From an uncultured Microbacteriaceae bacterium (lineage in GTDB: Bacteria > Actinomycetota > Actinomycetes > Actinomycetales > Microbacteriaceae): a DNA stretch of 64,000 bases. The stretch covers positions 124,001 through 188,000 of the forward strand of contig CANKXX010000002.1 of the NCBI GenBank assembly GCA_947487835.1, written 5' to 3'. Under the pieces are notes generated by a model. The model was not told the origin of the DNA and did no database searches. It was given only the letters and a program-made list of their open reading frames with translations. A program made the translations under genes and the position numbers. Positions 1 to 64,000 of the stretch are shown here, piece after piece; position 1 is the first letter of the stretch, and every line of letters starts with the position of its first letter.

Positions 1-2
1 CG

Positions 3-206
3 CTCGGGGGCGTGCTCGTGGTCGCCGGGATCGTCGCGATCAAGCTGGAGCGGGCTCCCTCGGCCGAGCGTGCCGCGGCGGCCGACGTGACGCCGGCGCG
101 GCCGGTGTCGGGGGCGTCGGTGTCGGGGGCGTCAGTGTCGGGGGTATCGAAGGATGCCGTCGTCGCCGACAGCCGCACCCGGGAGCCGGACCCCCTCAGC
201 TCCTGA
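3..206 (+). CDS. C-terminal fragment of an uncharacterised (membrane?) protein, truncated by window start
   Basis: Open frame entering from the left edge with hydrophobic stretch (GGVLVVAGIVAIKL) and GASVS repeats; stop TGA at 204-206. Confidence 0.35.
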   Translation, partial: LGGVLVVAGIVAIKLERAPSAERAAAADVTPARPVSGASVSGASVSGVSKDAVVADSRTREPDPLSS

Positions 207-305
207 CGGGCGGCGGGCACGGATGCGCCTTGCCCGCACCGCCCGTCCCGCCGGAGAGCATGCCGGGAGCGTGCCGGGCGAATACGGCGATGGGATGATC
301 GTGTC

Positions 306-1052
306 GTGACCGCGCCGAAGTACCGTGAACTCGCCGACATGCTGGTCGCCCGGTTCGCACACGCGCCGGTCGGGTCGTCGACGCCGAGCGAGCGCCAGCT
401 CGCCGAGGAGACCGGCGTGTCGCGCATGACCGCGCGCCGCGCGATCGACGAGCTCGTGCGTGAGGGCCTGCTGACCCGGGAGGTGGGGCGGGGGACCTTC
501 GTCGCGCGTCCCGCGGTGAGCGTGCCGCTGCAGCTGACCAGCTTCACCGAGGACATGCGCGCCCGCGGCTACGCCCCGTCGAGCCGGCTTTTGCACCTCG
601 GCGGCATCCCGGCCACCGAGCAGGTGGCGGCGGTGCTGCGCATCCCCGTCGGGGCCGAGGTCGTGCTGCTCTCGCGCCTGCGGCTGGCCGACGGCATGCC
701 GATGGCGATCGAGCGCAGCCATCTGCGGGCGGACCTGTTCCCCGGGCTCGACCGCTACGACTTCGGCTCCGAGTCCCTCTACCGCGTGCTGACCGAGGAG
801 TACGGCGTGCGGTTCGAGGCGGGGGAGCAGGTGATCCGGGCCGGGATCGTGCGGGACGCGGACGCGGACACGCTGAGCATCCCGCACGGCGACCCCGTGC
901 TCGAGCTGGTGCGCACCTCCGTGTCGCGCGGCAGCGTCGTGGAGTGGACGACGTCCACCTATCCGGCGTCCCGCTTCGAGCTGTCGGCCCGGATCGCCCC
1001 GGTCACAGTTCAGGGATCTGTGCCGAGAAGCGCTCTACGAGTGCGCGATTGA
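306..1052 (+). CDS. GntR/HutC-family transcriptional regulator with UTRA domain
   Basis: N-terminal wHTH (TPSERQLAEETGVSRMTARRAIDELVREGLLTREVGRGTFV) and UTRA-like effector domain. Confidence 0.9.
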   Translation: MTAPKYRELADMLVARFAHAPVGSSTPSERQLAEETGVSRMTARRAIDELVREGLLTREVGRGTFVARPAVSVPLQLTSFTEDMRARGYAPSSRLLHLGGIPATEQVAAVLRIPVGAEVVLLSRLRLADGMPMAIERSHLRADLFPGLDRYDFGSESLYRVLTEEYGVRFEAGEQVIRAGIVRDADADTLSIPHGDPVLELVRTSVSRGSVVEWTTSTYPASRFELSARIAPVTVQGSVPRSALRVRD

Positions 1053-1695
1053 ACTCGTCGTTGCCCGCGACGTTCGCACTCCGCCACCGCGCCGCGTCGG
1101 GCGCCAGGCCGTGCACCTCCCGCAGGAGAAGGGTCCACACGGTGGTCGTCGCGAGGCTCGAGACGGGGGCGGTCACCGGATCGTCCGGCGGCCAGGTCGC
1201 GTCGCCGGGCGGCACGAGCGTGTCGATGACGATGTCCGCCACGTCGACGAGGCGACGCGCGGCTCGGGGCGGGGCGCCCTCGCTCGCCGCGCGCGACGTC
1301 ACCGCGACCACCGTGGCGCCCGCGTCGGCCCCCGCCTGAGCGACCTCCACGGGGAACGGGTTGACGCCCGAGTTCGAGAACACGACGACCGTGTCGTCCG
1401 GGCCGATGCCCGCGTCGCGCGCCACGGCGGCGCCGAGGCCCTCCTCGCGCTCCGCGGCCGTGGCGATCCGCGCCCCGGAGAACGGCAGCACACGGGGGTG
1501 CCAGATCGGACGGACGAAGGCGAGGCCGCCCGCGCGGAAGAACGTCTCGAGCACGGCGGCCAGGGAGTGGCCCGCCCCGGTGGGGCGGACGAGGCCGCCC
1601 GCGGCCGCGGTGGCCGCGATCGCCCGGGCCGCCCGCTCGATCTCCGCGCGGTTGCGCGAGCCGACGAGGTCGACGTAGTCGCCGAGGCTCTGCAT
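1003..1695 (-). CDS. SIS domain (sugar isomerase-like) protein
   Basis: MQSLGDYVDLVG...GAGHSLA...DTVVVFSNSGVNPFPVEVA SIS-type motifs; start inferred at 1695, overlapping the upstream PTS gene stop by 1 nt (TGATG). Confidence 0.8.
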   Translation of the reverse strand: MQSLGDYVDLVGSRNRAEIERAARAIAATAAAGGLVRPTGAGHSLAAVLETFFRAGGLAFVRPIWHPRVLPFSGARIATAAEREEGLGAAVARDAGIGPDDTVVVFSNSGVNPFPVEVAQAGADAGATVVAVTSRAASEGAPPRAARRLVDVADIVIDTLVPPGDATWPPDDPVTAPVSSLATTTVWTLLLREVHGLAPDAARWRSANVAGNDEFNRALVERFSAQIPEL

Positions 1696-3590
1696 CACAG
1701 CCACCCCTTCTCGCCGAGCGCCTTCTCGAGCTGCTCGCGCACGTGCCGCACGTCGACGAAGCTCGTGATGGGGACGGTGACCGGGGCGATGCCGCCGAGC
1801 TCGGACAGGTAGGTCGACTGACCGATCACGACGTCGGCGCGTTGCCCGCGGGCCGAGCCGATGTCGGTGTGCTCGAGTGACGCGGGCACGCCGAGCTGCT
1901 CGAGCGCGCGCTGCGCGGTCGTGCGCAGGATGAGGCTCGTCCCCATCCCGGCGCCGCACACGGCGAGGACCGAGAGCGTCTCGGGCCGGTCGGTCGCGGA
2001 CGCGGAGCGGCCCGCCGAGGAGGCCGCGGTCGAGGCCGTGGCTCCCGCCGGTGACGCCGAGAGCGCGGGTGACGCGCTGTCGGCGCGCTCGCGGCCGACC
2101 GGCACGGCCGCGGGCTGGCTGACGGGGGTGGTTCCGCCCACGTTCTCGCGGACGCTGTCGTTCTCGCGGACGTTCTCGCCCTCATCCGGGATCGCCTCCA
2201 CGCCGTCGCGCAGCCGGCGGCCGAGGAGGACGAGCACGGTGACGGTGGCCGCCACGATCGCCGCGGCGAGCAGCCAGAGGCCGCCCTCGCCGAGCGGGGA
2301 GAGCAGCCCGCCGAGGCCCCGGAGGGACCAGCCGACGATGAACCAGTCGGAGTCGGCGAGCGTGGCGAGCTCCGGTGCCGTCCTGCCCCAGACGCCCCAG
2401 CCGATCCACTGCCCGAAGGCGAGGACGACGCCGTTCAGGACGCCGCCGAAGACGGCGCCGCGCCAGCCGGCGACGGCGTTGCCGAACACGCCTCCCGCGC
2501 CGCCGCCGAAGAACAGCATGATCATCGGCGGCACGAGCACGAACCAGCCGGCGGCTGCAAACACGCCCATGAGGACCAGGAAGGTGAGGGTCGACGCGAG
2601 GAAGCCGATCATGACGGCGGTCGGCGCCCGGGTGAACGCGACGGGGAGGTCGAGCGCCGGCTTCGCGCCCGGCAGAGCGCGCTCGGAGAGTCCCTTGAAG
2701 GCGGGCACGATCTCGGCGAGGAACATCCGCACGCCGAAGAGCAGGATCGCGATGCCGGCGGCGAAACGCAGGGCCTGCAGGAGCGCCCACACCCACGGCA
2801 GCACGGTGGCGCCCGCCATCTGCTCGCTCACCACGCCGGCGTCGGCGAAGAGGATGGCGACGAGCATGATCGCGCCGATGACGAACGCCGTCGAGACGTT
2901 GATGTCCTTGAAGAACGAGAGCGCCCGGGGGAGGCGGAGGTGCTCGGAGTCATGCTTCTCGGGGTCGCCCAGGCGGAGCGCCTTGGCGCCGTAGCCCGCC
3001 GCGATCGCGATGGTGGAGTCCGTGTGCGCGAGCCCGACGTCGTCGTTCCCCATCACGCGGCGCATCAGCGGGGCAGTCCACAGCGGCTGCAGCACCCAGT
3101 AGCAGCCGATGAGCAGGGAGCCGACGCTCGCGAGGACCCAGCGATTGACGTCCCCGAAGGCCTCGACGAGGCTCGCCGCGATGACCACGCTCATCCAGTA
3201 CATGAGGTGGCCGGTCAGGTACACGAACGTCGCGGCCCGGAACACCCGGACGAAGACGAGGTGTACGACGAAGCCGCCGGCGATGATGAGCGGGACCACG
3301 GACCCCTGGCCCGCGGAGAAGTCGCTGAGCGTCGCGCTCGCCGTGGGCGGCTCGAGCCCGAGGGCGCTGGCGACGATGGTCTGGAAGCTCGTGAGCCCGC
3401 CGACGAAGATCTCGACGCCGATGTTCAGGACGACGACGCCGATGGTCGCGCGCAGGCCGCCCGCCACCACCTGTTCGAAGGGTTTGCGCTGGAGGGCGAG
3501 GCCGACGATCGCGATGATGCCGATGAGCACGGCGACCTGGCTGAAGAGGTTGTTGGTGATGACCTCGACGAGGTCCTCGATCCACGACAT
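1695..3590 (-). CDS. PTS ascorbate/UlaA-like transporter, fused IIC-IIB subunits
   Basis: Polytopic UlaA-type IIC followed by Pro/Ser/Ala linker and IIB domain with phosphocysteine motif VLAVCGAGMGTS; start MSWIEDLVEV at 3590. Confidence 0.88.
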   Translation of the reverse strand: MSWIEDLVEVITNNLFSQVAVLIGIIAIVGLALQRKPFEQVVAGGLRATIGVVVLNIGVEIFVGGLTSFQTIVASALGLEPPTASATLSDFSAGQGSVVPLIIAGGFVVHLVFVRVFRAATFVYLTGHLMYWMSVVIAASLVEAFGDVNRWVLASVGSLLIGCYWVLQPLWTAPLMRRVMGNDDVGLAHTDSTIAIAAGYGAKALRLGDPEKHDSEHLRLPRALSFFKDINVSTAFVIGAIMLVAILFADAGVVSEQMAGATVLPWVWALLQALRFAAGIAILLFGVRMFLAEIVPAFKGLSERALPGAKPALDLPVAFTRAPTAVMIGFLASTLTFLVLMGVFAAAGWFVLVPPMIMLFFGGGAGGVFGNAVAGWRGAVFGGVLNGVVLAFGQWIGWGVWGRTAPELATLADSDWFIVGWSLRGLGGLLSPLGEGGLWLLAAAIVAATVTVLVLLGRRLRDGVEAIPDEGENVRENDSVRENVGGTTPVSQPAAVPVGRERADSASPALSASPAGATASTAASSAGRSASATDRPETLSVLAVCGAGMGTSLILRTTAQRALEQLGVPASLEHTDIGSARGQRADVVIGQSTYLSELGGIAPVTVPITSFVDVRHVREQLEKALGEKGWL

Positions 3591-3846
3591 GGGACTCCTT
3601 GGGACGGCGGGGGCGGCTGGGGGCGGGGCGACGAAGTGCGGCAATGGTATAGCCCACTTGGCCGCCCTCGCTAGGGGGTGCGGGCCGCCGCCGGGCTGTG
3701 CCGGGTCGTGCCGGGCGATGCCGATCCGGTGCGGGGCATGACGCGGCGTTACGCGGCCGGGAATAGTGCCCGCCCCGTGTGGCGTTATCGTGTCGGTGGC
3801 TCGACGGGGTGCCGCTTCCCCGGCCGTCGAACGAAATGGTGCCCCC

Positions 3847-4449
3847 ATGCCGACCTCTGCGATCTCCGCCGCCTCCACCCGCCGCGCGGCGGAGTCGAGC
3901 GTCCCGCTCGTGCCGCTGCTCGACGAGCGCTGGAGCCCGCGCTCCTTCGACCCGGAGGCGACGGTCAGCGACCGTCAGCTCGACGCCCTGCTCGAAGCCG
4001 CCCGCTGGGCGCCGTCCGCCGGCAACAAGCAGCGGCGTCGCTTCATCGTCGGGCGGCGCGGCTCCGCGACCTTCGACATCATCGCGAGCGCGCTGGTCGG
4101 CTTCAACGCCGCCTGGGCGCCGAACGCCTCGGCCCTCGTCGTGGGCCTGGCGGAGGTCGCCGCGGCCCGGGCCGGCGAGCGCACCTGGGCCGAGTACGAC
4201 CTCGGTCAGGCCATCGCCCACCTGTCGGTGCAGGCGCACGCGGAGGGCCTGCACACCCATCAGATGGGCGGCTTCGACGTGGACCGGATCGTGCAGGCGT
4301 TCGAACTGGGCGACGATCTCGCGCCGATCACGGTCACGGCCGTCGGCGTGGTCGACGAGGCGGACAGGCTGACCGAAGCCCTGGCCGAGCGCGAGCGCGC
4401 GCCCCGCACCCGCCTGCCCCTCGACGAGCTGGTTCTCGTCCGCGACTGA
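3847..4449 (+). CDS. Nitroreductase family protein
   Basis: LLDERWSPRSFDPEATVSDRQLDALLEAARWAPSAGNKQ motif typical of nitroreductases; start chosen at ATG 3847. Confidence 0.88.
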   Translation: MPTSAISAASTRRAAESSVPLVPLLDERWSPRSFDPEATVSDRQLDALLEAARWAPSAGNKQRRRFIVGRRGSATFDIIASALVGFNAAWAPNASALVVGLAEVAAARAGERTWAEYDLGQAIAHLSVQAHAEGLHTHQMGGFDVDRIVQAFELGDDLAPITVTAVGVVDEADRLTEALAERERAPRTRLPLDELVLVRD

Positions 4450-4531
4450 CCCCGCCGGCCCTCCTCGTCGGGTCGGACTCGAGCCGCCCCGACCCTGGTG
4501 ATGCGACCGGCCCGGTCCATACAGTGTTCGC

Positions 4532-5101
4532 ATGGGTCGCGTCATCGTCGAACAGATCATCAGCGCCGACGGGTTCGCCGCCGGGCCGGACGGCAGCCTG
4601 GAGTTCTTCCAGCTGCCCGGCGAGTTCGACTCGACGGATCCGGGTCAGCTGGCGATGCTGGAGCGCGTCGACGCGATCCTGCTGGGCGCCAACACGTACC
4701 GGATGTTCTCGGCGTACTGGCCCACCGCGGACGTGAGCACGGAACCGGTGGCGGGTCCCATCAACGCGCTGCCGAAGCACGTCGTGTCGTCCACCCTCGA
4801 CTCGGCGCCCTGGGGCGACCGGCCGCCGGCGCGGCTCGAGCGCGGGGACGGCGTCGACGTGGCCCGGCGGCTCGCCCGGCACTACGCGGGGGACGTGATC
4901 GTGTGGGGAAGTCTCACGCTCGCCTCGGCCCTGCTGGCCGCGGACGCGGTCGATCACCTGCGGCTCCGCGTGGTCCCCGTCCTGATCGGGGAGGGGCTCG
5001 CTCTCGCGCCGAGCCTGCGGACCTTCGCCCCGCTCGCGCTCGACTCCGTGGACACCTTCCCGAGCGGCCACGTCACGCTGGCCTACGACCTGCGGCGGTG
5101 A
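4532..5101 (+). CDS. Dihydrofolate reductase family protein (RibD C-terminal-like)
   Basis: MGRVIVEQIISADGFAAGPDGSLEFF...DAILLGANTYRMF...GDVIVWGSLTLASALLAADAVDHLRLRVVPVLIGEG. Confidence 0.85.
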   Translation: MGRVIVEQIISADGFAAGPDGSLEFFQLPGEFDSTDPGQLAMLERVDAILLGANTYRMFSAYWPTADVSTEPVAGPINALPKHVVSSTLDSAPWGDRPPARLERGDGVDVARRLARHYAGDVIVWGSLTLASALLAADAVDHLRLRVVPVLIGEGLALAPSLRTFAPLALDSVDTFPSGHVTLAYDLRR

Positions 5102-5140
5102 CCTCGCCGCGGGCGAGCGTCCCGGGGAGCGGTGCGTGGG

Positions 5141-6031
5141 TCAGGCGAGCTGCAGCTCCGCGATCACGCGGGCGACGTCGCCCCGCGCCCGGTCGTCCAG
5201 GCCGCGGATCGGACGCGGCAGCGAGGATCGCTCGGCGAGCCCCAGGTGCTCGGCGATGGCAGCGGTGACGCGGAGACTGCCGTGCGCCGCGAAGAGGTCC
5301 CACAGGGGCTGCAGGCGCGCCGACTCGGCGGCCGTGGCGTCGGCGTTCCCCGAACGCGCAGCGCGGGTGATCCGCAGCGCGGGCTCGGGCAGCGACCCGC
5401 CGATCACCGAGTACCAGACCTCGCACCCGGCGCTGAGCCCCGTGGCCGCAGCGGAGTCACCGGAGATGCCGATGGTCACGCCCGGACCGACGCGCTCGCG
5501 GATCCGCGCGACGCGGTCGCGGGCGGCCGCAGCGTCGGCCGGAACGCCGGGGATCTTGATCGACGCCACGCCCGGGAGGGCGGCGATCCCGGCGTAGAGG
5601 TCGTCGGTGAAGGTGAAGTGGGTCGTGCCGGGGTTGTCGTAGACGATGAGCGGCACGGAAAGCCGGGCCGCGATGTCCTCGTACAGTCCGAAGACGTCGT
5701 CCTCGGTGAGCTTCTGGTACGACACCGGCGCGAGCAGCACCGCGTCGGCTCCCGCCGCCTGCGCGTCGTCGGCGAGCACCTGCACCTGGGACGTCCGCAG
5801 TGCGCCGATGCCGACGATCACGGGCGTGCCCGCGGCGTACTCGATCGCCGCGTGCGCGACCAGGCGCCGCTCGTCCAGGTCGAGGTAGGCGTAGGAGCCC
5901 GTCGAGCCGAGCACGGTGATGGAGTCGACCTCCGCCGCGGCGAGTCGCGTCACGATCCGCTCGAACGCGGGCAGGTCGATCCGGTCGTCGCGGAGCGGCG
6001 TCAGGGGGAAGGCGCTCAGGCCGGTGAGCAT
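5141..6031 (-). CDS. Dihydrodipicolinate synthase family (DapA/NanA-like) protein
   Basis: LSAFPLTPLRDDRIDLPAFERIVTRLAAAEVDSITVLGSTGSYAYL and YDNPGTTHF / SIKIPG motifs. Confidence 0.88.
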   Translation of the reverse strand: MLTGLSAFPLTPLRDDRIDLPAFERIVTRLAAAEVDSITVLGSTGSYAYLDLDERRLVAHAAIEYAAGTPVIVGIGALRTSQVQVLADDAQAAGADAVLLAPVSYQKLTEDDVFGLYEDIAARLSVPLIVYDNPGTTHFTFTDDLYAGIAALPGVASIKIPGVPADAAAARDRVARIRERVGPGVTIGISGDSAAATGLSAGCEVWYSVIGGSLPEPALRITRAARSGNADATAAESARLQPLWDLFAAHGSLRVTAAIAEHLGLAERSSLPRPIRGLDDRARGDVARVIAELQLA

Positions 6032-6100
6032 GCGGGCTCCGATCGGTGGTCGTCGTTCTCATTCTCCCGCTCCCGAGGCCACGTCGAGCGGAGGACCCGC

Positions 6101-6658
6101 TCAGCCGACGTCGTCCCGCGCGGTCAGCTGCAGCCAGCCCCGCTCGATGCGGTTGGCGTCGACGAAGGCGACCTGCACCGGGCCGGTCGCGCCGAGCCGG
6201 TACTCGGCGACCGACGGATCGGCGCAGGCGAGGGTGCCGCGGGCGAGCACGTCGAGTTCGCCTTCGACGGCCGCGGACTGGATCTCGTACTCCGCGGTGG
6301 TGCCGACGCAGTCGCCCTGAAGCACGAGGGCCTGCCCCTCGGTCGGTCCGCCGGTGAGGGTGATCTCCGTCGTGGGTACGCCGCCGGGGCCGTCCTGCTC
6401 GAACACCGCCCGCGCGATCTCGCCGACGGTCGCTCCGGGCACGAGGTAGGGCCGCGGGCTCTGGTCGGGTGAGGGGGCCGCGGTCCGGTCGGGTGAGGGG
6501 GACGGGGTCAGGTCGGGCGAGGGGGCCGCGGTCGCCCCGGACGCATCCCCGGCTCCCGCACCCGGGCTGCAGGCGCTGAGCATCAGCGTCAAGGCGCCGG
6601 CGGCGGCGACGCGGGTGACTCGGCCGGCCCGGTGGAGCGGACTGCGCAACGGTTCCAT
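6101..6658 (-). CDS. Putative lipoprotein with SPD/PSP-repeat linker
   Basis: Signal peptide with lipobox-like LMLSAC; repeats APSPDLTPSPSPDRTAAPSPDQSP. Confidence 0.7.
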   Translation of the reverse strand: MEPLRSPLHRAGRVTRVAAAGALTLMLSACSPGAGAGDASGATAAPSPDLTPSPSPDRTAAPSPDQSPRPYLVPGATVGEIARAVFEQDGPGGVPTTEITLTGGPTEGQALVLQGDCVGTTAEYEIQSAAVEGELDVLARGTLACADPSVAEYRLGATGPVQVAFVDANRIERGWLQLTARDDVG

Positions 6659-6798
6659 GTCTCCACGTTAGGCAGTGCGGCCACCGCGGGTGCGCGCCGG
6701 CCGGCGGTTCCTCACGATTCGGGACCACTTCTCCGGGGGCCTGGAGCGCCGTCGGCGGGAGGACTAGCGTGCGCGCCATCGATAGAGGAGGTTCCCCC

Positions 6799-7392
6799 AT
6801 GAAGACCACTGCTCGAGTGCTGGCGATGGTGCCGGTGCTCGGTGTCTGCCTCGTAGCTGCCACGCCCGCCCAGGCAGCTCCCACGCCCATCGTGGCGTCC
6901 TCGACCGTCACCGTCGACGTTCGAGAAGCCGCCGTCTCCCTCGGCCCGTGGCCCGTGCTGCGCCGGGGCCCGAACAGCGTCTGGCCCGCCGTGACGGTCC
7001 GGTCGCTGCAGTATCTGCTCAACGCGCACGGCGCCCGCATCACCGTCGACGGGGTCTTCGGGTCCGCGACGGAGGCGGCGGTGCGCGCCTACCAGCGGAC
7101 CCACGGACTCGTGGTCGACGGCGTCGTCGGCAACGCGACCTGGTCGTCCGTCGTCGTCACCGTTCGGCGGGGCAGCACGGGGTCCGCCGTCCGCGCGCTG
7201 CAGGACCAGATCAACCACCGCAACCTGGAAGGCGCGAACTACCTTGCGGTGGACGGCGTGTTCGGCCCGAGGACAGAGACCTGGGTCCGCGGGTTCCAGA
7301 CGGCGATGTCCGCATCGCTGCCGTTCGCCGTCGACGGCGTCGTCGGTCCTCGCACCTGGCGCGCGCTCGTGGTCGGCTGGCTCGCCGGCTGA
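6799..7392 (+). CDS. Secreted protein with two peptidoglycan-binding (PG_binding_1-like) domains
   Basis: Signal peptide MKTTARVLAMVPVLGVCLVAATPAQA; repeated VRSLQYLLNAHGARITVDGVFGSATEAAVRAYQRTHGLVVDGVVGNATW. Confidence 0.85.
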   Translation: MKTTARVLAMVPVLGVCLVAATPAQAAPTPIVASSTVTVDVREAAVSLGPWPVLRRGPNSVWPAVTVRSLQYLLNAHGARITVDGVFGSATEAAVRAYQRTHGLVVDGVVGNATWSSVVVTVRRGSTGSAVRALQDQINHRNLEGANYLAVDGVFGPRTETWVRGFQTAMSASLPFAVDGVVGPRTWRALVVGWLAG

Positions 7393-7456
7393 CGCGGTCG
7401 AGGCACGGCGAGGGCGTCCCGGTCCCGGCCGGAGCGCCCTTCGTCGTGCGGGTACC

Positions 7457-7495
7457 CACGCCGCGGATCCACGCTGCGGATCCACGCTGCGGATC
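7457..7495. repeat. 3 tandem copies of a 13-bp unit (CACGCTGCGGATC)
   Basis: cacgccgcggatc|cacgctgcggatc|cacgctgcggatc read directly; intergenic. Confidence 0.95.
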
Positions 7496-7710
7496 CGTAC
7501 CGGCGCTCCCAGTGGCCGTGCTCCCGATCCCGGTCGGGATCCCAGTAGGCGACGCGGCGAAAGGCAGGCCGAGCGGGCGCACCGGGCGTTGTGCGCGGTC
7601 GATCGAGGGGACCATACTCGGCGGCGGCAGAGCTTGCCCGAAGCCTGCACCCGTCGAGAGTCGAGCGCACACTGACGTGCAAGCCCTCCAGAATCCATTG
7701 AGGCAGTCCC

Positions 7711-9009
7711 ATGCGCACGAAATTCCCCGCCGCCGTTCCGGCCATCGCGCTTGCCGCGACGGTCGGCCTCCTCGCCCCGGCCGCGCTCGCCGAGCCGGTC
7801 GAGCAGTCCCATTCCTCCCGTTCCTCCGCCTCCGTGATCACGGACTGGAACGCCATCGCCGAGCGCACGATCTACGCCGAGAACGCGACCCCCATCCCGT
7901 CCTCCAGCCTGTACTTCGGCTTCGTCTCCATCGCGATGTACGACGCCGTCGTCGCGATCGAGGGCGGCTACACGACGTACACGCCGCAGCCGTCGGCCCA
8001 CCGCCGGGCGTCGTCGCGGGTGGCCGCGGCCACCGCCGCGTACCTCGTGCTGTCGTACTTCTTCCCCGCCTCGGCCCCGACGTTGCAGGAGGACTACCTC
8101 AGGGCGCTGTCCGGCGAGCGGAGGAAGAGCAGGGCGCTCGCGGGCGGTGTCGCCGCCGGTGCGGCAGCCGCCTCGGGCATCCTCCGGTCACGGCAGAACG
8201 ACGGGATCGGTGACCCCGACATCCTCTTCAGCACGGCGCCCGCCCCGGGCGTGTGGCGCCCGACGGCCCCGCAGACCGCGTTCGCCGTGCCGTGGCTCGG
8301 CTTCGTGCGGCCTCTCGTGATCGAGTCCGCGACGCAGTTCGAGCAGCCCGCCCCGAATCCGCTCGACTCGGCCGCCTACGCCGCGGAGTTCGAGGAGACC
8401 CGGACCCACGGCGCCGCGGAGGGCACTCCCGGGCTGGAGCGGACCGCGGAGGAGACGGCGACGGCGCGCTTCTTCAGCGTCAACGTCAGCGCGCAGTACC
8501 AGGCCGGCATGCGTGACCAGGTGACGCGGCGCGGCCTCGGCATCGTCGAGAGCGCCCGGGCCTTCGCCATCCTCAATACGTCGGTCGCCGACACGCTCAT
8601 CTCCTGCTGGCGGGCGAAGTACGACTTCCCGACCTGGCGACCCGTCACCGCCATCCGCGAGTCCGACACGGACGGCAACGACGCGACGGTGGCCGATCCC
8701 ACCTGGTCGCCGCTCGGCGCGGTTCCGCCGTACCCCGAGTTCTCGAGCGGGCACGCCTGCTACACGGGGGCCGCATCGAACACGTTCGACCACCTGTTCG
8801 GCGACGGTGACCTCGATCTGATCCTGCCGTCGCTCACGGACCCCGCCACGACCCGGGAGTACGACACGGCGCAGAAGCTGGACGAGGACACGATGAACGC
8901 CCGCATCTGGCTCGGGCTGCACTTCCGCAGCTCGATGACGGGTGCCAACCAGCTCGGGCACAGCGTGTCCGACTGGGTCATCGAGCACTCGTTCCAGCCG
9001 GTCGGCTGA
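7711..9009 (+). CDS. Secreted vanadium-dependent haloperoxidase / PAP2-like protein
   Basis: Signal peptide; KYDFPTWRPVTAIRE, PPYPEFSSGHACYTGAASN and NARIWLGLHFRSSMTGA motifs matching vanadate-binding motifs of the superfamily. Confidence 0.87.
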   Translation: MRTKFPAAVPAIALAATVGLLAPAALAEPVEQSHSSRSSASVITDWNAIAERTIYAENATPIPSSSLYFGFVSIAMYDAVVAIEGGYTTYTPQPSAHRRASSRVAAATAAYLVLSYFFPASAPTLQEDYLRALSGERRKSRALAGGVAAGAAAASGILRSRQNDGIGDPDILFSTAPAPGVWRPTAPQTAFAVPWLGFVRPLVIESATQFEQPAPNPLDSAAYAAEFEETRTHGAAEGTPGLERTAEETATARFFSVNVSAQYQAGMRDQVTRRGLGIVESARAFAILNTSVADTLISCWRAKYDFPTWRPVTAIRESDTDGNDATVADPTWSPLGAVPPYPEFSSGHACYTGAASNTFDHLFGDGDLDLILPSLTDPATTREYDTAQKLDEDTMNARIWLGLHFRSSMTGANQLGHSVSDWVIEHSFQPVG

Positions 9010-9034
9010 CCGCGCCGCGACCGTCGGCGCACCG

Positions 9035-9070
9035 GCACCCCCTCCCGGAATCGGAATCGGGAGGGGGTGC
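9035..9070. terminator. Strong GC-rich hairpin between convergent genes (bidirectional terminator candidate)
   Basis: GCACCCCCTCCCG-gaatcggaat-CGGGAGGGGGTGC, perfect 13-bp stem. Confidence 0.75.
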
Positions 9071-9107
9071 CTGCGCGCCGCCGAACCAGGAGTCCGGCCG
9101 GAGCGGC

Positions 9108-12100
9108 TCAGCCGGTGGGGATGCGGGCCTTCGAGGACCGGCGGAAGGTGACGATGTCGCGGACCGGCCTCCGCGAGACCGCGGGGACCACCGCGAGGGA
9201 GTCGGCGCGGGACCGCGGCGCCGAGGACGCGCCCGCCCGGCGAGGGGCGACGGCAGCGCGGGCGGGGTTGCCCACGAAGGTGGCGCCCTCCGGCACGTCC
9301 TCGCCCTTCATGAGCATCCCGTCGGCGGCCAGCGTCGAGCCGTCCTGCATGACGGCACCGTAGTTGAGCCAGCCGTCCACCCCGACGGAGCAGCCGTCGC
9401 CCAGCACGATGTGGTCGGTCTTGAACGCCCCGTCCTCCATCGAGTGGCCCTGGATGTGGACGCCCTCGTTCAGCGCGCAGTCGTCCCCGAACGTCACGAG
9501 CGACTTCTCCGGCATGTTGCAGCCGGCGTCGTAGAGCCGCCTGCCGACGCGCACCCCGAGGATCCGCCACATGATCGGCCGGAACGGGGTTCCCGCGTAC
9601 TGCGCCCCGCCCATCAGCTTCCACAGGCGCTCGTGCCGCCAGAAGCGCCGGTCGTAGATCGAGAAGTACTGCGGCCGCAAGCGGTGGAAGCCGAGGACCG
9701 ACCACTCGATCAGCGCCTTGAAGCCGAACTGCAGGAGCGAGAACGAGAGCAGAACCGGCGCCGCGACGAGGATCCCCAGGTGGTTGTGCAGGGAGACGGC
9801 GTTGCTGGCCACGACGACCGCGAGGAACATCACGAACCACTGCTCCGCCAGGAACAGCAGCATGCTGACGACGTTGTAGCGGTTCTTCGCCGGGAGGACG
9901 CGCTCCCTCGCCTCGTCGGTCTTGAGCTCGTCGAACGCCGCGTCGCGCAGCACCGACCGGGGGATCTCGAACGCGGGGGAGCCGAGCAGTCCGACGTCCG
10001 TGCGCATCGGTCCGTCGATCGGGATCATGACCTTCGACGCGAGCAGGATGTTGTCGCCGACCGCGGCCCCGCTCGGGAACGCGATGTTGTTGCCGAGGAA
10101 GTTACGCTCGCCGATGCGGACCTCGGCGAGGCGGAACGACGTGCTCGAGAAGTGGGCCGTCATCATGTTGAGGCCGTCGGACACCATCGTTCCGGTCCCC
10201 ACCCGGCAGAGGAACGGGGTCTCGTGGGCGATCGTGGGGCCGAAGTTCGAGCCCGTCTGGACGACCCTGCCGAGGTCGTACCCCAGGGCCCTCAGGTAGT
10301 GCACGATGTACGAGCTGTCGCCGAACAGGTTCTTGTAGGTCGGCACGTTCGACACCGTGGCGATCGTGCGGTGCACCGAGTAGTGCCAGCCGTACAGCGG
10401 GTACACCGTGTCCGGCTCGAGGAAGCGCTTCAGGATGCGCGGGACGGTCACGACGAGGACGAGGCCCCCGACGAAGCTGGCGCCGAAGAAGGCCAGCGTG
10501 ACCCAGAACACCGTGACGATGTACGCCGGGTCCTCCGGGTGGTCGGTGTCGAGGCCCGCGGGCAGCACGATGTCCAGCACCCAGTAGGCCAGCGGGATCA
10601 TCACGAAGAGGCGGCCCACGACCTGCGACAGGCTGTAGAGCACCCGCCGGCGGGTGCTGCACACGACGTCCGGGACTCGCCGGTACTGCGCGTCGGCGCG
10701 CGTGGCGGGAGAGCCGTGCCACACCTCGCCTGCGGGGACCGCCTGGCCCGTCTGCAGCGACGAGGCGTGGCCGAGCTGGCTGCCGTCGCCCATCGATGCG
10801 CCGATGTCGATCGTGGTCCGCTCTGAGACGATCACGTTGCTGCCGAGCGTGACGGGGCCCAGCTCGATCACGCCCGACCGCGCGCGGTAACAGTGGAACG
10901 CGGAGTCCTTGTTGATGACGGTGTGATCGCCGATGGTCAGCAGGTCGGGGCAGGCCGGGATCTTCTTGGCCAGGATCACCACGCCCGTGCCGACCTTCGC
11001 ACCGAGCAGGCGCAGGTACAGCACGTGGATCGGCGCGCCGGCGAACAGCATCAGCGGGTTGGCGCGGGTGATCGTCTTCACCGCCCAGAACCGGAGGTAG
11101 CGCAGGCTCCAGATCTGGATCTCGCCGGGCTTCCAACGCCCGACCAGGACCCACTTGAGGAGGATGGGAGTCGCCGAGAGAAGCAGGAACTCGGCGGCAC
11201 CGACGGACACGGAGCGCACCCAGAAGTCGCCGACGGTCGGCGACTCCACCACCCACTCGTAGGTGAGAAGCGGCACGGCTGCGGCGTACAGCGTGTAAAG
11301 GAGGAAGATCACGGCCTGCAGCACTCCGCAGAACACGTACTTCACCGTGCCGGCCGGCCGGATCGCCGAGGGGACGGCTGCGGAGGCCGGCGCCTCCCGG
11401 TCCTGCTCGCTCTGCATCGCGACGAGCCGCGCGGCCAGCTGCCGGACGGTCGGCCGCTCGTAGATGTCCTGCATCGCCATCCAGGGGAGATCCGTCTCCC
11501 TCCGGACCCGGGCGCAGAAGTGCGCCATCGTGAGGGAGTCCGCGCCGAGGTCGTTGAAGAAGTGCGACTCGGCCGATACCCGGTCGAGCCCGAGTACGGC
11601 GGCGAGGTGCACCGCGAGCGCCTCCTCCGCCGAAGTGCTCGGGGCCGAGTACGGCCCGGTGCCCGAGACGCTCAGCCGGTGCGTCGGGCGCGGCAGCCGC
11701 TTCCGGTCGACCTTGTCGCTCGCCATCATGGGCATCGAGTCCACGGGCTCGTAGTAGGTCGGCACCATGTAGGAGGGCAGCCGGGTGCGGAGCGCCCGGT
11801 GCAGATCGTGGGCATCGATGGCCTGCGCGTCCTCATGCAGCGTGTAGTACGCGGCGAGCTCGACCTTCCCCTCCTCGGGCTCGAAGTTCTGCACGACGGC
11901 CTGGGCCACCTCGGGGATCTGCAGCAGCGAGGACTCGATCTCGGTCAGCTCGATGCGGTAGCCCCGGATCTTGACCTGCGTGTCGATGCGCCCCAGGTAC
12001 TCGACCTCGCCGTCCGCCGTGACGCGGCCGAGGTCCCCGGTGCGGTAGATCCGGCCCGACGGGTTGTTCTCGACGCCGAGGAAGTCCGGGATGAAGGCGC

Positions 12101-13328
12101 GCTCGGTGAGGTCGGGCCGGTTGACGTAGCCGCGCGCCAGCCCGATCCCGGCCAGCCCGATCTCACCCGTCTCGCCCGGTGCGAGGGCCCGGTGGCCCGC
12201 GAGGTCGAGGATCACGACGGAGTACGTCGGCAGCGGCACGCCGAGCGTCACGGGGCGGTCCGGGTCGACGACGCCCCAGGTCGCCGTGACGGTCGCCTCG
12301 GTCGGCCCGTAGACGTTGAGGAACCGGCGCCACGGGCGGTGCCAGCGGGTGATGAGCGCTTTCGGGCAGGCCTCGCCCGAGACGAGGAGGAACCGCAGCC
12401 CGGGAAGGTCCTCCTCGATGGTCGCGAGGAGCGTGGGCACGCAGCACATGGCCGTGACGCGCTTCTCCGTCAGGTACTCCGCGAGCTCGGCGCCGAGCAG
12501 GGCGGAGCGCCCCGGCTTCGGGACGACGGTCGCCCCCACCATCCAGGGCACCCAGTACTCCTCGGCGGAGAAGTCGAAGGCGATGGTCATGCCCTGGTAG
12601 ACGCGGTCGCTCGGTTCCAGCCCGTAGCTCTCCGCGGCCACCCGCACGAAGTTGCAGATGCTGGCGTGCTCGACGGCGACGCCCTTCGGCCTCCCCGTCG
12701 ATCCGGAGGTGTAGATGATGTAGGCGAGGTCGTCGAGCGTGCCGCCCGTCGCCTCACCGGTGAGGCGTGTCGCGCTCCGCGCGTCCACCTCCGCCTGGTC
12801 GGCGTCGAGGCACAGCGTCGGGGCCGCCACCTCGGGCAGCAGGTCCGTGAGGTGGGTCAGGGAGAGCACCATCTCCACGTCGGCATCCTCGATGATGTAC
12901 CGGAGCCGGTCGGACGGGAAGCCCGCGTCCAGCGGCACGAAGGCCGCCCGCATCTTCAGGACCGCGAGCATCGCGACGTAGGAGCGCCAGGGCTGGTCGA
13001 ACAGCAGCGCGATCCGGTCGCCCGGGCGGGCGCCGCGGGCGAGCAGGTGGCGCGCCAGCTGATTGGCCCGCGCGTCGAGCTGCGCGTAGGTGAGCACGAC
13101 CTCGCCCGCGTCGACCGCGACCTGGCCGCCCAGCCCCTCCTCCCGCAGCCGGTCGCAGCGGTCCTCGAACAGCCGGTCCAGGCGCTCGCCGGGACTCCAG
13201 CGGACGGCGCGGTCCGCCCCGGCCGCGACCAGGGTCGTTCCCCGAGCGGGGGTGCCGTGGCTGATGCTCCGGCTGCGCGGTTCGGGCGGGAGGGAGAGTC
13301 CGGTGCGGGTATCCACCGTTGTGCTCAT
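9108..13328 (-). CDS. Pls/PosA-family non-ribosomal peptide synthetase (A-T-[TM2-C]x3; cationic homopolyamino-acid synthetase)
   Basis: Adenylation motifs YIIYTSGSTGRPKG, NVYGPTEATVTATW, YRTGDLGR; carrier motif LGADSLTM; then six hydrophobic segments in pairs, each pair followed by a tandem LbH-like/acyltransferase-like domain (e.g. LTIGDHTVINKDSAFHCY, RIGERNFLGNNIAFPSGAAVGDN, VTFGDDCALNEGVHIQGHSMEDG). No classical C or TE domain. Confidence 0.92.
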   Translation of the reverse strand: MSTTVDTRTGLSLPPEPRSRSISHGTPARGTTLVAAGADRAVRWSPGERLDRLFEDRCDRLREEGLGGQVAVDAGEVVLTYAQLDARANQLARHLLARGARPGDRIALLFDQPWRSYVAMLAVLKMRAAFVPLDAGFPSDRLRYIIEDADVEMVLSLTHLTDLLPEVAAPTLCLDADQAEVDARSATRLTGEATGGTLDDLAYIIYTSGSTGRPKGVAVEHASICNFVRVAAESYGLEPSDRVYQGMTIAFDFSAEEYWVPWMVGATVVPKPGRSALLGAELAEYLTEKRVTAMCCVPTLLATIEEDLPGLRFLLVSGEACPKALITRWHRPWRRFLNVYGPTEATVTATWGVVDPDRPVTLGVPLPTYSVVILDLAGHRALAPGETGEIGLAGIGLARGYVNRPDLTERAFIPDFLGVENNPSGRIYRTGDLGRVTADGEVEYLGRIDTQVKIRGYRIELTEIESSLLQIPEVAQAVVQNFEPEEGKVELAAYYTLHEDAQAIDAHDLHRALRTRLPSYMVPTYYEPVDSMPMMASDKVDRKRLPRPTHRLSVSGTGPYSAPSTSAEEALAVHLAAVLGLDRVSAESHFFNDLGADSLTMAHFCARVRRETDLPWMAMQDIYERPTVRQLAARLVAMQSEQDREAPASAAVPSAIRPAGTVKYVFCGVLQAVIFLLYTLYAAAVPLLTYEWVVESPTVGDFWVRSVSVGAAEFLLLSATPILLKWVLVGRWKPGEIQIWSLRYLRFWAVKTITRANPLMLFAGAPIHVLYLRLLGAKVGTGVVILAKKIPACPDLLTIGDHTVINKDSAFHCYRARSGVIELGPVTLGSNVIVSERTTIDIGASMGDGSQLGHASSLQTGQAVPAGEVWHGSPATRADAQYRRVPDVVCSTRRRVLYSLSQVVGRLFVMIPLAYWVLDIVLPAGLDTDHPEDPAYIVTVFWVTLAFFGASFVGGLVLVVTVPRILKRFLEPDTVYPLYGWHYSVHRTIATVSNVPTYKNLFGDSSYIVHYLRALGYDLGRVVQTGSNFGPTIAHETPFLCRVGTGTMVSDGLNMMTAHFSSTSFRLAEVRIGERNFLGNNIAFPSGAAVGDNILLASKVMIPIDGPMRTDVGLLGSPAFEIPRSVLRDAAFDELKTDEARERVLPAKNRYNVVSMLLFLAEQWFVMFLAVVVASNAVSLHNHLGILVAAPVLLSFSLLQFGFKALIEWSVLGFHRLRPQYFSIYDRRFWRHERLWKLMGGAQYAGTPFRPIMWRILGVRVGRRLYDAGCNMPEKSLVTFGDDCALNEGVHIQGHSMEDGAFKTDHIVLGDGCSVGVDGWLNYGAVMQDGSTLAADGMLMKGEDVPEGATFVGNPARAAVAPRRAGASSAPRSRADSLAVVPAVSRRPVRDIVTFRRSSKARIPTG

Positions 13329-13489
13329 GGTGTCCTTCTTCGGTTCGTGATCGGGTTGACGAGGAGATTCGAGTTCGGGATGTCGGTGCCGTCTGGGCTA
13401 GGGCGGAGACCGGGGCCGGCGACGCGTGCTTCCGCGGGCGACCGTTCGGTGCGCGCGGAGCGGCGGAGTGCCGTTCCGCTGCTGCGGCC

Positions 13490-14974
13490 TCAGGACGCGG
13501 CCACCGACACGCGGTCGAGGGGTGCCGACGATGGCGAGGCGGAGACGAGTTCCCGGGCCGCGGTCGGCGGATCCGCTGCCCGCGCGGCGGGTCGGACCGG
13601 CGCGGGGACGGGCCGCGGCCCCGGTCCGTCCGCACCCGGCATGCCGAATGCCAGTCGGACCGCGCGCTCGGCGTCGGCCAGCCGGCCGGCGTGGGTGATG
13701 CCCGCGATCCCGGTCTCCGAGATCTCCACGAGGTCGCAGTCGATGCCCACGGCGGAGAGCGCGTTCAGGAAGGTGCAGAGCACCTCGGGGGAGGACCGCA
13801 TCCCCACGCCGGCGATCGCCACCCGGCCGACCGGACCGCCGTGCCGGATGTCCTCGAAGCCCAGGCTCTCGCGCGCAGGGCGGAGCACGGCGAGGGCGAC
13901 GGCCGACTGAGCGGCGGGAACCAGAAGGGCGACGTCGGAGCGGTCCGAGCCGGCCCTGGTCGTGCGGCGCACGGTCTCCACGGTGACGCCCGAGCGGGCG
14001 AGCGTGTCGAAGACCCCCGCGACGTGCTGCGGCGCGTCCGGCAGGCCGACGATGGTCAGCCGCACCGTCGAGTTGACGCTGGTGACGCCCGTCACGACGG
14101 GACGCTCCCGGGCGGAGGTCCCGGCCGGCCGGCCGCCGAGGTCGGGCACGATCAGCGTGCCGGCATCCTCGCTGAAGGACGAGCGCACGCGGATCGTCAC
14201 GCCGAAGCGGCGGGCGTAGCCCACGCAGCGGGCGTGCAGGACCTTGCAGCCCGACGCCGCGAGCTCGAGCATCTCCTCGCTCGAGAGCACGGCGATCTTG
14301 CGCGCCGTCGGCACGATGCGCGGATCGGCCGTGAACACGCCGTCGACGTCCGTGTAGATCTCGCAGGCGAGCGCGCCGAGCGACGCGGCCAGCGCCACCG
14401 CGGTGAGGTCGGAGCCACCGCGACCGAGCGTCGTGACGACCTTCCCCTTCTTCGTCCTGCCCTGGTCGCCGGCGACCACGGGCACCTCGCCCCGCTGCAG
14501 CGCGGCACGCACCCGGCCGGAGCGGACGTCGGTGATGCGGGCTTTGCCGTGCACGCTGTCGGTGATCAGGCCGGCCTGGCTGCCGGTGAACGTGCGCGGT
14601 GACCTGCCCAGCTCGGACAGGGCGATGGCCAGCAGCGCGGACGAGACCAGCTCGCCGATGCTGAGCAGGGCGTCGAGGCTCGACGGCTGCGGTCTCGAGG
14701 AGAGGTCGGCGGCCAGGTCGTAGAGCTCGTCGGTGGTGTCGCCCATCGCGGAGACCACGGCGACGACCTGGTAGCCGTCGTCCAGGGTCGTGGCGATGCG
14801 GGCGGCGGCGCGCTGGATGCCCGCGGCATCGGCCAGGGAGGATCCGCCGAACTTCTGGACGATGACGCCCCGGGCGGGCGCCGCCGTCGGCGCGGCGGGG
14901 AGTGGGTTGTGGAGGAGTGGAGTGTCGGAACCGATCGGGTGATCGCTGTCGGGTGGTGCGATGTCGGTGCTCAT
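13490..14974 (-). CDS. Aspartate kinase
   Basis: VQKFGGSSLADAAGIQRAA, GRGGSDLTAVALAASLGALACEIYTDVDGVFTADPR, two C-terminal ACT-like segments. Confidence 0.93.
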   Translation of the reverse strand: MSTDIAPPDSDHPIGSDTPLLHNPLPAAPTAAPARGVIVQKFGGSSLADAAGIQRAAARIATTLDDGYQVVAVVSAMGDTTDELYDLAADLSSRPQPSSLDALLSIGELVSSALLAIALSELGRSPRTFTGSQAGLITDSVHGKARITDVRSGRVRAALQRGEVPVVAGDQGRTKKGKVVTTLGRGGSDLTAVALAASLGALACEIYTDVDGVFTADPRIVPTARKIAVLSSEEMLELAASGCKVLHARCVGYARRFGVTIRVRSSFSEDAGTLIVPDLGGRPAGTSARERPVVTGVTSVNSTVRLTIVGLPDAPQHVAGVFDTLARSGVTVETVRRTTRAGSDRSDVALLVPAAQSAVALAVLRPARESLGFEDIRHGGPVGRVAIAGVGMRSSPEVLCTFLNALSAVGIDCDLVEISETGIAGITHAGRLADAERAVRLAFGMPGADGPGPRPVPAPVRPAARAADPPTAARELVSASPSSAPLDRVSVAAS

Positions 14975-15054
14975 TGCCTTCTCTGAATCGTGAGGTGCGG
15001 GGCCTTCGGGGGCCCGTGCGGATCGAAGCCTTCGGGGGCTCCTCGTGCGGTGGA

Positions 15055-16326
15055 TCAGGCGACGGTCGTCAGGGTCACTGGCGCTCCCGTCACGTGTTCG
15101 GCCGCGTCAGCGAGGATGTCGAGGCCCCTCTGCAGCTCCTCGGCGGTCGTGGTCAGCGGGGGCATCGTCTTGACGACCTCGCTGCGCGGTCCGGAGGTCT
15201 CGACGAGCAGGCCGCGGGAGTAGGACTCGGCCGCGATCCGGCGCGCGGCCTCGGGATCGGCGTAGAAGATGCCCGTGAGCAGGCCGCGCCCGCGCACGAC
15301 GCTTCCCTCGGTGGCCTCGGCGATGCGACTCAGGCCCTCGTGGAGTCGGGTGGCCAGACCGGCGACGTCGGCGGCGAAGCGGTCGTCCCGCCAGTAGTGC
15401 TCGAGGGCCGCGGTGGCCGTGACGAAGGCCGGGTTGTGGCCGCGGAAGGTGCCGTTGTGCTCGCCGGGTGACCACACGTCCAGTTCCGGTCGGAACAGGG
15501 TGAGCGCCATGGGCAGACCGAAGCCGGAGATGGACTTCGACAGGCAGACGATGTCCGGGGTGATCCCCGCCTCCTCGAAGCTGAAGAAGGTGCCGGTGCG
15601 TCCGCATCCCGCCTGTACGTCGTCGACGATGAGCAGGACGTCGTGCTCGCGGCAGAGCTCGGCGAGGCCGCGGAGCCAGGACGCCCGGGCGGCGCGGAGG
15701 CCGCCCTCGCCCTGCACGGTCTCCACGATGACCGCAGCGGGCCTGTCCAGCCCGGACCCGGAGTCCTCGAGCGCCTGCCGGAGCCAGAGGAAGTCCGGCA
15801 CCGGGCCGTCCAGGTAGCCGTCGTAGGGCACGCTCGACGTGTTCGTCAGCGGCACCCCTGCGCCGTGGCGCTTCATCGAGTTGCCGGTGACGGACAGCGA
15901 GCCGAGCGTCATGCCGTGGAACGCGTTGGTGAAGCTCAGGATGTGCGTGCGGCCCGTGACCTTGCGGGCGAGCTTCAGCGCCGCCTCCACGCAGTTCGTG
16001 CCCGTGGGACCGGGGAACATGACCCTGTAGTCCAGCTGGCGGGGGATCAGGATCAGCTCCTGGAAGGTCTCGAGGAAGCGCCGCTTGGCGGGCGTCTTCA
16101 TGTCGAGCGAGTGCACGACGGCCCCGGAGAGCAGGTAGTCGATCAGGGGGCGCAGCAGCACGGGATTGTTGTGGCCGTAGTTGAGAGCGCCCGCGCCGGC
16201 GAAGAAGTCGAGGAACGTCCGGCCGTCCTCGCTGTGCATGGTGCTACCGGCCGCGGAGTCGAATACCGCGTCCCAATGGCGGGAGTAACTGCGCACTTCC
16301 GATTCCCGTGATTCGAAGACGTCCAT
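15055..16326 (-). CDS. ectB: Diaminobutyrate-2-oxoglutarate transaminase (EctB type)
   Basis: MDVFESRESEVRSYSRHWDAVFDSAAGSTMHSEDGRTFLDFFAGAGALNYGHNNP is the EctB N-terminal signature; PLP-Lys region DIVCLSKSISGFGLPMA. Confidence 0.93.
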   Translation of the reverse strand: MDVFESRESEVRSYSRHWDAVFDSAAGSTMHSEDGRTFLDFFAGAGALNYGHNNPVLLRPLIDYLLSGAVVHSLDMKTPAKRRFLETFQELILIPRQLDYRVMFPGPTGTNCVEAALKLARKVTGRTHILSFTNAFHGMTLGSLSVTGNSMKRHGAGVPLTNTSSVPYDGYLDGPVPDFLWLRQALEDSGSGLDRPAAVIVETVQGEGGLRAARASWLRGLAELCREHDVLLIVDDVQAGCGRTGTFFSFEEAGITPDIVCLSKSISGFGLPMALTLFRPELDVWSPGEHNGTFRGHNPAFVTATAALEHYWRDDRFAADVAGLATRLHEGLSRIAEATEGSVVRGRGLLTGIFYADPEAARRIAAESYSRGLLVETSGPRSEVVKTMPPLTTTAEELQRGLDILADAAEHVTGAPVTLTTVA

Positions 16327-16413
16327 CGTCGGTTTCCTTCTGCTGACCGAATGAGTCGGGTGACTTCCCGTTATCGAGGAATGCCAGTGAGGCGCCCCCG
16401 ATTCGGTCCCGGC

Positions 16414-16461
16414 GGACAGGTGAGGAACGGGGCACTCCGATGTGCCGATCCTTTCCTGTCC
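16414..16461 (-). promoter_or_regulatory. Nested hairpin in predicted 5' leader of ectB
   Basis: Outer arms GGACAGG (16414-16420)/CCTGTCC (16455-16461), inner arms GGCAC (16431-16435)/GTGCC (16442-16446). Confidence 0.4.
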
Positions 16462-16522
16462 ACCCGGACGATGCCTCTTCCCGGGCCGGCTGTCCGGCTC
16501 GACGGGGCAACACCCGATAACG

Positions 16523-16583
16523 ACTCTAAGAAGAGCGCTGTTATCGCCGCGTTACCGCTGCGTTATCGCAGAGTCACCGTTGA
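16523..16583 (-). promoter_or_regulatory. Predicted SARP-dependent promoter of ectB: four 11-bp-periodic direct repeats plus -10-like TAGAGT
   Basis: On + strand: gttatcgccgc (16540-16550), gttaccgctgc (16551-16561), gttatcgcaga (16562-16572), gtcaccgttga (16573-16583, degenerate); minus-strand TAGAGT at 16528-16523. Confidence 0.6.
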
Positions 16584-16811
16584 ATAGACAGCAGCAGGGA
16601 ACGACCGCCTGACGGAACTCAGGCACGACCAGGGAAAAAGAGAGCGAGTACGACGCTGCCGACCAGGGGACGGGCGCACGGCATATCCTGGCGACGCGGC
16701 AGGACTATTCCGATCCGGGCATCGCTGAGTGCCCCGCCGAATGCTTCCGCCTCGGCGTGGTGGTTCCTATCCGGAAAGGATGTCTCTCACGCGGGAATCG
16801 ACTGGATGAGG

Positions 16812-17942
16812 TCACTCCCGAGAGGTCATCGCGAATGCCGCGGCCGTATAAGCGAGGGCGCCCGACATGTCGACGAGCAGATCCTCATCGATGTTCTCGA
16901 TGGTGTCGCAGGATTGGTGGTAACAGGGGTCGAGATCGCGCCCGACCACGCCGCCGTATGCCCGCGCCTGTTCGGCGGTCTTTGTCGCGCTGTCCCCGGT
17001 GAAAAGGCCGCCGGCGGGTATTCCGGCGTCGAGGAATGGGGCGTAGTCGGAGCCTCCGTCGAATGGCGTCGTCTCCGCGTCGAGCGCATTCTCGGCGAAG
17101 AATCGGAAGAACGTTTCCTCGATGTCGAGGGACCCGTCCGGGCCGCCGTTGCCGTGGTCCGACCCGTCCCCGTCGTGCACCGAGCGCACGCCGTTGGGCG
17201 ACCCGACCATGTCGACGTTGAGGTTCAGGGCTGTGCCCGCCCGTTCGGCGTCGGTGAGCTCGTCGACGTAGTGCTCCGATCCGTGGAACCCGTCCTCCTC
17301 GCCTCCCCAGAAGGCGAACCGAACCCGGTTTGCGGGGGTGGCGCCGGACTCGGCCAGCCAGAGGGCCGTCTCGAGCATCGCGGCGATACCACTCGCGTTG
17401 TCGTTGATGCCCGGGCCCCGGCGCACGGAGTCGAGGTGGCCGCCGACGACGATGGTGTGGTCCGGGTCGCCCCCGGTGTCCGCGAGCACGCTGAAGGTCT
17501 CGATGCGGTCGTCCTCGTCGACTCCGCGGTCGTCCCGGTCCCGGCCCCCGCGGTCGTCCCGGTCCCGCCGGTCGCTCCGGTAGTCGAACTCCTGCCGAAC
17601 CGTCTCGTACCCCGCCGCGCGGAGCTGCCTCTCCACGTACCGGGCCGACGCCTCGTACCCGGACGTGCCGGCCGCGCGGTTGCCGTCGTGCTCGTCCGCG
17701 ATCTCCTGGAGCGCCTCGAGGTGCCGCACCAGGTCCCGGTCCGCGAACGCGTCGCGCACGGTGCGCGCCTCGAACCCCGGGGTCTCCGGTTCCGCCGCAA
17801 CCTCCGGGATGCCGGGCACGTTCGGCCGCCCTGTCATGCGGTCGACGCCCGGGGCGGTGCAGCCCGCGAGCAGCAGCGCGATGGCGCCGGCGGTCAACGC
17901 AGCGTGAAACCCGCCGCCGGCGCGGGCGCCGCGTCCCGTCAC
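16812..17942 (-). CDS. Lipoprotein M28-family metallopeptidase (aminopeptidase-like)
   Basis: Lipobox LLLAGC; zinc-ligand motifs VVGGHLDSV, GINDNASG, WGGEEDGFHGSEHY, NVDMVGSP, CYHQSCDTIENID; GTG start overlaps SARP stop (GTGA). Confidence 0.87.
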   Translation of the reverse strand: MTGRGARAGGGFHAALTAGAIALLLAGCTAPGVDRMTGRPNVPGIPEVAAEPETPGFEARTVRDAFADRDLVRHLEALQEIADEHDGNRAAGTSGYEASARYVERQLRAAGYETVRQEFDYRSDRRDRDDRGGRDRDDRGVDEDDRIETFSVLADTGGDPDHTIVVGGHLDSVRRGPGINDNASGIAAMLETALWLAESGATPANRVRFAFWGGEEDGFHGSEHYVDELTDAERAGTALNLNVDMVGSPNGVRSVHDGDGSDHGNGGPDGSLDIEETFFRFFAENALDAETTPFDGGSDYAPFLDAGIPAGGLFTGDSATKTAEQARAYGGVVGRDLDPCYHQSCDTIENIDEDLLVDMSGALAYTAAAFAMTSRE

Positions 17943-18652
17943 CGGCCGACCGTGATCTCGGTGATGAGGTGCTGCAGCCGGGGGGACGGTTCGACCCCGA
18001 GCTCGTCGATCAGCAGCGCGCGGAAGTCCTCGAACGCCCGGAGCGCCGGATAGTAGTTGCCCGTCGAGATGTGGCCCTGCACCATCAGCTGGATCGGGCT
18101 CTCGCGGAGCGGCTCGATCGAGGCGGCCACGCCCGCCGCCTCGGAGCACCGGGCGCCGTCCCCCGCGGCGAGGAACTTTCCGGCCAGGACCTCGAGCGCC
18201 CGCAGGCGCCGCTGATCCGCCCGCTCCTGCTCGGTGATGACCCAGTCGTCGTACCAGCCGGGGAGGAGCACCGCGCTCTCGAGCGCGGCGATGTCAGCAG
18301 GGTCGGGCCGTGTTGCCGGGGACGCGATGGCCGCGATGCGCTCCTGCAGGCGGTGCACGTCGAGCGTCACCCGCGGCGCGAGTGCCAGGGAGTCCGAGGT
18401 GATGCTGAGTACGTCCGGGAGATCGTGACTGATCTTCCACATGCCGGTGCGCAGGTTGCCGGCAGCCCTGGCCTCCGGCGTCGCGGGCCAGAGCAGTTCG
18501 GCGAGCACGCTCCGCGGCCGGCTCCCCAGCAGGGCGAGCGCCGCGATGATCCGCTGCTGCCGGGGAGCGACATCGACGACGACACCGCCCTGCCGCAGCT
18601 GCCAGTGACCGAGGAGGTCCAGTTCCCATGGGTCCTGCCGTGCGGACATCAT
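17939..18652 (-). CDS. SARP-type transcriptional regulator with BTAD domain
   Basis: N-terminal winged-helix (LDLLGHWQLRQGGVVVDVAPRQQRIIAALALLGSRPRSVLAELLWP) and C-terminal BTAD (YYPALRAFEDFRALLIDELGVEPSPRLQHL). Confidence 0.88.
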   Translation of the reverse strand: MMSARQDPWELDLLGHWQLRQGGVVVDVAPRQQRIIAALALLGSRPRSVLAELLWPATPEARAAGNLRTGMWKISHDLPDVLSITSDSLALAPRVTLDVHRLQERIAAIASPATRPDPADIAALESAVLLPGWYDDWVITEQERADQRRLRALEVLAGKFLAAGDGARCSEAAGVAASIEPLRESPIQLMVQGHISTGNYYPALRAFEDFRALLIDELGVEPSPRLQHLITEITVGR

Positions 18653-18913
18653 GCCGACTCCGGGTTCGATCGAAAGGGTGCCGCGTTCGTGCGCGCTGCT
18701 GTAGCCACCATTGCCTCCTGCTGCGAGTAATACTCATGTTCTCTCGCATCCGATCGGAGTCATAGACCCACATCGACAGTGGTCCTCCCCAAATTTGGGG
18801 GCTACCCGAGGGGGCGATCATGGGGCGTCAGCCGGGGGCGTGGGGCGAATCGGGGCGGATCGGCGGCGCGACGCGGAGGGGATCGGGGTCTGCTGCGGAC
18901 GCGGACGGGACGG

Positions 18914-19603
18914 TCAGCGGACCCGCGCGACGGCCACCGCGAGCACGAGTTCCGGCGGAAGGGTCAGGGGCGCGGGGTCGTCGTCGACCCACTCGATGCC
19001 CTCGAGGGAGCCTCCCGACGCGTCGACGTCGGACGGCTCGCGGAAGAGGCCGGCGCCCGTCACCTTGAGGAAGGCCTCCTTCCTCGCCCACAGCCGAGCA
19101 CGCATCCGCTGTGCCTCGGGCTCACCGATCCGGCGCAGCGACGAACGCTCGGCGGGGGTGAGGGCGACGTCGTCGAACCCGGCGAAGCCGACCCCGCCCA
19201 CATCCTCCAGGTCCACGCCGACGGCCCGGATGGCGGGATCGGTCGTTCCCACCACGACGCACCAGGGTCCCGAGCGGCTGAGGCTGAGCCGCGCCGTGGT
19301 GCCGCCCGCGGGCGAGCGATAGCCGGGGCGGCCGTGGTCGATGGGGCCGCACCGCCCGCAGTTCGCGCACGCATAGTCGAGCCCGAGGGCGGCCGGCTCG
19401 GCGCCGAGGAGGTCGGCGGCGAAGCGCCGGATCGCCGTCCGTCCCGCCAGGAAGCGGTCGCGCTCGGGTCCCTCCGGCATGGCCGCCGCCCTGCCGAGCT
19501 CTACCGGGTGCAGGACCCCGGTCCCGCCCGCCGTGGGCGAGAGGCTCGGGGCGTCCAGGCGGACCGCGCCCAGGGTGAGGCTGCCCCACTGCATCGACGA
19601 CAC
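18914..19603 (-). CDS. 4'-phosphopantetheinyl transferase (Sfp type)
   Basis: AVGVDLEDV and RLWARKEAFLKVTGAGL motifs, YACANCGRCGPIDHGRP segment. Confidence 0.88.
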   Translation of the reverse strand: MSSMQWGSLTLGAVRLDAPSLSPTAGGTGVLHPVELGRAAAMPEGPERDRFLAGRTAIRRFAADLLGAEPAALGLDYACANCGRCGPIDHGRPGYRSPAGGTTARLSLSRSGPWCVVVGTTDPAIRAVGVDLEDVGGVGFAGFDDVALTPAERSSLRRIGEPEAQRMRARLWARKEAFLKVTGAGLFREPSDVDASGGSLEGIEWVDDDPAPLTLPPELVLAVAVARVR

Positions 19604-19830
19604 AGCGCCACGCTAATCCCTCGGCGCCGGTTCCTCCCCGTCCACCCGGGAGGGCGCAGGGTGCGGGTGCGTTACGCGCCGTGACCGACCCGCCGCCCGT
19701 TCGTCGTCGTTCCGCCGCGGTTCGGGGAAGAATCGCGGGAGGCGGCACACGCGGTCGTCGCGTGCGCCGCCACCGGCGCTGTCGCCCCGCGAGACCGCTG
19801 CACCGCACCACCGACAAAGGAGTTCCGCCC

Positions 19831-20634
19831 GTGCCCTCAGCCCCCTCCGTCCAGCTGTACACCGTTCGCGACGCCATCGCCGAGGACCTGCAGGGCGCCG
19901 TCGCCCGGGTCGCCGAGATCGGGTTCACCCGGGTCGAGCCGTACGCGTTCGTCGAGCGCGCCGAGGAGTTCGAGCGGGCGTTCGCCGCCTCCGGAGTCAC
20001 CGCTCCGTCGGGGCACGCGCCCGTCATCGACTCCGACGACCCGCAGCGCACCTTCGACGCCGCCACCCGCCTGGGCATCGGCACCGTGATCGACCCGTTC
20101 ATCCCCAGCGACCGCTGGCAGACCGCGGACGACGCCTACCGCATCGCCGACCGGGTGAACGAGCTGCAGGAGCTGGCCGCCCAGAGCGGGCTCGGCTTCG
20201 GCTACCACAACCACAACTGGGAGTTCTCGAACCACGTCGACGGTCGCCCCGTCTACGAGTTCTTCCTCGAGCGGCTGTCCCCGGCCGTCGTGCTCGAGGT
20301 CGACACCTTCTGGTCGACGGTGGGCGGCGCCGACACGCCCGCCCTCCTCACCGGGCTGGGGGAGCGCGTGCAGTTCCTGCACATCAAGGACGGCAAGGTC
20401 GCCGGCGACATCGCCACGAGCCTGCCCAGCAGCGAGAGCGCGCTCGTCGTGCCCGACGCCCTGCGCGCGGCCTTCGAGAACCAGACGCCCGCGGGTCAGG
20501 GCGACGTCGACGTGGCCGCGGTCCTGCGGGCGGCCCCGCACGCGCTCCGCGTCGTGGAGTTCGACGGCTACGCGGGCGACGTGTTCGAGGGCATCGCGGA
20601 GTCCCTCGCCTGGCTCGAGGCCAACGACCGCTAG
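19831..20634 (+). CDS. Sugar phosphate isomerase/epimerase (xylose isomerase-like TIM barrel)
   Basis: VQLYTVRDAIAEDLQGAVARVAEIGFTRVEPY; GYHNHNWEF; VLEVDTFWSTVGGAD; GTG start with upstream AAAGGAG. Confidence 0.87.
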   Translation: MPSAPSVQLYTVRDAIAEDLQGAVARVAEIGFTRVEPYAFVERAEEFERAFAASGVTAPSGHAPVIDSDDPQRTFDAATRLGIGTVIDPFIPSDRWQTADDAYRIADRVNELQELAAQSGLGFGYHNHNWEFSNHVDGRPVYEFFLERLSPAVVLEVDTFWSTVGGADTPALLTGLGERVQFLHIKDGKVAGDIATSLPSSESALVVPDALRAAFENQTPAGQGDVDVAAVLRAAPHALRVVEFDGYAGDVFEGIAESLAWLEANDR

Positions 20635-20652
20635 GCGCGATGCGGACGCCAC

Positions 20653-20676
20653 GGTCCCTGAGCCCGTCGAAGGGAC
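20653..20676 (+). repeat. Dispersed 24-mer repeat copy
   Basis: ggtccctgagcccgtcgaagggac. Confidence 0.9.
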
Positions 20677-20733
20677 GGGCGCGGTGTCGCTGACTCGCCA
20701 CCCCGTGTCGGCGGACGGTGCGAGACTGAGCCC

Positions 20734-22257
20734 GTGCTGCTGGAGAACCTCGTCACGACCGCGGAGACCGTCGCCGCCACCCGATCGCGGCTCGCGAAGG
20801 TCGAGGCCCTGGCCCAGCTGCTGCGACGCCTGGAGCCGCAGGACATCCCGCCCGCCGTCGGGTTCCTGATCGGCCGGCCGAGACAGGGCAGGGTCGGCGT
20901 CGGCTGGCGCGGGATCTCTGGCGCCATGGGGAACCCGGCGGGCGAGCCCAGCCTCACGGTGGCCGAGTTCGACGTGCTCCTGGACCGCCTCGCGACGACC
21001 TCGGGCAGCGGGTCCGACGCGGAGCGGGGCCGCGCGCTCGGCGAGCTGATGTCGCGAGCCACCGAGCGGGAGCAGGATTTCCTCGCGCGCGTGCTGCTCG
21101 GGGACGTGCGCACGGGCGCGCTGGAGGGCGTGCTCACCGACGCGATCGCGGCCGCGTCCGAGCGGCCGGGCGAGCTGGTGCGCCGCGCGGCCATGCTCTC
21201 CGGCGACCTGGGGGAGACGGCGCGGCTGGCCCTCACCGGCAGCGAGGAGGATCTCGCCGCCGTCGGGCTCGTGGTGGGCCGGCCGGTGATGCCGATGCTC
21301 GCGGCCACGGCTGCCACCCCCACCGCCGCCCTCGCCGGCACGGGCACGGCGTCGGTCGAGTACAAGCTCGACGGCGCCCGCATCCAGGTGCACCGGTCGG
21401 GCGACGACGTGAGCATCTTCACCCGCACCCTCGCCGACGTGACCCACCGGCTGCCCGAGGTCGTCGAGGTGGTGCGCGGGATGCCGGTGCACGACGTCAT
21501 CCTCGACGGCGAGACGCTCTCGCTCGACGAGGAGGGCGTGCCGCGGCCGTTCCAGGAGACGATGTCGCGGTTCGGGGCCGACGCCGCCCGCGAGACGAAG
21601 CTGCACCCGTGGTTCTTCGACGTGCTGCACGTCGACGGCCGGGACCTGCTCGAGGAGCCGCTCTCCGCCCGCATCGACGAGCTGCAGCGGATCGCGCCGG
21701 CGTACCGCATCCCGGGCGAGATCACCGACGACCCCGAGGTGGCCGAGCGCGTCTCCCGCGACGCGCTCGCGGCCGGCCAGGAGGGCGTGGTCGTCAAGGC
21801 GATCGGATCCCCGTACGCGGCGGGGCGCCGCGGCTCCAGCTGGGTGAAGGTCAAGCCGGTGCACACCTACGACCTCGTCGTGCTCGCCTGCGAGTGGGGC
21901 TCCGGCCGCCGCCAAGGCTGGCTGTCGAACCTGCACCTCGGCGCGCTCGACGCGGAGGGTGAGTTCGGCGAGCCCGGCGGCTACGTGATGGTGGGCAAGA
22001 CGTTCAAGGGGCTCACCGACGCGCTGCTGACCTGGCAGACGGAGCGGTTCCAGGAGATCGAGGTGCGGCGTACGGCGAACACGGTCTTCGTCACGCCGAC
22101 GACCGTCGTCGAGATCGCCATCGACGGGGTCCAGCGGTCCAGCCGGTACCCCGGCGGCGTCGCGCTGCGGTTCGCCCGGGTCAAGCGTTACCGCGACGAC
22201 AAACCGCCGGAGGAGGCGGACACCATCCAGACGCTGCGCGGCCTGCTGCGGGGCTAG
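20734..22257 (+). CDS. ATP-dependent DNA ligase
   Basis: Nucleotidyl-lysine motif EYKLDGARIQVH, VILDGETLSL, EGVVVKAIGSPY, SSWVKVKP; GTG start. Confidence 0.92.
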   Translation: MLLENLVTTAETVAATRSRLAKVEALAQLLRRLEPQDIPPAVGFLIGRPRQGRVGVGWRGISGAMGNPAGEPSLTVAEFDVLLDRLATTSGSGSDAERGRALGELMSRATEREQDFLARVLLGDVRTGALEGVLTDAIAAASERPGELVRRAAMLSGDLGETARLALTGSEEDLAAVGLVVGRPVMPMLAATAATPTAALAGTGTASVEYKLDGARIQVHRSGDDVSIFTRTLADVTHRLPEVVEVVRGMPVHDVILDGETLSLDEEGVPRPFQETMSRFGADAARETKLHPWFFDVLHVDGRDLLEEPLSARIDELQRIAPAYRIPGEITDDPEVAERVSRDALAAGQEGVVVKAIGSPYAAGRRGSSWVKVKPVHTYDLVVLACEWGSGRRQGWLSNLHLGALDAEGEFGEPGGYVMVGKTFKGLTDALLTWQTERFQEIEVRRTANTVFVTPTTVVEIAIDGVQRSSRYPGGVALRFARVKRYRDDKPPEEADTIQTLRGLLRG

Positions 22258-22263
22258 TCCGGG

Positions 22264-23181
22264 TCAGAACTCCACCGCCGACGTGAGCAGCAGGCGCACG
22301 TTCTCGGCGTCGCGGAAGTAGGCACCCAGCGGGCCCTCGTCGCGGAAGGCGCCGAACGTGTTCGGCATCGATGCACCGCGGAACCGCCGGGCCACGTCCG
22401 GGTCGAGCCCGCGGTCGGGGTTCTGCCGCTGCCACTCCTCGAACACCCGCGCCGCCTCGACGTCCCACTCGAGGCCCGGGCCGCTGTAGCCGACGGGCGC
22501 GCTGCCGAGGAGGAAGCCCTCGTAGCGCGAGGCGCCGCCGCCCATCAGGACCTCGGCGTAGCTCGGCAACCGCGAGCCGACGAGCACGGCCGCATCGGTC
22601 GGCTCGGGTGCTCCGTTCGAGGGGAGGACGTCGCGGAACGTCGCCCGGCCGAGCCGGCCGAGGTCGACGCCGAGCCAGGTGATCGCCGGGGCGAAGTCGC
22701 GCGACGTCGTCGTGACGAGGTACCCGGCGAGGCGCCGGCCCTGGAAGACGGCCCTGACGATCGAGTGGTCGCCGAGGTACACGTGCAGGGTCGCGGGGGA
22801 CGTTGCGGCATCCGTCCCCAGCGCCGCCGCCGCGGGGGCTTCCGTCTCCGGCGGGCAGGTGGTCACGGCGCAGAGGCTCCCCACCGATTCCGGGACGCCC
22901 AGGAGCGACTCCACGTACTCCGGGGTGAGGCCGGCACGGAGGGGGGCGAACGCCGCGTACTCGGCGCGGAAGGGATCCGTGTCCTCCCGGGCGGCACTCG
23001 CCACGCCGGAGAGGATGCAGAACGCCGTTCCGGCCACGGCGGCGGCCGCGACGATCGCCGCGAGGATCACGACGAGCGGGTGCCTCCTCGCCGCGTCGCC
23101 CCATCGGACGACGCGCGCGGCGGGACCCGGCCCTGCCGTGGCCCCGCCGCCTCTCGTCACGGCACCAGTGTGCACCCGCAT
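22264..23181 (-). CDS. Uncharacterised membrane-anchored protein
   Basis: Single N-terminal TM (PLVVILAAIVAAAAVAGTAFCIL), long extracellular region; convergent to the ligase gene. Confidence 0.6.
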   Translation of the reverse strand: MRVHTGAVTRGGGATAGPGPAARVVRWGDAARRHPLVVILAAIVAAAAVAGTAFCILSGVASAAREDTDPFRAEYAAFAPLRAGLTPEYVESLLGVPESVGSLCAVTTCPPETEAPAAAALGTDAATSPATLHVYLGDHSIVRAVFQGRRLAGYLVTTTSRDFAPAITWLGVDLGRLGRATFRDVLPSNGAPEPTDAAVLVGSRLPSYAEVLMGGGASRYEGFLLGSAPVGYSGPGLEWDVEAARVFEEWQRQNPDRGLDPDVARRFRGASMPNTFGAFRDEGPLGAYFRDAENVRLLLTSAVEF

Positions 23182-23235
23182 CTCGCGGACCGGCAGCGGA
23201 CACCCGAGGCGCCCGTTCCCGCCGGGGCAGGGGGG

Positions 23236-23538
23236 CTACCGCCGCTGGGGCTGGTTGCTGCGCAGCACCTCGAGCCGCGTCCGGTACTCCTGCTCGTCGA
23301 CCTCGCCGCGCGCGTACCGGTCGCCCAGGGTCTGCTCGGGGGAGGGGCCGCGCATCTGCCAGTTGGCGCCGCTGCGACGGAGGCGCCGGCCGACGAAGGC
23401 GACCAGCAGCACGAAGAAGGCGATCCAGAACAGCGGGACCAGCAGCCAGAGCCAGCCGAAGCCCCCGGCTCCCGGGCCGGGGCCGTAGTGGGCGAGGGAG
23501 GTGGCCGCCGCGGCGGCCGTGGAGAGTGCGCTGAGCAT
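23236..23538 (-). CDS. Small SHOCT-type membrane protein
   Basis: TM followed by C-terminal LGDRYARGEVDEQEYRTRLEVL; start could also be the in-frame ATG a few codons upstream. Confidence 0.72.
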   Translation of the reverse strand: MLSALSTAAAAATSLAHYGPGPGAGGFGWLWLLVPLFWIAFFVLLVAFVGRRLRRSGANWQMRGPSPEQTLGDRYARGEVDEQEYRTRLEVLRSNQPQRR

Positions 23539-23669
23539 GGGGATGTCCTTTGTCCTCATCGGTCCGCGGGTCGGACCGTCGAGCACCAGCCTCCGCGGTG
23601 GCGGCGACCGCCGAATCCGCTCCCCGGTGTCGATCCCGTACGCCCGCGGGAGGCACGGATGCGGCCCGA

Positions 23670-24335
23670 CTACTCCCGCCAGCCGGGCCGCACGAGGCCC
23701 GTCTCGTAGGCGACCACGACGAGCTGCACGCGGTCCCGCGCGCCGAGCTTCGACATGATGCGCGAGACGTGAGTCTTCGCGGTGAGCGGGCTCAGGAAGA
23801 GCGCGTGCGCGACCTCCGCGTTGGTCCTGCCCTGCCCGACGAGGGCGAGCACCTCGCGCTCCCGGTCGGTGAGCACCTCCAGCGGGCTCGCGTCCGGCGC
23901 CTCGCGGAGGTCCGCGGCGACGCGCTCGAGCAGCCGACGGGTGACGCTCGGGCTGAGCAGGGCGTCGCCGGACGCGACCACCCGGATGGCGCGGATCAGC
24001 TCCACCGGCTCGGTGTCCTTCACGAGGAATCCGCTCGCCCCCGCGCGAATGGCCCGGGAGACGTAGTCGTCCAGCTCGAACGTCGTCAGGATCACGACGT
24101 GCGTGCCGGCCAGCCGCGGGTCGGCGATGATCCGCTCCGTCGCCCACAGGCCGTCGCCGTCCGGCATCCGGATGTCCATGAGCACGACGTCGGGCACGGT
24201 CCGGGTGACGAGCGCCACGGCGTCGGCGCCCGTCGCGGCCTCGCCCACGACCTCGAGGTCCGGCTCCGCGGAGAGCAGGCTGCGGAAGCCCGCGCGGATC
24301 AGCTGCTGGTCGTCCGCGATGGCGACGGTGATCAT
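23670..24335 (-). CDS. NarL/LuxR-family response regulator
   Basis: Receiver (MITVAIADDQQLIRAGFRSLL...PDVVLMDIRMPDGDG) and LuxR HTH (LTDREREVLALVGQGRTNAEVAHALFLSPLTAKTHVSRI). Confidence 0.95.
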   Translation of the reverse strand: MITVAIADDQQLIRAGFRSLLSAEPDLEVVGEAATGADAVALVTRTVPDVVLMDIRMPDGDGLWATERIIADPRLAGTHVVILTTFELDDYVSRAIRAGASGFLVKDTEPVELIRAIRVVASGDALLSPSVTRRLLERVAADLREAPDASPLEVLTDREREVLALVGQGRTNAEVAHALFLSPLTAKTHVSRIMSKLGARDRVQLVVVAYETGLVRPGWRE

Positions 24336-25606
24336 GCGCTCTCCTCCTGCTCCTCGGGCGCCGGCGCGGGGATACGCGCGAGCACCCGGTAGCCGCCGCC
24401 CGGCCGGGGGCCCGCGTCCAGGGTGCCGCCCAGCAGCTCCGCCCGCTCCCGCATGCCGAGCACGCCCCGACCGCCCGAGGTGCCGGCCACCGCGTCAGCT
24501 CCCGGCGCCGTGCCGGCGCCCGCGGCGGCGGCGCTGCCGCGGCCGTCGTCGAGCACCTCGACGACGTAGTGCCCGGCCACCCTACGGACGCTCACGCTGG
24601 CGCTCGAGGCGTTCGCGTGGCGCAGCACGTTCGTGAGCGACTCCTGCACGATGCGGTACAGCGCCAGCTGGAGGGGCCGGGGCATCCGGGCCGGCTGCAC
24701 CTCCGGCGCGACCGCGAGGCCCACGGCGACGCCTCGCGCGGTCACCGACGCGGCGAGCCGCTCCAGCTGCGCCAGGTCGGGCTCGGGGGCGAGCGGTGAC
24801 CCGCCGCCCTCGTCGGACCGCAGCACCCCGAGCACCGCCCGCACCTCGTCGAGCGCGGTCTTGCTCGTCGCCTTGATCTCGGCGAGCGCGGCCGCCGCCT
24901 GTGCGGGATCCCGTTCCATGAGGTGCAGCCCCACGCCCGCCTGCACGTTGATGGAGCTCAGGGAGTGGGCCAGCACGTCGTGCAGCTCCCGGGCGATGCG
25001 CACGCGCTCCGCCTCCGCCACGGTCTGCCGGTGCTGGCTGCTCGCGCGCCGATACTCGGCGATCCTCTCCCGCCGGGCGCGCACGGCCTCGCCGATGCCG
25101 AGCATGGCGAGGATGCCGAACGTGGTGAACGCGGCGCGGCCGGGGGCGATGTCCTCCTCCCGCACCAGCACGGCGGCCAGCGTCCCGGCCCACACCCCGC
25201 CGACGGACGCCCAGGCCCAGGGCCGCGCGCCGCGGACGATGGCCCCGACGATGGCGAAGGCGAGGGCGAGGTAGGGCGGGCCGGGGGTGCCGCTGGCGAG
25301 CAGCACGTCGGTCACCGCGGCGGCCGCCACCACGGCGACGACCGGGCCGGGGAAGCGCCGCGCGCCGATCAGCGCGAGCGGGCCGAGGAGCGCGAGGGCG
25401 AAGGCGGGGCCGAGGTCGGGACGGAGCTCGAGCGCGCGACCGGCGAACCGCGGCCCCTGCCAGACGAACAGCGACGCCGGCACCTGCACGAGCAGTGAGA
25501 TGAGCACGGGCACCCACAGCCGCAGCGCGGGTCGGGGGTGCCGGTCGGGGTGCGACCACGGCCGCTCCCACGGGGCGCCGTCGGCGCCGAACTGGGGAGC
25601 CGACAT
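24332..25606 (-). CDS. Sensor histidine kinase (HPK7/DesK-like)
   Basis: Multiple TMs, RIARELHDVLAHSLSSINVQAG, C-terminal ATPase domain; 4-nt overlap with response regulator. Confidence 0.94.
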   Translation of the reverse strand: MSAPQFGADGAPWERPWSHPDRHPRPALRLWVPVLISLLVQVPASLFVWQGPRFAGRALELRPDLGPAFALALLGPLALIGARRFPGPVVAVVAAAAVTDVLLASGTPGPPYLALAFAIVGAIVRGARPWAWASVGGVWAGTLAAVLVREEDIAPGRAAFTTFGILAMLGIGEAVRARRERIAEYRRASSQHRQTVAEAERVRIARELHDVLAHSLSSINVQAGVGLHLMERDPAQAAAALAEIKATSKTALDEVRAVLGVLRSDEGGGSPLAPEPDLAQLERLAASVTARGVAVGLAVAPEVQPARMPRPLQLALYRIVQESLTNVLRHANASSASVSVRRVAGHYVVEVLDDGRGSAAAAGAGTAPGADAVAGTSGGRGVLGMRERAELLGGTLDAGPRPGGGYRVLARIPAPAPEEQEESA

Positions 25607-25691
25607 CCTCGCATGCTAGCCCGCCCGCGTGACCGGGGGCATCGGCTCCCGGGCGGCAGGCGCCTACTCCCGGGGGAGTACGCGCGGGTCG

Positions 25692-26525
25692 CTAGGACCA
25701 GGGAGTCCACGGGCGGGGCTGCGGGACCCCGTCGATGCTCAGGTCCATGCGCTCGTGGAAGAAGCAGATCCGGTCCGTGACGCCGAGGGCGTCGACCAGC
25801 GGGTCGAGGTACGACCAGGCGAAGTCGGGCACGGGGCCGCCGTGAACGACCGGGGAGAAGTACGTCGCGGTGCCCTTGTACGAGCAGACCGTGATCGTGT
25901 CCGAGGGCCGGAGCTCGACGCGCACGTCCTCGCGCGGCAGGTAGTAGCGCTCGGAGAGCCCCGTCTCGTAGAGGACGCGCGCCCTCGTGCTGTCCGCGAC
26001 GACCTCGCCGTCGAGTGAGAGGGTGATGCGCTTGCCGCTGCCTCGGATGTCGATCCGGGCGAAGGGGTCATGCGGGTGGCTCACGACCACGTCGTCGTCC
26101 TCCAGCCAGGCGTCGAAGCCCAGGAAGTCGAGGAGCACCATCCCCGCGAGATCGGGGTCGTCCGGCAGGAAGGCGTCGACGGCGCGCTCGCCGGCGCGCA
26201 CGACGACCGCGCGTCCGGGCGTCTGGCGCACCCGGAACGGGGTGCGCGGGTCCCAGTAGGGGATTCGGAAGTAGTCCGGCCGGTCCTCGGCGGACCCGGG
26301 ATCCGGTTCGCTCCCGGCCGGCGGCGGATCGACGATGTCGGCGGCGATGTGCTCGGCGGGCACGGCGTAACCGGGGACGACGCGGCGCGGCTCCCACACG
26401 AGCACGGCCCGATCCGAGTCGACGACGGGAACGCCATCCAGCAGCGCCCGCACGCGCTTCCGCGTGGGTTCGTACCTCAGCGATTCGCGCTGCGTCGCGA
26501 AAAGCTCGCTCATCTGCACGGCCAT
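25692..26525 (-). CDS. DUF427 domain-containing protein
   Basis: Two DUF427-like repeats (RALLDGVPVVDSDRAVLVWEPRRVVPGYAVP; TRARVLYETGLSERYYLPREDVRVELRPSDTITVCSYKGTATYFS). Confidence 0.85.
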   Translation of the reverse strand: MAVQMSELFATQRESLRYEPTRKRVRALLDGVPVVDSDRAVLVWEPRRVVPGYAVPAEHIAADIVDPPPAGSEPDPGSAEDRPDYFRIPYWDPRTPFRVRQTPGRAVVVRAGERAVDAFLPDDPDLAGMVLLDFLGFDAWLEDDDVVVSHPHDPFARIDIRGSGKRITLSLDGEVVADSTRARVLYETGLSERYYLPREDVRVELRPSDTITVCSYKGTATYFSPVVHGGPVPDFAWSYLDPLVDALGVTDRICFFHERMDLSIDGVPQPRPWTPWS

Positions 26526-26680
26526 GAGGCTCCCTGTGCCCGGCACGCGGCCGCGCGGGCAGGATGCGGGGCGGCGATCGGCGTGACCGCATCAGGGTAC
26601 CGCCGCCGCGGCGCCCCGCGGTAGGCCCGGTTCCCCGTGCTGTGCCCCGCGGTCCTCCCCCTCCGGTTCCGCGCCGAGGG

Positions 26681-28003
26681 TCAGGGGTCGGTTCTGGGCG
26701 CTTCCGCGGGATCCGGCGGGGAGGGGATGTCGTCCGCGGCGACGGGAGCATCCTCGAGGCCGACGTCGGCGGCCGCGTTCTGCCGCCGGCTGAGGAGCAG
26801 GAACGGGAGCGCAAGCGCGTTGATCACGCCGGCGACGACGAGCGAGAACGGGTACCCGGAGAGGTCGGCGGTGCGGCCGAGCGGCGGCTGCACGACCACG
26901 CCGCCCAGATTGCCCATGAGCGAGTCGAACGAGAGCACGGTCGCCCGCTGCCGGGAGGGGATGAGGTCGTTGAGGTACGCCTGCCGCACCGGCCCGCCCA
27001 CCGAGGAGGCGATGCCCCACACCGTGAGCAGGGCAAGGGCGACCCAGAAGTTGCGCGTGAGGCCGAGGCAGAGCAGCAGCACCGCCCCGGCCGCAACGGC
27101 GACGAGGATCGTGCTCGTGCGCTTGCGGAACAGCCGGCGTACGCGCGGGGCGAGGAGGGCGCCCACGATCTGAGAGCCGGCGACGATGGCCGCGGCGAGG
27201 CCCGCGATCGAGTACGCCTCGTCGTCGCCCCACAGCCCGAGCAGGTACGGCTGCAGGGCGTAGAAGACGTAGAAGCCGATCCCGGCGGAGAACGGGGCCG
27301 CGAGCATCATGAAGCGGACCGGGGGGTTGCCCAGGCCGTGCGTGATCGACGCGCGGAACAGCGTCCGCACGGCGGCGACCGGGCGCTCCGAGCGGTCGGG
27401 CGTGAAGCCGATGTCGTGCATCACCCGGAAGGCCACGAGGAACATCGCGAGGAGCACGGCGGCGCGCAGCAGGAACGGGACGCCGAGGTCCGTCGCCTCG
27501 GCGACGACGCCGCCGACGATGGAGCCGAACAGCATGGCCACGCCGGAGACGATGAGGCCGCGGGAGAACACCGGCTCGAGCTGGCCCGTGTAGCCGGAGG
27601 CGCGGAGCGCGTCGACGAGCCACGCCTCGACCGCGCCGGAGAAGAACGTGAAGCCGAGGCCGAGCAGCACGGACACCGCCGCCCACGCCCAGAACGGCGC
27701 GGACCAGATCCACAGCAGCCAGTAGAGGCCGGTGGTGGCCATGAGGGTCACCGTGCCGAGCAGGTAGGAGGCGCGGCGCCCGACGCTGTCGGCGATGACG
27801 CCGGTCGGGATCTCGAAGACGACCATCCCCACGGTGTAGAACGCGTTGGCCGCGAACGCCTCGAAGTTGCTGAGGCCCGCGTCGAGGAGGAAGAGCGTGT
27901 TGATGCCCCAGATGAAGGATGCGGCCAGCGTGTTGCCGAGCATGAGGACGAGGTACGCGCGCTGCACGCGCCGGGCCGCCGGAGGGAGCACCGCCGCGCT
28001 CAC
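26681..28003 (-). CDS. MFS transporter
   Basis: 12-TM pattern, FEIPTGVIADSVGRRASYLLG motif A. Confidence 0.9.
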   Translation of the reverse strand: MSAAVLPPAARRVQRAYLVLMLGNTLAASFIWGINTLFLLDAGLSNFEAFAANAFYTVGMVVFEIPTGVIADSVGRRASYLLGTVTLMATTGLYWLLWIWSAPFWAWAAVSVLLGLGFTFFSGAVEAWLVDALRASGYTGQLEPVFSRGLIVSGVAMLFGSIVGGVVAEATDLGVPFLLRAAVLLAMFLVAFRVMHDIGFTPDRSERPVAAVRTLFRASITHGLGNPPVRFMMLAAPFSAGIGFYVFYALQPYLLGLWGDDEAYSIAGLAAAIVAGSQIVGALLAPRVRRLFRKRTSTILVAVAAGAVLLLCLGLTRNFWVALALLTVWGIASSVGGPVRQAYLNDLIPSRQRATVLSFDSLMGNLGGVVVQPPLGRTADLSGYPFSLVVAGVINALALPFLLLSRRQNAAADVGLEDAPVAADDIPSPPDPAEAPRTDP

Positions 28004-28221
28004 GGGGTGGTGCCCTGGTACAGCCTCGTGCTCATTCCGATCCGTTCCGTCCGGTGGTGCCGTGCGGAAGTGCGGCCCGCGTCCGCGTTGACCCTAGCCG
28101 TGCCACTCCCGATCCGCCAGGTGCCGAAGAGTGAACGTCGTCGGGCGCAGGAGGGGAGGGGCGGAAGGGGTGGGATGGGTGGCTGCGGGAGGGGGAACGG
28201 ACGCTGCGCTACGGTGTCGGC

Positions 28222-28530
28222 GTGGTGGATTCGCTGGTCTACGAGTTCCGGGCGGCGCTGTGGCCCTGGGAGTCGCGGCGCGACCTGTGGACGTTCGTCA
28301 CGCTGCCGGACGACGCGTCGGACGAGATCGCCGCGGTCACGGACGGCTCGGCCCGGGGGTTCGGCGCCGTGCGCGTCGAGGCGTGGATCGGCGCGGTCCG
28401 GTGGCGGACGTCCGTCTTCCCCCAGCAGACCGGCGGCTCCTACGTGCTGCCGGTCAAGCGGTCCGTCCGGGACGCCAACCGCCTCGAGGTCGGCGACGAG
28501 GTGTCGGTGCGCCTCGAGGTCCTGCGCTGA
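28222..28530 (+). CDS. DUF1905 domain-containing protein
   Basis: YEFRAALWPWESRRDLWTFVTLPDDASDEI...GGSYVLPVKRSVRDANRLEVGDEVSVRLEV. Confidence 0.8.
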   Translation: MVDSLVYEFRAALWPWESRRDLWTFVTLPDDASDEIAAVTDGSARGFGAVRVEAWIGAVRWRTSVFPQQTGGSYVLPVKRSVRDANRLEVGDEVSVRLEVLR

Positions 28531-28571
28531 CGCGAGTCCTGCGCTGACCCCGCTCGCACCCGACACGCATC

Positions 28572-28661
28572 CCTGTTCCGAATTCAGGCTGTACTGCGAC
28601 ACGCCGCATCCGGCGAGGCCGAAACGCGGCGTGTTGCAGCTGAACCTGAATTCGGAACAGG
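28572..28661. repeat. Long imperfect palindrome, copy 1
   Basis: CCTGTTCCGAATTCAGGctgtaCTGCGACACGCCGC-18 nt-GCGGCGTGTTGCAGctgaaCCTGAATTCGGAACAGG. Confidence 0.92.
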
Positions 28662-28685
28662 AGTGACGGGGGAGGAGGGAGGGGC

Positions 28686-30455
28686 TTAGCGGGCGCGGGG
28701 CTTGCGCGGCGGGCGGTCGTCCCCACCCTCGCGCCTGCGTGCAGCGCCCGGCCCGCCGCGGTCGGGGCGCAGTTCGATGAGCTTGCCGCTGATCCGGGTG
28801 TCGCTCAGCCGCTGCAGCACGTCGTCCGTCAGGTTCGCGGGCAGCTCCACGAGGGAGAAGTCCGGGCGGATGTCGATGGCGCCGAAGTCGCCGCGGCTGA
28901 ATCCACCCTCGTTGGCGAGCGCGCCCACGATCTGACGGGGCTCCACGCGGTGCCGCTTGCCGACGGCGATGCGGTAGGTCGCGAAGGATCCGCTCGACCG
29001 GCGCTCGCGGCGTTCCGGCCGGTCGCCGCGGTCGCCGTCGTCGCGCGCGCCGCGGTCGCGGTCGTCGCGGTCGAAGCGCTGGCGGCGGTCGTCCTCGGGG
29101 GAGAGCAGCAGGGGCTCGTCACCCTGGGCCACGACCGCGAGCGCGGCCGCGACGTCCGCCTCGGGCACGTCGTGGTGCTCCACGTAGTGGCCGATGATGT
29201 CGCGGAAGCGGGCGATCCGCTCGCTCTGGGCGAGGGCCGCGCTGATGGCGTCGTCGAAGCGGGTCAGGCGGGTCGCATTCACGTCCTCCGCCGTCGGCAG
29301 CTGCATCTGCGTCAGGGGCTGACGCGTCGCGCGCTCGATCGAGGTGAGCATTCGGCGCTCGCGCGGCGTGACGAAGCTGATCGCGTCGCCCGAGCGGCCC
29401 GCGCGGCCGGTGCGGCCGATGCGGTGCACGTACGACTCCGTATCGATGGGCAGGTCGAAGTTCACCACGTGCGTGATGCGCTCGACGTCGAGACCGCGGG
29501 CCGCGACGTCCGTCGCCACCAGGATGTCGAGCTTGCCGGACTTGAGCTGGTTCACGGTGCGCTCGCGCTGGGCCTGCGCGACGTCGCCGCTGATGGCCGC
29601 AGCCGAGTAGCCGCGGGCACGCAGCTTCTCGGCGAGCGTCTCCGTCTCGTTCTTGGTGCGCACGAACACGATCATCGCCTCGAAGTTCTCGACCTCGAGG
29701 ATGCGGGTGAGGGCGTCGACCTTCTGCGGGTACGACACCATGAGGTAGCGCTGCGTGGTGTTCGCCGACGTCGTGGTCTTGTTCTTGACCGTGATCTCTT
29801 CGGGGTCGTTCAGGTACTGCGCGGAGATCCGCCGGATCGAGGAGGGCATGGTCGCCGAGAACAGGGCGACCTGCTTCTCCTTCGGGGTGTCGGCGAGGAT
29901 CGTCTCGACGTCCTCCGCGAAGCCCATCTTGAGCATCTCGTCGGCCTCGTCGAGCACGAGGTACTTGAGCTGGGTGAGGTCGAGCGTGCCCTTCTCGAGG
30001 TGGTCCATGATGCGGCCGGGCGTGCCGACGACGATGTGCACGCCGCGGCGCAGGGCCGACAGCTGCACGCCGTACGCCTGGCCGCCGTAGACCGGGAGCA
30101 CGTGCACGCCGCGCAGGTGCGCCGCGTAGGACTCGAACGCCTCGCACACCTGCAGCGCGAGCTCGCGGGTGGGCGCGAGCACGAGGGCCTGCGGGGTCTT
30201 CTGGGTCACGTCGAGGCGGGACAGGATGGGCAGCGCGAACGCCGCCGTCTTGCCCGTTCCGGTCTGGGCGAGGCCGACGACGTCGCGGCCGGAGAGGAGG
30301 AGGGGGATGGTCGCGCTCTGGATGGCGGACGGCGTCTCGTAGCCGACGTCCTTCAGGGCCTTGAGCACCCGGTCGTCGAGTCCGAGGTCGGAGAAGGTCT
30401 GCCCCGCCCCTTCGGATTCTGCGGTGTCGTGCTCGGAAGTATCAGGTGAAGCCAT
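28686..30455 (-). CDS. DEAD/DEAH-box ATP-dependent RNA helicase with DbpA-like C-terminal RNA-binding domain
   Basis: AQTGTGKTAAF, VLDEADEMLKMGF, SATMP, HRIGRTGRAG; C-terminal RD-rich linker and DbpA-like domain. Confidence 0.94.
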   Translation of the reverse strand: MASPDTSEHDTAESEGAGQTFSDLGLDDRVLKALKDVGYETPSAIQSATIPLLLSGRDVVGLAQTGTGKTAAFALPILSRLDVTQKTPQALVLAPTRELALQVCEAFESYAAHLRGVHVLPVYGGQAYGVQLSALRRGVHIVVGTPGRIMDHLEKGTLDLTQLKYLVLDEADEMLKMGFAEDVETILADTPKEKQVALFSATMPSSIRRISAQYLNDPEEITVKNKTTTSANTTQRYLMVSYPQKVDALTRILEVENFEAMIVFVRTKNETETLAEKLRARGYSAAAISGDVAQAQRERTVNQLKSGKLDILVATDVAARGLDVERITHVVNFDLPIDTESYVHRIGRTGRAGRSGDAISFVTPRERRMLTSIERATRQPLTQMQLPTAEDVNATRLTRFDDAISAALAQSERIARFRDIIGHYVEHHDVPEADVAAALAVVAQGDEPLLLSPEDDRRQRFDRDDRDRGARDDGDRGDRPERRERRSSGSFATYRIAVGKRHRVEPRQIVGALANEGGFSRGDFGAIDIRPDFSLVELPANLTDDVLQRLSDTRISGKLIELRPDRGGPGAARRREGGDDRPPRKPRAR

Positions 30456-30551
30456 GTTCCCAAGGTACCGGTCGCCACACCGCTACCGGTGCGCGGGATT
30501 CCCCCGGCCGGGGCTCGCCGGCGCGCGGACGCGGCCTCGGCGTCCCCCGGG

Positions 30552-31964
30552 CTACTGCAGCTCCGCCTCCCGGGAGTGCTCGGCGAGGAGGGCGCGCGCG
30601 GCGAGGCCGATCACCGCGCTGTAGGTGGGATAGGCGAACCGCACGTTCGCGAGCGTCGCCACGTCGATCCCGGCGGCCATCGCCGTCGTGACGGACTGGA
30701 TGACCTCGACCGCGTTCTCGCCCACGCCGTGCGCACCCAGGATCAGCTCGCGGCGGCGGTCCGCGATGAGCTTCAGGAAGCCTCGCTGCCGGTCGTCGAT
30801 CACGGCGCGGTCGAGGCCGCCGTAGGGGACGGTCGCGACGACGCAGAGCTCGTCCCGCTCGCGCGCCTGTTCCTCGGTGAGGCCGACGCCGGCGTAGTCC
30901 GGGTCGGTGAAGCCGCCCGCGGGCAGGAGGTGGTGCGGCGTGCGCCGATTCGCGCCGAGCACGGCGTTCTCCGCGGCGGCCTCTCCCTCGAACTGCGCGG
31001 CCTGCACGAGCATGTCGCGGCCGTTGGCGTCACCGACCGCGAAGATGTGCGGCACGACGGTGCGGAAGTACTGGTCGGCGGGGATGGCGGAGCGCTTCAC
31101 CTCGACGCCCGCGTTCTCCAGGCCCAGGTCCTCGACGTCCGCGGGCCATCCCGTCGCCATGATCACGGCGTCCACGTCCAAGGACTCCCGGTCGCCGTCG
31201 TTCCGCCAGCGGAGAGCGATGGAGCCGTCCGGATTCCGCTCGAGCGCCTCCACCGTCTCGATGCCGGTCTGCACGCGGATGCCCTGGTCGCCGAACGCGG
31301 CCGCGACGAGCTCGGAGATCGAGGCGTCGGACGCCATGAGCACGCGGGGTGCGACGTCGAGCAGCGTCACCTCGGAGCCGAAGGAGCTGAAGACGGTCAC
31401 GAGCTGGGCGCCCGTGTTGCCGGCGCCGATCACCGCGACCCGGCGGGGCAGCTCGGGGAGGGACAGCACGTCCTCGGGAACGGTCGCGAGCTCCGCACCC
31501 GGGATCGGCAGACGCCGCGAGTGGCCGCCGACGCACACGAGGATGGAGTCGGCGGTGACCCGGCGGCCGCTGTCGAGCACGAGGGTGCGGTCGTCCTCAA
31601 AGCGGGCCCGGCCCTCCTGCAGGAGCGTGACCCCGGCCGCCGAGAATCGCTCGGCCTCCCGCTTGATGGACCGTACGGCGTCCACGCGCTCGTTCACGCG
31701 CTGCACCATGGCGGGCCAGTCGATCGTCGGCGCCCCCACGGAGACGCCGTAGTCGTCGGCCGCGCGGGCCTCGCGGATGAGCCGCGCGGTCTTCGCGAGC
31801 ACGCGGGTCGGCACGCAGCCGGTGTTCACGCACGTGCCGCCGACCCGGCCGGCCTCGAGCACGACGACGGACGCGCCGAGCTCCGCCGCGCGGAGCGCCG
31901 CCGCGGTGCCCGCGGGTCCGGCGCCGATCACGGCGACGTCGTAGTGGTCGGGGCGTGCGGGCAT
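30552..31964 (-). CDS. FAD/NAD(P)-dependent pyridine nucleotide-disulfide oxidoreductase (mercuric reductase-like)
   Basis: VIGAGPAGTAAALRAAELGASVVVLEAGRVGGTCVNTGCVPTR redox-active CxxxxC; dimerisation domain. Confidence 0.92.
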   Translation of the reverse strand: MPARPDHYDVAVIGAGPAGTAAALRAAELGASVVVLEAGRVGGTCVNTGCVPTRVLAKTARLIREARAADDYGVSVGAPTIDWPAMVQRVNERVDAVRSIKREAERFSAAGVTLLQEGRARFEDDRTLVLDSGRRVTADSILVCVGGHSRRLPIPGAELATVPEDVLSLPELPRRVAVIGAGNTGAQLVTVFSSFGSEVTLLDVAPRVLMASDASISELVAAAFGDQGIRVQTGIETVEALERNPDGSIALRWRNDGDRESLDVDAVIMATGWPADVEDLGLENAGVEVKRSAIPADQYFRTVVPHIFAVGDANGRDMLVQAAQFEGEAAAENAVLGANRRTPHHLLPAGGFTDPDYAGVGLTEEQARERDELCVVATVPYGGLDRAVIDDRQRGFLKLIADRRRELILGAHGVGENAVEVIQSVTTAMAAGIDVATLANVRFAYPTYSAVIGLAARALLAEHSREAELQ

Positions 31965-32102
31965 GGCGTCCTCCAGGTCGTCGCGTCGATCGCGTCGTCC
32001 TCAGCTTGGCCGGGCTTCTTGTGAGGTGCCGACGAACGAGCCCGAAGGACAGGGCGAGAACTCTTGTGCGGCGCCGGAAGCCGCGCTAACGTGAGCCAGC
32101 AA

Positions 32103-32120
32103 CATAAGCAGAAACTTATG
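32103..32120. promoter_or_regulatory. ArsR-type operator candidate
   Basis: CATAAG-cagaaa-CTTATG perfect inverted repeat just upstream of the SRPBCC-ArsR gene pair. Confidence 0.6.
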
Positions 32121-32132
32121 AAGGGAGTGAGC

Positions 32133-32855
32133 ATGACCGACACGACGAGCACCGACGCGGCCCTGATCCGCCGCGAGGTGCGCACGGGCGAGCGGAACGG
32201 GCGATCGACGAAGATCGCCGCCGCACGTCGCACCTACTCCGCAGACCAGCACGACCTGTGGGACGCCCTGACCAATCCGGAGCGCATCCCGCGCTGGTTC
32301 CTGCCCGTCGAGGGCGACCTGCGCGTGGGCGGCCGCTACCAGCTTGTCGGCAACGCCGGCGGTGTCGTCGAGCGCTGCGACGGGCCGAGCTCGTTCGCCG
32401 CGACGTGGGAGATGGGCGACATGGTGTCCTGGCTCGAGGTGACGCTCACGCCGGCGGCCGACGGCACCGAGCTCGAGCTCGTGCACGAGGCGTTCGTCGA
32501 CCCGGACCTCTGGGGCCAGTTCGGACCGTCCGCGGTCGGCATCGGCTGGGACCTCGGCCTGCTGGGGCTCGGCATGCACCTGGCCAGCGGCGAGTCCGTG
32601 GACCCCGAGCTGGCGGCGAACTTCCTCACCCGGCCCGACGGCATCGCGTTCGCGCGGGCGTCCGCGGCCGGTTGGGCGGATGCGGCCGCGGCCGGCGGGG
32701 ACGACCCGGTCGAGGCGCGGGAGGCCGCCGAGCGCACCGTCGCCGCCTACACCGCCGTCCCGGAGCCGGAGCTCGAGCCCGAGTCCGGGTCTCAGGGCGA
32801 GTCCGGGCCCGAGCGCGAGCCCCACTCTCCGTCCGGCGACGCGGCCGGGAGCTGA
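32133..32855 (+). CDS. SRPBCC (AHSA1-like) family protein
   Basis: AARRTYSADQHDLWDALTNPERIPRWFLPVEGDLRVGGRYQL; RBS AAGGGAG upstream. Confidence 0.87.
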   Translation: MTDTTSTDAALIRREVRTGERNGRSTKIAAARRTYSADQHDLWDALTNPERIPRWFLPVEGDLRVGGRYQLVGNAGGVVERCDGPSSFAATWEMGDMVSWLEVTLTPAADGTELELVHEAFVDPDLWGQFGPSAVGIGWDLGLLGLGMHLASGESVDPELAANFLTRPDGIAFARASAAGWADAAAAGGDDPVEAREAAERTVAAYTAVPEPELEPESGSQGESGPEREPHSPSGDAAGS

Positions 32856-33290
32856 GTGGACGGCGTCTTCGAGGCGCTCGGCGACCCGGTGCGCCGGCAT
32901 CTCCTCGAGGCGCTGGCCGAGGGGGAGCAGCCCGCGGGGCGGCTGGTGGATGCCGTCCGTGCCCGTGCACCGATCTCGCAGCCCGCCGTCTCGCAGCACC
33001 TCCGGGTGCTGCGGGAGGCGGGGCTGGTGCGGGTGCGGGCGGACGGGACGCGGCGTCTCTACGCCGTCGACCCGGAGGGCACCGCCGCCGCCCGCGCGTG
33101 GCTGGACCGCATCACGGATCCGCTCGCCGCGTTCGCGCAGCCTCTCGACGCGCTGGAGACGGAGCTCGCGCGCGGCCGGCGCGCCCGGCGCGCGGCCCCG
33201 GGCGGTGCTGCGGATGCGGCTCCGGATGCCGAACCCGGTGCCGGCGGCGCGGGGATGCGCTCAGGCGAGCGAGGAGACCGCCTCGCGTGA
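32856..33290 (+). CDS. ArsR-family transcriptional regulator
   Basis: FEALGDPVRRHLLEALAEGEQPAGRLVDAVRARAPISQPAVSQHLRVLREAGLVRVRADGTRRLYAVD; GTG start immediately after SRPBCC stop. Confidence 0.92.
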   Translation: MDGVFEALGDPVRRHLLEALAEGEQPAGRLVDAVRARAPISQPAVSQHLRVLREAGLVRVRADGTRRLYAVDPEGTAAARAWLDRITDPLAAFAQPLDALETELARGRRARRAAPGGAADAAPDAEPGAGGAGMRSGERGDRLA

Positions 33291-34139
33291 CGGCGCCGCG
33301 CTCCGAGCGGGCAGGTCGAGGTAGCCCCAGGCGAGCTGCCAGGTCTCGCCCCGGTCGGCACGCTCGAGCACGGCGCGCTGCAGCGACGTCTCCCGGGGCA
33401 GCTCCGGCACCCGGCTGAGGTCGCGCGTGCGGAAGACGAAGTAGAGCGCCTCGGCCGGGGCGTCCTTCGTGAGCCCGAGCGGCGTGAAGCGGCGGATGAA
33501 GGACCCGACGTTGGTCGTGGCCGGCATCCGCTCGACGAGGTACGGGTCGAGCATCCAGGAGTCGCAGGTCGCGACGGTGACCGGCTTGTCCGGGAAGTGC
33601 TCCGCGAAGAAGCCGGTCGCGGAGGCGAGGCTCTCGTCGACGAGGTCGGGACGCAGCGGGCCGGACTCGGGGATGTGCAGCGCGAGCACCCAGTCGTCCT
33701 CCTCGAACGCTCCGGCGTACGCGACCTTCGACCGCTGCAGCGCGTACTGCAGCCGGCCGAGCGCGAAGATCCGCGCGGTGAAGTGGTGGGTGAGCCAGCG
33801 CCAGGTCTGCAGCCCGAACTCCCCGGTGACCCGGCGGCTGATCGCGACGTGCCTGCCGACGTCGGCCAGCGTGTCCCGGGTGACCCGCTCGGGGATGCCG
33901 CGCGCGCGGTGCCACTCCACGACGGTCGGCGTGAACAGCAGGAACGCGCGCAGCCAGGTGAGCTCGTCCGTCGTCGGCTCGTGCAGCGGCACCTCGTCGA
34001 AGGTGCCGAAGCTCCGGGCGAGCGCGTCAAGCGCCTCGTTCACGGCCGCGCCGTCGCCCGTCCCGGCCAGGAGTGCGATGCAGTCGTCGCGGTCCTCGTC
34101 GGCGATGGCGAGGAGGTTCAGGATCTCGTCGATGTTCAC
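33261..34139 (-). CDS. Acyltransferase domain-containing protein (NAT_N/NAT_C GNAT-like family)
   Basis: ALHIPESGPLRPDLVDESLASATGFFAEHFPDKPVTVATCDSWMLDPYLVERMPATTNVGSFIRRF; GTG start. Confidence 0.7.
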   Translation of the reverse strand: MNIDEILNLLAIADEDRDDCIALLAGTGDGAAVNEALDALARSFGTFDEVPLHEPTTDELTWLRAFLLFTPTVVEWHRARGIPERVTRDTLADVGRHVAISRRVTGEFGLQTWRWLTHHFTARIFALGRLQYALQRSKVAYAGAFEEDDWVLALHIPESGPLRPDLVDESLASATGFFAEHFPDKPVTVATCDSWMLDPYLVERMPATTNVGSFIRRFTPLGLTKDAPAEALYFVFRTRDLSRVPELPRETSLQRAVLERADRGETWQLAWGYLDLPARSAAPSREAVSSLA

Positions 34140-34171
34140 GGTGGTCCTCTCGGAGGGGGATGCAGGGGTGG

Positions 34172-34993
34172 TCAACGCGACGAGATCCCGTTCAGCATGC
34201 CGCTGATGAACTGGCGCTGGAGGAAGAAGTAGAGCACCACGATGGGCAGGGCCACGATGATGCCGGCCGCCGCGAGCAGCGAGTAGTCGGTGAGGTGCTG
34301 GCCCTGGAAGAAGGCGAGCCCGAGCGGCGCCGTGCGCAACTCGTCCCGGGTCACCATGACGAGCGGCATGAGGAACTCGTTCCAGGTCCACATCGTCACG
34401 AGCAGGCACATCGTCATGATGGACGCCGCCGACGGCGGCACGACGACCTGCCACAGGGTCCGCAGGTCGGTCGCCCCGTCGATCCGGGCGGCCTCGATCA
34501 CCTCGCCCGGGAAGGAGAGGAACTGGTTGCGCATCCAGAAGATGCCGAACGCGAGCGACTGCGCGGTCTGGGGCAGGATCAGCGCCCAGTAGCTGTCGGT
34601 CACGTGCGCGGACCGCAGGTTGAAGTACAGCGGGATGATGAACGCCTCGGCCGGCAGGAGAAGCCCCGCGAGAAGCACGAAGAAGATCACCTTGGAGCCG
34701 AAGAACTTCAGCCGCGCGAAGGCGAAGCCGGCCAGCACGCTGAGGATCGTCGAGAGCACCACGACCGCGACGGTCACCAGGATGCTCGAGAGCATGTAGC
34801 TGGAGAAGCGTCCCCGCTCCCACGCCTCGACGAAGTTCTGCAGGGCGACGGTGTCCGGGATGACGAAGCCGCTGCCGCTGCCGGACGGCGTCACCGCCTG
34901 CAGGATCACCCCGAGGAGCGGCACGAGGGCGATCGCGGCGAACGCGGTGAGGACGATGTAGCTGAGCGTCTTCTCGCGAAGGGAGATTCTCAT
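34172..34993 (-). CDS. Carbohydrate ABC transporter permease (MalG type)
   Basis: EAARIDGATDLRTLWQVVVPPSAASIMTM EAA motif, 6 TMs. Confidence 0.94.
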   Translation of the reverse strand: MRISLREKTLSYIVLTAFAAIALVPLLGVILQAVTPSGSGSGFVIPDTVALQNFVEAWERGRFSSYMLSSILVTVAVVVLSTILSVLAGFAFARLKFFGSKVIFFVLLAGLLLPAEAFIIPLYFNLRSAHVTDSYWALILPQTAQSLAFGIFWMRNQFLSFPGEVIEAARIDGATDLRTLWQVVVPPSAASIMTMCLLVTMWTWNEFLMPLVMVTRDELRTAPLGLAFFQGQHLTDYSLLAAAGIIVALPIVVLYFFLQRQFISGMLNGISSR

Positions 34994-35931
34994 TCTGCTT
35001 CCTTCGGCTGCAAACGGGAGATGAGTGCCGTGACGAGCAGGATCACGATGGTCAGGACGACGGCGACGCTGGCCGCGGAGCCGACCTGCCCGGAGACGAA
35101 CGCGCGGCTGTAGGCCTCGTACGCGGGAACGCTCGTGGCGTTGCCGGGCCCGCCGCGGGTGGTCACGTAGACGAGGTCGAAGGTCTTCAGCGCGGACACC
35201 ACGGTCAGGGTGAGCGCCACGACGATCTGGCCGCGCAGGGCGGGCAGGGTGATGCCGAAGAACTCCTGCAGCCCGTTCGCGCCGTCGAGGCGCGCGGCCT
35301 CGAACAGCTCGGGCTGCACGTTGCCGACGCCGCTCAGGAACAGCACGAGGCAGAGCCCGACGTTGAGCCAGGTGCCGATGAGGCCGACCGCGATAAGGGC
35401 CGAGCTCGTGTCGCCGAGCCAGACGCGCGCCAGCGAGTCCAGGCCCACGGCGCGGAGGATCGTGTTCAGGAGGCCGTTCGGCGAGTAGATGGAGAGCCAG
35501 GTCGTGGCCACCACGACCGACGCGATGACCTGGGGGAGGAACAGCACGGTGCGGAAGAAGGACATGCCGCGCAGGGCGTTCGCCCGCGAGATGATCATCG
35601 TCAGCAGCAGCGCGACCGAGATGGGGACGAACGAGTAGAAGACGATGAGCGTGCCCACGTGGCCGAACGAGTCGCGCAGGTCCTCGTCCCGGAAGACGTC
35701 GAGGTAGTTCTCGAAGCCCACCCAGGTGGCGGCGCTGAGGCCGTTCCACTCGAAGAGGGAGTACCACCCGGTCTGCACGGTGGGCACGATGAGGAACGTC
35801 ACCGAGAAGAGGACCGCCGGAAGGATGTAGAGGTACGCCTTCCAGCCGGCCGCCCGGCGGCGGGTGCGACCCGTGGTCGCACCCGCCTTCCGGGCACCCG
35901 TCGCCGTGTTCAGCAGGGGAGCCGCGCTCAC
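34990..35931 (-). CDS. Carbohydrate ABC transporter permease (MalF/UgpA type)
   Basis: EAARLDGANGLQEFFGITLPALRGQI EAA motif, 6 TMs. Confidence 0.94.
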   Translation of the reverse strand: MSAAPLLNTATGARKAGATTGRTRRRAAGWKAYLYILPAVLFSVTFLIVPTVQTGWYSLFEWNGLSAATWVGFENYLDVFRDEDLRDSFGHVGTLIVFYSFVPISVALLLTMIISRANALRGMSFFRTVLFLPQVIASVVVATTWLSIYSPNGLLNTILRAVGLDSLARVWLGDTSSALIAVGLIGTWLNVGLCLVLFLSGVGNVQPELFEAARLDGANGLQEFFGITLPALRGQIVVALTLTVVSALKTFDLVYVTTRGGPGNATSVPAYEAYSRAFVSGQVGSAASVAVVLTIVILLVTALISRLQPKEAE

Positions 35932-35938
35932 GCCTGCG

Positions 35939-37294
35939 CTACTTGCTCTCGAGGAAGGCGGAGTAGTCGTCCTGCAGGATCTCCGCGAACTCCTCGGGCG
36001 TGACCTGCCCGTCCGTGAGCTGCTGCACCGCGCTCGACAGGGTGTCGTAGAACGTCGGGGTCGAGTAGTCGAGGTACGGCACCATGCCGCCCGACTCGCT
36101 CACCGTCTGGTAGGCGTTGACCACGTCCGCGGTCAGGGTGCCCTCCTCCGCCTGGTAGTCGTCGGGCAGCACGGCGGGGAGGCTGTTCTGCTCGAGGAAG
36201 ACCTGCGCCGCGTTGTCCACGTTGATGAAGTCGATGTAGGCGGCGGCGACGTCCGGGTTCTCGGCGCCGGTCGTGATGGCCCAGGCCAGGCTCTCGCCGC
36301 CGGTCGTGGCCGGCGTCTCCTCGCCCTCCGGGATCAGCGTCGTGAAGCCCGCGCTGTCGCCCATCGACTCGGTGAACTGCGCCTGCAGCCAGGACCCGCT
36401 GATGGTGAACGCCGCGTTGCCCGCCTCGAAGGCCGCGATGGCCTCGTCGCGGGAGATGCCGTTCGCACCCTCCGTGAGGTACTTGTTCTCCGCCCAGGAC
36501 TGCACGACCTCGGCCGCCTGCACGCTGGTCTCGTCCGTCCACGCGCCGCCCTGGCCGGTGGCCAGCTCGTTCACGACGTCCGCGCCGGCGAGCGCCGCCT
36601 GGACGACGCCGTAGAGGTGGATGCCCGGGCTCTTGTCCACGTCGCCGTAGGCCATGGGCTGGATGCCCGCGGCCTGGGCGGCCGCCATGGCGCTCTCGAG
36701 GTCCTCGAGCGAGGTGGGTGGCTCGACTCCGAGCTGCTCGAGGATGTCGCGGTTGTAGTACACGCCGACGACCTCGCCCGCCTGGGAGATGCCGTACAGG
36801 TTGTCGCCCTGCCACTCGGAGCCGTCGGAGCTGAAGGAGTTGATCTTCAGCAGCGACTCGGGGTAGTAGGAGCTCCACTCGTAGAGCTCGTCGTAGTCGT
36901 TCAGCGAGCGGATGAGCCCGCCCTCGACGAAGGCGCCCATGTCGGGGTAGCCCTGGTTGGCCTGGATGACGTCCGGCGGGTTGTCGCCGGACAGGGCGAG
37001 GCGCAGGGTGGTCTTCAGGTCGGCGAAGGACTGGACCTCGCGCTCGATCGTCACGTTCGGGTACTTCTCGGTGAAGGCGGCATTGAGCGACTCCTGCGCC
37101 TCGTTGATGCCCTCGTCGGTGTTCTGGTCCCACACGCTGAGGGTGACCTCGCCCGCACCGGCGATGTCGTCCGACACAGGCTCGGAGGAGGACTCGGCCG
37201 GGGCGGAACCGCCCGGCGCGCAGGCGGTTAGGGAGAGCGCCATCAGGGCGGTTGCCGCGAGGGTGCCGGATCTGATCCGGTTCTTCGTGCTCAT
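35939..37294 (-). CDS. Carbohydrate ABC transporter substrate-binding lipoprotein
   Basis: Lipobox LSLTAC; VTLSVWDQNTDEGINEAQESLNAAFTEKYPNVTIERE, family 1 SBP pattern. Confidence 0.94.
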   Translation of the reverse strand: MSTKNRIRSGTLAATALMALSLTACAPGGSAPAESSSEPVSDDIAGAGEVTLSVWDQNTDEGINEAQESLNAAFTEKYPNVTIEREVQSFADLKTTLRLALSGDNPPDVIQANQGYPDMGAFVEGGLIRSLNDYDELYEWSSYYPESLLKINSFSSDGSEWQGDNLYGISQAGEVVGVYYNRDILEQLGVEPPTSLEDLESAMAAAQAAGIQPMAYGDVDKSPGIHLYGVVQAALAGADVVNELATGQGGAWTDETSVQAAEVVQSWAENKYLTEGANGISRDEAIAAFEAGNAAFTISGSWLQAQFTESMGDSAGFTTLIPEGEETPATTGGESLAWAITTGAENPDVAAAYIDFINVDNAAQVFLEQNSLPAVLPDDYQAEEGTLTADVVNAYQTVSESGGMVPYLDYSTPTFYDTLSSAVQQLTDGQVTPEEFAEILQDDYSAFLESK

Positions 37295-37481
37295 TGTTCG
37301 TCTCCTTCAGTGGTGCGACTCGATGGCTGCTCAGGGACACGTGAGGTCCACCAGCACCATGGACTCCACTGACCGACACGCTAGATTTCGGATGTTACGC
37401 CGTGATTACCGTTTGATTCCAGCCTGAAGTTTTTTTCATTCCGAATAACTTCGTTCGATGACTGCAGTTAGAGTGACGGTC

Positions 37482-38696
37482 ATGACCCGACCAGCCATGC
37501 ACGACGGCGACTTCGCCCCCGGATCCGTGGGCGATGTGTTCCGCCTGATCCGCGGCGGAGTAGCGACGTCGCGCTCGAGTCTGGCACGTGTGTCCGGGCT
37601 CGCGCCCTCCACCATCTCCCTCCGGGTCGACGCCCTGGTGCGCCTCGGGCTCGTCAGCGAGGGCGGTGACGAGCGGTCGCGCGGCGGACGCCGGGCCCGG
37701 CTGCTCGAGGTCGCCCGGTCCGCGGGCTTCGTGGCCGGCATGGACGTCGGCGCGAACCACGTGCAGCTCGCCCTGGCCGACCTGACCGGCTCGCTGCAGG
37801 TCGTGGAGAGCATCCCGGTCGCCATCGAGAAGGGCCCGGATGCCGCGGCCGAGCACCTGTGGAGCGCCCTCAACGACCTGATGACGCGCAACGACCTCGA
37901 CCCGGCTCTGCTGCTGGGACTCGCGGTCGGCCTCCCCGCGCCCATCGAGTACACGACCGGCCGGGTGGTGCTCCCGTCCTTCATGCCGAGCTGGCACAAC
38001 GCCGACCTCCCCGCGCTCTTCTCCCGGTACACCGACATCCCCGTGCTCATCGAGAACGACGCCAACCTGCTCGCCCTGGCGGAACGGTCCGAGACCAGCC
38101 CCGAGCTCGATCAGCTGCTCGCGATCAAGCTCGGCACCCGCATCGGCTGCGGCATCCTGTCGGCGGGCCGGCTGCACCGCGGCGTCGGCGGGGCCGCCGG
38201 CGAGATCAGCCACACGTCCGTGGACGGCGACTCGACGATCCCCTGCGTGTGCGGCACGCCGCACTGCCTCGAGTCCGTGGCCAGCGGCGGGGCGATCGCC
38301 GCCCGCCTGGCCGCGCAGGGCTTCGACGTGCGCACGGCCGCCGACGTCGTCGAGCTCGGGCGCGCCGGGAACCCGCAGGTCGTCGAGGAGCTGCGGAGGG
38401 CCGGCACCCGCATCGGCGGGGTGCTCGCGACCATCGTCAACTTCTTCAACCCCCGCGACGTCGTGCTGGGCGGCACCATGTCGGCCTCGTCGCCGCTGGT
38501 CGCCGCGATCCGGGCGGAGCTGTTCCAGCGCTGCCTGCCCCTCGTCACGGAGGACCTGGAGGTGCGGGCCGCGCGGCGGCCCAGCGACGCGGGCGTGCGC
38601 GGGGCCTGCCAGCTCATCCTCGAGGAGGTGCTCGCGCCGCACCGCATCGACCGCCTCGCCCGCGAGCTCGACATGGTCGCCGCGGGGGACCGCTGA
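37482..38696 (+). CDS. ROK-family transcriptional regulator
   Basis: N-terminal HTH (SRSSLARVSGLAPSTISLRVDALVRLGLV) plus ROK kinase-like domain with CxCGxxxCLE motif. Confidence 0.92.
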   Translation: MTRPAMHDGDFAPGSVGDVFRLIRGGVATSRSSLARVSGLAPSTISLRVDALVRLGLVSEGGDERSRGGRRARLLEVARSAGFVAGMDVGANHVQLALADLTGSLQVVESIPVAIEKGPDAAAEHLWSALNDLMTRNDLDPALLLGLAVGLPAPIEYTTGRVVLPSFMPSWHNADLPALFSRYTDIPVLIENDANLLALAERSETSPELDQLLAIKLGTRIGCGILSAGRLHRGVGGAAGEISHTSVDGDSTIPCVCGTPHCLESVASGGAIAARLAAQGFDVRTAADVVELGRAGNPQVVEELRRAGTRIGGVLATIVNFFNPRDVVLGGTMSASSPLVAAIRAELFQRCLPLVTEDLEVRAARRPSDAGVRGACQLILEEVLAPHRIDRLARELDMVAAGDR

Positions 38697-38757
38697 CCCG
38701 CTGCCGCGGGAGGCGCACAATCGAACCAGCACGACCGGACACCGGGAAGGAACGCGG

Positions 38758-39531
38758 ATGCAGGTAATCATCCTCAGGAGCGCGGAGGAGATCGGGCGGT
38801 ACGCCGCGGACATCATCCTCTCGGGGGTGACGGACGGGTCCATCTCGGTGCTCGGCGTGGCCACCGGATCCTCGCCGCTGCCGGTCTACCGGGCGCTCGA
38901 GAGCCGCTGGGTGCCGGAGCTGGCCGGGCTCTCGGCGTTCGCCCTCGACGAGTACGTGGGTCTCGCGCCCGACCATCCCGAGAGCTACCACTCGGTCATC
39001 GACCGCGAGGTCACCCGGCCGCTCCGGCTCGACCCCGCCCGCGTCCACGTCCCGGACGGCAGCGCGGCGGACCCCGAGCAGGCGTGCGTCGACTACGAGC
39101 GGGCGATCGAGGAGGCCGGGGGCGTCGACCTGCAGATCCTCGGCATCGGCAGTACCGGGCACATCGGTTTCAACGAGCCCACCTCGTCGCTGAGCTCCCG
39201 CACCCGCATCAAGACCCTGACGCCCGAGACGCGGCGCGACAACGCGCGGTTCTTCCCGTCGCTCGACGAGGTGCCGCTGCACTGCGTGACCCAGGGGCTC
39301 GGCACCATCATGGATGCCCGCCGCGTGCTGCTCGTCGCCCAGGGGACGGGCAAGGCCCGCGCCGTCGCGCAGACTGTGGAGGGCCCGCTGAGCAGCATGT
39401 GCCCGGGCTCGGTCCTGCAGCTGCACCCGGACGCGACGATCCTCCTCGACGAGGAGGCCGCGTCGGAGCTCACGCTCACCGACTACTACCGCTTCGTCTT
39501 CGAGAACAGGCCGGCCTGGCAGCGCCCTTGA
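38758..39531 (+). CDS. nagB: Glucosamine-6-phosphate deaminase
   Basis: MQVIILRSAEEIGRYAADII...LGVATGSSPLPVYRAL...FALDEYVGL...ILGIGSTGHIGFNEP. Confidence 0.94.
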   Translation: MQVIILRSAEEIGRYAADIILSGVTDGSISVLGVATGSSPLPVYRALESRWVPELAGLSAFALDEYVGLAPDHPESYHSVIDREVTRPLRLDPARVHVPDGSAADPEQACVDYERAIEEAGGVDLQILGIGSTGHIGFNEPTSSLSSRTRIKTLTPETRRDNARFFPSLDEVPLHCVTQGLGTIMDARRVLLVAQGTGKARAVAQTVEGPLSSMCPGSVLQLHPDATILLDEEAASELTLTDYYRFVFENRPAWQRP

Positions 39532-39554
39532 CAGCCGCCCGCGGCGAGGCGAGC

Positions 39555-39806
39555 ATGAGCCGCACGACGAGCGGCGAGGAGGCGGCGATGCGCAAGGACG
39601 TCCGATGGAGCGAGCTCAGCCCGGGCCGGCGGATCGCGGTCGCCCTCCTGGGGGTGGTGCAGGTCGGGCTCGCCGTGGCGGCGTGGCGGGACCTCGCCGA
39701 GCGGTCCGACGCCGAGGTGAACGGCAGCAAGCGCACCTGGGCGGCGATCATCGCCATCAACTGGGTCGGCCCGATCGTCTACTTCGCCAAGGGGCGCCGC
39801 ACCTGA
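39555..39806 (+). CDS. Small PLDc_N-like membrane protein
   Basis: GRRIAVALLGVVQVGLAVAAWRDLAERSDAEVNGSKRTWAAIIAINWVGPIVYFAKGRR. Confidence 0.72.
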   Translation: MSRTTSGEEAAMRKDVRWSELSPGRRIAVALLGVVQVGLAVAAWRDLAERSDAEVNGSKRTWAAIIAINWVGPIVYFAKGRRT

Positions 39807-39866
39807 CCCGTGCTGCCTTCCGGCGCATCCTCGCGCCGGGCGGCGCGCGTAGGCCACACTGAACGG

Positions 39867-40808
39867 GTGACTGACCGCCGCTTGATGCTGCTGGACACGG
39901 CCGCCCTGTACTTCCGCGCCTACTACGGCATGCCGGACACGGTGACCGCGCCGGACGGCAGCCCGGTGAACGCCGTCCGAGGGCTGCTCGACATGATCGG
40001 GCGGCTGGTCACGGAGTTCACCCCGACCGAGCTCGTCGCCTGCTGGGACGACGACTGGCGGCCGCAGTGGCGGGTCGACCTGCTGCCCACGTACAAGGCG
40101 CACCGGTTGGCCGAGGCGGCGCCGGTCGGACCGGACACCGAGGTCGTGCCGGACACGCTCACCCCGCAGGTGCCGATCATCGTCGACGCGCTCACCGCCC
40201 TCGGCATCCCCATCGTGGGGAAGGCGGAGTACGAGGCGGACGACATCATCGGCACGCTCGCTGCCACGGCGACGATGCCCGTCGACGTCGTCACGGGGGA
40301 CCGCGACCTCTTCCAGGTGATCGACGACGACCGCGCCGTGCGCGTGATCTACACGGCGCGCGGGATGAGCAAGCTCGAGATCGTGACGGAGGAGGTGCTC
40401 CGGGCCAAGTACGGCATCTCGGCCCGCCAGTACGCCGACTTCGCCGTCATGCGCGGCGACGCCTCCGACGGCCTCCCCGGTGTCGCCGGGGTGGGGGAGA
40501 AGACCGCGGCGACCCTCCTCGCCCAGTTCGGCGACCTCGACGGCATCCTCGCCGCCGCCGCCGAGGGGTCGCGGTCCCCGCTGTCTGTGGGTGTGAAGAC
40601 CAAGCTGCGGGCCGCCGCCGACTACCTCACCCGGGCGCCCGCCGTCGTGAACGTCGCTCGGGACCTCGACCTGCCGCACCTGGACGCGCGGATCGGCATC
40701 CCGGACGCCGGTCGCGAGGCGATCGCCGAACTGCAGACCCGGTGGGGTCTCGGCCGCTCCGTGACCCGGGCCGTCGAGGCACTCGACCTCCGCGCCACCC
40801 GAATCTGA
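39867..40808 (+). CDS. 5'-3' exonuclease (PolA N-terminal-like)
   Basis: LLDTAALYFRAYYGMPD, YEADDIIGTLA, VTGDRDLFQVIDD, GVAGVGEKTAATLLAQFG; GTG start. Confidence 0.92.
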   Translation: MTDRRLMLLDTAALYFRAYYGMPDTVTAPDGSPVNAVRGLLDMIGRLVTEFTPTELVACWDDDWRPQWRVDLLPTYKAHRLAEAAPVGPDTEVVPDTLTPQVPIIVDALTALGIPIVGKAEYEADDIIGTLAATATMPVDVVTGDRDLFQVIDDDRAVRVIYTARGMSKLEIVTEEVLRAKYGISARQYADFAVMRGDASDGLPGVAGVGEKTAATLLAQFGDLDGILAAAAEGSRSPLSVGVKTKLRAAADYLTRAPAVVNVARDLDLPHLDARIGIPDAGREAIAELQTRWGLGRSVTRAVEALDLRATRI

Positions 40809-40814
40809 CCGGGT

Positions 40815-40859
40815 GGTTCCTGAGCCTGTCGAAGGGTGGTTCCTGAGCCCGTCGAAGGG
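40815..40859 (+). repeat. Dispersed 24-mer repeat, two tandem truncated copies
   Basis: ggttcctgagcctgtcgaaggg t ggttcctgagcccgtcgaaggg. Confidence 0.88.
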
Positions 40860-41618
40860 CTAACCCGCGGTCGCCCGCCGCCGGGCCGCCGCCGAGGTCC
40901 AGCCCTGCTCGTGCAGGCGCTCGAACCCGTCGAGCAGCACGTCGAGGGCGAACTCGAACTCGAACTGGTCGTCGCAGCCCTGGCCCACCGCCGAGTCCTC
41001 GTGGGCGCTCGCCATGGCGACGGCGAGGATGTTCGGGTAGCGCGCCGCCATCTGCTGCATCATCGCCGCCTGGGCTTCGGGCGGCAGCGCGGGCGAGGGC
41101 GCAGCGCCCGGCCGCGGCGCGTCGTCGAACAGCTCCTGGGTGAAGCCCCACATCCGCCCGCCGATCGCGTGCATCACGTGGTGGGTCAGGTCGATGGAGA
41201 AGCCGCCGGCCTGGAACATCCCGATGAAGGAATCCATGTAATCGAGCACCGCGGGCGTCTTCGTCGTGCGGGTCTCCATCGCCTGGCGGGCCCAGGCGTG
41301 CCGCCGCAGGGCGCGGCGGGCGGACAGCACGCGCTCGCGCACCGCGGTCCTCCAGTCGGCGCTTCCGCTCGGCGGGTCGATCTCGCCGACGATCACCTCG
41401 ACCATGCCGTCGAGGAGCTCCTCCTTGTTCGCCACGTGCTTGTAGAGGGCCATGGGAACCACGCCGAGCTCGTCGGCGAGCCGGCGCATGCTGAGCGCCT
41501 CGATGCCGATCTCATCCGCGAGCGACACCGCGGCACGCAGGACGCCGTCCCGGTTGAGGCGCGGCCGCCGCTCGGCGCCCGGCTCCACCGGCGGCATCCT
41601 GTCGCTGTCCCTTGACAC
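40860..41618 (-). CDS. TetR-family transcriptional regulator
   Basis: LNRDGVLRAAVSLADEIGIEALSMRRLADELGVVPMALYKHVANKEELLDGM. Confidence 0.93.
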   Translation of the reverse strand: MSRDSDRMPPVEPGAERRPRLNRDGVLRAAVSLADEIGIEALSMRRLADELGVVPMALYKHVANKEELLDGMVEVIVGEIDPPSGSADWRTAVRERVLSARRALRRHAWARQAMETRTTKTPAVLDYMDSFIGMFQAGGFSIDLTHHVMHAIGGRMWGFTQELFDDAPRPGAAPSPALPPEAQAAMMQQMAARYPNILAVAMASAHEDSAVGQGCDDQFEFEFALDVLLDGFERLHEQGWTSAAARRRATAG

Positions 41619-41619
41619 G

Positions 41620-41669
41620 TGTACAGCGTACGCCTACCGTGACCACTAGGAGGTGTACGTCGTACACCT
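41620..41669. promoter_or_regulatory. TetR operator candidates in divergent promoter
   Basis: Perfect palindrome AGGTGTACG-t-CGTACACCT at 41651-41669; second related imperfect site acgtgtacagcgtacgcct at ~41620-41638. Confidence 0.65.
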
Positions 41670-41693
41670 ACATCACCCGAGAAAGGGAATCCC

Positions 41694-42419
41694 ATGCAGG
41701 CATTCCGGAAGACCGCCGCCGTCATCGGCGCGCTGTTCCTCCTCACCCACGTCACGGCCATCACGGCCGTCGTCCTCTACGCACCGGTCTTCGCCGACCC
41801 CGAGTACGTCCTCGGCGGCGGGGACGGCAGCGGGGTCCTGCTCGGCGGGCTCCTGGACGTGGTGCTCGCGCTCGGCGTCGTGGGTACCGGGGTGGCCCTG
41901 TACCCGGTGCTGCGGCGACAGAACGAGGGCGTGGCGCTCGGCTACGTCGCCCTGCGCACGCTCGAGGCCGGCGTCATCCTGGTCGGCGTCGTCACCATCC
42001 TCGGGGTCCTCTCGCTGCGCGAGACGGCCGGCGGCGGGGACGACGCGTCGCTCGTCGCGGCGGCCGGCGCCCTCGTCGCCACGCACAACTGGACGTTCCT
42101 GGTCGGCCCCGGCCTGATCTGCGGCACGAACACGGTGCTCGCGGCCTCCCTTCTGTACCGGTCCGGCCTGGTGCCCCGCTTCATCGCGGTGCTGGGGCTG
42201 GTCGGCGGGCCGCTCATCTTCGCCGCCAACACGGGCGTGATGTTCGGCGTCTTCGACCAGGTGTCGCCGTGGACGGGTCTCTGCGTCATCCCGATCTTCG
42301 CCTGGGAGATCTGCCTCGCGGTGTACCTGCTCGCCAAGGGCTTCCGGCCGGCGGCCCTGGCCCGGCTGGCGGGGGAGTCCGCGGAACCGGCGGCACCGCG
42401 GGTCCCCGCAGGCGTCTAG
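41694..42419 (+). CDS. DUF4386-like polytopic membrane protein
   Basis: ~6 TMs, divergent from TetR gene; RNTQVLTHV-like N-terminus (KTAAVIGALFLLTHVTAITAVVLYAPVF). Confidence 0.75.
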   Translation: MQAFRKTAAVIGALFLLTHVTAITAVVLYAPVFADPEYVLGGGDGSGVLLGGLLDVVLALGVVGTGVALYPVLRRQNEGVALGYVALRTLEAGVILVGVVTILGVLSLRETAGGGDDASLVAAAGALVATHNWTFLVGPGLICGTNTVLAASLLYRSGLVPRFIAVLGLVGGPLIFAANTGVMFGVFDQVSPWTGLCVIPIFAWEICLAVYLLAKGFRPAALARLAGESAEPAAPRVPAGV

Positions 42420-42440
42420 TCGCCGCAGTGGGCCGCGTCG

Positions 42441-42503
42441 CTTCGACAGGCTCAGGGACCGTGCGGGGGCGACCCCCACGGTCCCTGAACCTGTCGAAGG
42501 GAC
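42441..42503. repeat. Dispersed 24-mer repeat, inverted pair
   Basis: cttcgacaggctcagggacc ... ggtccctgaacctgtcgaagggac. Confidence 0.9.
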
Positions 42504-42508
42504 GTCCG

Positions 42509-43174
42509 CTACAGGCCCTGAGCGGATGCGGGGATCTCCCGCACGTCGTCGAAGCCCTCGGTGAGCAGCAGGTCGACGCTGAGCAGGCCGCGCCGGTTGG
42601 CGTGCCGGGCGAGGACCTCCTCGGGCACGCGGCGCTCCGCGGGACGGCGCGCGTTCCGCTCGGCCAGCACGGCGAGGGGAAGGTGGGGAAGCAGCACGGC
42701 CACGGCGGGAAGCCCCGCGTCCCGGGCGGCGCGGACGTGCGCGACCCGCTCCTTCCGGCGCAGGTGCGTCGCGTCGGCGAGGTAGCCGCGCCGGAGGGCC
42801 AGCAGCTCCTCGGCCCGGGTGGCGCAGTGGCGCAGGGCCGGAAGCGAGTAGTCCTGCAGGTCGCGGGGATCGCGGCCTGCGGCGATGTCGCGGGCGCGCA
42901 TCCTCGCGCGCTCGTCGTCGGGGCTGAGGGTCACGAACGGCTCGGCGCCGTCGGCCCGATCGGCCGCGAGCTGCCCGCGCAGGGTCGTCTTGCCGGAGGT
43001 CGGGGCGCCCACGAGCACCAGCACCGACTCGGGGGGACGGGTCAGCCGCAGCAGGGATGGATGGATCGCGCCGGTCGACGGCGTCGTCACGTCGATCGGC
43101 GGAGTGTTCGGGATGCCGAGCACGGCCGCCGTGCGGCCGTGCTCGAGCATCGAGTGGGGGTGCGCTGGTGTCAC
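42509..43174 (-). CDS. AAA/polynucleotide kinase-like ATPase
   Basis: Walker A VLVLVGAPTSGKTTLRGQL; YLADATHLRRKERVAHVRAARDAG. Confidence 0.78.
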   Translation of the reverse strand: MTPAHPHSMLEHGRTAAVLGIPNTPPIDVTTPSTGAIHPSLLRLTRPPESVLVLVGAPTSGKTTLRGQLAADRADGAEPFVTLSPDDERARMRARDIAAGRDPRDLQDYSLPALRHCATRAEELLALRRGYLADATHLRRKERVAHVRAARDAGLPAVAVLLPHLPLAVLAERNARRPAERRVPEEVLARHANRRGLLSVDLLLTEGFDDVREIPASAQGL

Positions 43175-43428
43175 GCCGAGCGCCGGAGCGTCACGACCTC
43201 GCCCGCGCCCTTCTCCTGGGCCGCTGGGTGCTCGACCACCGCGATCACGCGGTTCGCCATGAAGCGCGCCGTGCGCATCGCGGTGCCGCCGCGCGTCACC
43301 TCCGTGACCTCCACGAGGCCGCGGCCGTGCGTGATGTCGACCCGTCGTCCTGCGCGGGTCGCCTCGATCTCATACGTGCGGGTTGCGTCGCCTGCGTCGA
43401 CGACGATCTCGACCCGATCGCCTTTCAT
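43171..43428 (-). CDS. Small uncharacterised protein
   Basis: MKGDRVEIVVDAGDATRTYEIEATRAGRRVDITHGRGLVEVTEVTRGGTAMRTARFMANRVIAVVEHPA; translationally coupled to the ATPase. Confidence 0.7.
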   Translation of the reverse strand: MKGDRVEIVVDAGDATRTYEIEATRAGRRVDITHGRGLVEVTEVTRGGTAMRTARFMANRVIAVVEHPAAQEKGAGEVVTLRRSA

Positions 43429-43568
43429 GGTGTCTCCTCTGTCCGTCACTGAGTACAACGCTGCAGGTCAGCGCGGTATTCCGCGTTCCAGCCGCGGGTA
43501 TCGGAGCCCGCTCGTGTTCTCCGTGGGCGAATCTCGGGGCGGGAATGAACCGGCTCCCTGCACGTTGA

Positions 43569-43589
43569 CTTGAGTCGAAGGCACTCAAG
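43569..43589. promoter_or_regulatory. HAIR element (HspR operator)
   Basis: CTTGAGT-cgaaggc-ACTCAAG, exact match to the actinobacterial HAIR consensus CTTGAGT-N7-ACTCAAG. Confidence 0.88.
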
Positions 43590-43606
43590 TTTCCCCAGGA
43601 GGTACG

Positions 43607-46147
43607 TTGCCTCAGTATTTCGGTCCCGTCGCCCAAGACGGATCATTCGACGCATTCCTCGCCCGGCTGCTGCAGAACCAGCGGGCGGGCCAGCAGCGGT
43701 CGGTCGACATCAGCCGGCTGCTCAGCCGGCGCAGCAACGAGGTGCTCGGCCGCTCGATCGAGTACGCCGGCTCGCTCGGCCACTCGGTCGTCGACGCCCT
43801 GCACCTGCTCCACGTGCTGCTCAGCGAGTCCCCCGCCGCCGACCTGGTCGAGCGCGCGGGCGCCGACCGCGCCGCGCTGCTGGCGGCCATCGAGGATCGG
43901 CTCCCCGCCTCCTCGAGCGAGCCGCAGGAGCCGCCGCGCGAGCTGACGCCGTCGGCTCAGCGGGCTCTGTTCGACGCCGCGCAGGTCGCACGCGCGTCGG
44001 GCTCCACCTACATCGACCCGGAGCACCTCCTCTTCGCGTTCGCGCTGAACCAGGATGCCGTCTCGGGGCAGCTGCTGGCCGGCGCCGGGGTCTCCCCGCA
44101 GTCGCTCCAGCAGGCCGCCTTCGGCGCGGCCCGCGCGGGTGGCCAGCAGCCGCAGGAGCAGGCCGCCCCGGACTCGGACACGCCCACGCTCGACCAGTAC
44201 GGCACGGACCTCACGGCCCGCGCTCGTGAAGGCGGCATCGACCCGGTGATCGGGCGGGCCGACGAGATCGCGCAGACCGTCGAGATCCTGCTCCGCCGCA
44301 CCAAGAACAACCCCGTGCTGATCGGCGAGCCGGGCGTCGGCAAGACCGCGATCGTCGAGGGGCTCGCCCAGCGCATCGCCGACGGCGACGTGCCCGAGCT
44401 GCTGCGCGGCAAGCGGGTGGTCGCGCTCGATCTCCCGGCGATGGTCGCCGGCACCAAGTTCCGCGGCGAGTTCGAGGAGCGGCTCACCACGCTGATGGCG
44501 GAGATCGCCGAGCACAGAGACGAGCTCATCGTCTTCCTCGACGAGCTGCACACCGTCATCGGGGCGGGCGCGGGTGAGGGCGGGATGGACGCCGCCAACA
44601 CCCTGAAGCCCCGCCTCGCCCGGGGCGAGCTGCACCTCATCGGCGCGACGACCCTCGCGGAGTACCGCCGCATCGAGAAGGACGCCGCCCTGGAGCGCCG
44701 CTTCCAGCCCGTCCTCGTGCCGGAGCCCACCGTGGAGGACGCCGTGCAGATCCTCGCCGGTCTGCAGGGTCGCTACGAGGAGCACCACGGCGTGACCTAC
44801 ACCGACGACGCCATCCGCGCCGCGGTCGAGCTGTCCTCCCGGTACATCTCGGACCGCATGCTGCCCGACAAGGCCATCGATCTGATCGACCAGGCGGGCG
44901 CCCGGCGCCGCCTGTCGCTCGGCTCGTCCGTCGACACCGCCGCCCTGCGCGCCCGCCTGGCCGACCTCGAGTCGGACAAGAACCGCGCGGTCGCCGAGGA
45001 GCGCTACGAGGAGGCGTCACGCCTGCGTGACGAGCTCGAGGAGCTGCGCCAGCGCGTCGTCGCCGCCGAGTCCGCCGAGCCCGCGTCCGCGCCGTCCGCC
45101 GACACCGTGATCGAGGTGGCCGATATCGCCGAGATCCTGGCCCGCGCGACGGGCATCCCCGCCGCGCAGATCAGCCAGGACGACCGCGTGCGGCTGGCCG
45201 AGCTCGAGGAGACGCTGCACACGCGTGTCATCGGGCAGGACGACGCCGTGACGGCGATCGCCAAGGCGGTCCGCCGCAGCCGCACCGGGATGTCCGACCC
45301 CAACCGGCCGATCGGCAGCTTCCTGTTCCTCGGCCCCACCGGCGTCGGGAAGACGGAGCTCGCCAAGGCCCTCGGCGCCTCCCTGTTCGGCGACGAGAAG
45401 GCGGTGCTGCGGTTCGACATGAGCGAGTTCGGCGAGCGCCACACCGTCAGCCGTCTCGTCGGCGCCCCTCCCGGATACGTCGGGTACGACGAGGCCGGCC
45501 AGCTGACCGAGCGTGTGCGGCGCAACCCGTACTCGATCGTGCTGCTCGACGAGATCGAGAAGGCGCACCCGGACGTGTTCAACCTGCTGCTGCAGGTGCT
45601 GGACGACGGTCGCCTGACCGACGGCCAGGGCCGCACCGTGGACTTCCGGAACACCGTGGTCATCATGACCTCGAACCTGGGCTCCGAGTTCCTGGCGAGC
45701 CGTGGCGGGGCGATGGGCTTCGTCGCCCGGTCCGACGCGAACGGCTTCGGCTCCGAGAAGGATCTGCGCGACCGCGTCATGGGCAAGCTGCGTGAGGCGA
45801 TGCGGCCGGAGTTCCTGAACCGCATCGACGAGATCGTGCTGTTCCGCCGGCTCGACCGCGGTCAGCTGCGGCAGATCGTCGACCTGATGCTGGGCGCCAC
45901 GCGCGCCCGGCTCGAGGCGCAGGGCATCGCGCTCGAGGTCAGCGTCGAGGCCTTGGACTGGCTCGGCGAGCACGGCTACGAGCCCGAGTACGGCGCCCGT
46001 CCGCTGCGCCGCCTGGTGCAGCGCGAGCTGGAGGACCGGATCGCCGAGCTGCTCGTGCGCTCCGAGCTCGAGGCGGGCGGGACCGCGCGGGTGTCTGTCG
46101 CCGACGGAGCGCTCGTGGTCACGGCCGCGCAGCCCGCGCTCGTCTAG
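43607..46147 (+). CDS. ATP-dependent Clp protease ATP-binding subunit (ClpC-like, HspR-controlled)
   Basis: Two AAA domains ([33 protein letters not shown]), Clp_N, short UVR-like middle domain ([20 protein letters not shown]); TTG start with AGGAGG RBS. Confidence 0.92.
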
Positions 46148-46163
46148 CGGGTTCCCTCTCACA

Positions 46164-46205
46164 CGGCTCCGGCCGGGATCGGTACGCCGATCCCGGCCGG
46201 AGCCG
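46164..46205 (+). terminator. Rho-independent terminator after clpC-like gene
   Basis: CGGCTCCGGCCGGGATCGG-tacg-CCGATCCCGGCCGGAGCCG followed by TTT. Confidence 0.88.
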
Positions 46206-46247
46206 TTTCCGTGCCCGCGGCGGATCCGGCTTCGTTCTCGGGATCTC

Positions 46248-46312
46248 GCGTGGGACTCGCGCGTGGGACTCGCGCGTGGGACTCGCGCGTGGGACTCGCG
46301 CGTGGACCTCGC
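46248..46312. repeat. 5 tandem copies of 13-bp unit GCGTGGGACTCGC
   Basis: Four exact plus one variant (gcgtggacctcgc) copies read directly. Confidence 0.95.
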
Positions 46313-46411
46313 GATGCCGCGCTCTGACCGGCCGGGCCGCCGCGGGGTGCATCGGGTTGCGCGCCGCGGGGGTTGCGGGAACACTGTCTGCAACGCTCGG
46401 GTTGGAGGAAC

Positions 46412-46834
46412 GTGGGAGCGATCGAGCTCACTGCGCTCCTCTGGCGTGAGCGCGAGGCGCTGGCGGCCGTCCTCGAGCGGCAGCAGGAGCTCGCCGACGC
46501 GCTGCGGGGATCGGATCCGCGCCGGATCGACGACGCCCTCCTGGGACGCGAGGAGGCGCTCGGCGGGCTGCGCCCGGTCGTGCTGATGCGCGACATCGAG
46601 ATCGTCGCCCTGGCCGACGAGTGGGGCGCGGTCACCGGGCTGACGCTCGCCACGCTACCGCGGTTCGCGCCGTCCGGACCCTGGGGCGGAATCTTCGCCG
46701 ACCACCTGCGCGCGCTCCGGGACCTCGCCGCCCGGGCCGTCCAGGACGGCCGCGAGATCGACGCCCTGCTCGCGTCGCATGGGGCACCGGAGGCCCTGCG
46801 CCTGCCGGTCTCCCCGGAGGACTACACGGAGTAG
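46412..46834 (+). CDS. Uncharacterised helical protein
   Basis: GTG with GGAGG RBS; coiled-coil-like LLWREREALAAVLERQQELADAL; no family recognised. Confidence 0.6.
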   Translation: MGAIELTALLWREREALAAVLERQQELADALRGSDPRRIDDALLGREEALGGLRPVVLMRDIEIVALADEWGAVTGLTLATLPRFAPSGPWGGIFADHLRALRDLAARAVQDGREIDALLASHGAPEALRLPVSPEDYTE

Positions 46835-46868
46835 CCGCCCGGCCGGTCGCCTCCGCATCCCGGACCGT

Positions 46869-46952
46869 GTTCCGAATTCAGGCCGTGCTGCGACACGCCG
46901 CGTTTGGAGCCTCCCCAACGCGGCGTGTCGCAGCTGAACCTGAATTGCGAAC
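46869..46952. repeat. Long imperfect palindrome, copy 2
   Basis: GTTCCGAATTCAGGccgtgCTGCGACACGCCGCGTT-12 nt-AACGCGGCGTGTCGCAGctgaaCCTGAATTGCGAAC. Confidence 0.92.
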
Positions 46953-46981
46953 GGTGGCAGGCACGGACCTGAGCCACCCAC

Positions 46982-47042
46982 GGTTCCTGAGCCCGCCACG
47001 GTCCCTGAGCCCGCCACGGTCCCTGAGCCTGTCGAAGGGACG
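46982..47042 (+). repeat. Dispersed 24-mer repeat cluster (partial-partial-complete)
   Basis: ggttcctgagcccgccacggtccctgagcccgccacggtccctgagcctgtcgaagggac. Confidence 0.88.
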
Positions 47043-47097
47043 CAGCCTGCGCTCGGGAACGGTGACAGGATGCCGTGGCGGGAGTGTGAGGCTCGGC

Positions 47098-48000
47098 TCA
47101 GTGCTCGGCGAAGAAGGCGAGCGAGCGGTCCACCACCTCGTCGGGCGCCTCGTCCGCGAGGAAGTGCCCCGGCCCGTCGACGAACGCGAGCTGCAGGTGC
47201 TCGGCGTACGCGTCGACGTTCCGCATGGAGGCTCGGACGATGTCCGGGGTGAACGCCGTCTCGCCGGTGCTGAACAGGATGAGCGTCGGCGTCCGAAGCC
47301 CGACCCGCCTGTAGCGCCCGGTCATCAGGCGGCCGAGCTCGGGCAGCACGAGGTGCCGGCACATGGCGGAGCCGGCCCGCGCGACATCTGCCCGTCGCAG
47401 CGGTCGGACGAACTCCTCGATCGCGGCCGGGTCGAGGGGCGACGCCGTGAAGTGCGAGAAGAGGTAGCGCGGCAGCCGCCCGCTGCGGGACGCGAGCAGG
47501 CGGGGGCCGAGCCCCGGCAGTGCGATCGCCTCCTGGAACCAGAGGTGCCGCATCTTCGGAAGCATGCTCGCGCTGAACGCGGGAAAGGGCGGCGGCACGC
47601 TGAGCGCGACGTGACCCGTGACGCGGTCGGGATGCTCCATGCAGAGCGCGAAGGCGAGGATCGACCCCATGTCGTGACTGAGCACGCGCACCGTCTCGAG
47701 ACCGAGGGCATCGAGCAGCGCCACGAGGTCGGCGGTGAACTGCCGCCGCGAGTATCCCCGGCGCGGCGCGTCGGTCCAGCCGGCACCGCGGAGGTCCGGG
47801 CAGATCACGTGGTAGCTCTCGGCGAGGCGCGGGGCCACGTCGCGCCACTCCCACCAGTGCTGCGGAAAGCCGTGCAGCAGCAGCACGGGTTCGCCGGTCC
47901 CGGCCTCGGCAACGTGCATCCGCAGGCCGGGCAGATCGATTCTGCGGTGCCGCATGCCATCCACCCGTGGCAGCTCGGGGGCGAATAGGGCTTCGGGCAT
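47098..48000 (-). CDS. Alpha/beta hydrolase (epoxide hydrolase/haloalkane dehalogenase-like)
   Basis: LLLHGFPQHWWEWRDVAPRLAESYHVICPDLRGAGWTD; SHDMGSILAF nucleophile elbow. Confidence 0.9.
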   Translation of the reverse strand: MPEALFAPELPRVDGMRHRRIDLPGLRMHVAEAGTGEPVLLLHGFPQHWWEWRDVAPRLAESYHVICPDLRGAGWTDAPRRGYSRRQFTADLVALLDALGLETVRVLSHDMGSILAFALCMEHPDRVTGHVALSVPPPFPAFSASMLPKMRHLWFQEAIALPGLGPRLLASRSGRLPRYLFSHFTASPLDPAAIEEFVRPLRRADVARAGSAMCRHLVLPELGRLMTGRYRRVGLRTPTLILFSTGETAFTPDIVRASMRNVDAYAEHLQLAFVDGPGHFLADEAPDEVVDRSLAFFAEH

Positions 48001-48172
48001 CGTGTCCTCCTCCGGCGTCGTCGGCGGACGGCGTCCGCCGGCCAGGAGTCCTGCACCGGCTTCTCCCGGAAGGAGGTGCGGCTTCTGCTGCGCTCAGGCT
48101 ACTACATTTGTAGTGGCTTGCGATCGAAGAACGAGGCAGCCAGTAGGTCAGGTCGGCCGATACAGTGGCCGC

Positions 48173-49693
48173 ATGCCGCGCCGGGCTTCCCGTCTCCCGC
48201 CCCGGCCGCGTTCCCTGGCGGCCCGCGCCATCGAACCCCCGCCGTTCGCCCGCGGACCCGTCCTCGCCGCGATAGCAGTGCTGGCGGTGGTGCTCACCGC
48301 CACGAGCTCCGGGTACGGGTTCCATCGCGACGAGCTGTACTTCCGCATGCTCGAGCCCGCCTGGGGCTACGTCGATCAGCCCGCCCTGACCCCGCTGCTC
48401 GCCCGGCTGATGACGGCGCTCGCGGACGAGCCGTGGGCCCTCCGCATCCCCGCGACACTGTCGGCCGTGGCCGCGGTCCTCGTGCTCGCCCTGGTCACCC
48501 GGGAGGTGGGCGGCACCCGGAGTGCGCAGGCGCTCTGCGCATGGGCCGCCGCGGGAGCGACGTTCCCCCTGCTGTTCGGGCACGTGCTCCTCTCGGCATC
48601 CGTCGACCTCGTGGCCTGGCCCCTCGTCTGCCTGTTCGCGCTCCGCGCCGTGCTGCGGGACGACCCGCGGTGGTGGCTCGCGGTCGGGCTGGTGATCGGG
48701 CTCGCGACCTACAACAAGCTGCTGATCGGCATGCTGGTCGCGGGGCTCGCCGTGGGAGTGCTCGTCGCCGGGCCGCGGCGGATGCTCCGCGAGCCGCTCC
48801 TCTGGGCCGGCGCCCTTGTCGCCGCGGTCGTCGCGGCGCCGAACCTCGCGTACCAGGTGCTGAGCGACTGGCCGCAGCTCGCCATGGGCGCCGCGCTCGG
48901 CGAGAACAACGGCGAGGAGGTGCGCGTGCTCACCGTGCCGTTCCTGCTCCTCCTGCTCGGTCCGCCCCTGGTTCCGGTCTGGCTGGCCGGGGTCGTCGCA
49001 CCATGGCGCGCGGGATCGAGCCTCCGGCCGATCCGCTTCGTGACGGTCGCGCTGCCCGTCGTCGTGCTGGCGACCATCGCCGGCGGCGCCCAGTTCTACT
49101 ACCCGCTCGGGATCCTGGCCGTGCTGCTCGCCGTCGGCTGCCGACCGGTGGCGGAGTGGGCGTCCAGCCGTCGGCGCCGCGCGGTGGTGGTCGCGGGTCT
49201 GGCGCTCAACGCGGTGGTGTCGGCGGTCATCGCGCTGCCGGTTCTCCCGCTCGGCGTGCTCGGCTCGACGCCCGTTCCCGACATCAACGAGGTCGTCGCG
49301 GAGTCGGTCGGCTGGCCGACATACGTCGCGCAGGTCGCCGAGGTCGTCGAGGCCGCCCGCGCCGCGGGGCAGGACCCGGTGGTGGTGACGAGCAACTACG
49401 GCGAGGCCGGCGCCATCGCGCGCTTCGGTCCCGGGCGGGGCATCGACGCCGTGTACAGCGGGCACAACCACCTCTGGTTCACCGCGCGGCCGCCCGAGGA
49501 CGCCACGTCCGCGGTGTTCGTGGGCGGCCTCCGCCCCGCCGTCCGGGATGCCTTCTCGGAGTGCCGGATCGAGGCGGAGCTCGACAACGGCCTCGGCGTC
49601 GACGGCGAGGAGCAGGGTGCACCGGTCACCCTGTGCACCGGGATGCGCATCCCGTGGCTCGAGCTGTGGCCGCGGGTGGCACACCTCGACTGA
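48173..49693 (+). CDS. ArnT/PMT-like (GT39/GT83) glycosyltransferase, polytopic
   Basis: N-terminal TYSGYGFHRDELYFR-type motif (SSGYGFHRDELYFRMLEPAWGYVDQPALTPL), ~10 TMs. Confidence 0.85.
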   Translation: MPRRASRLPPRPRSLAARAIEPPPFARGPVLAAIAVLAVVLTATSSGYGFHRDELYFRMLEPAWGYVDQPALTPLLARLMTALADEPWALRIPATLSAVAAVLVLALVTREVGGTRSAQALCAWAAAGATFPLLFGHVLLSASVDLVAWPLVCLFALRAVLRDDPRWWLAVGLVIGLATYNKLLIGMLVAGLAVGVLVAGPRRMLREPLLWAGALVAAVVAAPNLAYQVLSDWPQLAMGAALGENNGEEVRVLTVPFLLLLLGPPLVPVWLAGVVAPWRAGSSLRPIRFVTVALPVVVLATIAGGAQFYYPLGILAVLLAVGCRPVAEWASSRRRRAVVVAGLALNAVVSAVIALPVLPLGVLGSTPVPDINEVVAESVGWPTYVAQVAEVVEAARAAGQDPVVVTSNYGEAGAIARFGPGRGIDAVYSGHNHLWFTARPPEDATSAVFVGGLRPAVRDAFSECRIEAELDNGLGVDGEEQGAPVTLCTGMRIPWLELWPRVAHLD

Positions 49694-49766
49694 CCGTCCG
49701 CACCTCGCCACGTCCGGACCACCCCGCATCCTCGCGCGACCGGATCGATCCGGTAATGATCGAAAG

Positions 49767-51872
49767 ATGACCGATTCGCCCTCCCCCCTGCACGAGCTCG
49801 CCGGCGCGTACGGCGTGTCCATGTCCTTCGAGAACTGGCAGGACGAGGTGGTGGAGGTGCCCGACGACGCGATCGCCGAGGTGCTGGCCGCCATGGGCGT
49901 CGACGCCTCCGACCCGGCGGCCGCGCTCGAGAAGCGCGAGCTGGACGCCTGGCGCCGGATGCTCCCGCCCTCGATCGTGGTCCGGGAGGGCGACGACGCG
50001 GCGCTGGTCGTGCACGTATCGCAGGGCGCCGACGTCGAGGTGGTCCTGCATCTCGAGTCCGGCGAGGACCGGGAGGTGTCCGCGGGCGGCGCGCCCCGCC
50101 GATCCCGCGAGGTGGACGGCGAGACGCTCGACGCGGTCTCGGTGCCGCTGCCCGGCGACCTCCCGCTCGGCTACCACGTCGCCCGCGTGACGTCCGGCGA
50201 CCACGGCGCCGAGACCACCCTCATCGTCACGCCGCGCTGGCTCGGCCTGCCGGAGTCCCTCGGCGCGGGCGCGTCGTGGGGCTTCGCCACCCAGCTCTAC
50301 AGCGTGCGGTCGCGCCAGTCCTGGGGTGTCGGCGACCTCTCCGACCTGACCGACCTCGCCGTCTGGTCCGCGGCGGACCTCGGCGCGGACTACGTGCTCG
50401 TCAATCCGCTGCACGCCGCCGAGCCGGTCGCGCCGCTGCAGCCGTCGCCGTACCTGCCGTCGTCGCGCCGCTTCTTCAACCCGCTCTACCTGCGGGTGGA
50501 GGACGTGCCGGAGTACGCCTGGCTGGACGCCGACACGAGGGCCCGCATCGACGCCCTCGGCGAGGGGGTGCACGAGCGGGTCGACGACCTCGACCTGATC
50601 GACCGCGACACGTCCTGGACGGCGAAGCGCGAGGCCCTGCGGCTGCTGTTCGCCGCCCCGCGGCGCGCCGGCCGGGAGCTCGAGTTCCGCGCCTACCGCG
50701 AGCGGCACGGCGCGGCGCTCCGCCAGTTCGCCACCTGGAACGTCCTCGCGATCCACCACGGCAACGACGCCCGCGAGTGGCCCGAGCCGCTGCGCGATGC
50801 GTCGGGGCACGAGGTCGCGTTCTTCGCCGGCGAGAACGAGACCGAGATCGAGTTCGAGATGTGGCTGCAGTGGGTGCTCGACGAGCAGCTGCAGCGCGCC
50901 CAGGGCCGGGCCGTGAACGCCGGGATGAGCCTCGGCATCATGCACGACCTCGCGGTCGGTGTGCATCCGGGCGGCGCCGACGCCTGGCGGCTGCGCAACG
51001 CCTACGCCACCGGCATCCGCGTGGGCGCCCCGCCGGACGCGTTCAACCAGATGGGCCAGGACTGGCAGCAGCCGCCGTGGCGCCCCGACCGCCTCGCCGA
51101 GCTCGCGTACGCGCCGTTCCGCGACCTCATCGCGAACGTGCTGCGGCACGCGGGCGGGGTGCGCATCGACCACATCATCGGCCTCTTCCGGCTCTGGTGG
51201 GTGCCGGAGGGCCGCACGCCCGCCGAGGGGACCTACGTGCGCTACGACCACGAGGCGATGATCGGTGTGCTGGCCCTCGAGGCGCAGCGCGCGGGCGCCG
51301 TCGTGGTGGGGGAGGACCTCGGCGTCGTCGAGGCGTCCGCCCGCGAGTACCTGCTCGAGCGCGGCGTGCTCGGCACGTCGATCCTCTGGTTCGAGCGCGA
51401 CGAGGACGGCGATCCGCTGCCCGCCGAGAAGTGGCGCGAGCTCTGCCTCGCGTCCGTCACCACGCACGACCTGCCGCCGAGCGCCGGCTACCTCGTGGGC
51501 GAGCACGTGGCGCTACGCGACCGACTGGGGCTGCTCACCCGTCCCGTCGAGGAGGAGGCCGCCGCCGATGAGGCGGAGCGGGGCAGCTGGCTCGACGAGC
51601 TCCGCCGGCGGAACCTGCTCGGCGAGGATCCGTCGGTCGAGGAGACCATCACGGCCCTGCATCGGTACCTGACCCTGTCCCCGGCGCGCCTGCTCAACGT
51701 GGCGCTGACGGATGCGGTGGGCGACCGCCGTACCCAGAACCAGCCCGGCACGCTCGACGAGTACCCGAACTGGCGCATCCCGCTCTCCGGCCCGGACGAC
51801 AAGCCGGTGCTCCTCGAGGACGTCCTGCTCTCGGAGCGCGCGGCGGCCCTGGTCCGCGAGATGGGGCTCTAA
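49767..51872 (+). CDS. malQ: 4-alpha-glucanotransferase
   Basis: WGFATQLYSVRSRQSWGVGDLSDL, LNPLHA, IMHDLAVGVHPGGAD, VRIDHIIGLFRLWWVPEG, VVGEDLGVV. Confidence 0.93.
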   Translation: MTDSPSPLHELAGAYGVSMSFENWQDEVVEVPDDAIAEVLAAMGVDASDPAAALEKRELDAWRRMLPPSIVVREGDDAALVVHVSQGADVEVVLHLESGEDREVSAGGAPRRSREVDGETLDAVSVPLPGDLPLGYHVARVTSGDHGAETTLIVTPRWLGLPESLGAGASWGFATQLYSVRSRQSWGVGDLSDLTDLAVWSAADLGADYVLVNPLHAAEPVAPLQPSPYLPSSRRFFNPLYLRVEDVPEYAWLDADTRARIDALGEGVHERVDDLDLIDRDTSWTAKREALRLLFAAPRRAGRELEFRAYRERHGAALRQFATWNVLAIHHGNDAREWPEPLRDASGHEVAFFAGENETEIEFEMWLQWVLDEQLQRAQGRAVNAGMSLGIMHDLAVGVHPGGADAWRLRNAYATGIRVGAPPDAFNQMGQDWQQPPWRPDRLAELAYAPFRDLIANVLRHAGGVRIDHIIGLFRLWWVPEGRTPAEGTYVRYDHEAMIGVLALEAQRAGAVVVGEDLGVVEASAREYLLERGVLGTSILWFERDEDGDPLPAEKWRELCLASVTTHDLPPSAGYLVGEHVALRDRLGLLTRPVEEEAAADEAERGSWLDELRRRNLLGEDPSVEETITALHRYLTLSPARLLNVALTDAVGDRRTQNQPGTLDEYPNWRIPLSGPDDKPVLLEDVLLSERAAALVREMGL

Positions 51873-51906
51873 GGGGCGGCCGGCGAAGCTCGGTACCAGT
51901 ACCGGG

Positions 51907-51940
51907 AAGGACGGTCGAGGAACACTCCTCGGCCGTCCTT
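51907..51940 (+). terminator. Rho-independent-like terminator downstream of malQ
   Basis: AAGGACGGtCGAGGA-acac-TCCTCGgCCGTCCTT then TCTCCTT. Confidence 0.75.
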
Positions 51941-52148
51941 TCTCCTTGCCCGGGCACGCTCCCGCGTCGGAACGGCGGGCAAGCCTGTTCGTCCCATTAC
52001 GGCTTGTCCGGGTAGTCGAGACCTGGTTGCAGTGTTACACCTGCGTTAACTCGCGGATGTCGTCGTAGGCGCGCCGTGGGGAGAGGGCAAGGATGACCTC
52101 CGGCGCGCGCCTTCGCCGCCGAACGCAGGAACCACCGCAGGGAGAGCA

Positions 52149-53174
52149 ATGTCGAGCACCGAAGCTGTCGGCACCGGACGTGACACCGAGAGCGACGCCG
52201 GGAGCGTCACCGGGACCGGAGCGGCGAGCGGAGCGGCGAGCGCCGCGGCCGGTTTCACCGTCACCGAGCGGAACGTCCCGTTTCTCGATGCGCACACCTG
52301 GGTGCGCATCAGCGAGCCGACCGAGAAGCGTCCGGGCGCGCTGCCGCTCGTGGTGGTGCACGGCGGACCCGGCATGGCGCACAACTACCTCAAGAACCTC
52401 GAGCACCTGGCCGCGGAGACCGGCCGCACGGTCATCCACTACGACCAGTACGGCTGCGGCAACAGCGGGCACCGCCCCGACGCGCCCGAGGACTTCTGGA
52501 CGCCGCAGCTGTTCGTCGACGAGTTCCTGAACCTGGTCAAGGCACTCGGCCTGGCCGAGTACCACCTCCTCGGCCAGTCGTGGGGCGGGATGCTGGGCGC
52601 GGAGATCGCGATCCGGCAGCCGCAGGGACTGCGCTCGCTCGCCATCTGCAACTCGCCCGCGTCCATGTCGCTGTGGATGGAGGCCGCGGCGGATCTGCGC
52701 GCGGAACTGCCCGAGGACGTGCAGCGGGCCCTCGACACGCACGAGGCCGAGGGCACCATCACGGACCCCGAGTACCTGCGCGCGGTCGCCGTGTTCTACG
52801 AGCGCCACGTCTGCCGGGTCGTGCCGATGCCCGAGGACTTCCACGAGAGCGAGGCCCAGATGGAGGCCGAGCCGACCGTGTACCACACGATGAACGGGCC
52901 GAACGAGTTCTTCGTCATCGGAACGCTGCAGCCGTGGTCCGTCGTCGAGGAGGTCAGGGGCATCACCGTGCCGACCCTCGTCGTGGCCGGCGAGCACGAC
53001 GAGGCGACCCCGAAGACCTGGGCGCCCTTCGCCGAGAACATCCCCGGCGCCCGCACCCACGTCTTCGAGGGGGCGAGCCACTGCTCGCACCTCGAGCAGC
53101 CGGAGGAGTTCCGTCGCGTGATCGGCCTGTGGCTCGCCGAGTTCGACGACCACGACGGCGTCTCCGCCGCCTAG
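52149..53174 (+). CDS. Proline iminopeptidase-family alpha/beta hydrolase
   Basis: PLVVVHGGPGMAHNYLKNLEHLA, YDQYGCGNS, LLGQSWGGMLG. Confidence 0.92.
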   Translation: MSSTEAVGTGRDTESDAGSVTGTGAASGAASAAAGFTVTERNVPFLDAHTWVRISEPTEKRPGALPLVVVHGGPGMAHNYLKNLEHLAAETGRTVIHYDQYGCGNSGHRPDAPEDFWTPQLFVDEFLNLVKALGLAEYHLLGQSWGGMLGAEIAIRQPQGLRSLAICNSPASMSLWMEAAADLRAELPEDVQRALDTHEAEGTITDPEYLRAVAVFYERHVCRVVPMPEDFHESEAQMEAEPTVYHTMNGPNEFFVIGTLQPWSVVEEVRGITVPTLVVAGEHDEATPKTWAPFAENIPGARTHVFEGASHCSHLEQPEEFRRVIGLWLAEFDDHDGVSAA

Positions 53175-53233
53175 GACCCGCTCCACCCCCTCATTCCCCT
53201 GACCCCCGCACACCCGACAGGAAGAACCCCCTC

Positions 53234-54796
53234 ATGACCGCACCTCACCACGGCTCGGCGCACCCGGCTGCGCCGGGTCACCTCGAGCGCACTCCGCAGC
53301 AGGAGCTCGAGGCCCTCGGCTACAAGCAGGAGCTCAAGCGCTCCGTGTCCACGACCGACCTGCTCATCTACGGCCTGATCTTCATGGTGCCCATCGCGCC
53401 CTGGGCCATCTTCGGCACGGTCTACAACGCAGCATCGGGCATGGTTCCGCTGGTGTACCTCATCGGCCTCATCGCGATGATCTTCACCGCCCTCGCCTAC
53501 GCGCAGATGGCCAAGGCCATCCCGCTGGCGGGCTCCGTGTTCTCGTACGTCGGCCGCGGCATCCGCCCCTGGGTCGGCTTCTTCGCCGGCTGGGCGATCC
53601 TGCTCGACTACCTCCTCGTGCCCACGCTGCTCTACGTGTTCGCGGCGGAGTCGATGGTCGGCCTCTTCCCGGGCAGCGCCCGCTGGATGTGGGCCCTGAT
53701 CTTCGTGGCCATCAACACGGCGATCAACCTCTTCGGCATCACCTCGATCAAGCTCGCGAACCGTGTCTTCCTGGCCATCGAGCTGGTCTTCGTCGTGATC
53801 TTCGTCGTCATCGCGGTCACCGCGCTGAACGGCGGCACGATCCCCGGCGCCGAGTTCACCACCGACCCGATCTGGACGCCCAGCGAGGTCAGCGGACCGC
53901 TCATCGCATCCGCCCTGTCCATCGCGGTGCTGAGCTTCCTCGGCTTCGACGGCATCTCGACCATGGCCGAGGAGTCCACCGGCAAGCGCGGCGGCGCCGG
54001 CAAGGCCATGATCATCGCCCTGTTCATCGTGGCGTTCCTGTTCATCCTGCAGACCTGGCTCGCCAGCGCCCTCGCCGGCGGCCGCGACGCCTTCTCGGAC
54101 GACGAGGCCGGCAACGCCTTCTTCACCCTCGTCGAGGCTGCGTCGAACAGCGGCTGGATGAACGCGTTCTTCGTGGTCAACGTGCTCGCCGTCGGCATCG
54201 CGAACGCCATGGCCGCACAGGCGGCGACGTCGCGCCTGCTCTACTCGATGAGCCGCGACCGCCAGCTGCCCCGGTTCCTCAGCAGGGTCAGCGTGCACCA
54301 GGTGCCGAAGGCCGCGATCATCTCGGTCTCGGTGCTGTCGGCGATCCTCGTGCTGTTCTTCGTGGGGCAGATCAACCTGATCTCCGCCCTCGTGAACTTC
54401 GGCGCCCTGTTCGGTTTCATGCTCCTGCACCTGTCGGTGTTCTGGTTCTATCTCGTGAAGAACAAGTCGCGGAACATCGTGCTGCACGCGATCGTGCCCG
54501 TGGTCGGCTTCCTGATCATCGGCTACGTGCTGCTCAACGCGGCGCCCGAGGCGAAGATCGGCGGGCTGGTCTGGCTCGTGCTCGGCGCGGCCGTGTTCTT
54601 CTACTACCGCCGCTCGGGAACGACGATCGAGCTCTCGGGTGAGGGCGCCGTGCTCGGCGAGGGTGGCGACCAGGCGACGGACCCCGCCGCCGCCGAGGCC
54701 CTGCGCAACACGTCCGGTGCCGCGGCGACCACGCCGGAGAACCCGGCCGACCGCACCACCGGCACCACCACGCACCGCACCGGAAAGGACGCCTGA
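53234..54796 (+). CDS. APC-family amino acid permease
   Basis: 12-TM protein; GYKQELKRSVSTTDLLIYGLIFMVPIAPWAIFGTVYNAASGMVPLVYLIGLIAM. Confidence 0.92.
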   Translation: MTAPHHGSAHPAAPGHLERTPQQELEALGYKQELKRSVSTTDLLIYGLIFMVPIAPWAIFGTVYNAASGMVPLVYLIGLIAMIFTALAYAQMAKAIPLAGSVFSYVGRGIRPWVGFFAGWAILLDYLLVPTLLYVFAAESMVGLFPGSARWMWALIFVAINTAINLFGITSIKLANRVFLAIELVFVVIFVVIAVTALNGGTIPGAEFTTDPIWTPSEVSGPLIASALSIAVLSFLGFDGISTMAEESTGKRGGAGKAMIIALFIVAFLFILQTWLASALAGGRDAFSDDEAGNAFFTLVEAASNSGWMNAFFVVNVLAVGIANAMAAQAATSRLLYSMSRDRQLPRFLSRVSVHQVPKAAIISVSVLSAILVLFFVGQINLISALVNFGALFGFMLLHLSVFWFYLVKNKSRNIVLHAIVPVVGFLIIGYVLLNAAPEAKIGGLVWLVLGAAVFFYYRRSGTTIELSGEGAVLGEGGDQATDPAAAEALRNTSGAAATTPENPADRTTGTTTHRTGKDA

Positions 54797-54801
54797 CCCG
54801 C

Positions 54802-55725
54802 ATGACCGAACACTTCCTCGGCAAGGAGCTCGGCAAGCCGGGCTTCTCCGCCGCCGACGAGCCCGTGCTGCGCATCCAGCCCGGAACCGGCGACACGATC
54901 GCGTTCGAGACGAGCGACGAGGTCTACGCGCAGCTGCACGAGACCCACGACATGGCGAAGCTCACGGCGCAGATCAACCCCATCACGGGGCCGGTCTACG
55001 TCGAGGGCGCGATGCCCGGTGATGCCCTCAGGGTGACGATCCACGAGATCCGGCTGAAGGACTACGGCTGGTCCGTGAGCCTCCCCGGCGCCGGCGCGCT
55101 GCAGGACGTGATGGGGGAGGAGATGTTCACCCGTCAGGTGCCCATCGACGAGGCCGGCGTGCACGTGACCGATCGCCACGTCTTCGACGCGAAGCCGATG
55201 ATCGGCTGCATCGGCACGGCGCCGGCGGAGGGCATCAACTCCACGGTCATGCCGTCCTACCCGCAGGGCGGCAACATGGACCTGACCCAGTGCCGGCCCG
55301 GATCGGTCGTCTACCTCCCCGTGATGGTGGAGGGCGCGTACCTGGCGATTGGTGACATCCACGCCATCATGGCCGAGGGCGAGTCGTCCTTCGTCGCGAT
55401 CGAGGCGGAGGGCACGGCGGTCGTCTCCGTCGAGGTCGTGAAGGACCTGCCGCTGCGGGCACCGCGCGTCGAGACCGAGGACGAGTGGATCTTCGTCGGC
55501 CTCGGCGACCCTGTGCAGGAGAGCATCCAGCGCGGCTACGAGGATGCGTTCCGCTTCCTCGTCGACGACAACGGCTGGACCATCGGCGACGCCTACGCGG
55601 TGCTCAGCGCGGTGGGCCACTCCCGGCTCGGCGGACCGACGGGATCCGGCGATCCGGACCCGCTGCACCCGCTGTCCGCGAAGGGCGCGGTCACCATTCA
55701 CACGGTGCCGAAGAGCATCCTCTAG
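54802..55725 (+). CDS. Acetamidase/formamidase family protein
   Basis: MTEHFLGKELGKPGFSAADEPVLRIQPGTGDTIAFETSDEVY; PQGGNMDLTQCRPGSVVYLPVMVEGAYLAIGDIHAIMAEGE. Confidence 0.92.
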   Translation: MTEHFLGKELGKPGFSAADEPVLRIQPGTGDTIAFETSDEVYAQLHETHDMAKLTAQINPITGPVYVEGAMPGDALRVTIHEIRLKDYGWSVSLPGAGALQDVMGEEMFTRQVPIDEAGVHVTDRHVFDAKPMIGCIGTAPAEGINSTVMPSYPQGGNMDLTQCRPGSVVYLPVMVEGAYLAIGDIHAIMAEGESSFVAIEAEGTAVVSVEVVKDLPLRAPRVETEDEWIFVGLGDPVQESIQRGYEDAFRFLVDDNGWTIGDAYAVLSAVGHSRLGGPTGSGDPDPLHPLSAKGAVTIHTVPKSIL

Positions 55726-55904
55726 AGGGATCAGCCAGTAGCACCGAGCGACACGGCCGGTGTCCTGCCGCATACCGCGGACGGGACACCGGCCGTTGCC
55801 GTGTGCGTTTGTGTGCGACGCGAGGCGTTTCCGAGGAAGCCCCGTGAGTGTGAGGGAACGCACCTCTCGTGCGCGCACGAGGCAGCCTGCGATAGCGTCC
55901 GACC

Positions 55905-56381
55905 ATGGAACTCGGCTCGTCGCTCGGCTGGCTGCTCGCCGCCATCCCGGTCGGTCTCCTGCTGCCCGCGGTGGTGGCGGGGATCGTGCTCGCGATCCGT
56001 CGGCGTCGTGCCGGGCGGGGCGGGTCGCTGTTCGCGGGGATCGACTCCCGTTGGCTGATCTTCGCGCCGCTCGTGTTCGTGCTCGCGGCGCTCGGGGCGG
56101 GAATCTGGATCGGCGTCGGGGCGCAGCTCGACCTCGTGCAGCCGGTGCGCAACGGCTTTCTCAACTTCCAGTCGTATCCGCTGACCGAGGAAATGGCGGC
56201 GGTTGTCATCCTCGGCACCCCGGTCGCGGTGGGCGTGCCGCTGGTGGCGTGGGCGCTGCGGCGTCTCGAGGGCATGGCCCGCGTGCTCGGGGTCGTCGGC
56301 GGCGTGGTGGCCGGGGCGGTCGCGTACCCGCTCTCGGTCTTCCTCGTGCTCGCGGTGTTCGGCACGGCCTTCCCCGGTTGA
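55905..56381 (+). CDS. Uncharacterised polytopic membrane protein
   Basis: 4 predicted TMs, no family recognised. Confidence 0.65.
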   Translation: MELGSSLGWLLAAIPVGLLLPAVVAGIVLAIRRRRAGRGGSLFAGIDSRWLIFAPLVFVLAALGAGIWIGVGAQLDLVQPVRNGFLNFQSYPLTEEMAAVVILGTPVAVGVPLVAWALRRLEGMARVLGVVGGVVAGAVAYPLSVFLVLAVFGTAFPG

Positions 56382-56444
56382 GGTGCGCCCGCCGTAGTTC
56401 GCCCGGTCCCTGCCGGTCCCGCGGGGTCTCAGTCGGTCCCGCGC

Positions 56445-56529
56445 GGTCCCGGAGCTTGTCGATGGGACGCAATGGATGCGCCGGCGGGGCGGCACCGTCC
56501 CGCACGGTCCCTGAGCTTGTCGAAGGGAC
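56445..56529 (+). repeat. Dispersed 24-mer repeat, two copies
   Basis: ggtcccggagcttgtcgatgggac ... ggtccctgagcttgtcgaagggac. Confidence 0.88.
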
Positions 56530-56650
56530 GCAACACACTCCCAGGACGATCCCCTGACTCCACCCCTCCACAGGCGCCGATCCCGACTTCTTCTCCACAG
56601 ATTATGCTGGTCAGTAGCCAATTGTCGGTGGTGCGTGGGACACTGTTCCC

Positions 56651-58042
56651 ATGAACATCCCGACCCTGAACGACCTCGCGGAGGCGGTCGCGACCGCGCT
56701 CCCGGTGGCGTCGCTGGGCGGGCTGAACGATGACGCGCTGCTCGCCGTCGCCCGACAGGTGGAAGCCCTGGGGCGATCGATCGATGCCCTGCGCGTCGCG
56801 ACCGCCGGAGAGATCGCCGCGCGATCCCGCACCGAGGATGGGCCGGCGGGACTTGCCGCGCGGAAAGGCTGCCGCAGTGCGAACGAGCTCCTGCAGCGCC
56901 TCACACAGATCTCCAGCGCGACCGGCGCCACCCGTCTCGGTCTCGCCGCACTCACCCGCCCGGGAACGGCTCTCTCGGGCGTGCGGATGCCCGCGAAGTT
57001 CGACCACGTCCGCGCCGCGCTCGAGACCGGCGAACTGGGCGTCGATGCCGCGGTGGCACTGATCAAGAACCTCGCGCCGCTGCAGGACCGGGTGCACCCG
57101 GATGCCCTTGACGCGGCGGAGAAAGAGCTGGTCGCCGCGGCGACGGGCACCTCACCGGACAGCAGCGTCCCGGCGTCGGCGGACGAGATCCGCATTCAGG
57201 CGTCCGTGTGGCGGGCGACGCTCGACCCGGACGGCCTTGAGCCGGACGAGGCGCACGCGATGGCCAAGCGCGGCTTCCGCCTTGGCCCCGAGCGCAACGG
57301 CCTCGTCCCCGTGTCCGGCGGTCTGCTTCCCGAGGCCGCGGGACGGGTGAGGCGGCTCTTCGACGCGTACCTGACCCCGACCACGGCACCGGCGTTCCTG
57401 CATGAGGAGGAACTCGCGGACAAGAACGCTGCGCAGGACTCGCGGACGAAGGACCAGCAGCGGCACGACATCCTGATCGGCGTCCTCGACGCCATGGCGA
57501 GAAGTGGCGACACCCCGAGCGTCGGTGGTGCCGCGCCCACGGTTCTCGTGACCGTGCGGGCCGAGGACCTCGAGACCGGCGGGGCCGGGTACGCGGACGG
57601 CGTGGAGTCGCCGCTGTCACCCATGACGGTCGAGCAACTCGTGTGCGCGGGCGGGATCCAGAAGGTGGTCATCGGTCGCAACGGCCGAGTTTTGAAGCTG
57701 GGATCGGCGGAGCGGTGCTTCACCGCACCGCAGCGGCGGGCGATCACCGCACGGGACGGCGGCTGCCTCATCCCGGGTTGCTCGATCCCGGCCGGCTGGT
57801 GCGAGGTGCACCACGTCGTCCCGGCCGCGGCCGGCGGGCCTACGCATCCGGACAACGGTGTCCTGCTGTGCTGGTTCCATCACCGGACCATCGACACCTC
57901 AGGCTGGGTGATCCGGATGCGAGCGGGAGCACCCGAGGTGCAGGCGCCACCGTGGCTCGATCACACCCGCCGATGGCGCCCGGCGTCGAAGAGCCGAACC
58001 GCAGCTGCAACCCGAGTGAGCGCGCACCATTCCCGTCCCTGA
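56651..58042 (+). CDS. DUF222 / HNH endonuclease signature protein (13E12 repeat family)
   Basis: DUF222-like N-terminus and HNH motif ARDGGCLIPGCSIPAGWCEVHHVVPAAAGGPTHPDNGVLLCWFHHRTI. Confidence 0.92.
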   Translation: MNIPTLNDLAEAVATALPVASLGGLNDDALLAVARQVEALGRSIDALRVATAGEIAARSRTEDGPAGLAARKGCRSANELLQRLTQISSATGATRLGLAALTRPGTALSGVRMPAKFDHVRAALETGELGVDAAVALIKNLAPLQDRVHPDALDAAEKELVAAATGTSPDSSVPASADEIRIQASVWRATLDPDGLEPDEAHAMAKRGFRLGPERNGLVPVSGGLLPEAAGRVRRLFDAYLTPTTAPAFLHEEELADKNAAQDSRTKDQQRHDILIGVLDAMARSGDTPSVGGAAPTVLVTVRAEDLETGGAGYADGVESPLSPMTVEQLVCAGGIQKVVIGRNGRVLKLGSAERCFTAPQRRAITARDGGCLIPGCSIPAGWCEVHHVVPAAAGGPTHPDNGVLLCWFHHRTIDTSGWVIRMRAGAPEVQAPPWLDHTRRWRPASKSRTAAATRVSAHHSRP

Positions 58043-58079
58043 AGCCCACCGCGTGGGGGGCGCTCGGTGCGCTGGTCAC

Positions 58080-58103
58080 GTCCCTTCGACAGGCTCAGGG
58101 ACC
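58080..58103 (-). repeat. Dispersed 24-mer repeat copy (reverse orientation)
   Basis: gtcccttcgacaggctcagggacc. Confidence 0.9.
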
Positions 58104-58248
58104 GTACGCGGCAGGCTCGGGGACCGTGCGGGGACGCACGCGAGGGCGGTCACGCCGCTTCCGCCGCAGCCGGTGGTGCCCCTCGCCATACTTGCTAGGG
58201 GCACGCTCGAGCCAATGAGGACCGGGGGCCGCAATCGAAGGGACCACC

Positions 58249-59229
58249 GTGTCACGAGTCGTCGTCATCGGAGCAACGGGTCATGTCGGCGGGTACCTGG
58301 TGCCGCGCCTCGTCGCCGCCGGCCACGAGGTGGTCGCGATGAGCCGCGGCGTGAGCACGCCCTACCGGGACGACCCGGCGTGGGAGAACGTCGAGCGGAT
58401 CGCGCTCGACCGCGAGGCGGGCGACGCAGATGACACGTTCGGCGGCGCGATCGCCGACCTGAACCCCGACGTCGTGATCGACATGGTCTGCTTCACCCGC
58501 GACTCCGCGGAGAAGCTGGTGAACGCGATTCGCGGCCGCGTCGACCTGCTGATCAGCTGCGGTACCGTCTGGATCCACGGCCCTGCATCCGCTGTGCCGG
58601 TGCAGGAGCACGAGGCGCGCAACGCGTTCGGCGATTACGGCACGCAGAAGGCCGAGATCGAGGAGTACCTGCTCGCGCAGTCGCGCGACGGTGGCGTGCC
58701 CACCGTCGTGCTGCACCCGGGACACATCACCGGCCCCGGCTGGCGCATGATCAACGCGGCCGGCAACCTCGACCTCGGCGTGTGGCGCACCCTCGCCGCG
58801 GGGGAGCAGCTCACCCTGCCGAACTTCGGCCTCGAGACCGTCCACCACGTGCACGCGGACGACGTGGCCCAGGCCTTCCAGCTCGCGCTCGAGAAGCCCG
58901 AGGCGGCCGTCGGCAACGGCTACCACGTGGTCTCAGAGCGGGCGGTCACGCTGCGCGGCATCGCGGAGGCGACCGCCGGCTGGTTCGGCCAGGAGGCGAA
59001 CCTCAGCTTCCTGCCCTTCGACGAGTTCCGCGCCGCGACGTCCGACGAGGATGCGGACGCGACCTGGGAGCACGTCGCCCGCAGCCCCTCGATGAGCATC
59101 GAGAACGCCAGGCGCGACCTCGGTTACGCGCCGAACTACACCTCGCTCGAGGCGATCGCCGAGGGCCTGCAGTGGCTCATCGACGACGGCCAGCTCGACG
59201 TCGGCGGCCGGGAGCTCCGTCGGGCCTGA
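58249..59229 (+). CDS. NAD-dependent epimerase/dehydratase (extended SDR)
   Basis: VVVIGATGHVGGYLVPRLVAAGHEVVAMSRG; GTVWIHG; GTG start. Confidence 0.9.
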   Translation: MSRVVVIGATGHVGGYLVPRLVAAGHEVVAMSRGVSTPYRDDPAWENVERIALDREAGDADDTFGGAIADLNPDVVIDMVCFTRDSAEKLVNAIRGRVDLLISCGTVWIHGPASAVPVQEHEARNAFGDYGTQKAEIEEYLLAQSRDGGVPTVVLHPGHITGPGWRMINAAGNLDLGVWRTLAAGEQLTLPNFGLETVHHVHADDVAQAFQLALEKPEAAVGNGYHVVSERAVTLRGIAEATAGWFGQEANLSFLPFDEFRAATSDEDADATWEHVARSPSMSIENARRDLGYAPNYTSLEAIAEGLQWLIDDGQLDVGGRELRRA

Positions 59230-59359
59230 GACGCGCTGCACCGGGCCGGTACATCCGGCGCTCCGGCTCCCGCCTGAACCCACAACTGCGCCCGCTTCGC
59301 GAAAGGACGCGAGGCGGGCGCAGGTCCGAGGCGGGCTCGGCGGAGCAGGTAAGCGGGAC

Positions 59360-60049
59360 CTACTCGGAGTGATGCGCCTTCCAGCAGGCGAGCACGTTGG
59401 TCGCGATCTGGTAGGCGGCGTCGGTGCGGGTCGACGCGCCACCGGCGTCGGAGACGGCGACCTCGCGGGCGTCGACGACGAGCACCATGCTGTCCTTCAC
59501 GAAGACGACGGCGCCCTCGGCGGTGCGGTAGGCGGGGAAGCCCAGGTTGGCGAGCCCCTCGATGTCCTCGGCGGTGCCGTAGTCGGTGCGGACGGAGTCG
59601 GCGTAGGCCTGGGCCTCATCGGCGTCGGCCGCCTCGTGCACGGAGAGCTCCAGCGTCCCGCCCTCGAGCGCGTAGTCGCAGGCGTAGTGGCCGTGCATGT
59701 AGGAATCCTCGCCCTCCACGGCCGCGGGAAGCGCGAGCACGGAGGCGATGGCGTCGCGGATCTCGGGGCTGCAGATCATCGCGGCGGCCTCGGAGGGCTC
59801 GCCCTCGGCACCGGTGGATGCGGCGTCGTGATCCATGCCCTCGTGCGCCGCGTCGTCGCCGCTCATGTCATGCGAAGCGTCGTCACCGCTCATGTCGCTG
59901 TGGTCCATCCCGGCGTCCATGGAGGACTCGGGCGGGGATGCGGCTGCGCCGGCGCCGGCGCAGCCGGTGAGGCCGAGCGCGGAGGCGAGGAGCAGGCCGG
60001 TCAGTGCGGTCCGCACCGTGGTGGCGCGGGTTCCGGGGAATGCAGGCAT
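59360..60049 (-). CDS. Lipoprotein with Met/His/Asp-rich N-terminal segment
   Basis: Lipobox ALGLTGC; SSMDAGMDHSDMSGDDASHDMSGDDAAHEGMDHDAAS. Confidence 0.78.
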   Translation of the reverse strand: MPAFPGTRATTVRTALTGLLLASALGLTGCAGAGAAASPPESSMDAGMDHSDMSGDDASHDMSGDDAAHEGMDHDAASTGAEGEPSEAAAMICSPEIRDAIASVLALPAAVEGEDSYMHGHYACDYALEGGTLELSVHEAADADEAQAYADSVRTDYGTAEDIEGLANLGFPAYRTAEGAVVFVKDSMVLVVDAREVAVSDAGGASTRTDAAYQIATNVLACWKAHHSE

Positions 60050-60123
60050 GGTCTTCCTTTCCGGGAAGCGAGCGGGCGGAGAGACGAGGGGGCGACGCGC
60101 GGGAGGTCTGGCTGCCGGCCGGG

Positions 60124-60888
60124 TCAGGCCGGTCGGCTCGAGATGAGCGTCGCGAAGACGACGATGTTGTCGACGTAGTGTCCGATCGACTGGTCGAACG
60201 CGCCGCCGCAGGTGATGAGGCGGAGCTGCGAGTCGTCGGTGTTGCCGTAGACCTCGAGGGTCGGGAAGTCGGCCTTGGGGTAGCGCTCGGTCCGGTCGAC
60301 GGCGAAAACGGCGGTCGTGCCATCCTCGCGGGTGACGGTGACCTCGGCTCCGGCGGTGAGCTCGCCGAGCCGGTAGAAGACGGAGGGTCCGGCGGCCGCG
60401 TCGACGTGCCCGAGCAGCACGGACGGGCCGAGCTCGCCGGGTGTCGGGGAGTTGCGGTACCAGCCGGCGGGGGAGTCGACGCCGAGGGGCGGGACCTCGA
60501 CCGTGCCGTCCTGGTTCTTGCCGAGTTGCATCAGGTCGGTGTCCACGCCGATCGATGGCACGGTCAGCCGCGTGGGCAGTGACTCGGGGAGGGTGAGGGA
60601 CGCGGGCTCGGCGGGGGACGCCGGCTGCGCCGCTGCGGAAGGGGCGGTCGCATCCACGGGCGCGGGAGGCCCGTCGACGCTGTCCGCCTTCTCGGATCCC
60701 GACGCGGATGCCGCGTCGGAGGGGGTGGGGGAGGCGGTGGCCGAGGCCACCACCTCCTCCGGCTGCGGCGGCGGGCCGGGGCGGGTGACGCCGACGCCGA
60801 TGGCTACGCCACCGGCGGCGACCAGGATCGCTGCCACAGCGGCGGTCGCGAGACCCCCGCGACGGTTCTTTCCTGACATGTTCCGCAC
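60124..60888 (-). CDS. Class F sortase
   Basis: LTVPSIGVDTDLMQLG, VLLGHVDAAAGPSVFYRLGEL, LRLITCGGAFD catalytic H/C motifs. Confidence 0.9.
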   Translation of the reverse strand: MRNMSGKNRRGGLATAAVAAILVAAGGVAIGVGVTRPGPPPQPEEVVASATASPTPSDAASASGSEKADSVDGPPAPVDATAPSAAAQPASPAEPASLTLPESLPTRLTVPSIGVDTDLMQLGKNQDGTVEVPPLGVDSPAGWYRNSPTPGELGPSVLLGHVDAAAGPSVFYRLGELTAGAEVTVTREDGTTAVFAVDRTERYPKADFPTLEVYGNTDDSQLRLITCGGAFDQSIGHYVDNIVVFATLISSRPA

Positions 60889-60908
60889 CGACCCGACGCC
60901 GCTGTCCG

Positions 60909-61691
60909 CTAGCGCCCGGCTACAGCGGCGCGACGACGAGCGACGATGACGCCACCCGCGGCGAGCACGAGGCCGCCACCGAGGGCGAGCATGCCGATGT
61001 CGTTGCCCGTGGAGGTCGAACCGGCACCGGTCTGGGCGCCGCCCTCAGGCATGTCCATCTGGGATGCCGTCAGGGTGCCGCACAGCGCGGGCGAGGTCGC
61101 GGCCAGGGGCAGCGAGGGAACCAGGTCGCTCGGGGCGTCCTGAGCGGCCTGCGACAGCGTTGCCGGGTCGAGACCGTGGACGACGACGACCGCGGTGCCG
61201 GCCTTGAGCGCCGAAGCGGTCTCGGCGTTCAGCGTGAAGGTGCGGTCGTAGCTGTACTCGGCTCCCATGCCGGCGACGGTGAGGTCGGTGCCGGCAGCAG
61301 CGCTGGTGTCACCGCTGGTGGAGAGCGTCGTGCCGATGCCGCCGTAGGACGGGGCGCCCTCGGTGGTGCTGATGACGCCGTCGGCGTTGGTGTCGGCCGC
61401 CGTGGTGGGGCAGGTGCCCGCCGCGCCGACGTGGATGTGCTGCACGTGCGGGTACGGGGCGCCGTTGAACGTCGCGGCGAGGCCGGACACCTTCTGCGTG
61501 ACGGTGGCCTGGTCACCGGAGACGCTGATCATCAGGGTGCCGCTCGCGTTGCTGCCGTTGATGGCGGACAGGGTGGCCTGGTAGGAGCCGTCCTCGGTGG
61601 CCGCGGTGGCGGCGGAGGCGGGTGCCGCGAGAGCGACGGCCGCTCCGAGGGCGAGGGTGGGAACGAGCAGGAACTGGGTTGTCTTCTTCAT
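60909..61691 (-). CDS. Secreted CHRD-domain protein with C-terminal TM + Arg-rich tail
   Basis: Signal peptide; YQATLSAINGSNASGTLMISVSGDQATVTQKVSGL; C-term IGMLALGGGLVLAAGGVIVARRRAAVAGR. Confidence 0.83.
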   Translation of the reverse strand: MKKTTQFLLVPTLALGAAVALAAPASAATAATEDGSYQATLSAINGSNASGTLMISVSGDQATVTQKVSGLAATFNGAPYPHVQHIHVGAAGTCPTTAADTNADGVISTTEGAPSYGGIGTTLSTSGDTSAAAGTDLTVAGMGAEYSYDRTFTLNAETASALKAGTAVVVVHGLDPATLSQAAQDAPSDLVPSLPLAATSPALCGTLTASQMDMPEGGAQTGAGSTSTGNDIGMLALGGGLVLAAGGVIVARRRAAVAGR

Positions 61692-61843
61692 GAGTCCTTC
61701 TCCGGGATCGATGCGAACCCCGCTTTGGGTTCGACGGTCCTTCGGGGCGGACCGGGAAAAGGGATTGGACGGATCTTCCGGCACGGCTGATTCCCAGGAA
61801 CCGCGGCGAACCGGAGGATCAGCGCGAGGGGGGGCGAGCCAGG

Positions 61844-62935
61844 TCAGGCGGGCGGGTGCGCGGTCGACTCCCGGACGACGAGCTCCGGAACCGCGGGCGG
61901 CAGTGGGGGAGCGTCGTCGTCGCTCAGCACGGAGAGCAGGGTCGCCATCACGTCGCGGCCGAGGCCGTCGAAGTCCTGCCGCATGGTCGTGAGCGGCGGC
62001 GCGAAGTGCTCGGCCTCCGGGATGTCGTCGAAGCCGACGAGGCTCACGTCCCCCGGCACGTCGATGCCCCGCTGGGTGAGCGCGTGGATGACGCCGAGCG
62101 CCATCTGGTCGTTGGCCACGAAGATGGCGGTGAACGGCACCGACGTGCCGAGCGCCCGGCCGAACCGGTAGCCGCTGCCCGGCGACCAGTCACCCGTGCC
62201 GGGCTCCCGGGCGACGAGCCCGTTGTCGGCCAGCTCGTCGCGCCAGCCGCGCTCGCGCTCGTTGGCGTCGGCGGAGTCCGCCGGGCCCGCAAGGTGCAGG
62301 ATGCTCGTGTGCCCGAGCTCGACCAGGTGCCGGACCGCGCGCCGGGCGCCGCGGTACTGGTCGATGGCGACCGTGCGCACCCCGGGCCGGTCACCGGCCT
62401 CCACCACGATGAGCGGGACCCCCAGCTCCATGGTGGTGATGGCCTCGAAGGCGCCGCGGTGGGCGGAGGCGAGCACGATCGCCTCGACGTTCTGCCGCAG
62501 CAGCAGCTCGGCCGCCGATCGCAGGGACGGCGGGTCGGAGTCGAGCATGCTCGCCATGCTCACGGCGTACCTGGCGTCCCGGGCGGCCTCGTTGAAGTGC
62601 AGCACCGTCGACGACGGCCCGTAGTCGGGGCTGCCCGTGGTGATCAGGCCGATCGTCCGCGAGCGCCGGGTGACCAGGGCCCGCGCGGCGGGCGACGGCC
62701 GGTAGCGCAGCTGCTTGATGGCCTGCTCGACCCGCTGCCGGGTCGCCGGGCGCACGTTCGGCAGGTCGTTGAGCACGCGCGAGACCGTCTGGTGCGACAC
62801 CCCGGCCAGCCGGGCGACGTCGAAGATGTTGGCGGCGCGCGCCCTCTCGTCGTCCTTGCCAGCAGTGCCCACCGCGTCCACAGAGCCCGTTCCACCCGTC
62901 GTCCCGGTCGAGGCCGGGGCGGCGTCCGTCGTCAT
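61844..62935 (-). CDS. LacI-family transcriptional regulator
   Basis: NIFDVARLAGVSHQTVSRVLNDLPNVRPATRQRVEQAIKQLRYRPSPAARAL. Confidence 0.95.
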   Translation of the reverse strand: MTTDAAPASTGTTGGTGSVDAVGTAGKDDERARAANIFDVARLAGVSHQTVSRVLNDLPNVRPATRQRVEQAIKQLRYRPSPAARALVTRRSRTIGLITTGSPDYGPSSTVLHFNEAARDARYAVSMASMLDSDPPSLRSAAELLLRQNVEAIVLASAHRGAFEAITTMELGVPLIVVEAGDRPGVRTVAIDQYRGARRAVRHLVELGHTSILHLAGPADSADANERERGWRDELADNGLVAREPGTGDWSPGSGYRFGRALGTSVPFTAIFVANDQMALGVIHALTQRGIDVPGDVSLVGFDDIPEAEHFAPPLTTMRQDFDGLGRDVMATLLSVLSDDDAPPLPPAVPELVVRESTAHPPA

Positions 62936-62972
62936 CCGTCTGTCACCGTTCCGTGCGGCTCCGGCCGATCGA

Positions 62973-63989
62973 TCACCGTCGCCGCGCCGTGAGCACCTTC
63001 TGCAGGACGATGAACACGAGGAGCAGCACTCCGATGAAGATCCTGGTCCACCAGGAACTGAGCGTACCTTCGAACGTGATGATGGTCTGAATCGTGCCGA
63101 GCACGAGCACGCCGAGCACCGACCCGATCACGAAGCCGTACCCGCCCGTGAGCAGCGTGCCGCCGATGACGACCGCGGCGATCGCGTCCAGCTCCGTGCC
63201 GACGGCCGTGAGGCTGTAGCCGGACAGCGTGTAGAAGGTGAACAGCACGCCGGCGAGCCCGGAGCAGAATCCGCTGATCACGTAGACGAGCACCTTCGTG
63301 CGGGCGACGGGCAGGCCCATGAGCATGCCCGACTGCTCGCTGCCGCCGATCGCGTAGACCGTGCGGCCGAAGCGGGTGAACTGCAGCACCACGAGGCCGA
63401 CGATCACGACGAGCAGCGCGATGATGACGCTCGGGGTGATGGACATGCCGCCGCCCAGCGGGATGCGGGTCTGCGCGAACGCGACGAAGAACGGGTCGGT
63501 GATGGAGATGGAGCTGCTGCTGATCACGTAGCAGAGGCCGCGCGCCAGGAACATGGCGGCGAGCGTGGCGATGAACGGTTGGATGGCGAATACGTGGATC
63601 ATCAGGCCCACGAGCAGGCCGAGCACCGAGGTGAGCACGAGGATCACCGGGATCACGACGCCGGGTGACGTGCCGGACTGCAGCAGGCTCGCGGCGATCA
63701 TCGTGGACAGGGCGACGACGGCGCCGACGGACAGGTCGATGCCGCCGGTGAGGATGACGAACGTCATGCCGACGGCGAGCACGATGAGGTACGCGTTGTC
63801 GACGAACAGGTTGAGGATGACCGGGCCGGACAGGAAGCCTCGGTAGCGGGCGCCGCCGATGGCGTAGATCGCCACGAGCAGCAGCAGGGTGACGAGCACG
63901 GGCCCGTACTTGGGGCTGGTGAACACCCCGCGGGTGCGGTCGATGGCGCGGCGGGTGGGGCTCGCGACGGGAGCGGTGGCGATGGCCAT
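62973..63989 (-). CDS. Sugar ABC transporter permease (YjfF/RbsC-like)
   Basis: MTFVILTGGIDLSVGAVVALSTMIAASLL; GTELDAIAAVVIGGTLLTGGYG; start overlaps the stop of another truncated gene at window edge (TGATG). Confidence 0.93.
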   Translation of the reverse strand: MAIATAPVASPTRRAIDRTRGVFTSPKYGPVLVTLLLLVAIYAIGGARYRGFLSGPVILNLFVDNAYLIVLAVGMTFVILTGGIDLSVGAVVALSTMIAASLLQSGTSPGVVIPVILVLTSVLGLLVGLMIHVFAIQPFIATLAAMFLARGLCYVISSSSISITDPFFVAFAQTRIPLGGGMSITPSVIIALLVVIVGLVVLQFTRFGRTVYAIGGSEQSGMLMGLPVARTKVLVYVISGFCSGLAGVLFTFYTLSGYSLTAVGTELDAIAAVVIGGTLLTGGYGFVIGSVLGVLVLGTIQTIITFEGTLSSWWTRIFIGVLLLVFIVLQKVLTARRR

Positions 63990-64000
63990 CAGACGGCCGC

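Follow-up and report, generated by a model that had tools for sequence, protein, structure and literature searches.

An array of CGRTRAC heptamers upstream of ectB, in a predicted antimicrobial-polymer operon, was identified as a putative SARP operator, and it is very likely that it forms part of the ectB promoter and carries two or three side-by-side protomers activating ectB-ask-pls. The window, which is the whole 64,000-nucleotide stretch analysed here, derives from a genome of the genus Planctomonas (Microbacteriaceae), whose nearest named relative is P. deserti (synthetase 84% identical). This reading is based on the array itself and its conservation, on the SARP fold, and on the finding that this architecture is associated with SARP genes.

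The cluster is located entirely on the minus strand, and consists of genes for a phosphopantetheinyl transferase, a small SARP and an M28 peptidase, followed by a 485-bp intergenic region and then ectB/dat, ask and a Pls/PosA-family synthetase gene (Table 1). Known gamma-poly-diaminobutyrate clusters (pldA/pddA) include dat, ask and a Pls-type synthetase gene together (PMC8117764), and in the window dat and ask were likewise found beside the synthetase gene. As this set matches that of the known clusters, the product is probably, by analogy, a poly-diaminobutyrate. The window differs from those clusters in the addition of the SARP, M28 peptidase and phosphopantetheinyl transferase genes, and among the papers listed in a literature search there was no relevant report of SARP control of polylysine-type or gamma-poly-diaminobutyrate clusters. 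A signal of lipoprotein type (LLLAGC) is present in the M28 peptidase, whose gene begins before the SARP gene has ended; the peptidase may be involved in trimming or degradation of the polymer or in self-protection.

Table 1. Genes and promoter features of the cluster, in window coordinates
Feature	Position	Strand	Evidence
Pls/PosA-family synthetase, probably gamma-poly-diaminobutyrate synthetase	9108..13328	-	TIGR02353, 674 bits; dat-ask-pls set (PMC8117764)
Aspartate kinase (ask)	13490..14974	-	TIGR00657
ectB/dat, diaminobutyrate--2-oxoglutarate transaminase	15055..16326	-	TIGR02407, 626 bits
Predicted ectB mRNA 5' leader, ~190 nt	16327..16516	-	Inference from -10 position and ectB start
Isolated GTTATCG in leader, not kept in P. 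deserti; probably chance	16370..16376	+	Sequence; P. deserti comparison
Inverted CGATAAC copy over predicted transcription start; kept in P. deserti only	16515..16521	+	Sequence; relatives
-10 box TAGAGT, exactly 11 nt past repeat 1; TAGTGT, TACAGT in relatives	16523..16528	-	Sequence; relatives
Repeat 1 (promoter-proximal), CGATAAC	16540..16546	-	Sequence; register common to two relatives
Repeat 2, CGGTAAC	16551..16557	-	Sequence; identical 11-mer GCAGCGGTAAC in P. deserti
Repeat 3, CGATAAC	16562..16568	-	Sequence; relatives' comparison
Repeat 4 (distal), CGGTGAC; degenerate in relatives (CGATGTC, CGGCGTC)	16573..16579	-	Sequence; relatives' comparison
M28 aminopeptidase-like gene, start overlapping SARP stop	16812..17945	-	PF04389
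Small SARP regulator (winged helix and BTAD), predicted activator	17939..18652	-	Pfam; AfsR alignment; structure model
4'-phosphopantetheinyl transferase	18914..19603	-	PF01648

The four contiguous 11-mers that a first-pass annotation had proposed as a SARP binding site were found at 16540–16583 on the plus strand, exactly as written there. Read toward ectB on the minus strand (16579 to 16523), the array is CGGTGAC-TCTG-CGATAAC-GCAG-CGGTAAC-GCGG-CGATAAC-AGCGCTCTTCT-TAGAGT, and the gap to the TAGAGT box, described as -10-like and 11 nt past the array, is exactly 11 nt. As TAGAGT occupies 16528..16523, position 16523, at which the annotated feature started, is the end of the -10 box. All four repeats of the proposed unit, which toward ectB is CGRTRAC on the minus strand, are present, but in the relatives the fourth, farthest upstream, is degenerate, and the conserved unit is therefore three repeats. 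The isolated copies of the core noted at ~16370 and ~16515 both exist, though the first is unconserved and the second is inverted and kept in P. deserti only; GTTATCG occurs just 4 times in the 64 kb, three of these copies being at the ectB upstream region. A palindromic operator formed with the inverted copy was rejected, as the third Planctomonas genome (G001) lacks its arms, which in P. deserti are no longer complementary.

In SARP operators the repeats are 11 or 22 bp apart and the 3' repeat lies 8 bp from the -10 element (PMC10936776, PMC4393881), and the four units in the window are spaced at exactly 11 bp. When the heptamers are read as CGRTRAC, the last ends 11 nt before the -10 box. 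When they are read from the invariant T (TRACGSN), they become TAACAGC, TAACGCG, TAACGCA and TGACTCT, and TAACAGC ends exactly 8 nt before TAGAGT. The T-first register is backed both by the OtcR repeat, CGGTCGAAG, which is made up of CGG and then a repeat of TCGA type (CGG-TCGAAG; PMC4393881), and by the base contacts of AfsR, in which R92 contacts the T at -27/-38 (PMC10936776). If, by analogy with AfsR, TAGAGT is taken as -12 to -7, the invariant T would fall at -27, -38 and -49, the first two coinciding with the T contacted by R92. A sigma-70 promoter with a -35/-10 pair was not found at the ectB promoter, where the array fills the -35 region. The classical layout suggested earlier, with 11-bp heptamers just upstream of a -10 box, thus holds, the 8-bp distance being counted from the invariant T.

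The SARP gene, which had been placed ~1.4 kb from the array, lies 1.36 kb away, and its product includes a BTAD domain (PF03704, 56.6 bits), the only domain called by Pfam, which left the N-terminal winged helix uncalled. An AlphaFold model (pLDDT 96.3) found its best structural matches in AfsR on its promoter (8k60/8hvr; TM 0.80, full length), followed by EmbR, and the alignment with AfsR over the whole length takes in the N-terminal OmpR-like winged helix. As the model matches AfsR over its full length, the protein is predicted to have the complete SARP fold, and on this model it is a structural SARP like the DNA-binding/BTAD unit of AfsR. In the alignment, the base-contacting residues T88 and R92 of AfsR correspond to T and K, respectively.

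A search of 245 Microbacteriaceae genomes at the stringency used found the synthetase in three Planctomonas genomes only, and direct phylogenetic footprinting was therefore limited to three species. The arrays are CGGTGAC-GCAG-CGGTAAC-GGAA-CGGTGAC-GGCGGCCTTCT-TAGTGT in P. deserti and CCGTAAC-GGCG-GTGTAAC-GCTC-CGGTGAC-CGTCCGATGCC-TACAGT in G001, where two of the three repeats are imperfect. All three species are identical in period, in register and in the 11-nt gap that precedes a TA-N3-T -10 box, so that the repeats, which the first-pass annotation had suggested seeking in syntenic clusters, are kept in both of the other clusters of the genus. In an ungapped alignment anchored on the -10 box, identity was 0.62–0.68 over the array and 0.67–0.83 in the -10 box, and fell to background (0.22–0.40) just upstream of the array. 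The G001 cluster (L038 8439–16768) is rearranged, with a SARP gene that is divergent from the transferase gene and encodes a protein ~38% identical to the window SARP; this SARP has been replaced, or has diverged to that level, and the ectB operator is kept even so. No match to the aspartate kinase gene was found in the 18-kb stretch of G001.

The initially transcribed region (16493–16522, minus strand; GGGTGNTGYCCCGNCG) is conserved to the same degree as the operator, with 0.90 identity to P. deserti and 0.60 to G001 (L032 and L038 equivalents), and conservation falls beyond it. A conserved hairpin in this region was rejected, as only the P. deserti sequence clearly beats shuffles (z -2.2) and those of the window and G001 do not. 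Examination of the leader for a riboswitch or other known RNA returned only sub-threshold microRNA matches far below the gathering score.

The architecture was also sought at 32 loci with homologous SARPs in other genomes of the order (Micrococcales), G001 included, none of which had defined the heptamer scan. The pattern CGRTRAC-N(p)-CGRTRAC-gap-TANNNT was scanned at periods 8–14 and gaps 5–18, and a locus was counted as a match at a score of at least 11/14. CGRTRAC-N4-CGRTRAC-N10-11-TANNNT was found in 8 of the 32 loci (shuffle mean 0.5, maximum 2 in 40 runs), the only peak in the counts being at period 11 with a gap of 10–11, and no other setting matching more than one locus. A 322-kb control gave 2 matches, one of them within a locus that had been picked for having an array. 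At locus L058, the array CGATAAC-TCAT-CAGTAAC-TCAC-CGGTAAC-N11-TACCCT points toward a gene that has a caspase domain and diverges from the SARP gene. This Peptidase_C14 gene and its array (L058 359–1216 and 1216–1300) belong to another genus, and the same layout is seen in L059. At five further loci (L066, L070, L072, L074 and L075) the architecture lies a short distance before the SARP gene itself, a position that suggests autoregulation. At L034, three repeats were found upstream of a short ORF near the SARP gene, without TA-N3-T at the expected place. The region concerned (L034 7987–8273) lies next to a large ORF whose C-terminal domain is ParA-like, and the locus is possibly a peptide natural-product cluster.

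No such array was present within 1.5 kb of three close SARP homologues (L004, L006 and L061). In other orders of the class, 25 SARP loci were scanned and showed no enrichment of the heptamer architecture (1 found, 0.28 expected), and the heptamer was therefore discarded as a universal SARP signature and is limited to part of the SARP family, a restriction that is expected as the known repeats of the family are different. The bare triple was likewise rejected as a SARP predictor. In 10 other Micrococcales genomes with such a triple, a SARP homologue was found nearby only in G382; CGGTGAC triples elsewhere had none within 10 kb, indicating that the heptamer by itself is not specific to SARPs. 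The CGGTGAC triples of three large Micrococcales genomes (L081 9343, L082 9838 and L085 3732), which have no SARP homologue nearby, are followed by a common sequence, CGCTGCACTGG, and perhaps belong to another 11-bp-repeat regulator.

OmpR/PhoB-type response regulators also have winged helices and use 11-bp direct repeats, the core of the PHO box being GTTCACC repeated directly at 11 bp. The array could thus be a PHO-box-like site bound by such a regulator rather than by the cluster SARP, and the CGGTGAC triples away from SARP genes in some Micrococcales genomes are in keeping with this, as is the overlap of PhoP and AfsR sites in Streptomyces (PMC10936776). However, GTTCACC is absent within 15000–19700, the array accompanies SARP genes from one genus to another and keeps a fixed gap to the -10 box, and several sites would be expected of a global regulator, whereas the array is single in the genome; a PHO box is therefore considered unlikely here. 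A SARP operator acted on by another BTAD protein of the genome is a very improbable alternative. Two further BTAD-type homologues are encoded (C2:451037 and C2:71649), but both are far away and just 26–30% identical to the window SARP, and in all three species the array is inside a cluster with its own SARP, moved or replaced in one of them.

The periodicity of the array was assessed by a motif-free test in which the 485-bp intergenic region was dinucleotide-shuffled (n=2000) and the whole 64 kb was shuffled (n=60). At period 11 the four repeats score 25/28 over seven columns, a value reached by 0.05% of the intergenic shuffles, or by 0.1% when any period of 8–25 was allowed. Over all 11 columns the score is 36/44, which was reached by none of the 2000 intergenic shuffles. 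In the 3.9-Mb genome, the triple CGRTRAC array is single at up to 2 mismatches, and the ectB site is the one best match to the architecture of two repeats plus a -10 box. It is thus extremely improbable that the repeats arose by chance or as a simple-repeat artefact and have no regulatory role: 2 of the 60 whole-window shuffles reached the same 36/44, meaning that in a stretch as long as the window such a score can now and then arise somewhere, but the array, in an intergenic region of 485 bp, stands directly before a -10 box (p at most 0.001), is kept in three species and recurs at other SARP genes.

The SARP-site reading is supported by the syntenic conservation, the structural SARP and the enrichment at independent Micrococcales SARP genes, and it can be compared with three known systems. 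Like the array, the AfsR box of the afsS promoter in S. coelicolor consists of 11-bp direct repeats over the -35 region with T at the same positions, and AfsR protomers lie side by side on a 22-bp box from -40 to -19 (PMC10936776). However, there are two repeats at afsS and three to four in the window, and AfsR is a large SARP with R92 whereas the window SARP is small and has K in its place. The OtcR operators of the oxytetracycline cluster in S. rimosus share CGG-TNNNNN repeats 11 bp apart, with the 3' repeat 8 bp from the -10 box, and their regulator is also a small cluster-situated SARP (PMC4393881), but their repeat differs from the CGRTRACGS of the window. The PimR operator (pimaricin) likewise has three heptamers with 4-bp spacers (PMC5930380), but its heptamer is CGGCAAG, the regulator is a large SARP-LAL protein and the operator does not overlap the -35 element. 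As a predicted SARP operator the array would belong to a known kind, and among the papers listed in a literature search there was no published CGGTRAC SARP heptamer.

In the proposed mechanism, the three conserved repeats (GRTRACGS cores) would lie on one face of the DNA, with protomers of the cluster SARP side by side on adjacent repeats and the promoter-proximal one abutting RNA polymerase. As the promoter has no -35 box, sigma region 4 would be unable to engage alone, and the SARP would bring RNA polymerase to the weak TAGAGT -10 box as AfsR does at afsS. Binding would in this way switch on ectB-ask-pls from one site, and EctB and aspartokinase would supply diaminobutyrate to the Pls-type synthetase. 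Such a switch is of the expected kind, and the sequences of the relatives support it well.

With the chances about even, the small SARPs of Micrococcales may have a common, previously undescribed class of operator (CGRTRAC at 11 bp, 10–11 nt before TANNNT) that serves chemically unrelated clusters, its target being the cationic poly-diaminobutyrate operon in the window and, in other genomes, a gene for a caspase-like protein or the SARP genes themselves. If so, SARP targets would be readable from genome sequence outside Streptomyces, and the heptamer offers a means of predicting such targets in part of the Micrococcales. Genes for cationic homopolymer synthetases can stay silent in cultured strains, and the trigger in Corynebacterium is unknown (PMC8117764). 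With an activator encoded in the cluster and one clear operator, a direct handle would be available, namely overexpression of the SARP to turn the operon on.
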